Below are positions 1 through 39,809 of a stretch of DNA of 39,809 bases, one piece after another. The notes below the pieces were generated by a model. The model was not told the DNA's origin. It was given only the letters and a program-made list of their open reading frames with translations, and searched no databases. Position numbers and translations under genes: made by a program. Where the stretch lies: the NCBI RefSeq assembly GCF_010500815.1, contig NZ_JAAAMG010000031.1:1-39809 (forward strand). Direction: 5' to 3'. Every line of letters begins with the position of its first letter. Position 1 is the first letter of the stretch. This DNA is from Jiella pacifica (lineage in GTDB: Bacteria; Pseudomonadota; Alphaproteobacteria; Rhizobiales; Rhizobiaceae).

Positions 1-76
1 CACTCAGGCGATGATGCGCAACCTTGGTGGCCGCATCACGCGGCCCTGCGGACTTCCTTGATGGTGACGGTCCCAT
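1..76 (-). CDS. possible 5' end of a minus-strand gene, cut by the window edge
   Basis: Reading leftwards, an ATG at 76 follows a strong ribosome binding site (AGGAGG, about 7 bases upstream) and the frame stays open to the window edge (about 25 codons, beginning MGPSPSRKS). The fragment is basic and Ser/Pro-rich and matches no family I recognise. The ribosome binding site is the main argument that it is real; the length is too short for a firm call. Confidence 0.3.
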   Translation of the reverse strand, partial: MGPSPSRKSAGPRDAATKVAHHRLS

Positions 77-169
77 GGTTCGGTCCTCCTTCCCAAAAAT
101 AGCATGGAAAGAAGATTAAGAGGACAGCCGAGGGTATCGGGAAACCACTGTAAATCAAGCCAACTCTCT

Positions 170-191
170 GCAACATGGATGCAACATGGAT
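170..191. repeat. 11-bp perfect tandem repeat flanked by a 7-bp inverted repeat
   Basis: GCAACATGGAT occurs twice head to tail at 170-180 and 181-191. The pair is bracketed by CTCTGCA (166-172) and TGCAGAG (191-197), which could pair. It lies just downstream of the 3' end of the minus-strand tRNA-Arg. It could be a processing or termination structure or a simple slippage duplication; no function is shown. Confidence 0.6.
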
Positions 192-225
192 GCAGAGGTG
201 ATCAACATTAAGTCTTTGAAATCGT

Positions 226-301
226 TGGCGACCCCGGCAGGATTCGAACCTGCGACCATCGGCTTAGAAGGCCGGTGCTCTATCCTCTGAGCTACGGGGC
301 C
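226..301 (-). tRNA. tRNA-Arg (anticodon TCT)
   Basis: The minus strand folds as a standard tRNA. The acceptor stem GGCCCCG pairs with CGGGGTC, the T-loop GGTTCGAATCC is intact, and the anticodon stem CCGGC/GCCGG encloses the loop CTTCTAA, giving anticodon TCT. The 3' CCA is encoded (226-228). It reads the rare arginine codon AGA. Confidence 0.95.
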
Positions 302-414
302 GTCCGCTCCCGGCCTTTGGTACGGCGGCCGAATGCGGTCTCTCGAAGGGGTGGGCCGGCGGATCGCCGATCGGCCGCATCGCGATCCGCCGCCGGGAAC
401 CAAGTCGATCGGAT

Positions 415-720
415 TCAGTGGGTCCAGGGCTGGCGACGATCATACTTGAAATTGTCGGCATAGGCGACCCGCACCCGCTTCGGCGGATGCTGCTCTTCCA
501 GGCGAAAATCGATGCCGTTGCGCTCGGCATATTCGATCGCCTGCTCCTTGGTATCGAAGGTCAGACGCACCTGCGAACGCATGTCCCTGGACGAGGTGTA
601 GCCCATCAACGGCTCGACCTCCTTCGGCGCGGCGGGCTCATATTCGAGCACCCAAAGCCGCGTCTTGGCTTTTCCCGACTGCATCGCGGTCCGAGACGGC
701 TGAAAGATGCGTGCAACCAT
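415..720 (-). CDS. NADH dehydrogenase (complex I) accessory subunit, NDUFS4-like
   Basis: This 101-residue protein belongs to the ETC complex I subunit family, the bacterial relative of the 18-kDa NDUFS4 subunit. That subunit sits on the peripheral arm of respiratory complex I and supports its assembly or stability. The sequence shows the family pattern: an N-terminal A-R-I-F-Q-P segment, a central strand W-V-L-E-Y-E-P, then V-R-L-T-F-D-T-K-E-Q-A-I-E-Y-A and a C-terminal Y-A-D-N-F. Length is typical for alphaproteobacteria, where the subunit is found apart from the main nuo operon, as here. The ATG at 720 follows a GGAGAGGG ribosome binding site. The gene lies alone between two tRNA genes on the same strand. 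Confidence 0.9.
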   Translation of the reverse strand: MVARIFQPSRTAMQSGKAKTRLWVLEYEPAAPKEVEPLMGYTSSRDMRSQVRLTFDTKEQAIEYAERNGIDFRLEEQHPPKRVRVAYADNFKYDRRQPWTH

Positions 721-759
721 GTCCGGCCCTCTCCGTCTCTGCCCATTGCGAGGGAACCC

Positions 760-836
<77 letters not shown>

Positions 837-962
837 TACGGGTGACCCGTTCGCCACCAGCGATCTGCCGGGCTTTGCCCGCCAAGTCAAGCTCCAAAGC
901 CGCGCTTGCCGTTCACACCGGGCCCTTCGCGGGACGGTCCTTGCGGAGTGAGGCAGGAGGCC

Positions 963-1427
963 TCACCCTGGGGGAATGGCATCGTGCTCGAGCCGGTCGC
1001 CGATCGAGACGCCGTAGCGGGCCGCCGCGCCGCCGTTCAGCTCGAGCACGTAGCGCACCGGCTGGCCGGACGGGATGATGTCGAGCGACAGCGGCTGGGC
1101 GTTGGTCTTGATCGTGACGATCTCTCCGGTCTCGTCCATGAAAAGCATGTCGAGGGGAATCAACGTGTTCTTCATCCACATGGCGACGTGGCGCGTTTCG
1201 TCGAAGCGAAACAGCATGCCCTGATCGCGCGGCATCTCCGACCGGTTCATCAGCCCGACCTCGCGCTGCTCGGGCGTCAGCGCCAGTTCGACCATGACCT
1301 CGCGGTCGCCGCTCTTGGTGTGGAGCACGGCCTTCGAGAGTTCGGCGGCGGCGAACGCCAGGTAGCCCGCAGCGAGCACGGCGACAATTGCGGCGGCAAG
1401 ACCGGCGAAGAGCTTCTTCGGTTTCAT
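963..1427 (-). CDS. DUF192 family periplasmic or membrane-anchored protein
   Basis: The protein has 154 residues if it starts at the ATG at 1427. An N-terminal hydrophobic segment (about residues 6-28) acts as a signal peptide or anchor. The rest is a DUF192 domain with the family landmarks: E-V-G-L-M-N-R, G-M-L-F-R-F, M-W-M-K-N-T-x-I-P-L-D-M-L-F and V-L-E-L-N-G-G near the C-terminus. The molecular role of DUF192 is not established. The open frame continues upstream, but that part is low-complexity Arg-rich sequence and the family start fits 1427. Likely a single-gene unit. Confidence 0.88.
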   Translation of the reverse strand: MKPKKLFAGLAAAIVAVLAAGYLAFAAAELSKAVLHTKSGDREVMVELALTPEQREVGLMNRSEMPRDQGMLFRFDETRHVAMWMKNTLIPLDMLFMDETGEIVTIKTNAQPLSLDIIPSGQPVRYVLELNGGAAARYGVSIGDRLEHDAIPPG

Positions 1428-1624
1428 TCGACCCCTGCGCCCCGGCGGCGCCCTCTCGCGTTCTTCGATGTTGCGCCAGCCGCCTTCCGAGCGCCGACGG
1501 CACAGTCCCTTAATGCAACCTTTTGCGGCTCTGCGCCAGACGATCCGGCTACTGGCTCGAGACCGACGCCCCCTTGCGGATCTTCGACGAAAGCCCGATC
1601 CGCCGCAGCGGAGATCGGAGAAGA

Positions 1625-2200
1625 TCAGTGGAGGGCCGGGCCGCTGCCGTTCAAGGACTGGACCTCGGCCGCCATCAGCCCCTTGTCCCCCGCGCCGAAG
1701 CGCACCAGCACTTCCTGGCCGGGCCGCAACTCGGAAAGGCCGTGCCGGCGCAGCGTCTCCATGTGGACGAAGATGTCGGCAGTTCCCTCCCCGCGGGTGA
1801 GGAAGCCGTATCCGCGGGTGCGGTTGAACCATTTGACCACGGCCGGGACCAGGTCGCTTTCCGGCACGACGTTGACATGGGTGCGCGAGGGCGGCAGTTG
1901 CGAGGGATGGACTGCCGTCGAATGGTCCATGGACAGGATGCGGAAGGCCTGCAGACCCTTTTCGCCGCGCTGGATCTCGCAGACGAGACGGGCGCCCTCG
2001 GGCGCCGCCGTATAGCCGTCGCGCCTGAGACAGGTCACGTGGAGCAGAATGTCCGGCCCATGGTCGTCCGGCACGATGAAGCCGAACCCCTTCGATGCGT
2101 CGAACCACTTGATGTGACCGGAGACGACGGTGAGGCCAACGTCGCCGCTCGCGGCCTCATCACCACCGGTACGGATCTGTGTCGAGAGTCTTTCCGGCAT
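1625..2200 (-). CDS. tandem cold-shock-domain protein (CspA family, two domains)
   Basis: This 191-residue protein carries two cold-shock domains: about residues 25-92 with the RNA-binding motif K-G-F-G-F-I, and about 115-185 with R-G-Y-G-F-L followed by D-I-F-V-H. Cold-shock domains bind single-stranded nucleic acid and act as RNA chaperones. The double arrangement, with a short charged N-terminus, is common in alphaproteobacteria, where it stands in for separate Csp proteins. An AGAAGG-type ribosome binding site lies upstream of the ATG at 2200. The DUF192 gene follows about 200 bases downstream on the same strand and might be co-transcribed. Confidence 0.92.
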
Positions 2201-2872
2201 TCGGGGGTTCCGCCTTCTACGCCAACCGAATCGCGAACATGAAACTTAGCATTAACTGTCCCATGGACCGCAAGAGGCCGTAGGGTAAAATGGCATGTCT
2301 CACGCAAAAATCCCCAAACTCTTCCTGTCCGTTAGATTAGCCTCCATGGTGAAAAGCAACGCTGCAGAGAGTAGGTGCCTTCGTAGCCTTCCCCTCATGC
2401 TGCCGCCCTGGATATCGCCGTCATGGCCGTTCTGCCAATGAACCGAGACAATTTGCGGTTCTTGCCCAGGCCTTTCGGGCTGGAGCCGACCACGGTGGCG
2501 CCGAACATCCACGGGACGGCGAGACGTCATGCATGAACTTGCGTGGATCTCGAGAGGCATCGGGGACGCCCCCTCGCGAATGGCTGCCAGGTGCTCCAAG
2601 ATGAGGCGGTTCGGGAGATTGCGCCGACCGCAGGTGAGGTGCCCCGAGGCTCGTCCCTCCCGGCAGCGGACCTTGGCGAGTGCGCGATCGGCCCTAACTT
2701 CCGGCAGTCGTTGCCCAACCGGCAAAACGGACGAGGCGATCGAGCGGCCGGACCGCCCGATCTCGCAGCGGTCGGCGACGCTGCCATCCTATCCAATGCC
2801 GAGGACGCTTGCTTTCGGTCGCACCGACGGAGAAAGTCCTTGCGAACGAAGCCGTCGATTTCAGGAGCAAAG
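2201..2872. other. gene-poor stretch between divergent cspA-like and gloA genes
   Basis: I see no convincing gene here. Open frames exist on both strands but are Arg/Pro-rich, lack family motifs and have no good ribosome binding sites. The right part must contain the gloA promoter and the left part the leader of the cold-shock gene; neither promoter can be placed confidently. Confidence 0.6.
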
Positions 2873-3313
2873 ATGCGCTATCTCCACACGATGGTCCGGA
2901 TCACGGACATAGACCAGTCTCTCGACTTCTACTGCAACAAATTCGGCCTCGTCGAAACGCGCCGTGTCGACAGCGAAAAGGGTCGCTACACGCTGATCTT
3001 CCTCGCCGCGCCCGGAGACATGCCGGAGGCGAAGGAAACCAAGGCTCCGCTGATGGAGCTCACCTACAACTGGGATCCCGAAGAATATTCGGGAGGCCGC
3101 AATTTCGGCCATCTCGCCTTCGAGGTCGACGACATCTACGAGACCTGCCAGAGCCTCATGGACGCCGGGGTGACGATCAACCGCCCGCCGCGCGACGGGC
3201 GGATGGCGTTCGTCAAGTCGCCGGACGACATCTCCTTCGAGCTTCTGCAAAAAGGCGAGGCGAAAGAGCCGGTGGAGCCCTGGGCTTCGATGCAGAACAC
3301 GGGGTCGTGGTAG
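2873..3313 (+). CDS. gloA: lactoylglutathione lyase (glyoxalase I)
   Basis: The enzyme converts the methylglyoxal-glutathione hemithioacetal to S-lactoylglutathione, the first step of methylglyoxal detoxification in the cytoplasm. The 146-residue product starts M-R-Y-L-H-T-M and holds two VOC beta-alpha-beta-beta-beta modules. The four metal ligands expected for the bacterial nickel-type enzyme are visible: His5, Glu62 (L-M-E-L-T), His80 (F-G-H-L-A-F) and Glu123 (S-F-E-L-L). The ATG at 2873 is preceded by AGGAGC seven bases upstream. The same frame is open for another 330 bases upstream, but that part has no family similarity. It appears to stand alone. Confidence 0.93.
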
Positions 3314-3572
3314 AGGCGACTCGCCAACTTCATGAAAAAGTTGTAAACGTCGTATCGCCACATTGTGGACATATGAAGCAACAGGACGCGTCGTAGCCTG
3401 TAGCCGAGGGGATTACCCTGCGGCTTCCGATGGGGATCGGAACGGGCGTCGGCAGAGGCGACCACCAGAATACCGGACAGGGCCCCTGGGGCCGCCGGGA
3501 ATGATCAATCGGCGTGATCGCGCGCCTGGGGGATGACGGATCGGGGGTCGATCCGTTGCGGAGAGGGAAACG

Positions 3573-4619
3573 TTGACGGCCAGATCACAGGTCGCCACGG
3601 GCCGATTGCTCGGTTCGGCAATCTTTGCGGGAGCCCTTCTGGCGGCCCTGCCACTCCTCAGTTCCTGCGTCTCGGCGGTCGACGACACCTCGGCCTTCGG
3701 CTTTGCCAGCGCATCGTCCACCGAGGCGACCTCGCCCGGTGCCGAAACCGCCGGCGGCGACGATGTCGCCAAGGCCATCGCGGACGCGGCCGACGACGAC
3801 GGGACACAGGTCGCAGCCGCCGATCCGGCGCCGCAGGCGGCATCGCAATCGGCCGGCGAAGTCGCCCCTGCGGAAGCGGCGAAAACGGCCGAGGCCGCTA
3901 CCCTGCGCGATCGGATGACCACCGCCAGACCCGTCGCCGCCTATGCCGGCGGCACCGTCTCGGAGGGCGCCGCCATCGCCGAGGATCGCGGCGAGCGCCC
4001 GGCCCAACAGTCACTCTTTGCATCGCTGTTCGCCCAGGAAAAGGCCCGCACGCCCATCGCCAACGCCGAAAAGAGCAAAGGGCGGCGGATCGTCCTGAAG
4101 CGCGACGAGCCCGCCGATTCTCCCGGCGGCATCGAAGGTCTGCCGGGCGTCGACCCCTCCTCTCTGTTCGAGATCGGCCAGAAGGCCTCGGCGGACGAGG
4201 CGGATGCACTCGACGACGTGATGTCTTCGTCCTACCGCGTCGCCTCGCTCGGCGGATTTGCGCGACTTTCGCCGAACGGCCTGCGCGTCGCCCGCGACGA
4301 CATCCAGACCGCGTGCTTCCCCGCCGATCTGGTCGCGCAGATCCGGGCGCTCGAACAGCGTTTCGGTTCCAAGGCGGTCATCACCTCGGGCTATCGCAGC
4401 CCCGACCACAATCGCCGCGTCAAAGGTGCCCGGCGCTCCCAGCACATGGGCTGCAAGGCGGCGGATCTCTACATTCCGGGCGCCGACCATCTGGCGGTCG
4501 CCGCCTATGCCCGCTCGCTGCCCGGCCGGGGCGGCGTCGGCACCTACTGCCACACCGATGCGATCCATGTCGACGTCGGGCCGAAGCGGGATTGGAACTG
4601 GCGCTGCCGCCGCCGGTGA
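3573..4619 (+). CDS. M15-type (D-Ala-D-Ala carboxypeptidase-like) peptidase lipoprotein
   Basis: The 348-residue protein starts at a TTG (3573) behind GAGAGGG. A signal peptide ends in a lipobox L-S-S-C with Cys32 as the likely lipidation site. An Ala/Asp/Glu-rich low-complexity linker (about 35-230) leads to a C-terminal M15A/DUF882-type domain. Its zinc and catalytic residues are seen in S-G-Y-R-S-P-D-H-N, in S-Q-H-M-G-C-K-A-A-D (the H-x6-D pair) and in A-I-H-V-D-V-G. Such proteins cleave or remodel peptidoglycan stem peptides. Here it would be tethered to a membrane facing the periplasm by the long linker. The exact bond cut is not known. Confidence 0.85.
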   Translation: MTARSQVATGRLLGSAIFAGALLAALPLLSSCVSAVDDTSAFGFASASSTEATSPGAETAGGDDVAKAIADAADDDGTQVAAADPAPQAASQSAGEVAPAEAAKTAEAATLRDRMTTARPVAAYAGGTVSEGAAIAEDRGERPAQQSLFASLFAQEKARTPIANAEKSKGRRIVLKRDEPADSPGGIEGLPGVDPSSLFEIGQKASADEADALDDVMSSSYRVASLGGFARLSPNGLRVARDDIQTACFPADLVAQIRALEQRFGSKAVITSGYRSPDHNRRVKGARRSQHMGCKAADLYIPGADHLAVAAYARSLPGRGGVGTYCHTDAIHVDVGPKRDWNWRCRRR

Positions 4620-4807
4620 GCATCTGCTGCGAGGCCGGTGGAGGTCATGGGAGCGGCCGAGGCCCCGACGCCGAGATCGGCAGAGATGGCCGGATGTACA
4701 AAGGCCGAGACACCCGGGACTCTCCCTCAAATGCGGAGGAAAACAGGGTCTCGTGTTCCCGCTTCGGCATTCACGGATAAGCTGGGATCGACCGGCCGGC
4801 CCAGGAA

Positions 4808-5752
4808 ATGGCCGCGCGGGACCGTTGGTTTTCTCAGGCAATTCTCCTGCTTCGTGTGAAGGTTTTGCAGTTGTCTGATCGTTCGATTCGACCAGGTGCC
4901 ACCGTCGACTTCACCCTCCTCGAGCGCGACCTGCATTATCGCTCAACCCACATCCAGACGCCGGATGGATTGACGATCGCGGTGCAGGACTGGGGAGAGG
5001 GATCCGGCAGACGCGATGTTCTCTTCATTCATGGTTTCTCGCAATCGCACCTGTGCTGGCTGAAACAGGTCAGCGGCAAGATGTCCAAAGTCTTTCGCCT
5101 CGTCACTTACGACAATCGCGGCCATGGCATGTCCGACAAGCCCATGGAGCCTGCCTTCTACCGCGATCCGCAGCGTTGGGCGGACGAAGTCAATGCCGTA
5201 ATCACCGGCAGCGACCTGCATCGGCCGATCCTCGTCGTTTGGTCCTATGCCGGTCGTATCGCGCTCGATTATCTGACGCATTATGGCGACGAAGGAATTT
5301 CAGGGCTCGTGATGGTCTGCGCCACGAGTTCCGCTGGCCCCGGAACGGCCGGCCCGGCGGCCCCACTCATGCGCGCAATGGCCGAGCGGGAGCTTGCGCC
5401 AAGCGTTGAAGCCTCCGTGCAGTTCGGCCGCGCCTGTTTCACGACACCCCCGCCTCAGGCCGAAATGGAAGTGTTCCTCGCCTGTTCGGCCGTCACACCC
5501 AACAGTGTCCGCGAGGCTCTCGTCGGACGTCCCGCCGAATATGCCGAAACACTCCAGAAGATCGACGTTCCCACACTCGTCATCCACGGGGAACAGGATC
5601 GCGTGCTCTTGCCGGCGACCGCCGAGCATACGGCGCGAATGGTCAAGAATGCCAAGCTTCTCGTCTATGAGGGAATCGGCCATACGCCCTTTTGGGAAGC
5701 GTCGGACCGTTTCGACGCCGACGTGACAGCCTTTATCGAAAGCACGACGTGA
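4808..5752 (+). CDS. alpha/beta hydrolase with an unusual W-S-Y-A nucleophile elbow
   Basis: This is a 314-residue alpha/beta hydrolase. The oxyanion-side motif F-I-H-G-F-S-Q-S is at about 73-80, followed by Y-D-N-R-G-H-G. The nucleophile elbow reads V-V-W-S-Y-A-G-R with Ser146, where most family members have G-x-S-x-G. The acid Asp264 (G-E-Q-D-R) and base His292 (G-I-G-H-T-P-F) are in the usual order, so a full triad is present. The substrate cannot be named; general fold relatives are esterases and C-C hydrolases. ATG 4808 is preceded by CAGGA; a GTG at 4856 would give a shorter product lacking only a non-conserved leader. No obvious operon partner. Confidence 0.85.
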   Translation: MAARDRWFSQAILLLRVKVLQLSDRSIRPGATVDFTLLERDLHYRSTHIQTPDGLTIAVQDWGEGSGRRDVLFIHGFSQSHLCWLKQVSGKMSKVFRLVTYDNRGHGMSDKPMEPAFYRDPQRWADEVNAVITGSDLHRPILVVWSYAGRIALDYLTHYGDEGISGLVMVCATSSAGPGTAGPAAPLMRAMAERELAPSVEASVQFGRACFTTPPPQAEMEVFLACSAVTPNSVREALVGRPAEYAETLQKIDVPTLVIHGEQDRVLLPATAEHTARMVKNAKLLVYEGIGHTPFWEASDRFDADVTAFIESTT

Positions 5753-5818
5753 CTTCATAGAGCGCGCGACATGCTCTCCGCCTTCGCCGGGTCCGACGAG
5801 ACGCGGTCACGAGATCAT

Positions 5819-6466
5819 TCAGGAGGGCATGTAGGCGGACATGTCCGCGACGATCCCACCGTTGACGATCGGAACGCAGTCTTCCGGAAAATGCTGAACG
5901 ATGGTTGCCCCCGCGGCCTCGAGGCCGTCGAGGAAAAGTTCGAGTTGTTCCATTGCCGTCGTCGGCAGGTCGTGAAGAACGACCAACGGCCACTCTTCGG
6001 CCGCGCACTGCTCGAGCGCTCGCGGCACCCATCCTTTCGGATTTTCCCAATCCCGCGGAACCACGTTCCAAAGCACGCAGGTGTAGCCGTCGCGACAAAG
6101 CAGATCGACGGCCGTGGCGCTGAGGAGTGCTTCGTCGAGGATCCCGCCGGATCCGAATGGGCGGAACAATCGGTCCGGATGAGACATCTCGCCGATCAGT
6201 TCCTGAGTGCGTCCGATCTCGAGAGCGGGAGCATCCACGTCCAGCGTCACTCCGAGCGGGGCAAGATGATTGAAGGTGTGGTTTCCGATCCAGTGCCCTT
6301 CCCGGAAAGCCCGCTCGACGATCGCGTATCGTTCCGGATCACGGAGCTTGTCTCCGACGACGAAGAAAGTCGTGAGGATCGCACGTCGTGCCAGGATATC
6401 CAGAACTTGTGGCGTGATCTCCGGGTCCGGCCCATTGTCGAAGCTCAACGTGACACGCCACGGCAT
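5819..6466 (-). CDS. polysaccharide deacetylase (NodB homology) family protein, last gene of the ABC operon
   Basis: The 215-residue protein is a single NodB/CE4-type domain. Visible motifs are S-F-D-N-G-P-D (normally T-F-D-D-G-P), G-N-H-T-F-N-H with metal ligands His63 and His67, R-P-F-G-S-G-G, and L-H-D near the C-terminus. The first Asp (10), the usual catalytic base, is kept, but the second Asp, a metal ligand in characterised CE4 enzymes, is Asn11. No signal peptide is seen, so it should act in the cytoplasm on a small molecule rather than on cell wall. It lies 15 bases after the permease gene, so it is probably co-transcribed with the transporter. Hydrolysis of an amide in the imported compound is a plausible role (inference). 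Confidence 0.82.
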   Translation of the reverse strand: MPWRVTLSFDNGPDPEITPQVLDILARRAILTTFFVVGDKLRDPERYAIVERAFREGHWIGNHTFNHLAPLGVTLDVDAPALEIGRTQELIGEMSHPDRLFRPFGSGGILDEALLSATAVDLLCRDGYTCVLWNVVPRDWENPKGWVPRALEQCAAEEWPLVVLHDLPTTAMEQLELFLDGLEAAGATIVQHFPEDCVPIVNGGIVADMSAYMPS

Positions 6467-6481
6467 ACGATTCTCACTTCC

Positions 6482-7291
6482 TCAGGCCACGGCAGATGCT
6501 ACCGACCGTTTGCCGACAGAGCGCCCTGATTGCTGCTGCGCTATTCCGAGACGTCGCTCGAGCACCTGCACCAGGCCATCGAACGCGATCGCGAGCACGA
6601 GTACAAGAACGACAGCTGCATAGACTCGAGGACTGTCGAGCAGCGTCCGGTATTTGGAGATGAGAAAGCCGATGCCGGCCGTCGAGGTCAGCATTTCGGC
6701 CACCACGACGCCGACGATCGCGAGCGCCCCACCCAGCCGAAAGGCTGCCAACACCGTCGGCAAGGTCGCAGGCAGATAGACGTGCCACAGCTTCTGCATC
6801 CGGGTTGCCCCCAGACTGCGCGCGACGATCAGGAACTGGCGATCGACGGTCTGCACCCCCGCCGCCGTCCCGAGCAAGGTGGGAAGAAATCCGTAGACGC
6901 TGGCGAAGATGATCTTCGATTCCGAGCCGATCCCGAACCAGGCCGTGAACAGCGGATAGAGGACGACGAGCGGAACGGCGAAGAGGCCGGAGAACATCGG
7001 AAGCATGATCTGCCGGGCGGAAGCGGCACCGCCGATGGCCAATCCGCAGAGGACCCCGCCGCCGCAGGCAAAGATCATCGCAATGCCCACCTCCTGAAGA
7101 GTCACGAGCATGTGGCGAGCATAGATCGGTGCTTCGACGACCAACATCTGCAAGGTGGTCGTCATCGGCGGCAGAAACAGCGACGGGACGATGCCGGCCC
7201 GCGGCAGGATCTCCCAGATCAAGAGCACGCCGAGGACGATTGCCGTCCTGACGAGGCGTGGCGATGGAAGCGCATGGGAAGCGGTGCTCAT
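6482..7291 (-). CDS. ABC transporter permease, SsuC/TauC-like (second of two)
   Basis: This 269-residue inner-membrane protein has about six hydrophobic segments and the binding-protein-dependent permease signature for ATPase contact (the E-A-A-like loop at A-R-S-L-G-A-T-R-M-Q-K-L-W-H-V-Y-L-P-A). It belongs to the nitrate/sulfonate/taurine permease group. Its ATG overlaps the stop of the ATPase gene by four bases (7288-7291), which implies translational coupling. With the permease at 8100-8882 it probably forms a heterodimeric channel. Confidence 0.9.
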   Translation of the reverse strand: MSTASHALPSPRLVRTAIVLGVLLIWEILPRAGIVPSLFLPPMTTTLQMLVVEAPIYARHMLVTLQEVGIAMIFACGGGVLCGLAIGGAASARQIMLPMFSGLFAVPLVVLYPLFTAWFGIGSESKIIFASVYGFLPTLLGTAAGVQTVDRQFLIVARSLGATRMQKLWHVYLPATLPTVLAAFRLGGALAIVGVVVAEMLTSTAGIGFLISKYRTLLDSPRVYAAVVLVLVLAIAFDGLVQVLERRLGIAQQQSGRSVGKRSVASAVA

Positions 7292-8097
7292 GACCGGATC
7301 CTTTGCCAGATGCGCTCGCGGAGCTCTTCGAAGCGACGGCCCCCCATGACCTCGAAGCTTCGCGGTCGCGGCAGGTCCACCGACACGCGGTCCACGAGTT
7401 TCCCAGGGCGCGAGGTCAGGACGAGCACCTCGTCCGACAGGTGGATCGCCTCGCTCAGCCCGTGGGTGACGAAGATGATCGTCTTGCGGGTCCGCTCCCA
7501 GATCCGCAGCACCTCGTCTCCCATGGTCAGGCGCGTCTGCTCGTCGAGCGCCGCGAAGGGCTCGTCCATCAGAAGGATCGGCGGGTCCTGAACCAGACCT
7601 CTGGCAAGGGCCACGCGCTGCTTCATCCCGCCGGACAGTTCATGGGGATGCTTGTCCGCAAATCCCGCGAGGCCGACGAGGTCGAGCGCCTCCTCCGCCC
7701 GCTCGCGCCTGATCTTGTGATCGACGTGGCGAAGCGACAGGGGAAACTCGACGTTCGACCGGGCTGTCAGCCAGGGATAAAGGCTCGCGTCCTGAAAGAC
7801 GACGCCGATCCGGGTCGGATCCGGCTGGACCAGAGGCCTGCCACCGGCGGTGATCGTCCCCCGTGTCGGCTGCACCAGCCCGGCGATCATCATGAGCAGC
7901 GAAGACTTTCCGCATCCGCTCGGTCCAACGATCGAGATGAACCGGCCCGTTTCCACCCGAAAAGAAATATCCGTCAGGGCTTCGGTCGTCCCTGACGCCG
8001 TTTCATAGACGTGACCGACATTGGTGACTTCGACGGCGCCGCTTTCGTCGGTGGAGAAAGCGGGGGACGGCGAGGAAACGACGGCTTTGAGTCCCAT
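7288..8097 (-). CDS. ABC transporter ATP-binding protein, SsuB/TauB-like
   Basis: This 269-residue ATPase powers the transporter encoded around it. It shows a Walker A G-P-S-G-C-G-K-S-S, Q-loop V-F-Q-D-A-S-L-Y-P-W-L, signature L-S-G-G-M-K-Q-R-V-A-L-A-R, Walker B L-L-M-D-E-P-F-A-A-L-D and switch His in F-V-T-H-G-L. The P-W-L after the Q-loop is typical of the nitrate/sulfonate/taurine class. The start at 8097 lies just after the upstream permease stop (8100), and the frame open further upstream overlaps that gene and is not used. An N-terminal extension of about 20 residues precedes the domain. Confidence 0.93.
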   Translation of the reverse strand: MGLKAVVSSPSPAFSTDESGAVEVTNVGHVYETASGTTEALTDISFRVETGRFISIVGPSGCGKSSLLMMIAGLVQPTRGTITAGGRPLVQPDPTRIGVVFQDASLYPWLTARSNVEFPLSLRHVDHKIRRERAEEALDLVGLAGFADKHPHELSGGMKQRVALARGLVQDPPILLMDEPFAALDEQTRLTMGDEVLRIWERTRKTIIFVTHGLSEAIHLSDEVLVLTSRPGKLVDRVSVDLPRPRSFEVMGGRRFEELRERIWQRIRS

Positions 8098-8099
8098 GA

Positions 8100-8882
8100 C
8101 TATTCCCTCCAATGCTCGCAGCGGCTCTCGAGAGCGCGGATGGTCTCGTTGAACACGATGGCGATCGCCGCGATGACGACGATCGTGGCCATCAGCCGAT
8201 CGAGCTGAAACCCCTGGCCCCACTGCTCGATGACGTTTCCAAGCCCCTCGCGGGACGCGTACATTTCGGCGAGCAGGATGCCGGTGAAATTGAAGATCAT
8301 CGAAACCCGGATCGCTTCGAGAAGGACCGGCGTCATTCCGGGCAGATAGACCCGCAAAACGGTCTGCATTCGCGTCGCGCCGTAGGAGCGGGCGACCACC
8401 AGATGGTCGCGGCGTACGCTTTCGATGGCTGCGAAGGACAGCATCATGACGATGAACAACGTCGAGAACACGCCGAACGCCACCTTTTGATGGAAACTGA
8501 TCCCGAAGGCGAAGATGAAGAGCGGCAGGAAGATCGATTTCGGGATGCTGAATACGAAGAATACGAGCGGCTTGAAGATGTCCGACGCGTATTTGTTCTC
8601 CCCGATCAATATCGCCATGATGAAGCCGACGGGGACGGAGACGAGAAAGGCAACGAGCGTTTCCAGGAGCGTCGTTGCCAGATGTCCGCGAAACCCTGCT
8701 TCGCCGAAAAGCTGAACGATCATCGGCCCCACCACGCTCGGCGGCGGCAGCAGGCGAGGATCAAGGAGACCGACCGTCGGTGCGACCTGCCAGACGGCAA
8801 TGAGCGCAGCGACGAGAGCGGCCCGCGCGACCGGAGCGGGGATACTCCGCGCTCCGGTGTTCCGGACGGTGGCCGTGTTCAT
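8100..8882 (-). CDS. ABC transporter permease, SsuC/TauC-like (first of two)
   Basis: This is a 260-residue inner-membrane permease of the nitrate/sulfonate/taurine group. It has the conserved R-S-Y-G-A-T-R-M-Q-T-V-L-R-V-Y-L-P-G coupling loop and hydrophobic helices throughout. The ATG at 8882 overlaps the stop of the substrate-binding protein gene by four bases (ATGA), so translation is likely coupled. It is clearly different in sequence from the other permease of the operon, which points to a heterodimer. Confidence 0.9.
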   Translation of the reverse strand: MNTATVRNTGARSIPAPVARAALVAALIAVWQVAPTVGLLDPRLLPPPSVVGPMIVQLFGEAGFRGHLATTLLETLVAFLVSVPVGFIMAILIGENKYASDIFKPLVFFVFSIPKSIFLPLFIFAFGISFHQKVAFGVFSTLFIVMMLSFAAIESVRRDHLVVARSYGATRMQTVLRVYLPGMTPVLLEAIRVSMIFNFTGILLAEMYASREGLGNVIEQWGQGFQLDRLMATIVVIAAIAIVFNETIRALESRCEHWRE

Positions 8883-9880
8883 TTTGCCGGCGAGATGACG
8901 GCAGGAGTGAAGGCGTCGGTCCAGATTTCGTCGGCCTGAGGCATGTCTTCGATCCCCGTCAGCTTGGCCAGGTCCATGGCGGTCGCCGCCAGATCCGCGT
9001 TCATCTCGCCGGTGCGGGACAATTTCAGGAAGACGTTCTTCCACTCCATTTCGGCCACTTCCGGCGAAATGTTGTTGAGGTCGGCAATGATCTTGATCGC
9101 CGCGTCCTTGTTGTCCTGCAGATAGGCGACACCCCGATAAAGCGCATTCGTCGCCTTCTGCACGAGTTCCGGCTTTTCCTCGATGAAGGCGCCGGTCGTC
9201 GCCCAACCGGAATTGAGATGCTCCGGCATCGCCGTGCCATAGTCGAGGATCGCGCGCGCATCGCCCTTGGTGAGAACGTCGTAGCTCAAGGGCGAATAGA
9301 CGACCGCCGCGCTGACGTTTTCACTGATGAGGTTCGGCAAGAGGCCGCCGCCGCCGAGCGGGATGCTTTCGAAGGTGATGCTCTGGTCGGACATCGTCCA
9401 GCGGGCCAGCATGTCAGACAAGGAACCGGCCGAGGTGATCCCGACATTCTCGCCCTCGACCTGCTTTGCTTCGGTGATTGGCGAATTGGGGAGCACCATC
9501 AACTGCCACCCGTAGTTTCCCGAACCGAGCATGCCGATGAGCTTGGCGTCGACACCCTTGGCGCGGCTGGATGCGGTGACGCTGCTGGAACTGCCGATGA
9601 TGTCGGCCGCCCCGGCGACCATTGCCGTCACGGCTTCGGCGCCGCTCTGATAGACGGTCAGCTCCGCTTCGATCCCTTCGTCCTTGAAGTAGCCTTGATC
9701 TTCCGCCCTGTGGGCGACGACCGTGGGAAACCAGGTCTTGGTCGCAAGGCCGATACGGACCATGTCTGCAGCGTTCGCAGCCCCGGGTAGCCCGAAGCCG
9801 ACCATCACGCTTCCCACCAATGCGGCGCCGGTCCAAGCCGAGACAATCCGGCCCGAATTCTTGCTCGTTCGCTTTGTCAT
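8879..9880 (-). CDS. ABC transporter periplasmic substrate-binding protein (SsuA/TauA/NMT1-like)
   Basis: This is the first gene of the transporter operon and encodes 333 residues. The signal peptide has a basic start (M-T-K-R-T-S-K), a hydrophobic core and A-N-A at 35-37, giving a predicted cleavage before A-D-M. The mature part is a two-lobed binding protein of the nitrate/sulfonate/taurine/thiamine-precursor group, recognisable from A-E-D-Q-G-Y-F-K-D-E-G-I-E near its start and V-A-G-A-A-D-I-I-G-S. The ligand cannot be deduced from family alone. A strong GGAGGAAAG ribosome binding site precedes the ATG. The predicted IclR operators lie about 200 bases upstream. Confidence 0.92.
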   Translation of the reverse strand: MTKRTSKNSGRIVSAWTGAALVGSVMVGFGLPGAANAADMVRIGLATKTWFPTVVAHRAEDQGYFKDEGIEAELTVYQSGAEAVTAMVAGAADIIGSSSSVTASSRAKGVDAKLIGMLGSGNYGWQLMVLPNSPITEAKQVEGENVGITSAGSLSDMLARWTMSDQSITFESIPLGGGGLLPNLISENVSAAVVYSPLSYDVLTKGDARAILDYGTAMPEHLNSGWATTGAFIEEKPELVQKATNALYRGVAYLQDNKDAAIKIIADLNNISPEVAEMEWKNVFLKLSRTGEMNADLAATAMDLAKLTGIEDMPQADEIWTDAFTPAVISPAK

Positions 9881-10073
9881 TCTTTCCTCCCTATGCAGAC
9901 CAGGGCCTGCCGATGCATTTCCCGTGAGCGGACGACTGGCGTTTGATCGACGCCGCCTCTCATTGCCTTCCACTCGCCGCCGACCGGGTCCGCCCGATCG
10001 AAAGACGTCTTCTTCCGCTACGTCCATCCGTCGACACAGCGCCTCCAGTTCCGATCCTCAGCGATGTCAGGAA

Positions 10074-10109
10074 ATTTCGCAAGAAGAAAATTATTTCGCA
10101 CAACGAAAT
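10074..10109. promoter_or_regulatory. tandem IclR-type operator between ABC operon and IclR gene
   Basis: The perfect inverted repeat ATTTCG-N5-CGAAAT lies at 10093-10109. A second, weaker copy (ATTTCG-N5-AGAAAA) lies at 10074-10090, with centres exactly 19 bp apart. The same tandem arrangement with the same 5-base spacer and 19-bp step occurs in front of the lyase/CoA-transferase operon (13073-13108). The position between divergent genes fits control of both by the IclR protein encoded at 10259. The rest of the 9881-10258 gap shows nothing else recognisable. Confidence 0.75.
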
Positions 10110-10258
10110 TCAGGATGGCTTTCGTCCGGCGCTGGTTTCGGAGTAAGAGCGCCGAAGGCGCCAAGCCAGATCGGAAAGCCGGATCAACGCCCATGATCGC
10201 CTTTATCGAGAGATTTGAACCGAGCCTGTCCCGCGCATGCCGGAGAAAGTGAGCGAGA

Positions 10259-11056
10259 GTGGTTGAGGGCAGAGACGGCAATTTCGTCGAGGGCCTTGCG
10301 CGCGGGCTATCCATCCTCGAGTCGTTCGACCGGACCAACGCATCCATGACGTTGTCTCAGGTCGCGCGACGGACGGGGATGAGCCCCGCCGCGGCTCGGC
10401 GCGGTCTGCATACGCTGGCGAGCCTCGGCTACATTCGCCAGGTCGACCGCCACTTCGTCCTGAGCGCCCGCATCCTGACGCTTGCGTCCGCCTACCTTCA
10501 GGCCGCCGGCAGCGACGACCTGCTCCTGCCGGAACTGCGCCGCATCGTGGGAACCTTCGGCGCCGCCGCGTCGATCGCCGTCCTTCATGGCACCGACATC
10601 CTGTATGTTGCCCACTATTCCGAAGAACGTTCTCGCCGGATCGTCGCTTCGGTCGGCACCCACTATCCGGCCCACGCGACCTCGATGGGCAAGGTCCTGA
10701 TCGCCGCTCTCGCCGCAGAGCAACTCGATGCCTATCTGGAGCACGCGGACTTCCGTCCCCTCACCGACCGAACGATCGACAATGCCGACGACCTGAAACG
10801 GGTCATCGCCGAGTGCCGAAAGAACGGCTATGCGACCGCCGTCGACGAACTCGACTATGGAATCACCTCGCTCGCCGTGCCGATCCGCAACGCGCAGGGC
10901 CGTGTCCTCGCGGCGATCAACTGCTCCGGCTATTCCGGTCGCGTGACGGCCGAGCGCCTCGTCGCGGAGCGACTGGAGGATCTGATCGGGTCGGCCAACC
11001 GGATCGGCCGGGTCCTCGACGCCAACCCGGCGCTGGCGCAGTCATTCCATCTTTGA
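10259..11056 (+). CDS. IclR family transcriptional regulator (PcaR/PcaU-like subgroup)
   Basis: This 265-residue regulator has an N-terminal winged helix (about 8-70: F-V-E-G-L-A-R-G-L-S-I-L-E-S-F, then S-Q-V-A-R-R-T-G-M-S-P-A-A-A-R-R) and a C-terminal IclR effector domain (about 90-255, with H-A-T-S-M-G-K-V-L). The start motif resembles regulators of aromatic and dicarboxylic acid catabolism. GTG 10259 is the chosen start, with GGAGAAAG upstream. It is divergent from the ABC operon, and its C-terminal end faces the CoA-transferase operon. The shared palindromes in both promoters suggest it controls both operons and itself; whether as activator or repressor is unknown. Confidence 0.9.
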   Translation: MVEGRDGNFVEGLARGLSILESFDRTNASMTLSQVARRTGMSPAAARRGLHTLASLGYIRQVDRHFVLSARILTLASAYLQAAGSDDLLLPELRRIVGTFGAAASIAVLHGTDILYVAHYSEERSRRIVASVGTHYPAHATSMGKVLIAALAAEQLDAYLEHADFRPLTDRTIDNADDLKRVIAECRKNGYATAVDELDYGITSLAVPIRNAQGRVLAAINCSGYSGRVTAERLVAERLEDLIGSANRIGRVLDANPALAQSFHL

Positions 11057-11112
11057 GCCTGCCTGGGCAAAGCCCGGACGCTCGGCACGCCGGCGGGCGC
11101 AAGCCTGTCTGC

Positions 11113-12261
11113 TTACGCCGACGCCGCGCGCTCCTGCAACTCCTTGCGGATGGCAGTTCCATGCTCGTCGAGCAGCGGCGGCGGCAGAACATCCGCGTCG
11201 ATTTCGCAGTCGAAGTTGTAGGGAGGCCGGACCGTCGTGAAGACGCCGTTGTCCGGACGATCGACCGAAACCTTGATCCCCAGATGGCGGGCCTGGGGAT
11301 CCTCCAACGCTTCGTCGGCGTCATAGGCGGCCGAGTGCGGCACGCCGTTGGCGGCAAGCCGCTCGCACCATTCGTCCCGGGTTCTCTCCCTGAAGATCGG
11401 CGTCAGTGTCTCGATCAGATCGTCATGATGCGCAATGCGCCCGGTTCGCTCGACAAATCGCGGGTCAGCACCGATCTCGGGGTGGTCCAGCGTGATGACC
11501 AACGAGTCCCAGAACTTTGGCGGCGAAGAAAGATGGAAGGCGATCCAGCGCTCGTCCTTGCATGCGAAAGTGTAGGACTGTGACACTTCCGGACGGCTGA
11601 GAGGCCCCATCACCTGGCCGACGCTGTAGTAATGGGTAAAGCTGTCGAGATTGAAATGCGACATCGCTTCCAGCATCGAGATGTCGAGCCGGCGCCCCGT
11701 TCCTGTCTTCGATCTCTCCAACAGCGCCGCGCAGATACCCGTCGCTGCATACTGACCTGTGACGGCATCCGCGATGGCCGGGCCGATGACGCGCGGACGG
11801 TCGGGCGGTGTCAAAAGCCGGAGATAGCCGGAGGCTGCCTGTGCCACCGTGTCGAAGACCGGTCGATCGCGGTAGGGACCGGACGTACCGAAGCCGGTGA
11901 TTGCGCAGTAGATCAAGTCCGGCTTAAGGGCCCGGAGCGCCGCCTCGCCCGCCCCGATCGTCTCGGCAAAACCGGGACGAAAATTCTGAATGAATACGTC
12001 GGCAGTCGATATCAGCGCATGGAAGACGGCCAGATCCGCCGGGTCGCGGGTGTCGAGCGCGATCGACCGCTTGTTGCGGTTGTAGGTCTGATAGTGGGGC
12101 GAATAGAGCCCGCCCTTGAAGGCTCGGAACGGATCGCCCGTTCCCGGCCTCTCGACCTTGATGACGTCGGCGCCGAGATCGGCGAGGTGCATCGCGGCCG
12201 CCGGTCCGGTGATGTAGGTCCCCATTTCGACGACGCGAAAGGAGCGGAGCATCTTGACCAT
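11113..12261 (-). CDS. CaiB/BaiF type III CoA-transferase
   Basis: This 382-residue protein is a family III CoA-transferase, which moves CoA between carboxylic acids through aspartyl-anhydride and aspartyl-CoA intermediates. Landmarks are the N-terminal R-V-V-E-M-G-T-Y-I-T-G-P, L-A-D-L-G-A-D-V-I-K-V-E, N-R-N-K-R-S-I-A-L-D, and the catalytic Asp137 in R-P-V-F-D-T-V-A-Q-A-A-S-G. It follows the citryl-CoA-lyase-like gene with start and stop touching at 12261, so the two are translationally coupled. The natural reading is that it activates the acid that its partner then cleaves. The acid is not known. Confidence 0.93.
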   Translation of the reverse strand: MVKMLRSFRVVEMGTYITGPAAAMHLADLGADVIKVERPGTGDPFRAFKGGLYSPHYQTYNRNKRSIALDTRDPADLAVFHALISTADVFIQNFRPGFAETIGAGEAALRALKPDLIYCAITGFGTSGPYRDRPVFDTVAQAASGYLRLLTPPDRPRVIGPAIADAVTGQYAATGICAALLERSKTGTGRRLDISMLEAMSHFNLDSFTHYYSVGQVMGPLSRPEVSQSYTFACKDERWIAFHLSSPPKFWDSLVITLDHPEIGADPRFVERTGRIAHHDDLIETLTPIFRERTRDEWCERLAANGVPHSAAYDADEALEDPQARHLGIKVSVDRPDNGVFTTVRPPYNFDCEIDADVLPPPLLDEHGTAIRKELQERAASA

Positions 12262-13064
12262 CAGCGGTCATCCTTCCTGGCAGGCAGTCCGTCATAGCTG
12301 ATCGCCTGATCGGCGTGGTTGGACATGATGAAGCCGATCGAACGCTGGCTTTCTTCGAGAAGATGCGCCACCAGCCCGGCCGTTCGTGCGAGGATGGGGA
12401 CCCCTTTCATCGCACCGCGGGGAAAGCCTGCGTCCAGCATCAGGGCCGGAATCGCGCCGGACACGTTGATCGGCAGGGGACGGTTCATGATGCCCGGCGC
12501 GTGGCGGGCGACCGCCTTGATCATCGCGATATGCTCACCCTCGACGCCCTCTTGCGCGGCCACGGCCAGAAGCCGGTCGGCGCGCGGGTCGCCGCTGCTG
12601 TGCTGCGGATGTCCCAGCCCTGGCACCTTCTGGCGCCTCGCCTTCAACTCCTCGAGGCTTTCGCGCGCGACGGTGTCCGTGTCCTGTCCGCTTTCACGGA
12701 CCCGGTCGACCAGCTCGCCGAGATAGCGACCGGCCGTCTCCGAACTCCCGGCAACGACCGACCCCATCCCGAGGATGCCCGCAGCGATCGCCCCCTGCCA
12801 CGCGTCCGGTCCTGCCGCGAGCGTCATCCGCGCGGCCTGAACGCTCGGCACCAGGCCATGCTCGGCAATGGCGACGAGGCATGCGTCGGTGATGCGACCT
12901 TGGGCCGCGCTCGGCCGATCACCGGTGACCAGAAGCCAAAAATAGTCGGTGAAATTGATCCCACCGATCAGGTCGCGGCACAGATCGTTCCCCCGCACGG
13001 TGACGCTGACGGCGTCGGAGGCCGCGATCGCGGTCAACGCCTGATCTTGCTTGCCGATACGCAA
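12261..13064 (-). CDS. citrate synthase/citryl-CoA lyase-like protein
   Basis: The 267-residue product is a short citrate-synthase-fold protein of the citryl-CoA-lyase-like group. Recognisable parts are T-V-R-G-N-D-L-C-R-D-L-I-G near the start, F-W-L-L-V-T-G-D-R-P-S, the histidine loop P-G-L-G-H-P-Q-H-S-S-G-D-P-R-A and the C-terminal R-T-A-G-L-V-A-H-L-L-E-E. The His-loop is kept, but the region usually reading N-V-D reads N-V-S-G, and the first citrate synthase histidine (G-P-x-H-G-G) appears replaced (G-P-D-A-W-Q-G). That argues for cleavage or a changed chemistry rather than citrate synthesis. I chose TTG 13064, six bases after AAAGGA; no ATG is available except far upstream beyond the operators. 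Confidence 0.85.
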   Translation of the reverse strand: MRIGKQDQALTAIAASDAVSVTVRGNDLCRDLIGGINFTDYFWLLVTGDRPSAAQGRITDACLVAIAEHGLVPSVQAARMTLAAGPDAWQGAIAAGILGMGSVVAGSSETAGRYLGELVDRVRESGQDTDTVARESLEELKARRQKVPGLGHPQHSSGDPRADRLLAVAAQEGVEGEHIAMIKAVARHAPGIMNRPLPINVSGAIPALMLDAGFPRGAMKGVPILARTAGLVAHLLEESQRSIGFIMSNHADQAISYDGLPARKDDR

Positions 13065-13072
13065 ACCCAATC

Positions 13073-13108
13073 CTTTCGATATGCGAAAATAATTTCGTAA
13101 TACGAAAT
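13073..13108. promoter_or_regulatory. tandem IclR-type operator in front of the lyase/CoA-transferase operon
   Basis: ATTTCG-N5-CGAAAT is perfect at 13092-13108. A near-perfect second copy, CTTTCG-N5-CGAAAA, is at 13073-13089, with centres 19 bp apart. The weaker copy lies on the operon side, as in the ABC promoter, and its edge runs into the ribosome binding site of the lyase gene. A protein bound here could block translation initiation or early transcription. Confidence 0.75.
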
Positions 13109-13643
13109 GTACGGATTTTCGATGCGCTTCGTCAAGGGGAACTGCTGCCGACCCGAAATCAGGCACGCTGCTTCGCTGACGCCGTCGTGCACACATGTCA
13201 TTTGCGTTGATGGGGAACGCGCGCAGCTTCGAACGGTGCATCGCGATCACCTAGCAAAGGTTGTGGAGGCGGGTCATTCCTCGGCACACGGGCGCTTTTC
13301 CGCCAGAGCGTCGAACGAGAAGCTTCCGATGCTGGCCGAAGGGCATCGCCAGGCCACCAAGCTGGGGCTCGCCGCGCTCGGGATCGTCGGGGGCCGCCGC
13401 CTTGCTCTTCGGTGGCAGGCGCCACCGGTTGCGGAGACGGGACGCGCCATGACGACGATGGCGAGAGCCTTGTTCTCGTGACGGAGTTTACTGCAACGGC
13501 GGCTCGTCGCGCCTCACCGATCTGATGCCGATTCGCGCACGTCATCCCCTGAACCTCAGCATCGCCGAGTGCACCGATGGCGAGGCGTGAAATCATCGAT
13601 CGCGCTGTCGGGATGACCGCTGGTAGCCGGATCGCCTGTCTTC
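13109..13643. other. no recognisable gene
   Basis: Open frames on both strands lack family motifs and good start signals. The left edge must hold the promoter of the lyase/CoA-transferase operon. I see no repeats or RNA genes. Confidence 0.6.
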
Positions 13644-14060
13644 TCAGGCATCCTCACGGGCTTCGGCGACAGCGAGTTCCAGACCCTCCAGGAAGATGAA
13701 GATCAAGGCCGAGACGAATCCGGCCGTCAGCCATGACAACGGGCCCGTCAAAAGCAGCCCACACAGATACGCAGCTCCCATGGCGCAGCCGACGGAAAGA
13801 AAGTTGAGCATCCGTCCGAGCAGCTTGACGCTGTCCGACTCCTGCGGCTCCTCCCGTAGCAGCAGAAGCGTCAAAAGCTCCGCCACCGCGAAGGCGGCGA
13901 CGGCACCAGCAGCGGCCAGAAAAATATCGAGTGGATCTGGCTGCGCGATCGTCGTCAGGAGTGCGTAACAGCCTGTGATCGTGATCGAGAACGCATAGGC
14001 GGAGGCGTTGTCCATGACGCTTAGCCGCAGGTTCTTGAGGAGAAGTCGCTTGGCCCGCAT
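13644..14060 (-). CDS. small hypothetical membrane protein
   Basis: From the ATG at 14060 the product has 138 residues with about four hydrophobic segments: around 18-38 (Y-A-F-S-I-T-I-T-G-C-Y-A-L-L), 46-66, 85-105 and 108-128. A basic N-terminus (M-R-A-K-R-L-L-L-K-N-L-R) suggests the N-terminus is cytoplasmic. I do not recognise the family. The frame is open further upstream, but that part is Arg/Pro-rich and unlike the rest. A GGAGAGG sequence lies about 10 bases before the start. Confidence 0.6.
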   Translation of the reverse strand: MRAKRLLLKNLRLSVMDNASAYAFSITITGCYALLTTIAQPDPLDIFLAAAGAVAAFAVAELLTLLLLREEPQESDSVKLLGRMLNFLSVGCAMGAAYLCGLLLTGPLSWLTAGFVSALIFIFLEGLELAVAEAREDA

Positions 14061-14531
14061 TTCCGTCTGCCTCTCCCCTGCCCGTCTCGCCGTTCGCCCG
14101 CTCCGCTGCAGCCGATCGCTGCATCCGGGGCATGCACCGCCGGCTACCGATTCCGGCGCGAACCGCAGTGCCCATGGCACGTTGTGCCAGTCGGAAGGAG
14201 CAACTGAGCCACAGCGGCCGATCCGCGTTGTTGCCGCCCTGGATGGTGGCGCGGCCGGCGCCAGTGGACGGAGCCGCGACCTCCTAAAGCTGCGTGAAGC
14301 AGACAGGTTCCACGTCGATGACAGAGGCAGTGCCCGCCCCTCGGGCCAAGTTTCCCCCGCGCCAGCGGGACTGCAGCCTGTAATGCTGCTTTCCGCGTTG
14401 TCCTGATCAAGCTCTTTGCGTCGAGGGATTGGACGCAGAGCGCGAGCCAACGACCCGGGCATGGTCGCAGTGATCGGTGTATCCCTCTACGCCGATCTGA
14501 CCTCGAAGACGGACAAACGGAGCGCAAACAG
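14061..14531. other. no recognisable gene between divergent membrane-protein genes
   Basis: No motif-bearing frame is seen. A GC-rich inverted repeat (CCCGC-GCCA-GCGGG, near 14355) could form a small hairpin, without a T-run. Promoters for both flanking genes must lie here. Confidence 0.55.
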
Positions 14532-15377
14532 GTGTCGATGATTCGGCTGGTGCCCAAGTTGCTGAAGACCGCGTTGGCCGGCTGGTGGAATGACAGGGCC
14601 TTGAGCCTTGGTGCGGCGATCTCCTTCTACACGCTCTTTTCCATGGCGCCCGTTCTGCTGATCGTCGTTAGCGTGGCGGGGCTGATTTATGGGCGAGAGG
14701 CCGCTCAGGGGGCGATCGTGGAAGAGATCGGCGGGCTTATCGGCACCAAACCCGCTGCCGCCATCGAAGCGATGATCGCCAGTGCGAACAATTTCGGATC
14801 GAGCATCGTGGGGACAGTGGTCGGCTTCACGACGTTCCTGTTTCTCGCGACGGGCGCCCTCGTGGAGCTGCAGGACGACCTGAACATCATCTGGAAGGCG
14901 CCGCCGCCCGAGAAATCCACCATTTTCGTTCTCTTGCGCACCCGGGTGCTCAGCTTGGCGCTGGTGGTGGCGATCAGTTTCGTCCTCCTGGTATCCCTCA
15001 TCCTCGATGCCGGCCTCTCGGCGCTGACAGCTTACTTGCCACGCATCCTGCCTGGATCGGACGCGATCATCTTCACCCTCAACTCCATCTCCGCGCTGGC
15101 CAGCGCGTGCCTCCTCTTCGGGCTCATTTTCAAGGTGCTGCCGGACGTGGACATCGCGTGGCGAGACGTGCTGGTAGGCGCCATTCTCACCGGTTTTCTG
15201 TTCACGCTCGGCAAATTTCTGATCGGCCTCTACATCGGACGAAGCGGCGTCGCATCGAGTTATGGCGCCGCAGGATCGCTCGTCACGATCCTGATCTGGG
15301 TCTATTATTCATCCCAGATCCTGCTCTTCGGCGCCGAATTCACGAAAGCCTTCGCGGATCACCGGGCCCGGCGCTGA
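14532..15377 (+). CDS. YihY/BrkB family inner-membrane protein
   Basis: This 281-residue integral membrane protein belongs to the YihY/virulence factor BrkB family (once mis-called ribonuclease BN). Family marks are A-I-S-F-Y-T-L-F-S-M-A-P near residue 32, W-x-x-P-P-P-E in the middle, V-L-P-D-V-D-I-A-W-R-D-V, and S-S-Y-G-A-A-G-S-L-V-T-I-L-I-W-V-Y-Y-S-S near the end. About six membrane helices are expected. Some family members have been linked to lipid transport across the envelope, but the role here is not shown by sequence. The start could be GTG 14532 or ATG 14538; the difference is two residues. Confidence 0.9.
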   Translation: MSMIRLVPKLLKTALAGWWNDRALSLGAAISFYTLFSMAPVLLIVVSVAGLIYGREAAQGAIVEEIGGLIGTKPAAAIEAMIASANNFGSSIVGTVVGFTTFLFLATGALVELQDDLNIIWKAPPPEKSTIFVLLRTRVLSLALVVAISFVLLVSLILDAGLSALTAYLPRILPGSDAIIFTLNSISALASACLLFGLIFKVLPDVDIAWRDVLVGAILTGFLFTLGKFLIGLYIGRSGVASSYGAAGSLVTILIWVYYSSQILLFGAEFTKAFADHRARR

Positions 15378-15788
15378 ATGCAGGACAGGCGGAGAGGCCA
15401 GCGCAGTAAGCTTCCTTCAGACCAGGACAACGGGATCGCACGGAGCGCTCCGAAGGGAAGACCTTCGGAGCCACAAGACGGCCAGAATGGCTGCGACAAG
15501 GGGAGCCGACGAGAGCAAGAGACCCAGGCGGAAGCATCCGCTCACGGGCATGCGGGAGATCAAGCACGAGCTCCCTCTTCCTCCGTTGGCGGGGCGCAGG
15601 ATATTCGCTTGCCTTCTCTTCTCAGGGATACGCCGAGCCGCTGGACATGTTCCCGGCCTCGCCGACGGTCGGCAGCAGCTTCGAAACATGATTGAAGAAC
15701 GTCTCTCTCTCGACAGACCGTTCGTATCACATGGACACGTCGACCCGCCCTGCCCTGCGGAGAGACCGCGTTCCCCTCCGTTTCCGGC
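15378..15788. other. no recognisable gene
   Basis: This gap separates two convergent genes (yihY-like and the phospholipase D gene). A minus-strand frame at 15417-15689 has one hydrophobic stretch but no recognisable domain and atypical Arg/Ser-rich sequence. I see no clear terminator with a T-run. Confidence 0.5.
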
Positions 15789-16949
15789 TCACACTCGCCG
15801 CGAATGCGAAAGATCGCGATCGACTTGCTCCTCCATCGCAGCGATGAACGCAGGGCGGTCGCTGACGATGCCGTTTTCAACGTTCACGCTGAAGCTGAGA
15901 ATGTCGAGATTGAAGCTGCTGATCATTCCCCACGCGCCGTCGACGACAGCGAGCTTGGCGTGTATCATCGCTGGTTCGTAGAGCCATACCTTGGCTCCTC
16001 GGCGCGCGAGAGCCCTGCCGAAAGCATGAGAGATGATGTCGACGTTCGAATGATCGCTGCGCGCCGGCAGCAGCAGGCGAAGTTCGACACCTCGGCGCAG
16101 AAGACGGCACATGGCGCGCCAGAAAGTCCGATCCGGCACGAAGTAAGGCGTTGCCAGGAAAACCGACGTGCGAGCATCATTGATCCGCGTCAGAAGCTCC
16201 CGATAGATGTTTTGGCGGCTCGGACGGACGGGCTCGCTCAAGACATATCGCCAGTCCGCAGCCGGGCTCTGCGGACCCTGCGCCGCTGGCTCCTGCCGGG
16301 TGGCCCGTCCCCCGGCATAGGCCCAGGTCCTTTCGAAGGCGGACGCAGCGAATTGCACCACCGGCCCTTCGACACGCACCATCGTATCGCGCCAATCGGC
16401 CATGCGGTCGTGGAAACAGGTACCGCCGATCATCAACTGCGTCTCGTCACAAAGAACGGTCTTGCGGTGCAACCGATGCAGTCCACCAATCGGATGCCTG
16501 CGAAGCACTGACAAGCTGTTGTAGGGAACGATTTCGCCCCCTGCCCGGGTGAGACTCGCTCCATCGGCACTGGCCGCCAAGCCGAAGCTTCCGAAGCCAT
16601 CCGCGAGGACACGCACCTGCACCCCCTCGCGAGACTTCGCCGTGAGGAGGCGCAGCAACCGTGACCCGATGCCGGATTTCGCGAAGATGTATTGCTCGAT
16701 CGAGATGCTGCGGCGTGCGGCATCGCAGAGTTCGAGTATGGCGTTCCAGTTATCCTTGTTGCTGTGGAAGAGTTCCCACGGATGGTCGACAACGGTGGAA
16801 GCCGACCCTTGCGCGGCCCAGCCGTTCGGACGGTGTTCGATCACGCTGTCAAACTCACCAATGATCTCCTTGCTTGCGACCGTCCTTCGCGGCGGCGCAG
16901 CCTGGAAGAAGCCCTCGACTTCGGCGGCCGGTGCGGTTCGGGCTCGCAC
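15789..16949 (-). CDS. cardiolipin synthase-like phospholipase D protein (ClsB type)
   Basis: This 386-residue protein has two phospholipase D halves. HKD motif 1 is H-R-K-T-V-L-C-D followed by M-I-G-G; HKD motif 2 is H-A-K-L-A-V-V-D followed by I-S-S-F-N-L-D. Each is H-x-K-x4-D, so both catalytic His residues are present. There is no N-terminal pair of membrane helices, unlike ClsA, so it resembles the soluble or peripheral ClsB/YbhO group, which makes cardiolipin or related phospholipids. The start is uncertain: GTG 16949 has no clear ribosome binding site and the conserved part begins about 55 residues later. Confidence 0.88.
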   Translation of the reverse strand: MRARTAPAAEVEGFFQAAPPRRTVASKEIIGEFDSVIEHRPNGWAAQGSASTVVDHPWELFHSNKDNWNAILELCDAARRSISIEQYIFAKSGIGSRLLRLLTAKSREGVQVRVLADGFGSFGLAASADGASLTRAGGEIVPYNSLSVLRRHPIGGLHRLHRKTVLCDETQLMIGGTCFHDRMADWRDTMVRVEGPVVQFAASAFERTWAYAGGRATRQEPAAQGPQSPAADWRYVLSEPVRPSRQNIYRELLTRINDARTSVFLATPYFVPDRTFWRAMCRLLRRGVELRLLLPARSDHSNVDIISHAFGRALARRGAKVWLYEPAMIHAKLAVVDGAWGMISSFNLDILSFSVNVENGIVSDRPAFIAAMEEQVDRDLSHSRRV

Positions 16950-17123
16950 CGGACCACGCTCGAGACCGAGGCCCGCTCCCGCCTCGGTCCTCCAAGGCGG
17001 CCTTTACGAGAAAGCCGGCAGACTGTCATGGGGGACGGCTGGCGCGGCCGGTCATGAACATGTCTGTTGAGGCGTTGTCTGGTCGATTGGGCGTCGAGCG
17101 TGAGACGGCCCAGCATGCCGATG

Positions 17124-17630
17124 TCAGCTCCCCGCCTCCGTCTCGGCGACGGCGGGATTGACCATTCCGACCGCAATGTCCGTCAGCAGATCGTCTGCAT
17201 CCTTTTCCTCCCCGAGAATCCCGTTCAGAATCTGGTGGTCATTCTCGAGCCCCAGCATCTTCGCATAGGTGGCGAGCGTGCCGTAGACCGCGATCTCATA
17301 ATGCTCGATGCGCTGGGCCGACGCGATCAGCGCCGCATCGCGAAGCGGCCCCGCAGCGACCATGCCGGTCATTTTCTCCGACTGCTCGATCAGCACCTTC
17401 ATCGACTGGTCCTGGTGCGCCTTCGGATCCGCACCGGCCTCTTTCAGCAGCGCCTCGACGCTCGCCAGTTGTTCCCGCGTCGCTTCGAGGTGCTGCTCGA
17501 AGGCCAGCCGCAGTTGCTCTTCCGACGCCGCCTTCGCCATCTTCGGCAGGGCATCGGTCAGAAGCGCTTCGAAGCTGCGAGCCTCCTGCAACTCGGCAAC
17601 ATATAGATCCCTCAGTCCGCTGATCGCCAT
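17124..17630 (-). CDS. DUF892 ferritin-like protein (YciE/YciF family)
   Basis: This 168-residue all-helical protein is of the DUF892 family, a ferritin-like four-helix fold often induced by stress. The start I-S-G-L-R-D-L-Y-V-A-E-L-Q-E-A matches the family, as do the two E-x6-Y/E-x2-H type segments (Q-R-I-E-H-Y-E-I-A-V-Y-G-T and L-G-E-E-K-D-A-D-D) that carry candidate metal ligands. A strong TAGGAGGCC ribosome binding site precedes the ATG at 17630. Its chemistry is unproven. Confidence 0.9.
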   Translation of the reverse strand: MAISGLRDLYVAELQEARSFEALLTDALPKMAKAASEEQLRLAFEQHLEATREQLASVEALLKEAGADPKAHQDQSMKVLIEQSEKMTGMVAAGPLRDAALIASAQRIEHYEIAVYGTLATYAKMLGLENDHQILNGILGEEKDADDLLTDIAVGMVNPAVAETEAGS

Positions 17631-17953
17631 TGTGGCCTCCTATCTGGTGACGGGAAAGGCCTGACGCGGTCGAGAGTTGCATGATTGGTTCCCCGACACC
17701 GGTTGTTTCGACGGCTGGCTAAGGGGCATCCGCCAGTTTCCGCGGAACCGGCGCTGCAGAAGCCCTTTGATGATGTCCCCGGGGATGGTGTATGAGCGCC
17801 GACCTTCGGAGAGCCCAGAGTGTGATCAGGCAGCCATGGCGGGCAGCCTGATGGTGGGATCGTCGGTGGTGCGGGCGAGCGTTTCTAGGCTCATGATGGT
17901 TACGATAGATTCTTGGAAGTCCTTTCATGAGGCACCGTCGAGGTGTAGCGGTC
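17631..17953. other. unassigned stretch at the left edge of the accessory region
   Basis: No intact gene. On the minus strand a 22-codon frame starting at about 17892 (M-S-L-E-T-L-A-R-T-T-D-D-P-T) stops in frame, and the following sequence reads like degraded coding DNA. I cannot assign it to a named insertion sequence. Its place at the change from chromosome-like to island-like gene content makes it a candidate junction. Confidence 0.4.
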
Positions 17954-18868
17954 TCACCTATGCTGAAGCTCAATTCGGCAGGTTTTCATGACCTGCTGCC
18001 TCAGCCATCGGTGCGCCGCGTCGGCATCGAAGCGTGGGTGCCACATGGCACTGATCGCCAAATCTGGCGTGGGCACCGGCAAGTCGAACCCTTGAACGGT
18101 GCCGGCAAGTGCACCGCGATCCACGACACAGGAGCGCGGCACGAGCGCGACAAGGTCTGAATGACGCGCGACGTTGAGTGCATCGGGAAAGCTCGGCACA
18201 ATCGCGACGATCTCGCGCCGTAGGCCGAGTTCGAGCAGAGCATCGTCCACTGGTCCCCGCCACGCACCCCGTCGCGAGGTTACGACGTGCCCATATGCGA
18301 TGTAGCGCTCCGGGGTCACCGGTTCCTTCAGCAGAGGGTGCTCCGACCGTACTGCGCCAACGAACCGGTCCCGGAAGAGGAGGTGGCTGCGCACTTCCGG
18401 CGCAGACGCGCCCGCCGTTCCGATTTCCAGATCGATCGTACCCGCGCGCAGCGGAGCCGCGTCTTTGTCGGGCTTGGGTGCGAAGTGCAGGCGAACGCGC
18501 GGAGCTGCGTCGGTGACGGCGGCGATGATTGCCGGAGCAAACAGGGCCACGAAGCCTTCATTGGCGCGGATGGCGAACGTCCTCTCCAGGCGATCTAGCT
18601 CCACATCGCCGGGGGCGGGCATCAACACCGCTTTGGCGTCTTGGGCCAGTGTTCGGACCCGCCCGGCCAGTTGCTCGGCATAGGGCGTCGGCACCAGCGA
18701 ACGTCCTGCCTGTACCAGTAGCGGATCACCGATCGCGGAACGCAACCGCGACAGCGTCCGGCTGGTTGCCGACGGGCTGAGGCCAAGGCGCTTGGCCGCC
18801 GCCGTGACGCTGCGCTCCTCCAACAACACGTCGAGTGCGACAAGCAGGTTCAGGTCGATCGCTTTCAT
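17954..18868 (-). CDS. LysR family transcriptional regulator
   Basis: From the ATG at 18868 the protein has 304 residues. The N-terminal winged helix-turn-helix (M-K-A-I-D-L-N-L-L-V-A-L-D, then V-T-A-A-A-K-R-L-G-L-S-P-S-A-T-S-R-T-L) is of the NodD/LinR-like subgroup. The effector-binding domain follows from about residue 95. An ATG at 18916 would add 16 non-family residues that run through the palindrome at 18898-18915, so the shorter start is preferred. It is divergent from the SDR-amidohydrolase pair and is their likely regulator. Confidence 0.92.
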   Translation of the reverse strand: MKAIDLNLLVALDVLLEERSVTAAAKRLGLSPSATSRTLSRLRSAIGDPLLVQAGRSLVPTPYAEQLAGRVRTLAQDAKAVLMPAPGDVELDRLERTFAIRANEGFVALFAPAIIAAVTDAAPRVRLHFAPKPDKDAAPLRAGTIDLEIGTAGASAPEVRSHLLFRDRFVGAVRSEHPLLKEPVTPERYIAYGHVVTSRRGAWRGPVDDALLELGLRREIVAIVPSFPDALNVARHSDLVALVPRSCVVDRGALAGTVQGFDLPVPTPDLAISAMWHPRFDADAAHRWLRQQVMKTCRIELQHR

Positions 18869-18897
18869 ACCCCAAACATAATCGTGCTTCGCCACTG

Positions 18898-18915
18898 TGC
18901 ATAGCGTTTGATGCA
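18898..18915. promoter_or_regulatory. probable LysR operator, TGCAT-N8-ATGCA
   Basis: TGCAT (18898-18902) and ATGCA (18911-18915) form an inverted repeat in the divergent promoter. A second related palindrome, GCATCCGATGC (18926-18936), and a further TGCAT (about 18943) follow towards the SDR gene. Repeated half-sites in phase are the usual LysR pattern of a recognition site plus an activation site. Confidence 0.6.
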
Positions 18916-18998
18916 CTCATGCTTTGCATCCGATGCGTCTGGTGCATGTCGCGGCGACCTCCATCTTCGGATCAACCGAACAGAAAGGAAGCACAGAG

Positions 18999-19712
18999 AT
19001 GACTGGACCCCTGGATAAACAACCCCGAACCATCCTGCTGATCGGCGCCTCCCGCGGGTTGGGACATGCGATGGCGGTCGAATTCACGAAGAAGGGCTGG
19101 CATGTCGTCGGCACGGTACGTGAGGACGGCCGAACCGAGTTGAACGAGCTCGCCGACGCCCATCCTGATCAGGTCACAATCGAATGCCTCGACATCACCG
19201 AGCGTGCCCAGATCGCCGCTCTGCGAGACAGGTTTTCGGACAGTGTCTTCGACATATTGTTCGTTAACGCCGGCACCACCAATCATGATCAGGCGGAGAC
19301 CATTGCGGAAACCTCGACCGACGAGTTCGTGCGCGTCATGGTGACCAACGCGCTCGGCGTGATGCGGACGGTCGAAGGTTTGCAGGACCTTGTGCGCCCC
19401 ACCGGTCTGATTGGCGTCATGTCATCGGGCCAAGCCAGCATCGCCGACAACGAGAAGGGCGGGCACGAGGTCTACCGGGGCAGCAAGGCCGCTCTCAACC
19501 AATATATGCGCAGCTACGCCGCCCGCCACGTCGGCGACGAGCGGGCGCTGGTGCTGATGGCACCGGGCTGGGTCCGGACGGAGCTCGGCGGTCCGGAAGC
19601 GCGTTTCAGCATCGAGGAAACGATCCCGGAACTGGTAGACACACTTGTGAAGCAGCAGGGCACGCGGGGCCTGCGCTTCATCGACCGCCACGGCAAGTCC
19701 ATACCCTGGTGA
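18999..19712 (+). CDS. SDR family NAD(P)-dependent oxidoreductase
   Basis: This 237-residue classical short-chain dehydrogenase has the cofactor motif G-A-S-R-G-L-G at 16-22, N-A-G at 90-92, Ser142/143 and the catalytic Y-R-G-S-K (Tyr159, Lys163). The substrate is unknown. ATG 18999 follows AAAGGA at the expected distance; the frame open upstream crosses the operator region and is not used. The amidohydrolase gene follows after 33 bases, so the two are probably one transcript controlled by the divergent LysR. Confidence 0.9.
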   Translation: MTGPLDKQPRTILLIGASRGLGHAMAVEFTKKGWHVVGTVREDGRTELNELADAHPDQVTIECLDITERAQIAALRDRFSDSVFDILFVNAGTTNHDQAETIAETSTDEFVRVMVTNALGVMRTVEGLQDLVRPTGLIGVMSSGQASIADNEKGGHEVYRGSKAALNQYMRSYAARHVGDERALVLMAPGWVRTELGGPEARFSIEETIPELVDTLVKQQGTRGLRFIDRHGKSIPW

Positions 19713-19745
19713 AGCCGGAGACGGCGAGACAAGCAAGGTCCACGC

Positions 19746-20729
19746 ATGAAGTTGATCGGCATCGAGGAGCATTACCTGACGGCGGATGTGCGCGCTGCCT
19801 GGGCGGCGGCGTCGCTCGCCGCCACCGATCCAAGCGTCGCGATTCATTCAGGCGAGGTCGAGCGTCGTCTGCTCGATGTCGCCGACCAGCGGCTCGCATT
19901 GATGGACGAGACGGGCCTCGATGTTCAGGTCCTCTCGCTCACCACCCCCGCGTTGCATGACCTGGGGCCGCAGGGCGTCGATCTGGCGCGCCGCGCCAAT
20001 GACGCCGTGGCCGAAGCCTGCGCCCGGCATCCCGATCGCTTCCAGGCACTGGCGACGCTGCCGGTTGGATCGCCTGACAGCGCGATGCTGGAACTGGAGC
20101 GCTGCGTGTTGACGTTGGGTTTCAAAGGTACGATGCTGTGCGGGCGGATTGGTGACCGTAATCTCGACCATCCGGAGCTTTCGCCGATCTTCGAGAGCGC
20201 CGCGAGGCTCGGTGTGCCGATCCTGCTACACCCCCGCACGCCCCCTCCGACCGTACGATCGGCCTACTACTCGGGCTTCACGCCTGAGGTGGATGCGGCC
20301 TTCGCGATTTACGGCCTTGGCTGGCACTACGACGCAGGCATCCAGTTCATCCGCCTTGTGCTGGCCGGCACCTTCGACCGCCTGCCAGACTTGCAGGTGA
20401 TCCTCGGTCACTGGGGCGAGGTCGTGCTGTTCTATGCCGAGCGCCTAGCGGCCATGGATCGAGTGTCAGGTCTGAAGCATCCTATCGACACCTACCTGCG
20501 TCGCAATCTGTACGTCACTGCCAGCGGTATGTTCAGCGCCGGCTATCTGGCGCGTGCGCTCGCGATCGTCGGAGCGGATCGCCTGCTCTTTTCCACAGAT
20601 TACCCTTACCAGTACCGACCCGGCCGCGACGCGCGGCGGTTTGTGGCGGAATGCGGGTTGGATGATGCAGGCAAAACGGCTTTTGCTTACGGAAACTGGG
20701 AACGACTGACCCAGGGCGTCTCCCTTTGA
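19746..20729 (+). CDS. amidohydrolase family 2 protein, gamma-resorcylate decarboxylase-like
   Basis: This 327-residue TIM-barrel metal enzyme is of the amidohydrolase_2 (ACMSD/gamma-resorcylate decarboxylase) group, which mostly decarboxylates aromatic or related acids. Metal and catalytic residues are visible: E-E-H near the N-terminus (Glu7, His9), a mid-barrel His in I-L-L-H-P, a second in I-L-G-H-W-G-E, and Asp in F-S-T-D-Y-P-Y. The overall pattern suits 2,6-dihydroxybenzoate-type decarboxylases, but substrate is an inference. It is paired with the SDR, suggesting a two-step route on one compound. Confidence 0.88.
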   Translation: MKLIGIEEHYLTADVRAAWAAASLAATDPSVAIHSGEVERRLLDVADQRLALMDETGLDVQVLSLTTPALHDLGPQGVDLARRANDAVAEACARHPDRFQALATLPVGSPDSAMLELERCVLTLGFKGTMLCGRIGDRNLDHPELSPIFESAARLGVPILLHPRTPPPTVRSAYYSGFTPEVDAAFAIYGLGWHYDAGIQFIRLVLAGTFDRLPDLQVILGHWGEVVLFYAERLAAMDRVSGLKHPIDTYLRRNLYVTASGMFSAGYLARALAIVGADRLLFSTDYPYQYRPGRDARRFVAECGLDDAGKTAFAYGNWERLTQGVSL

Positions 20730-20977
20730 CTGGCTCAACCACAGTCCAGCGACCGCTTTTTCTGAGCTCGTGCGGCAACCAATCTATTCCTGAGGCAACA
20801 TCGTAATTTTCAACAGAACCATTCCCAGACGGGAAAAATGCTGAGGTAGTCAGATTATCTATTGAAAATCGGAAACTCAAACGCCGTCAATCTCGGCAAT
20901 CGTCGGGCGCGATCCCAGCCGCAGGCTATGAAGCTTTCTGATCCGCCTCCCGGCATCAAGGGCTGGCATCCGGCACG

Positions 20978-22207
20978 TCATTGATCGGTCGTGCCATGAT
21001 CCGACCTGATGAACCGGACCATCGCGACGCCAGCCGTGACCACGCCGAGCAGGCAGGTCATGCGCCAGCCCCAATTCGCATAAGCCAAGCCGGCGATGGC
21101 CGAGCCGATGGCGCCTGCAGCGAAGTAGGCTGCCATGAAGACTCCATTGAGCCGGGCTCGGTTCGATGCGGGCATGCTGAACACGTCGCGCTGCCCGAAC
21201 ACTGCGTGAGCGGTAACACCCGCCCCGATGAGCAGGGAGGCGACAGCAAGCAGCCACACGCCGCCTTGCTCGGGCATTCCCAAGATCGCCGCGGCAAATC
21301 CTGTCCCGACGAGAGCGATCGAAACGGCGGAACCGATCGAGGCATGGCCACGGTCGGCCAGACGCCCGGCGACCGGAGCGGCGAGCACGCTGGCGATCCC
21401 TGTCAGGGCGTACACGGCAATGCCGCTCTGCGAGAACTGGAAGCGGTCCAGCAGGACGAGAGGAACGGCAGTCCAGAATAGCCCGAATCCGAAGAACAGG
21501 TTGCAATGGATAACGGTCCGCCATTGTACGATCGGGCTTGCCCGATAGAGCTTGGGCAGACTTGCAAGCAGGCCTCGATAGGTTTCGGAAGAGCGTGGTT
21601 GCCGCTTCGGGAGAGCCCGTTGCAGACCAAGCGCGATGGCTGCGGTCAGGAAGGCCCCGACACCCAACACGACGCGCCACGAGGTGAGCTCCGCCAGCGC
21701 GCTCGCGACGGGACGTGACACCATGATGCCGAACATCAATCCGGAGGTCACGGCGCCAATGACCCGGCCCCGTTCCAGTTCGGACGCAAGATGGGCCGCG
21801 TAGACGACGACGAGCTGCACCCCGACAGAACCGAGCCCTATGGCGAAAGTGGCGGGCAGAAGAATGGATGCTTGAGGCGCTAAGGCGGCCGAAGCCAGAG
21901 CAACGACCGACAGGCCGAGGACCATCGCGACGAGCCGCCGGTTCTCCACCAGGTCTGCAAGGGGCACGATCAGAACGAGGCCGATACCGTAGCCAATCTG
22001 GGTCATGCTGGCGACCAGTCCGGCGGCACTATCGGGAAGCCCGACAGATTGGGCAACAGCCGCCACGAGGGGCTGCAGATAGTAGATGTTGGCAGCGATG
22101 ATTGCGCATGCGAGCGCCAGCAGCAGGGTCGGCACGGCACCCGCTCGCTCGCGGATCGAGGTGTCGTGGCGTTCTGCCATGCCGGATGACAAAGCAGCCC
22201 TTCCCAT
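20978..22207 (-). CDS. MFS transporter (drug or metabolite efflux type)
   Basis: This 409-residue, 12-helix major facilitator protein resembles the YnfM/arabinose-polymer-type efflux group: N-I-Y-Y-L-Q-P-L near helix 1, G-Y-G-I-G-L-V-L-I-V-P-L-A-D-L-V-E-N-R-R for the helix 2-3 loop, and A-G-R-L-A-D-R-G in the second half. The ATG at 22207 shares its A with the stop of the upstream hydrolase gene (TGATG), so translation is coupled. With the TetR gene upstream, this looks like a TetR-hydrolase-efflux operon. Confidence 0.9.
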   Translation of the reverse strand: MGRAALSSGMAERHDTSIRERAGAVPTLLLALACAIIAANIYYLQPLVAAVAQSVGLPDSAAGLVASMTQIGYGIGLVLIVPLADLVENRRLVAMVLGLSVVALASAALAPQASILLPATFAIGLGSVGVQLVVVYAAHLASELERGRVIGAVTSGLMFGIMVSRPVASALAELTSWRVVLGVGAFLTAAIALGLQRALPKRQPRSSETYRGLLASLPKLYRASPIVQWRTVIHCNLFFGFGLFWTAVPLVLLDRFQFSQSGIAVYALTGIASVLAAPVAGRLADRGHASIGSAVSIALVGTGFAAAILGMPEQGGVWLLAVASLLIGAGVTAHAVFGQRDVFSMPASNRARLNGVFMAAYFAAGAIGSAIAGLAYANWGWRMTCLLGVVTAGVAMVRFIRSDHGTTDQ

Positions 22208-23106
22208 CACTGCCGTCCGAAGAAATCGTCGAACAATCGGGCGAGAGCTTCAGGCTGCTCCTCGGGAATGAAGTGGCCGCTCCGGGCGATGGTTTCGCCA
22301 CGAATGTCAGCCGCAAAAGGCCGCAATGGACTGGCCATGTCGGGGATCGAGCCTTGGTCTGCGCTGACGGCCAGGACCGGCATGGCGAGCTTGGCATCAC
22401 TTATCAGCGCGCGATTTTGCTCGGCCGACAGAGCAACCGAACGATAGAAGGCAAGTCCCGCTCGCAGCGCCCCCGGTTGGCTGAAGATACGGACGTATTC
22501 ATCGAGGTCGGCCTCACCGAAGCTCGATGGGTTGGCTGCTTTGCGGCGCAGGAACCAGTCCAGATAGACGCGCTCGCGCCCGGCTATGAGCGCCTCGGGA
22601 AGATCGGGCACGGCATGAAACGCGAAATGCCACGTCTTCCATGCCTTGTCGGGAGCCGCCGGCAGCATGTCGGGCAGCGTGACTCCGGGGATGCCGGCAT
22701 CGAGAAGGGCAAGCCGACTGACCTCCTCCGGGAACATCAACGCATAGGGCAAGCCGACCCAGGCGCCGATATCGTGGGCGGCAAGGCCGTAGCGGGACAG
22801 GCCAAGGCGCCCGAACAAATCATGGATGCGCCGTGCAACCGTCCCCGTGTCGTAGCCCTCCGACGGCTTGTCGGAGTCGCCCTGCCCGGGAAGATCGAGG
22901 GCGACGAGCCGGAAGCGTTCGGCCAGGATGGGCATCACCTTGCGCCACGCGAACCAGCTTTGGGGATAGCCAGCCAGCAGCACCAGAGGCTCCGCGTCCT
23001 CCTGACCCGCCGTGACGTAGTGGAGACGCACTCCGTCGATCGTCTCGAATCCATGGTTGAAGGAGGCCGCATCGAAAGGCGGCTGCGCACGCGTATGCAA
23101 GGTCAT
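22207..23106 (-). CDS. alpha/beta hydrolase, epoxide hydrolase/haloalkane dehalogenase-like
   Basis: With the start at ATG 23106 (AGGA eight bases upstream) the product has 299 residues. The nucleophile elbow is A-H-D-I-G-A-W with Asp112, an acid nucleophile as in epoxide hydrolases and haloalkane dehalogenases, not a serine. L-A-G-Y-P-Q-S-W supplies the oxyanion side, and His278 (S-G-H-F-I-P-E-E-Q-P-E) is the base. The substrate is unknown. A TTG at 23127 in the same frame would add seven residues and overlap the TetR stop. Part of a three-gene operon with TetR and MFS genes. Confidence 0.9.
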   Translation of the reverse strand: MTLHTRAQPPFDAASFNHGFETIDGVRLHYVTAGQEDAEPLVLLAGYPQSWFAWRKVMPILAERFRLVALDLPGQGDSDKPSEGYDTGTVARRIHDLFGRLGLSRYGLAAHDIGAWVGLPYALMFPEEVSRLALLDAGIPGVTLPDMLPAAPDKAWKTWHFAFHAVPDLPEALIAGRERVYLDWFLRRKAANPSSFGEADLDEYVRIFSQPGALRAGLAFYRSVALSAEQNRALISDAKLAMPVLAVSADQGSIPDMASPLRPFAADIRGETIARSGHFIPEEQPEALARLFDDFFGRQ

Positions 23107-23123
23107 GACGTTTCCTGGAAGTT

Positions 23124-23735
23124 TCAATCGATTGTCTTGAGAGCCGTGGCGACCAGGGCATCATGATCGGCCGGATCATGCAGCTTTCCGACGGCCCTGA
23201 GCCCTTGCAGAAGGCCGAGGAGAATGTCGGCGCAGGGCTCGACCACCAGATCGCTGCGGATCGACCCGTCTTCTTGCCCCTCGCGAAGCATGGCGATCAG
23301 CGCTGACCGGTTGTTCGCCAAGGCTCTCCAGAGCGCATCATGCAGCGCGCCGTCCAAGGTCGTGGCCTCGATCAGCCCGGCCAGAACGAGACAGCCTTGA
23401 CGTCCTTCCGAGCCGGAAGCGGAATCCAGATAGAACCGCAGGGTTTCTGCAATGCGCTCACGCCCGGTGCGTAGTCCGCGCAGCCGCTCGGCAAGCTGCC
23501 GCTGCCGGTCCTCCACATAGTATGTGAAGGCAGCCGCGAAGACGCCCTTCTTGTCCTTGAACGCCTTGTAGAGGCTTCCCGCCGTGAGACCGGTCGCCTC
23601 CTTGAGCAGGTCGATGGATGCACCGTCGTACCCATGCTCGCGGAAGACGGGCACGGCACTGGCCAGAACCGCTTCCATCTTGAAAGCGCGAGGTCGTCCC
23701 ATCACTGGGCGGCGAGGTGCGGAAAGCTTGCTCAT
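23124..23735 (-). CDS. TetR family regulator, first gene of the hydrolase-MFS operon
   Basis: This 203-residue regulator has the helix-turn-helix at about 18-65 (V-P-V-F-R-E-H-G-Y-D-G-A-S-I-D-L-L, T-G-L-T-A-G-S-L-Y-K-A-F-K-D-K-K-G) and a C-terminal ligand domain. The perfect palindrome nine bases upstream of its ATG is its likely operator, so it should repress itself and the two genes behind it. The hydrolase gene starts 17 bases after its stop. Confidence 0.92.
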   Translation of the reverse strand: MSKLSAPRRPVMGRPRAFKMEAVLASAVPVFREHGYDGASIDLLKEATGLTAGSLYKAFKDKKGVFAAAFTYYVEDRQRQLAERLRGLRTGRERIAETLRFYLDSASGSEGRQGCLVLAGLIEATTLDGALHDALWRALANNRSALIAMLREGQEDGSIRSDLVVEPCADILLGLLQGLRAVGKLHDPADHDALVATALKTID

Positions 23736-23743
23736 GGCCCGAT

Positions 23744-23765
23744 ATAGGAAACATTCGTTTCCTAT
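23744..23765. promoter_or_regulatory. perfect palindromic TetR operator
   Basis: ATAGGAAAC and GTTTCCTAT form a perfect 9-bp inverted repeat around a 4-base centre (ATTC). It ends nine bases before the TetR start codon, where a bound dimer would block the promoter or start site. No other gene begins on the other side; the sequence there is a broken SDR gene ending towards it. Confidence 0.85.
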
Positions 23766-23865
23766 GTCAAGGATCGGAGCAATGTTGCCGGTTCTTTCTC
23801 GCCTTCGATGTCGGAAAGAGCCTGCCGCTATCGAAGCGGTGCCGTTTGAAAGAAGGTGGATCCGC

Positions 23866-24181
23866 CTCGTCGAAATCAGTGACGCTACGCCCGACCGGTT
23901 CGATGCCGGCGTTGGCGATCACGATGTCGAGGCGCCGTACCTTTGCCCCGCGGCGTCAAACAGTTGGTCGATTTCCGCGACCTTCGATACGTCAGCGCGA
24001 ACGGCGAGAGCGCTTCCGCCCTGCGCTTCAATGCGGCTAACTAGTTTGCGGGCAGCTTGCTCGCTCCCTGCATAGTTCACCACGATGCTGCGCCGAGAGC
24101 GGCATATCGCTCGGCAATCGCTCGCCCAAGCCCGCGGGCCGCGCCTGTGACCAGTGCCACCTTCCCTCCAGGATCGGTCAA
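23866..24181 (-). pseudogene. frameshifted and 3'-truncated SDR gene
   Basis: From a TTG at 24181 with GAGGAGG in front, the translation reads as an SDR start: K-V-A-L-V-T-G-A-A-R-G-L-G-R-A-I-A-E-R-Y. Near 24090 one base is missing; the next frame continues V-V-N-Y-A-G-S-E-Q-A-A-R-K. Near 23935 a second base is missing; a third frame continues R-L-D-I-V-I-A-N-A-G-I-E-P-V-G. After about 23866 no SDR sequence can be followed, so the catalytic half is gone. The two single-base losses and truncation make it non-functional. Confidence 0.8.
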
Positions 24182-24197
24182 GCAACCTCCTCCGTGC

Positions 24198-24219
24198 CCA
24201 CCGCTCTGCCGAGCGGTGG
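24198..24219. terminator. strong 9-bp hairpin between SDR gene and SDR pseudogene
   Basis: CCACCGCTC-TGCC-GAGCGGTGG is a perfect stem with a four-base loop. It lies just after the stop of the minus-strand SDR gene at 24235. Neither strand has a T-run directly after the stem (TTTT appears nine bases on in the plus direction), so it may be a weak terminator or an RNA-stabilising structure. Confidence 0.5.
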
Positions 24220-24234
24220 CGCCTTGGTTTTCGA

Positions 24235-24999
24235 CTAAAGCTTCATGCCGCCGGATACCTCGATACGCTGCGCATTGATCCAGTGATTTCCCTCGGAAAG
24301 CAGTGACGCGATCATCTGGCCGATATCATCCGGAAGGCCGGGACGGCCCAGTGCCGTCATGTCAGACACCATCTTATTGACCGCTGGATTGTCGCGAACG
24401 ACGCCACCGCTGAAATCCGTCTGGATCGCGCCCGGAGCCACTGAATTGACGTTGATACTGCGCTTGCCCACGTCATGCGCGAGGTATCGCGTAAAGACTT
24501 CCACAGCGCCCTTGAACACCGCGTAGGCGACGCTGTCCGGATTGACGAAGCGGGTGACGCCCGACGAAACGTTGACGATGCTCCCACCATCCTTGATGAG
24601 CGGCAGCAGCTTCTGGGTGAGGAAGAAAACGCCCTTGAAATTGACGTCGTAAAGCCTGTCCAGCTCCTCGGGCGTCACATCGCCGAACGCCGTGTGGTTC
24701 GAAATTCCGGCATTGTTGACGAGGTAGTCGAAGCGCACCGCCCCTAGCGTCCTCAGTGCTTCTCGCACCTGATCCACGAATGTATCGAACGACCCAACTT
24801 CGCCGGTGTCGAGCTTGAGCGCCACAGCCTTTGCGCCGGCTTCTCCGACAGCGGCGACCACCTTGTCCGCCTCGTCGGCGGACGAGTTGTAGGTGAAAAT
24901 GCTGTGAACTCCCCGCCTCGCCAGGTTCAGTACGGTGCTGCGGCCCAGGCCACGGCTGCCGCCGGTTACGATCGCGATTTGCTTTGGATTTGTCATCAT
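24235..24999 (-). CDS. SDR family oxidoreductase (3-oxoacyl reductase-like)
   Basis: This 254-residue classical SDR has T-G-G-S-R-G-L-G-R at 12-20, N-N-A-G at 95-98, Ser145/146, and Tyr159/Lys163 in Y-A-V-F-K, followed by the usual V-A-P-G-A-I-Q-T-D. The start has a strong GAAGGAG ribosome binding site before two ATGs (24999, 24996). It is divergent from the LysR gene at 25086, which is the likely regulator. The reaction cannot be named from sequence. Confidence 0.9.
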   Translation of the reverse strand: MMTNPKQIAIVTGGSRGLGRSTVLNLARRGVHSIFTYNSSADEADKVVAAVGEAGAKAVALKLDTGEVGSFDTFVDQVREALRTLGAVRFDYLVNNAGISNHTAFGDVTPEELDRLYDVNFKGVFFLTQKLLPLIKDGGSIVNVSSGVTRFVNPDSVAYAVFKGAVEVFTRYLAHDVGKRSINVNSVAPGAIQTDFSGGVVRDNPAVNKMVSDMTALGRPGLPDDIGQMIASLLSEGNHWINAQRIEVSGGMKL

Positions 25000-25085
25000 G
25001 GATCTCCTTCGAGGAGAGACATAAGCGCTTCAATTGCGATGAATAAGATGCTAATCACACTACATGTTGTACGGATTTTTGAACA

Positions 25086-25985
25086 ATGGTCGCTGACTTA
25101 TCTGCTGCTCGCGCCTTCGTCGCGGTTGCGACGGCGGGCGGCTTTCGCGATGCCGCTCAAGCGACAGGCATTAGCGCGTCCAGTCTCAGTGGGGCCGTGA
25201 AGAGGCTCGAAGATCAACTTGGGCTCCGTCTTCTCAATCGGACAACGCGAAGCGTCGTCCCCACCGAGGCGGGCGCCCACCTGCTTGAGCGGTTACAGAG
25301 TGCAATGGCCGACGTTGAGGCCGCGCTTGAGCGCGCCAACGACTATCGCGAAACACCCAACGGCACGATCCGTCTTAATGTACCTGTTAATGCCGCACGC
25401 CTCGTTCTGCCGCGCCTTCTACCAGGCTTCATGGCCGCCTTCCCGAACGTTCGCGTCGAGGTCACGGCTGAGCACGGCGTCGTGGATATCCTCGCCGCCG
25501 GCTGCGATGCCGGCATTCGCTACGGCGAGCGGCTGACCAAGAATATGGTCGCGGTGCCCATCGGGCCAAAGAGCCAACGCTTCGCGACCGCCGCCTCGCC
25601 TGCCTATCTCGCCCGGCACGGCCACCCGGTGCATCCTAGTGATCTTCTCCACCACGCTTGCCTACCGGGCAAATCCGGCAGCGGCGCAATCGCAACATGG
25701 GAATTTGAGCGTGACGGTGAAATTGTCAGTATCGAGCCTCCGGGAACCCTGGTGGTTGATGTGAACGCAATGGAACTCGCTGTTTCCGCTGCGATCGACG
25801 GATGCGGCATGGTGCAGCTCTTCGAAGAGTGGTTGAGACCGGCGCTTGACAGCGGCGCGCTGCAGCCGGTGCTTGAGCCTTGGTGGCACAGCTTCAGCGG
25901 ACCGTTTCTCTACTATTACGGGAGAGACCATGTGCCTGCGCCGCTAAGCGCGTTCATCGGTTATGTGCAGGAGAACCGCTGGTAA
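25086..25985 (+). CDS. LysR family transcriptional regulator
   Basis: This 299-residue LysR protein has the helix-turn-helix over about 5-60 (A-R-A-F-V-A-V-A, G-G-F-R-D-A-A-Q-A-T-G-I-S-A-S-S-L-S, L-L-N-R-T-T-R-S-V-V-P-T-E-A-G). The effector domain contains D-I-L-A-A-G-C-D-A-G-I-R-Y-G-E-R, typical of the large DhcR/PA-type subgroup that sits beside oxidoreductases. It is divergent from the SDR gene. TTGT (25067) and ACAA (25083) flank the start, a possible but weak operator. Confidence 0.93.
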   Translation: MVADLSAARAFVAVATAGGFRDAAQATGISASSLSGAVKRLEDQLGLRLLNRTTRSVVPTEAGAHLLERLQSAMADVEAALERANDYRETPNGTIRLNVPVNAARLVLPRLLPGFMAAFPNVRVEVTAEHGVVDILAAGCDAGIRYGERLTKNMVAVPIGPKSQRFATAASPAYLARHGHPVHPSDLLHHACLPGKSGSGAIATWEFERDGEIVSIEPPGTLVVDVNAMELAVSAAIDGCGMVQLFEEWLRPALDSGALQPVLEPWWHSFSGPFLYYYGRDHVPAPLSAFIGYVQENRW

Positions 25986-26118
25986 AGCCGGCTCCTGAAA
26001 CTATTATGCGGTCGGACAAGCAACGATTTGCCACCGGCGGGCAGCGGGAGCGGGGGCCGCTTCTGACCGCGTAGGCAGTTCCTGTCGCGCAAACAGAGTT
26101 GACCTCGGCAAAGTCATG

Positions 26119-26136
26119 TTGTACCGTTCGGTACAA
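26119..26136. promoter_or_regulatory. perfect 18-bp palindrome, probable TetR operator
   Basis: TTGTACCG and CGGTACAA face each other across TT. It lies 21 bases before the DUF1348 start codon. TetR regulators often use such perfect palindromes; the TetR gene directly behind the DUF1348 gene is the natural candidate. Confidence 0.85.
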
Positions 26137-26156
26137 TCCCGTTTGCAGGTGCAGCC

Positions 26157-26621
26157 ATGTCTCGACCGCCATTACCTCCTTTCACCCCTCAAACAGCGGC
26201 ACAGAAGGCTCGCATGGCTGAGGATGCCTGGAACAGCCGCGATCCGGAGAAGGTGTCACTGGCCTACACGATCGATAGTGCGTGGCGGAACAGGGGTGAG
26301 TTCCTCACCGGCCGCGACGCCATCGTTGCCTTCTTGACGCGCAAGTGGACGAAGGAGCTGGACTACCGGCTCATCAAGGAGGTGTGGGCGCACGACGGCA
26401 ACCGGATCGCCGTGCGGTTCGCCTATGAATGGCGAGACGACAGCGGCAACTGGTTCCGATCCTACGGGAACGAGAACTGGGAGTTCGACGACGCCGGGCT
26501 GATGGCCCGCCGTGTTGCCTCGATCAACGATCGTCCGATTGCGGAGGACGAACGCAAGTTCCATTGGCCGCTTGGGCGTCGTCCAGACGGTCATCCCTCC
26601 CTCAGCGATCTTGACCTCTGA
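26157..26621 (+). CDS. DUF1348 (NTF2-like) family protein
   Basis: This 154-residue protein is of the DUF1348 family with an NTF2/SnoaL-like cone fold. Family segments are [10 protein letters not shown], the [14 protein letters not shown] loop, [28 protein letters not shown], and the C-terminal [12 protein letters not shown]. The catalytic role is not known. The family is often found beside TetR regulators, as here; the two reading frames overlap at 26618-26621. Confidence 0.9.
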
Positions 26622-27202
26622 AGGCGAAACGGGTTCTGACCGACCGCGCCGACGCTCTGCCAGCACTGGCAGAGGCGTTCCGCGAACACGGCTTCGAGGG
26701 AGCGAGCCTGTCGATGCTCTCGCAGGCGACCGGTCTCGGCAAGGGCAGCCTCTACAACTTCTTCCCCGGCGGGAAGGAGGAGATGATGGATGCCGTTCTC
26801 GCCGACATCGACTGCTGGTTCGTCACGACGATCTTCACGCCACTGGAGCAGGCCCGAGACCCGGCAGCGGCGATCAGGACCATGACCGCGGAGGTGACGG
26901 CCTATTTTCGATCCGGAGGCAGGGTATGCCTGGTAGGCTGGATCGGTCTTGGCTCCTCTGGTGATGTTTTCGCAGCCAGAGTGAAGACCTACTTTGCCCG
27001 CTGGATCTCAGCGCTGGCCCGGTGCGTCCAGTCCGGCGGCGTTCCGTCGCCGCTGGCCGTGCAGCTCGCAGAGGAAACGGTGTCCGGTGTCCAGGGCGCC
27101 ATCGTTCTGGCGCGGGCACTAGGGGACGAAGCTCTCTTCAAGCGGATCGTCCGTCGTCACGAAGCGGCCCTGCTTGACGCCTTAGCGCGGCACAACTGCT
27201 GA
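26618..27202 (+). CDS. TetR family regulator with probable CTG start
   Basis: The TetR helix-turn-helix is complete only if translation begins well before the first ATG (26714): [16 protein letters not shown] lies upstream of it. The frame is closed by a TGA at 26612-26614, and no ATG, GTG or TTG occurs between that stop and 26714. CTG 26618 overlaps the DUF1348 stop (CTGA) and would give 194 residues by coupled translation. The family motif [20 protein letters not shown] and the C-terminal domain are intact. It probably binds the 26119 palindrome. Confidence 0.82.
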
Positions 27203-27262
27203 CCTGCATGGCCAGACCTCTGTGTCGAACACCTGCTCAGATCTCGCTGTTTGACGCACCGG

Positions 27263-27667
27263 CTAGGCAGGCAGTCGTGCAAAGCCGGGGTGTGCGGCGG
27301 GGACGGGGCTCTCCGGCGCAAGCGCATAATCCGCCACGAACGTTGGCACGCCTGTTCGGGCCGCGATCTGGCTCCCGAGCCCGCGATAGGCTGCGGCCGA
27401 GCCGATCACATAGCCTCCGCCGTGGAGGTAGAGGATCGCCTGCTGCGGTGCCTCGTTCGCTGGGCGGCACCACCATCCGGCAGTGCCGCCAACTTCTCCG
27501 GCGGTCCTCCCGACCGAGGCTGCGATTGGCACCTGGGCCATGAGCTTGTCATAAGCAGCGCGGCTTTCCGGCTTTGACTCCGGAGCCGGTGAGACCGCCA
27601 GCGCCGCCCGCATCGCCGCCATCACGGCCCGATCCTTGAGGCTTTCGTCGTGGCTGATAACGGTCAT
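27263..27667 (-). pseudogene. truncated alpha/beta hydrolase (HSL-type esterase), N-terminal half only
   Basis: From ATG 27667 (AAGGAC ribosome binding site) the product matches the first part of a hormone-sensitive-lipase-type esterase: the H-G-G-G-Y oxyanion motif (Y-L-H-G-G-G-Y-V-I-G-S) and V-A-D-Y-A-L-A-P-E. Similarity stops after P-V-P-A-A near 27300, and the frame ends at 27263. The nucleophile elbow and the Asp/His residues are absent, so it cannot be an active esterase. It lies behind the SDR gene of the ene-reductase operon on the same strand and may be its former last gene. Confidence 0.82.
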
Positions 27668-27797
27668 CGCTTTTGTCCTTGTGCCTGATGCTGGATCGCG
27701 CTCGCCTCGCCGAGCAGCAGAAGGAGACGCAGTGTCCCCGATCTGAGACGACGAAGCGGCGGTACGGGTGGCCGGATCGCGACGTGGCCTCGGCGGG

Positions 27798-28550
27798 CTA
27801 CTTGAGAAACGGGTTGATCGCCGCCAGGGTATCGTCGAAGCGGCCCTCGGCCTCGGCGTTGCGCATGAAGTCGACGCCTTCCACCAGGATCTCGCGCGGC
27901 GTGGGCGTCTGCTGGAAGCGCGCCATGACCTGATCGGCGAAGGCGTCGAGCGGCATGAAGCGTTCGTTGTCCTGTTGGCCGGGGGTGAGGCTCGTCCGCA
28001 CCGCGGGCGGCACCAGTTCGATCACCTCGACCTTGCCTTTCAGCACGGCGCGCAGCGATTCGGTGTAGTTGTGAATCGCCGCCTTGATCGCCGAATAGGT
28101 CGGCGCGATCACCAACGGCACAAAGGCCAAGCCCGAGCTGACATTGACGATCACCGCGTCGCTCTGGCGGACCAGATGCTCGATCAGCGCATTGGTCAAC
28201 CGGATCGGGCCGAGCAGATTGCTGGTGACCGAGGCCTCGGCGTCGCCCAGATCGCGGAATGTGTCGAGCGACCCTTCCATGCGCATGATGCCGGCGCTGT
28301 TGAACAGCACGTTGAAGCCCGGGAAATCGGTAACGAGCGTATCGGCGAACGCCGCGATGCTGGCGGGGTCGTTCTGGTCGAACGTCAGCGCATGGATGTT
28401 CGGCCGGTCACCGATTGCCTTTTCCAGCGTCTCCATCCGCCGGCCGGCGATGATCACGGTATTGCCGAGGTCGTGAAAGCGGTGTGCGAGCGCCTCGCCG
28501 ATCCCCGTGCCGCCGCCGGTGATGAGGATCGTGTTGCCTGTCGTCTTCAT
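27798..28550 (-). CDS. SDR family oxidoreductase (DltE-like)
   Basis: The 250-residue classical SDR starts M-K-T-T-G-N-T-I-L-I-T-G-G-G-T-G-I-G. N-S-A-G is at 84-87, Ser138/139 in N-V-S-S-G, and Tyr152/Lys156 in Y-S-A-I-K. The pattern matches the DltE/YP-type group that is common beside ene-reductases and NmrA-like genes. ATG 28550 has an AAGGAC behind it; an upstream in-frame start at 28568 lacks support. It is the fourth gene of the operon that begins at 31100. Substrate unknown. Confidence 0.9.
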   Translation of the reverse strand: MKTTGNTILITGGGTGIGEALAHRFHDLGNTVIIAGRRMETLEKAIGDRPNIHALTFDQNDPASIAAFADTLVTDFPGFNVLFNSAGIMRMEGSLDTFRDLGDAEASVTSNLLGPIRLTNALIEHLVRQSDAVIVNVSSGLAFVPLVIAPTYSAIKAAIHNYTESLRAVLKGKVEVIELVPPAVRTSLTPGQQDNERFMPLDAFADQVMARFQQTPTPREILVEGVDFMRNAEAEGRFDDTLAAINPFLK

Positions 28551-28621
28551 GGGATAAGTCCTTGTCATATTGGCGGCGGGACAGAGCCGGGCTCGTGCCA
28601 GCCGCCGGTGATGCGGCCGGG

Positions 28622-29689
28622 TCAGGCGCGCTCGAGAACGGGGTAGTCGGTGTAGCCTTCGGCACCGCCGCCGGCGTAGAACAGGTCCTTGCGCACCTCG
28701 TTGAACGGCGCCACTGTCTTCAAACGATGCACGAGGTCGGGGTTCGCCAGGGTCATCGTGCCCAAGGCCTCCATGTCGGCGATTCCTGCCGCGACATCGG
28801 TCCCGACCTGCTCGCGCGTGCGGCCCGGCCGGTTGACGATCAGCACACCGCCAAACGCCTTGCGGATGTCGGAGAGGAGCCCCTCATTGCCGATGTGCAG
28901 CACGTGTAGGTAGGCAATGCCGATCTTGCCGAACGCCTCCGCCAGATAGCGGTACAGGTCGTCATTGGCGTTTCCTTCGACGATGCCGCCGGTCGGCAGG
29001 CCGGGGGACAGGCGGATCGCAGTCTTCTCCGGTCCGATGCCAGCGGCGATCGCCTGCACGACCTCGATCGCGAACCGTGCGCGGTTCTCGAGTGAACCGC
29101 CGTATTCGTCGGTACGCTCATTGGCATTCGGCGCCAGGAACTGGTGCACCAGATAACCGTTCGCGCCGTGGACCTCGACGCCGTCGGCACCGGCTTCGAT
29201 CGCCCGCGTGGCGCCATAGGCATAGTCGGCGACGGTCTGCCGAACCTCTCCGGTGTTGAGCGCGCGGGGTTCCGGAACCGGCAGCATGCCCTTGCCGGTG
29301 AACATGTCTTCACCCGGGGCGATCGCCGACGGGGCAACCGGCTGGCGATGATGTGCGGTGTTTTCCGGATGGGATCTGCGGCCGACATGCATCAGCTGGA
29401 CGAACAGCCTGCCTCCGGCCGCATGGACGGCGTCCGTCACCTTGCGCCATCCGGCGACATGGTCGTCGGTGTAGATGCCGGGCGTGTTCGGATAGCCCTG
29501 CCCGTCCGCGGACGGCTGGGTTCCTTCGGTGACGAGCAGGCCCATCGTCGCGCGTTGCGCATAATATTCGGGGGCGAGGTCGCCGGGGGTGCCGTCGGGT
29601 TTGGCCCGGCTGCGTGTCATCGGCGCCATGGCAAGGCGATGCGGCAGTTGCAGACTGCCGAGTTTGATGGGGGACCAGAGATCGGCCAT
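28622..29689 (-). CDS. ene-reductase of the Old Yellow Enzyme family (NemA-like)
   Basis: This 355-residue FMN-dependent TIM barrel reduces activated C=C bonds of unsaturated aldehydes and ketones, maleimides or nitro-compounds using NAD(P)H. The substrate-anchoring pair is His174/Asn177 in V-H-G-A-N-G-Y-L, followed by the family hallmark F-L-x-P-x-x-N-x-R-T-D-E-Y-G-G-S. The N-terminal segment M-A-P-M-T-R-S-R also fits. A CAGGAGA ribosome binding site precedes ATG 29689. It is the third gene of the operon controlled by the divergent LysR. Confidence 0.95.
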   Translation of the reverse strand: MADLWSPIKLGSLQLPHRLAMAPMTRSRAKPDGTPGDLAPEYYAQRATMGLLVTEGTQPSADGQGYPNTPGIYTDDHVAGWRKVTDAVHAAGGRLFVQLMHVGRRSHPENTAHHRQPVAPSAIAPGEDMFTGKGMLPVPEPRALNTGEVRQTVADYAYGATRAIEAGADGVEVHGANGYLVHQFLAPNANERTDEYGGSLENRARFAIEVVQAIAAGIGPEKTAIRLSPGLPTGGIVEGNANDDLYRYLAEAFGKIGIAYLHVLHIGNEGLLSDIRKAFGGVLIVNRPGRTREQVGTDVAAGIADMEALGTMTLANPDLVHRLKTVAPFNEVRKDLFYAGGGAEGYTDYPVLERA

Positions 29690-29729
29690 GGGAGTTCTCC
29701 TGAACTGGGGGATGCCGTGGGCGGGAGGA

Positions 29730-30203
29730 TCAGAGCTTGCCTTCGGCGAGCATCTCGCGGGTGCGCTTCAGCGTGGACAGGAGCGCGGCCTTGTAGCCCT
29801 TGTCGCTGTCGAACTGCGTCTGCTCGGCCTGTTCTTCCGGACCGTTCGGGAGCTTGTCGCGCAGTCCGAGGTAGCAGTAGAATTTGAGCTGAAGCGCGCC
29901 CGCCTCGTCCTCGAACAATTCGTTGACGATGGCGCCCTCGCGCGGGCCGGTCGCCTGGAAGAAGGTGACCTTGCGCTGCGGCTCGAGCACGATGATCTCG
30001 CGCAGGTCGGCGCCGGCGATCGTGGCGTCTCGGACGAAGTGGGTCGCGCTTTCCTCGGTGACGTCGCATTTCGTGCACAGGCCGGAAGGAAGGAACGCCC
30101 GGGCGTCGCGGGCCTTGAGCTCGAGGCCTTTCCAGACCTGCTCTCGGGTGAGCGGAGTTTCGCCTTCCGGGTTCACCGGAACCGTGGCGGTCGAATAGAT
30201 CAT
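29730..30203 (-). CDS. DUF1857 (SRPBCC/AtaL-like) family protein
   Basis: This 157-residue protein of the SRPBCC superfamily (DUF1857) begins M-I-Y-S-T-A-T-V-P-V-N, followed by L-T-R-E-Q-V-W-K-G-L-E-L-K-A-R-D-A-R-A-F, which is the family signature. Such proteins form a helix-grip pocket for hydrophobic ligands; enzymatic roles are rarely known. It is the second gene of the operon, between the NmrA-like and ene-reductase genes, with AAGGACC upstream of its ATG. Confidence 0.88.
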   Translation of the reverse strand: MIYSTATVPVNPEGETPLTREQVWKGLELKARDARAFLPSGLCTKCDVTEESATHFVRDATIAGADLREIIVLEPQRKVTFFQATGPREGAIVNELFEDEAGALQLKFYCYLGLRDKLPNGPEEQAEQTQFDSDKGYKAALLSTLKRTREMLAEGKL

Positions 30204-30236
30204 GATGGTGGTCCTTGTCGGTGAGGGCTGGCGGCG

Positions 30237-31100
30237 TCAGCCGGCGATCTGCGCGACGTATTCGCGGTAGGTGCGCAGCGGGCGGCCGAGCAGCGTGGTG
30301 AGCCGGTCCACGTCGCCGGCCTCGGGCAGCATGCCGTCGGACACGAAGCGCTCGGCCATCAGACGCATGTCGTAGGCCATCCACGCCGGCATGAACTGGC
30401 GCATGTTCTGCTCGAAGCCGGCGGTGTCGTTGCCCGGATAGGCGATCTCGCGGCCGAGAACCTCGCTCCAGATGGCGGCGGCGCTTGCGCCGGTCAGCGT
30501 GTCCGGGCCGACCAGGTTGATGCGGGTGAGCGGGAGCGGCGCGGGCGACTGTTCGCGGCGGACCAGCTCGAGCGCGGCGATCTCGCCGATGTCGCGGGCG
30601 TCGATCATCGCCAGGCCCTTGTCGCCGATCGGCATCGGATAGACGCCGTAGCCGGTGATCACGTCCTTGATCGTGATCTCGTTGTCCATGTAATAGGCTG
30701 GGCGCAGGATGGTGGCGCTGAGGCCCATCTGTTCGATCATCCGCTCGACGCCGAACTTGCCCGCGAAGTGCGGCACGTTCACGTAGACGTCGCTGTGGAT
30801 CACCGACAGATAGACGATCCGCTCGATCTTTGCCTCGCGGGCGACGTTGAGCGCGATCAGCGCCTGGGTGAATTCATCGGCGACGACTCCGTTCAGAAGG
30901 AACAGCGTCGAGACGCCCTTCATGGCGCCGCGCAGCGAGTCGACGTCGAGCAGGTCGCCCTGGACGACCTCGACGCCGGCGGGGAGGCTGGCCTTTGCGG
31001 GATCGCGAACCAGAGCGCGCACGTCGGCGCCGCGATTGACGAGCTGTTCGACGACATTGCTTCCGACATTGCCGGTCGCGCCGGTTACGAGGATGGTCAT
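30237..31100 (-). CDS. NmrA-like NAD(P)-binding protein (atypical SDR)
   Basis: This 287-residue protein begins with the dinucleotide-binding motif T-G-A-T-G-N-V-G at 6-13 and has the N-terminal Rossmann layout of NmrA/quinone-oxidoreductase-2 type SDRs. It lacks the classical Tyr-x3-Lys, as these proteins usually do. They act as redox sensors or quinone and ketone reductases. It is first in the four-gene operon, with AAGGAG in front of ATG 31100, and is divergent from the LysR gene. Confidence 0.9.
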   Translation of the reverse strand: MTILVTGATGNVGSNVVEQLVNRGADVRALVRDPAKASLPAGVEVVQGDLLDVDSLRGAMKGVSTLFLLNGVVADEFTQALIALNVAREAKIERIVYLSVIHSDVYVNVPHFAGKFGVERMIEQMGLSATILRPAYYMDNEITIKDVITGYGVYPMPIGDKGLAMIDARDIGEIAALELVRREQSPAPLPLTRINLVGPDTLTGASAAAIWSEVLGREIAYPGNDTAGFEQNMRQFMPAWMAYDMRLMAERFVSDGMLPEAGDVDRLTTLLGRPLRTYREYVAQIAG

Positions 31101-31139
31101 GGGGTCACTCCTTGGGTTGAGCCGTTTGCATGCCCCAAA

Positions 31140-31172
31140 TTAGCGATCCACATTCGTGCCGATAGTCGCTAA
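31140..31172. promoter_or_regulatory. inverted repeat TTAGCGA-N19-TCGCTAA, probable LysR operator
   Basis: Perfect 7-bp arms (31140-31146 and 31166-31172) sit in the divergent promoter between the NmrA-like operon and the LysR gene. Position and spacing fit binding of a LysR tetramer that controls both directions. Confidence 0.65.
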
Positions 31173-31205
31173 GTCTAGACAGGCCGTCTCACAGGTGGAA
31201 CGATC

Positions 31206-32423
<1,218 letters not shown>

Positions 32424-32424
<1 letters not shown>

Positions 32425-32849
32425 TGCTCTATCTCGACACGTCGCTGATCGTCGCGGCGCTCTCCAATGAAGCGATGACGCCGCGTGTTCAGGCCTGGCT
32501 GGCGGAGCAGGACCCGGCACAGCTTCTGATCAGCGACTGGACCATCACCGAGATGTCGTCCGCCATGGCGATCAAGCTGCGGACTGGACAGATCAGCCTG
32601 GAGCAGCGCGCGGCAGCGCTCGCCATGTTCAACAAGCTGGTCGCCGAGAGCTTCAGGGTGCTGCCCGTGACGGGTGGGCACTTCCGGGCGGCGGCGAGGT
32701 TTACCGATCAACACACCTTGGGGCTTCGTGCCGGTGACGCTCTGCATCTTGCCGTCGCGTCGGAGCATGGCGCCACTGTGCATACGCTCGACCAGCGGCT
32801 CGCCGAGGCCGGCCCGGTGCTCGGTGTGCCGGCGCAGTTGCTGGCATGA
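32424..32849 (+). CDS. vapC: type II toxin, PIN-domain ribonuclease (VapC)
   Basis: This 141-residue PIN-domain RNase has the acidic metal-binding set Asp5 (L-Y-L-D-T-S), Glu43 (T-I-T-E-M), Asp105 (G-D-A-L-H-L-A) and Asp123 (L-D-Q-R-L). All expected acidic positions are present, so the toxin should be active. VapC toxins typically cut tRNA or rRNA; the target here is unknown. Confidence 0.95.
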
Positions 32850-32891
32850 TACGGGCCTTCTCCAGCTTGGCCGGCCCGCTCGGAAGCTGCC

Positions 32892-33731
32892 ATGGCCGGT
32901 GACTGGTCCGACGAGCAGAACGATGCGATCGTGGCGGATTATTTCGCGATGCTCGCGAACGACTTGGCTGGGCGGCCCTACAGCAAGGCCGAGCATAACC
33001 GCCTGCTGCAGGCGGTGATCGATCGGCCCCGCGGCTCGATCGAGTACAAGCATCAGAATATCAGCGCCGTGCTCAAGGGGCTCGGTGAGAACTGGATCCC
33101 AGGCTACAAGCCGGCCTTCGCTTTCCAGGCCTCACTCGCCGATGCGGTGGTGCGCTGGCTCAATCGCCATCCGGATTGGCTCGCACCAGCCGCGCGGATG
33201 GCGATAGGTCCGTCACCGTCAGTGCTGCGGGAGGAAGCGATGCTGTGGATCGGCCCACCACCGACACAGAGCAATGCGCCGCCGCCCGACGAGCTCGAGC
33301 AGATGACCGCCATCGCCCGAAAGTACGATGTGGCGGAGCGCGATGCCCGCAATCGCGCGTTAGGCCGCGCCGGTGAGGAGCGTGTCCTGGCCCATGAGCG
33401 TGCCAGCCTTCTTGCCGCCGGCCGGACCGATCTCGCCGGGAGTATTCGCTGGGTGTCGCATGTCGACGGCGATGGCGCCGGCTATGACATCCTGAGCTTC
33501 GACATCGACGGCCGCGATCGGCTGATCGAGGTGAAGACAACCAGGGGCTGGGAGCGCACGCCGTTTCACATCTCGCGCAATGAGCTGGCCGTTGCTGAGG
33601 AGCGGAGCAAGAATTGGCGGCTGGTGCGGGTGTGGAATTTTGCGCGGGAGCCAAAGGCGTTCGAGCTGCGTCCGCCGCTGGAAGCGCATGTGTCGCTGAT
33701 GGCGACCAGCTATCAGGCGGACCTCTTGTAG
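32892..33731 (+). CDS. DUF3883 protein with PD-(D/E)xK-like nuclease core and McrA-head-like N-terminus
   Basis: The protein has 279 residues. The N-terminal half (about 5-90) holds D-Y-F-A-M-L, Y-S-K-A-E-H-N-R-L-L and E-Y-K-H-Q-N-I-S-A-V-L, a module I associate with the head domain of HNH restriction enzymes of the ScoMcrA type (from memory). The C-terminal half (about 155-265) is a DUF3883 domain with Glu162 (G-R-A-G-E-E), Asp199 (G-Y-D-I-L-S-F-D) and Glu213-Val-Lys215, the layout of a PD-(D/E)xK nuclease. It begins 42 bases after vapC on the same strand. A DNA-targeting defence function is plausible but not shown. Confidence 0.8.
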   Translation: MAGDWSDEQNDAIVADYFAMLANDLAGRPYSKAEHNRLLQAVIDRPRGSIEYKHQNISAVLKGLGENWIPGYKPAFAFQASLADAVVRWLNRHPDWLAPAARMAIGPSPSVLREEAMLWIGPPPTQSNAPPPDELEQMTAIARKYDVAERDARNRALGRAGEERVLAHERASLLAAGRTDLAGSIRWVSHVDGDGAGYDILSFDIDGRDRLIEVKTTRGWERTPFHISRNELAVAEERSKNWRLVRVWNFAREPKAFELRPPLEAHVSLMATSYQADLL

Positions 33732-33867
33732 TGGCTGATAGATGACCGACGGCTCCCGGCCAACATTACAGTACTAGCAGTCTTCCGTGACACCGAGGCT
33801 ATCGCCGGGCGCTTCAAAAGACGGCTTCCAAACGGTGCGAAGTATGCGGAAGAGCCGCCCCCTGCGT

Positions 33868-33955
33868 TTCGGTAGGGCGGAGTTAGCGGTACGGCGTCCA
33901 TATTCTGCGCCAGCCGCTCGCCGATCCTGATCCCCGCGTCGAATCCTTCAACAGG
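33868..33955 (-). pseudogene. remnant of a LysR effector domain
   Basis: A short minus-strand segment reads V-E-G-F-D-A-G-I-R-I-G-E-R-L-A-Q-N-M-D-A then V-P-L-T-P, a close match to the middle of LysR effector domains such as the one at 38372. The sequence on both sides cannot be followed as LysR. It is the debris of a lost regulator. The rest of the 33732-34035 gap holds nothing else I can name. Confidence 0.75.
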
Positions 33956-34035
33956 CCGTTCTTTCATTCCGGCCAATGGCTATGAGAGATGAACGACACA
34001 GGTGGGAGCGGCAGCGCGGCGCCGTGGCTCAGCAA

Positions 34036-34935
34036 TCATTCCTTGCCGACCGAGTAGTCCATCCGGGAGAGATTTTCGAACAGGGTCGGACCTACTGGCG
34101 TCCAGCCGAGCCGTTCACGCGTAACCGCGCTGGAGGCCGGCATGTCGAAGCTTGCGAAGCCCGCCATCCACCCGAAGTGCTTTCCGGCCTCGCTCTTCGG
34201 TATCGCCTGGACCGGAACGCCCAGTCCGCGACCGATCGCCTCCGCGATCGCGCGCATTGGTATCGCCTCCTCCGCGACCGCGTGCCAGCGCGCGCCTGGT
34301 TCGTGTCGCTCCAGCGCAAGGACGTACAAGCGGGCGGCGTCCTCGACCGAGGCGGCGCACCAGCGATCGCCGCCCTCTCCAACGTAGGCCGAGACACCCT
34401 TCGTCCGCGCGAGTTCGATCAACGGAGAGACCAGGCCCTGCTTCACCGGATCGTGGATCTGCGACAGCCGCACCACACCAACGGAGACCCCGCGCTCCCC
34501 GACGGCCAATCCGGCCAGCTCACTGGCGATGCGAGGCATGGGATGGTCCCGATCGAGAACGTCCTCGCGCGCGAACTGTCCTGCTCCGGTGCTGCCCACG
34601 CCGATGGCGGAGGTGATGAGGAGCGGCCGATCCGATCCGGCGAGCACATCCCCGATCGCTTCGATGACGCGGCGGTCCTTCTCGCAATTTTCCGCATAGT
34701 GCGCGAAGTCATGGTCGAAGGCGGTGTGGATCACGGCATCGGCGCTCTCGGCGCCTTTGGCGAGCTCTGCCGCATCGTTGAGGTCCCCCCGGTGGACTGC
34801 GGCCCCGGCCTGCTCCAGCTGGCGAGCACCGGCGTCGGATCGGCTGTTGCCGGTCACCTGGTGCCCGGCGGCCAGCAGTTGGGTCAGGATGCGGGAACCG
34901 ACGAAGCCGGTCGCACCGGTCAGGAATACACGCAT
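34036..34935 (-). CDS. NAD-dependent epimerase/dehydratase-type SDR
   Basis: The 299-residue extended SDR starts M-R-V-F-L-T-G-A-T-G-F-V-G-S-R, the usual NAD(P)-binding motif. The middle has I-T-S-A-I-G-V-G, and the family-typical A-R-L-Y-V-L-A-L-E and W-T-P-V-G-P-T-L near the end. The classical Tyr-x3-Lys pair is not evident, as in several NAD-binding proteins of this subgroup. AGGAG precedes the ATG. It is divergent from the XRE-type regulator gene, which likely controls it. Confidence 0.88.
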   Translation of the reverse strand: MRVFLTGATGFVGSRILTQLLAAGHQVTGNSRSDAGARQLEQAGAAVHRGDLNDAAELAKGAESADAVIHTAFDHDFAHYAENCEKDRRVIEAIGDVLAGSDRPLLITSAIGVGSTGAGQFAREDVLDRDHPMPRIASELAGLAVGERGVSVGVVRLSQIHDPVKQGLVSPLIELARTKGVSAYVGEGGDRWCAASVEDAARLYVLALERHEPGARWHAVAEEAIPMRAIAEAIGRGLGVPVQAIPKSEAGKHFGWMAGFASFDMPASSAVTRERLGWTPVGPTLFENLSRMDYSVGKE

Positions 34936-35009
34936 GAAAGGCTCCTCTTGTTCGAGGAGCGGGATATCGCAAGATACCCAAGCCTGTTAAAGTAGTGACC
35001 GTATCATGG

Positions 35010-35015
35010 TATAAT
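35010..35015 (+). promoter_or_regulatory. candidate -10 box (TATAAT) of the XRE regulator gene
   Basis: A consensus TATAAT lies 18 bases before the GTG start of the regulator. TTAAAG at 34987-34992 is a weak -35 candidate at 17-base spacing. This short divergent region must also carry the epimerase promoter. Confidence 0.4.
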
Positions 35016-35032
35016 CACAAACAGGATCGTTC

Positions 35033-35869
35033 GTGGCCGACGAAAAGGCAAACCGGCTCGGCACGTATCTGCGCGACCGGCGCACCCGGCTCGACCCGGC
35101 GTCGTTCGGCTTCGTCAGCGGTCGTCGCCGCACGCCTGGGCTGCGCCGCGAGGAGGTCGCCGCCCGCGCGAACATCAGCCCCACCTGGTACACCTGGCTG
35201 GAGCAGGGCCGCGGCGGCGCGCCCTCGGCCGACGTGCTCGACAGGATCGCCAAGGGGCTGATGCTGACGGAGCCCGAGCGCGAGCACCTGTACATGCTGG
35301 GCCTCGGCCGACCGCCGGAAGTGCGTTACCAGCCGGTCGAGGGCGTCACCCCACGGCTGCAGCGCGTACTCGACGCGATGCCGTTCAGTCCCGCCATCAT
35401 CAAGAACGCCATGTGGGACGTCGTCGGCTGGAACAAGGCGGCTGCGGCTCTGCTGACCGACTATTCCAAGCTGCCGCGGGAGGAACGTAACATCCTCCGC
35501 CTTGTGTTCGGCAGTTCCCGCGTCCGCGCCAAGCAGGCAGATTGGGAGAGCGTCGCCCGCTTCGTCGTGGGTGCGTTCCGGGCGGACGTGGCGCGAGCCG
35601 GGGCGAGCGGCAGCGCGGAGGTGACGGCGCTCATCGGCGAACTCTGCCGAGCAAGCCCGGAGTTCGAAGCGCTGTGGCGGGACAACAATGTGGTCGCGCA
35701 CGGCGAAGGCGTGAAGTGCATCCAACACCCGGAAGCAGGCTTGCTCGACCTGGAGTTCTCTTCCTTTGCAGTCGAGGGGCGGCCGGAACTCGGCTTGATC
35801 GTCTACAATCCCGCCTCACCCGCCGATGCCGAGCGATTGAAAGCGCTCATCAAGGTCAAGGCGATCTGA
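35033..35869 (+). CDS. XRE-type regulator with MmyB-like ligand-binding domain
   Basis: This 278-residue protein has an N-terminal helix-turn-helix (about 10-75, with R-R-T-P-G-L-R-R-E-E-V-A-A-R-A and W-Y-T-W-L-E-Q-G-R) and a C-terminal MmyB-like PAS-type domain from about 100 (D-V-V-G-W-N-K-A-A-A-A-L, then E-R-N-I-L-R-L-V-F, and L-D-L-E-F-S-S-F). This architecture commonly represses a neighbouring short-chain dehydrogenase gene, which fits the divergent epimerase-type gene. The start is GTG 35033 with CAGGA upstream. Confidence 0.93.
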   Translation: MADEKANRLGTYLRDRRTRLDPASFGFVSGRRRTPGLRREEVAARANISPTWYTWLEQGRGGAPSADVLDRIAKGLMLTEPEREHLYMLGLGRPPEVRYQPVEGVTPRLQRVLDAMPFSPAIIKNAMWDVVGWNKAAAALLTDYSKLPREERNILRLVFGSSRVRAKQADWESVARFVVGAFRADVARAGASGSAEVTALIGELCRASPEFEALWRDNNVVAHGEGVKCIQHPEAGLLDLEFSSFAVEGRPELGLIVYNPASPADAERLKALIKVKAI

Positions 35870-35938
35870 TCTGGTCAAAGCAAGTGCGAGCCAGGCCCGA
35901 CGGTTCGCCCGCCATGCCTTGCCCCTGTGCGCCCGACC

Positions 35939-36304
35939 TCAACCGATCGTATGCGCCGTGATCGTGTAGCCGAACGGGTCGCGGAACGCGAAGTAGCGCC
36001 CGAACGGTCCATCCTTCGGCGGGAAGACAATGGGCGTGCCATGCGCAACCAGTTGCTCGTGCAGTGCGTCGGCATCGTCGCAGCCGAACCAGAGGGCGAC
36101 GCCCTCGCCCAGGGCTTCCTTGTTCTTCAACTCCGCGACCGGCGTGCGGACGGCGAACGAGACCGGGCCGGTGTCGAACACGACGGCGCCCGGAGGGCTG
36201 TGCGGCGCGAGCTTCAGCCCGACGACCTCGCTGTAGAAGACGCGCGCCGCGTCCAGATCTTGCGTCTGGATGCTGATGAAATCGGGACCGATCAGATGCG
36301 CCAT
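35939..36304 (-). CDS. VOC family (glyoxalase/bleomycin resistance-like) protein
   Basis: This 121-residue single vicinal-oxygen-chelate unit pair shows F-I-S-I-Q-T-Q-D-L-D-A-A-R-V-F-Y near the start and F-R-D-P-F-G-Y-T-I-T near the end. Members bind metals or drugs; which reaction, if any, is not clear. AGAGGAAAG precedes the ATG at 36304. It is divergent from the MarR gene, its likely regulator. Confidence 0.9.
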   Translation of the reverse strand: MAHLIGPDFISIQTQDLDAARVFYSEVVGLKLAPHSPPGAVVFDTGPVSFAVRTPVAELKNKEALGEGVALWFGCDDADALHEQLVAHGTPIVFPPKDGPFGRYFAFRDPFGYTITAHTIG

Positions 36305-36335
36305 AGCTTGCTTTCCTCTTCTGCCAGCAGCAGGG

Positions 36336-36351
36336 TATCAATGGGCTGATA
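36336..36351. promoter_or_regulatory. palindrome TATCA-N6-TGATA, possible MarR operator
   Basis: A 5-bp inverted repeat lies in the 66-base gap between the divergent VOC and MarR genes. A further TGATAT copy is at 36367-36372, overlapping the first possible MarR start codon. MarR proteins bind such AT-rich palindromes between divergent genes. Confidence 0.5.
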
Positions 36352-36370
36352 TCTATATAAGGGCACTGAT

Positions 36371-36820
36371 ATGTCAAGCCAGGATGGAGATGCGGCGATG
36401 GAGGATCCGTTCGCCACCATCGGGTTCGCGCTCAAGATGGCGCAGCAGGCACTGCGCACGCATCTGGACTCTGCGCTTCAGCAGATCGGGCTCACGATGC
36501 CGCAATATGCGGTGCTGAACTGCCTGAAGATCGAACCGGGCGCTTCGAACGCGGCACTGGCGCGCCGCTCCTTCGTGACGCCGCAAACGATGCAGGGGAT
36601 CGTCGTCGCGCTGGAGCGAGCGGGCTTCATCCTGCGGGCCCCGCACCCCAACCACGGGCGGGTTCGGACGACCGAGCTGACGGCTCGCGGTCGGGAGGTG
36701 GTGGCGGCGGCGTCCGTGATCGTCGTCGGGGCAGAGGCGCGGCTGCGCGAGGCTTCGGCTCCGCTGGATCCACAGACAGTCGCTGCGACGCTGCGGCGCC
36801 TGGCCGAGGCGCTTCGCTGA
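36371..36820 (+). CDS. MarR family transcriptional regulator
   Basis: The 149-residue winged-helix regulator shows A-L-R-T-H-L-D-S-A-L, M-P-Q-Y-A-V-L-N-C-L, T-P-Q-T-M-Q-G-I-V-V-A-L-E-R-A-G-F and the wing H-P-N-H-G-R-V-R-T-T-E-L-T. ATG 36371 has no ribosome binding site and sits close to a TATATA sequence, which could mean a leaderless start; ATG 36398 has GGAG at good distance and would remove nine residues. Divergent from the VOC gene. Confidence 0.92.
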   Translation: MSSQDGDAAMEDPFATIGFALKMAQQALRTHLDSALQQIGLTMPQYAVLNCLKIEPGASNAALARRSFVTPQTMQGIVVALERAGFILRAPHPNHGRVRTTELTARGREVVAAASVIVVGAEARLREASAPLDPQTVAATLRRLAEALR

Positions 36821-36993
36821 ACGACGATGGCAGCGGCCGCAAGGTAGCGTCTCGACCTATCGCGTGCCGGCTTCCATTCTTCCCGCAAGCGATGTTTCAG
36901 GGAATGCCGCCGGTTCTTCGATGACCTGCGGAAAAGTTGACTGGAGCAGATCCACCGCGCAACGCGAGCCGCAACAGAGCCTCAGGGTGCTGC

Positions 36994-37180
36994 TCATGCG
37001 GAGGTAATCAGCGGGGCTTTGCCGGTCCACTCCGCGCGGTCCAATTCCGTCACGACAAAGCTGGCGACATCGGCGCGCGCTATTTTGCCGCCATGAAAGC
37101 CAGCCAAATCCGTGAGCGCGCATATTGCACCCGTCTTGGGTTTGTCGGTCAGAACCGTCGGCCGGACGATTGTCCGGTCG
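36994..37180 (-). pseudogene. C-terminal fragment of an NmrA-like/atypical SDR gene
   Basis: The minus strand reads T-I-V-R-P-T-V-L-T-D, then G-A-I-C-A-L-T-D-L-A-G-F-H-G-G-K-I-A-R-A-D-V-A-S-F-V and A-P-L-I-T-S-A before the stop. This is the last third of a YwnB-type NAD(P)-binding protein. The N-terminal Rossmann part is missing; upstream the frame runs straight into the end of the quinone-reductase-like gene. The break is at the large inverted repeat at 37150-37189. Confidence 0.8.
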
Positions 37181-37189
37181 ACGGTTCTG
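37150..37189. repeat. 18-bp near-perfect inverted repeat at a gene break point
   Basis: Positions 37150-37167 and 37172-37189 are reverse complements at 17 of 18 bases, with a four-base centre (GATT). The right arm reaches into unmatched sequence upstream of the conserved T-I-V-R-P codons, so the repeat spans the point where SDR similarity begins. It could form a strong hairpin. It may mark a fold-back rearrangement or serve as a terminator for the gene ending at 37212. Confidence 0.75.
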
Positions 37190-37211
37190 GCCGAGGCGTC
37201 GGCGCCGTGCG

Positions 37212-38234
37212 TCACCCCATCATGTCGATCACCACCTTGCCGAAGGGACCGCGAGCGAGATGCTCGAAAGCGGCGGGCAATTCGGCCAACGGATACCGCG
37301 CGTCCACGACCGGCCGGATGCTGGCGCTGTCGACAGCCCGCACCAGGCGCTCCAAGGCCCGGCGACTGCCGGTGCCGATGCCGTGAATGGTGATGTTCTT
37401 CAGCATCAGGGGCATGGCCGGGGAACTGAACTCGAAGCCATCGAGAGCGCCGATCTGGCAGACATGGCCGCCGACGGCGGCGAGTTCGACCGATTGGCCG
37501 AGATGCGCCCCGCCGATCACCTCCAGCACGATATCGGCACCGCGATCGCCGGTGATCCGATAGACCGCCTCCATCCAGTCTTCAGCATCGGCATCCACGA
37601 AGTGATCGGCGCCGAGTGCCCGCACCCGCGCCTCCGTACCAGGTTGGCCGCAGACGATGACCTCGGCACCGCTCGCCTTGGCGATCTGAAGCCCAAACAG
37701 CGCGACACCGCCGGTGCTGGGGATGAGAACGGTGTCCCCGGCGCGCACCCCGGCGCTTTCCACGAGCGCAGACCACGCTGTCAGCCCCGCCACCGGCAAT
37801 GTTGCCGCCTGCCAGGGTTCAAGGCTCGCCGGCGCCTTGACGAACCACAGCTCCGGCATCGCGACGTATTCCGCCAGCACACCCGGGTAGAACCCGCCCA
37901 ACGTCTGGTAGGCGGGCGTGCGGGCGGTGCCGGGACGAAGCCCGTCGATCCAGTCCGGCGTCGGCGTCGACACCACCCGCTCGCCAACGGCGAAGCGACT
38001 GGCTCCCTCCCCGAGGGCCACGATTTCACCGGCAAGGTCCGACCCCGGCGTGAAGGGGAACCGCAGCGGCAGACCGCGTCCGCTCTCCACCACCATCTTG
38101 TCGCGATAGTTCAGCGCCACCGCCGCCGTCCGCACAAGGATTTCCCCCTTGCCGGGGGTCGGTATCGGACAGTCGCGCAATTGCAGGCGGTCGAGCCCGA
38201 TCGCATCGATCTCCCAGCGCCGCATGTTGGTCAT
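37212..38234 (-). CDS. medium-chain (MDR) NAD(P)-dependent dehydrogenase, zinc-free quinone-reductase-like
   Basis: This 340-residue MDR protein has a GroES-like N-terminal half (A-V-A-L-N-Y-R-D-K-M, F-P-F-T-P-G-S-D-L-A-G) and a Rossmann half (P-S-T-G-G-V-A-L-F-G-L-Q-I-A, then A-D-I-V-L-E-V-I-G-G). The catalytic zinc Cys is replaced by Asn in N-Y-R-D, as in zinc-independent quinone or enoyl reductases. ATG 38234 follows GAGAGG. It is divergent from the LysR gene at 38372. Confidence 0.9.
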   Translation of the reverse strand: MTNMRRWEIDAIGLDRLQLRDCPIPTPGKGEILVRTAAVALNYRDKMVVESGRGLPLRFPFTPGSDLAGEIVALGEGASRFAVGERVVSTPTPDWIDGLRPGTARTPAYQTLGGFYPGVLAEYVAMPELWFVKAPASLEPWQAATLPVAGLTAWSALVESAGVRAGDTVLIPSTGGVALFGLQIAKASGAEVIVCGQPGTEARVRALGADHFVDADAEDWMEAVYRITGDRGADIVLEVIGGAHLGQSVELAAVGGHVCQIGALDGFEFSSPAMPLMLKNITIHGIGTGSRRALERLVRAVDSASIRPVVDARYPLAELPAAFEHLARGPFGKVVIDMMG

Positions 38235-38300
38235 CGCTCATAAGCCTCTCTCGTCGGAGTCGGAGGGCACCCATCGATTGGCGCGCTCCAGTGTCGAGGG

Positions 38301-38320
38301 CAATGTGCGCCCTGGCATTG
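38301..38320. promoter_or_regulatory. CAATG-N10-CATTG inverted repeat, possible LysR operator
   Basis: A 5-bp inverted repeat lies midway between the divergent MDR and LysR genes, inside a pair of similar decamers (GCAATGTGCG and GCATTGTGCG). Position fits a LysR site; the arms are short. Confidence 0.4.
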
Positions 38321-38371
38321 TGCGAGAGAATGGTGTTTATCCGGCATCATTCGTTGCGCTGGAAGTGTACA

Positions 38372-39262
38372 ATGACGCCCGCTGAATTCGCCGAGCTGCG
38401 CGCCTTCACGCTGGTGGCAGAGGAGCGAAGCTTCCGCCGCGCCGCCAAACGGCTCGGCCTGTCGCCCTCGGCCCTCAGCCGCACCATTCGTTTGCTGGAA
38501 GAGCGGCTGGGCGTTCGGCTCCTCAATCGCACGACGCGCAGCGTCGCGCCGACGGAGGCAGGTCAGAGCCTCTACGAGCGCATCGAGCCCACCTTGGCGG
38601 AAATGGATGCCGCCCTCCGCGAGACCGGCGCCTTCCAGGAGCAACCGAAAGGCCTCGTGCGGATCAACCTGCCGAGCATTGCGGCGAGGCTTGTGGTGAT
38701 GCCGCGCCTCGGCGCCTTCGCTGACGCCTTTCCCGGGGTCGAGCTCGATCTCGTCGTCGACAACGAGATCACCGATATCGTGGCAAAGGGGTTCGACGCC
38801 GGCGTGCGGATCGGCGGCCAGGTGAACCGGGACATGATCGCGGTGCGTCTCACCCCGGACCTTCACACGGCAGTGGTCGGCTCTCCGGCCTATTTCGCCG
38901 CGCACTCGCCGCCGGGGACTCCCCAGGACCTTTCCCGTCACCGCTGCCTCAGCTACCGCTGGGCCGAAAGCGGCGCCCTTCTCCCGTGGCGCTTCGCGCG
39001 GCCCGGCAAGCCAGCCGCGACGATCGTGACCGGGAACGTGCTCACCACCAACGATACCGATCTCCTGCTCGCGGGCGCCCTCCAAGGCATGGGCCTTGCC
39101 TTCCTGCTAGAAGACTTCGTTGCCCCCTATCTCGAACGCGGCGACCTGGTACGGGTGCTGGCGGATCACGACGAGCTGCTGCCGGGCTTCCACCTCTATT
39201 ATCCCAGCCGAACGCGGATGCCGGCAGCGCTCCGCGCCTTCATCGACTTCATGAAGCTCTGA
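38372..39262 (+). CDS. LysR family transcriptional regulator
   Basis: The 296-residue protein starts at ATG 38372 with GGAAG upstream. The helix-turn-helix is at 5-62 (F-T-L-V-A-E-E-R-S-F-R-R-A-A-K-R-L-G-L-S, R-L-L-N-R-T-T-R-S-V-A-P-T-E-A-G). The effector domain contains D-I-V-A-K-G-F-D-A-G-V-R-I-G-G, the same segment that survives in the remnant at 33868. It is probably the regulator of the divergent MDR gene. Confidence 0.93.
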   Translation: MTPAEFAELRAFTLVAEERSFRRAAKRLGLSPSALSRTIRLLEERLGVRLLNRTTRSVAPTEAGQSLYERIEPTLAEMDAALRETGAFQEQPKGLVRINLPSIAARLVVMPRLGAFADAFPGVELDLVVDNEITDIVAKGFDAGVRIGGQVNRDMIAVRLTPDLHTAVVGSPAYFAAHSPPGTPQDLSRHRCLSYRWAESGALLPWRFARPGKPAATIVTGNVLTTNDTDLLLAGALQGMGLAFLLEDFVAPYLERGDLVRVLADHDELLPGFHLYYPSRTRMPAALRAFIDFMKL

Positions 39263-39698
39263 TTATCACACTGGCGCTGCTCATCGGCGCCCTTGGTGGA
39301 GTGTTTCCCGCGTTCACAGCGAGGCGGTTGCCCTTTTTGGCCGCGCTTGGGAGGCGGACGTAATTAACTCGTTCCTGTCGCCAGTCAGGGCCTGCGGAAT
39401 GTCGGCTTCCCAAACTTGGAATGAGCGGCAGAAGCGGCTTGGGCGCAAACCCGCCGTTGTGCACGCTATTTCGCGCCAGGGCATGACCTTCCATCGAAGC
39501 AGCTTTACATCGGCGTTGAAGTCCCCGCAGATCGGTCCCACGAGACAGAAATGGATCGGGCTAGAAGATAGGAGTGAAAGACGGACAAGAGCGGCAACTA
39601 GGCGATAGCGAAATTCCCGGCCGAAACTATGCTATTGTCGCCGTTTGTATCCGTCACTCCCACTCAATTGTTTAAAACCCAGCTAGAGCGTCGGGCGT
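39263..39698. other. no recognisable gene; flank of the IS630 end
   Basis: Small frames exist on both strands, but none carries a motif. The right end of this stretch must contain the terminal inverted repeat of the IS630-type element; it cannot be placed without the other end. Confidence 0.5.
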
Positions 39699-39809
39699 TT
39701 AATCTGCAACACAGCCTGCAGCCTTGAAGTAGTTCCAGCATTCGTCGGGTGTGAAGAGGGCGCAGATGTCGCCGACGGCCCGCCAGAGTTGGTCCAGAGT
39801 GCGGGCGGC
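39699..39809 (-). mobile_element. IS630 family transposase, C-terminal end (cut by window edge)
   Basis: The last 36 codons before a TAA at 39699 read L-D-Q-L-W-R-A-V-G-D-I-C, then F-T-P-D-E-C-W-N-Y-F-K-A-A-G. This is the conserved C-terminus of IS630-type (Tc1/mariner-like) DDE transposases. The frame is open to the window edge, so the gene may be intact to the right. It is the only clear insertion-sequence gene in the window. Confidence 0.8.

Follow-up and report, generated by a model that had tools for sequence, protein, structure and literature searches.

The window analysed here, a stretch of 39,809 nucleotides from Jiella pacifica, constitutes contig 25 in its entirety; the draft genome has 5,774,732 bases (5.77 Mb) in 74 contigs. 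The genes and features considered are as follows.

5819..6466, minus strand: NodB-like polysaccharide-deacetylase-family enzyme (PF01522; NCBIfam matches below cut-off)
6482..7291, minus strand: ABC permease (profile matches)
7288..8097, minus strand: ABC ATPase (profile matches)
8100..8882, minus strand: ABC permease (start taken at MNTATV, overlapping the stop of the substrate-binding protein gene)
8879..9880, minus strand: NMT1/SsuA-type substrate-binding protein (SBP), first gene of the transporter operon (ATG start)
10074..10109, no strand assigned: putative tandem operator 1, palindromes 10074-10090 (half-sites TTTCG/AGAAA) and 10093-10109 (perfect), 19 bp step
10259..11056, plus strand: IclR-family regulator, the presumed binder (PF09339, 56.5 bits; PF01614, 126.1 bits; both above the gathering score)
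11113..12261, minus strand: family III CoA-transferase (PF02515, 333.9 bits; NCBIfam matches all below cut-off)
12261..13064, minus strand: citryl-CoA-lyase-like protein with a citrate-synthase fold (NF004868, PF00285)
13073..13108, no strand assigned: putative tandem operator 2, palindromes 13073-13089 and 13092-13108, 19 bp step, before the lyase/CoA-transferase operon
13106..13135, minus strand: putative sigma-70-type promoter of the lyase operon, TTGACG at 13135-13130, with a -10 that abuts or overlaps operator 2

The two permease genes and those for the SBP, the ATPase and the NodB-like enzyme are closely packed on the minus strand as a single operon, and operator 1 is placed between this operon and the divergently oriented iclR gene. 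The lyase and CoA-transferase genes form a second operon; comparison with relatives places the probable start of the lyase at a TTG codon (13064-13062), just upstream of which AAAGGA (within 13062-13080), a possible ribosome-binding sequence, overlaps the last operator half-site. The regulator has the helix-turn-helix and the C-terminal effector domain of the IclR family and is thus a member of it, while its score against TIGR02431 (PcaR/PcaU/PobR), 245.2 bits over residues 8-252, is below the cut-off of 284.75 and leaves it outside that subfamily. With regard to the second operon, the lyase scored 311.5 bits against NF004868 (citryl-CoA lyase, PRK06224 group; cut-off 193), a match that would assign it to this group, and the CoA_transf_3 domain of the CoA-transferase identifies it as a family III enzyme. 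COG0372 and COG1804 are the classes of citrate synthase and CaiB, respectively. A second citryl-CoA-lyase-like gene, 34% identical, was seen elsewhere in the genome at G000:C45:264061-264813, with counterparts in the congeners G201 and G204, and a 60% relative of the NodB-like enzyme is encoded near iclR in locus L114. Elsewhere in the window (32182-32849), two small adjacent open frames resemble by eye a Phd-type antitoxin and PIN-domain toxin pair.

A preliminary description of this DNA had reported perfect copies of ATTTCG-N5-CGAAAT at 10093-10109 and 13092-13108, each with a weaker companion exactly 19 bp away. Both coordinates were confirmed, as was the 19-bp step, the companions lying at 10074-10090 and 13073-13089. 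The word "weaker" fits mainly the former, which has one half-site mismatch; by contrast, the companion at 13073 (TTTCG-N5-CGAAA) is perfect in all ten half-site bases and departs from the perfect 17-mer at the outermost bases only. In most relatives the better palindrome is the gene-proximal one, and locus L114 shows the reverse order. Operators of this kind have been described for the IclR family: the main text of Suvorova and Gelfand 2021 (PMC8222616) gives the consensus WTTYCRYW3RYGRAAW for the IclR site subgroup WTT-11-AAW, reports, for 94 orthologous groups, tandem sites with a step of 18-22 nt and, for 32, three-box sites, finds that the commonest position of a site centre is 22 nt ahead of the start of the gene, and states that the family binds DNA as dimers or tetramers. 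By eye, site 13092 fits this consensus at 17/17 positions, site 10093 at 16/17 and both companions at 15/17, and the 19-nt centre step of both arrays lies within the published 18-22 nt. Since both motif type and step match the published class, the arrays appear to be a further example of a known arrangement, in agreement with the site type proposed initially; a small regulon adjoining its regulator is likewise a feature of WTT-11-AAW systems as presented in the same article. COG0372 and COG1804 were not found in its main text, and the orthologous group may be contained in its supplementary regulog tables.

Both arrays are retained in three congeneric genomes. Operator 1 is invariant at 35 of its 36 bases in the alignment of four genomes, the single change falling in a spacer, within an intergenic region that is conserved throughout (mean column identity 90%). 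All 20 half-site bases of operator 2 are also invariant, with changes in the spacers, the linker and the edge; the sequence beyond it soon diverges, and mean column identity in the lyase promoter is 70%. Within the genus, iclR and the lyase gene are jointly present (4 genomes) or absent in 10/10 genomes. Among the nearest named kin, the IclR protein is 98% identical to that of Jiella pelagia, 92% to that of Aurantimonas sp. 22II-16-19i and 91% to that of a Fulvimarina MAG; in the latter (G204), the iclR/lyase locus occurs on contigs 7 and 40 (L018 and L019) with equal identity to the query, as a duplication or an assembly artefact.

A wider comparison used an orthologue clade cut at E < 1e-60, set at a visible gap (next matches at E ~1e-46), which retained 19 of 199 family genomes, that of the window among them (47-54% identity); among 397 genomes of the order, 12 including the window's own had a match at E <= 1e-60 (45-54% identity). 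A matching palindrome was found at 16/18 family loci and 11/11 order loci (27/29 in total; about 45-55% identity). Locus L059 has one-mismatch palindromes only, and at L067 and L068, two of the 18 family loci, no palindrome was found though iclR, lyase and CoA-transferase genes are present. The lyase and CoA-transferase genes were seen together at 17/18 family loci and 10/11 order loci; L058, on a short contig, and L117 are without both. The iclR locus of G383 (L117:337-760) has the palindromes and a -35 but no lyase match, and the space before its DctP gene is too short; the lyase may have been deleted there. Of 33 perfect palindromes from 28 loci, chosen regardless of companions and with kin rows (L016-L019, L054, L065, L105, L106 and L116) excluded, 23 have a companion (at least 7 of 10 half-site bases matched) at exactly 19 bp, or 21/31 when the window's own two are set aside, as compared to 0 to 3 companions at each other offset from 12 to 44. 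This count supersedes an earlier one of 40 hand-listed sites, 30 with a 19-bp companion, which was biased because one-mismatch sites had entered only when a companion was present. At some promoters the companion is reduced to a half-site or absent.

The position of the arrays relative to promoter elements bears on what a bound regulator would do. In the window, the lyase promoter search gave one match against 0.5 expected by chance, and the TTGAC of this promoter is invariant in the four aligned genomes. Among 25 lyase promoters from 17 genera, which are not fully independent, a -35-like TTGAC precedes the gene-proximal palindrome by 46-48 bp in 25/25 (starting at -47 in 21, at -46 in two and at -48 in two), against a background expectation of 0.006 per promoter for a 12-base stretch; on the mirror side of the same 25 promoters no TTGAC was found. 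The set was obtained from 26 listed promoters by removal of L117 (TTGAC at -47), which has no lyase match, and leaves out L018 (duplicate of L019), L058 (contig without a lyase gene), L067 and L068 (no site), L060, L115 and L116 (site precedes LigB) and L059 (FMN-reductase gene first, TTGACA at -40). Next to the distal palindrome, or partly within it, is a -10-like hexamer (e.g., TATAAA in L016 and L017), and in the 23 promoters with a start codon identified the palindrome centre lies 14-46 bases before it. The array thus covers the -10/start region at lyase promoters, which is the position of a repressor. At promoters of amidohydrolase (AmidoH) and LigB genes, where the outer box of the array is mostly lost, TTGAC lies at -42 to -44 in 9/10 cases, the exception being L060; it is also present at the FMN-reductase gene of L059, at both L104 sites and at three L111 sites. 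TTGAC was not found at the usual distance from the sites of the L059 ABC genes, the L113 MetE-like gene, the L060 LigB gene and the second L108 site, nor before iclR in L058 and L060, nor, in either direction, from operator 1 of the window. Because several sites are without it, the repressor geometry is not general.

Taken as a whole, these observations are best explained, with a probability of about 0.82, by binding of the IclR-family protein to both 36-bp arrays as two side-by-side dimers, with repression of the lyase promoter and coupling of uptake to CoA activation and cleavage. Both arrays would be operators of the protein encoded between them, on each of which two dimers would probably sit side by side, as a tetramer; the 19-bp step would place these dimers on approximately the same face of the helix. 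The array before the lyase and CoA-transferase genes covers the -10 and the transcription start and directly follows the conserved -35; there, bound IclR would block RNA polymerase and hence act as a repressor, and a substrate or intermediate of the pathway would release it as inducer. The same protein would bind operator 1, with the transporter operon, iclR or both as candidate targets. The regulon would link uptake, which would fall to the ABC transporter in the window and in relatives mostly to a TRAP transporter, to the activation of a carboxylic acid with CoA and its retro-Claisen cleavage.

The regulator could instead bind the arrays but act mainly as an activator with its inducer bound, in the manner of PobR and PcaU, which are activators according to titles in the reference list of PMC8222616. 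Its best-scoring NCBIfam model is indeed PcaR/PcaU/PobR, three-box sites are reported for PcaU in the same article's text, and no promoter lies at repressor spacing by the transporter/iclR array, where an upstream activating position is conceivable. However, the protein differs from that group in its score below the curated cut-off, in its target genes and in a lyase promoter geometry that suggests repression: with the array downstream of the -35 and on the -10/start region in every lyase promoter of the set, binding should block the polymerase. We thus regard predominant activation as unlikely.

It is considerably less probable that the arrays belong to a different regulator, either an IclR paralogue or a protein of another family, with iclR merely a neighbour. 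The single palindrome WTTTCG-N5-CGAAAW occurs in 168 of 198 family genomes (0 to 10 copies each), mostly genomes without an orthologue, and its count per genome does not separate genomes with and without the regulator among these 198; since single palindromes are non-discriminating, co-occurrence was based on the tandem pattern only. At two or fewer mismatches, this pattern is found in 14/19 orthologue genomes and in 7/179 genomes without one (198 family genomes including the window's own; Fisher p 1.1e-12, uncorrected for kinship). The seven would speak for another regulator, but one exception, G191, is a 79%-complete genome from the same genus as two orthologue holders, and the arrays track and adjoin the orthologue across genera, the motif and spacing are those of the IclR class as given in the main text of PMC8222616, and the joint presence or absence of iclR and lyase within the genus also argues against an unrelated binder. 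The preliminary description had proposed that both promoters share an operator, that binding is in tandem and that the local IclR protein is the binder; comparison supports all three, through congener conservation, the 27/29 loci and the 14/19 versus 7/179 contrast. As a separate observation, an identical palindrome, TTTTCGAGGCTCGAAAA (or its reverse complement), occurs in at least nine family genomes (G148, G060, G086, G165, G051, G143, G144, G172 and G049) and is perhaps the operator of another regulator.

The preliminary description had considered its pattern very unlikely to arise by chance, and had named frequent occurrence of the motif elsewhere in the genome as evidence against it. The perfect 17-mer has two copies in the draft genome, both in the window; one mismatch adds eight further places, and two or fewer mismatches give 199 places in total. 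The reversed-pattern control for the 17-mer gave 25 and, being without dinucleotide matching, was not taken as an estimate of chance. The four-box pattern TTTCG-N6-GAAA-N4-TTTCG-N5-CGAAA finds the two window arrays only at two or fewer mismatches, and at three or fewer these plus one unrelated three-mismatch match (control 0). The motif is thus not frequent elsewhere in the genome, contrary to what would have counted against the proposal. The search for pairs at 19 bp that had been suggested for the full genome and its relatives found arrays that are unique in the genome and recurrent beside orthologues. In favour of mere chance resemblance of the two palindromes, loose matches within the window (three or fewer mismatches) are at chance level, 16 against 14.0 expected; genome-wide uniqueness, congener conservation and 19-bp companions across genera all contradict it, which leaves chance a negligible prospect.

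The gene content of relatives indicates what the regulon may serve. There, the lyase and CoA-transferase are variously accompanied by TRAP genes, a YciI protein, an FMN reductase, an amidohydrolase, a MetE-like protein and a LigB-type dioxygenase with a small partner, L053 having an intradiol dioxygenase instead; in L059, an NMT1-type ABC transporter has its own one-mismatch site at 14965, which supports control of the transporter. G019, G121 and G191 have a second place with paired tandem sites, of which that of G019, the only one of the three scanned with Pfam, contains genes for a metallo-beta-lactamase-fold protein, a TRAP-type transporter and a GCV_T-domain protein. These second sites of G019 (L104:5723 and L104:11747) flank the genes just named on contig 9, which also carries iclR about 390 kb away, and the GCV_T-domain gene adjoins a xanthine-dehydrogenase-like gene. 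The partners and the second locus of G019 suggest that relatives break down an aromatic acid, perhaps an O-methylated one. LigB-type and amidohydrolase proteins had no match in the window's genome and its three congeners, with a positive control in G019, and the substrate may thus differ there. We suggest, tentatively and as a possibility we would not favour, that the relatives' LigB-type extradiol or intradiol dioxygenases, GCV_T-type and MetE-like methyl-transfer enzymes and amidohydrolase reflect an undescribed catabolic route in this alphaproteobacterial order, in which a ring-cleavage product would be CoA-activated by the family III CoA-transferase and split by the citrate-synthase-fold lyase; the window's lineage would have kept only the CoA/lyase end, fitted to a new transporter and the NodB-like hydrolase. 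A search of the open-access literature found no paper on this gene set and no description of its catabolic pathway.

DesA and LigM belong to the GCV_T class. In SYK-6, desA and ligM are under the IclR-type repressor DesX, as described in part of PMC12314914, and the GCV_T-domain gene at a matching site in the relatives' second locus resembles this system, likened by description; by contrast, the window showed no GCV_T-type gene. Two further IclR-family proteins, TtgV and E. coli IclR, differ in motif (TGGAAATNATTTCCA for IclR in the main text of PMC8222616) and in targets. While operator type and 19-bp step were already known for the family, what is new here is a coherent, uncharacterised gene set under predicted control and a conserved TTGAC that places the array on the -10/start region in all lyase promoters compared. 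The locus thus provides a clearly delimited regulon of two promoters for which regulator, operator and mode of action are all predicted. The regulon as compared across relatives joins an amidohydrolase, a MetE-like protein and a ring-cleavage dioxygenase to the lyase, CoA-transferase and transporter, and suggests a catabolic pathway.
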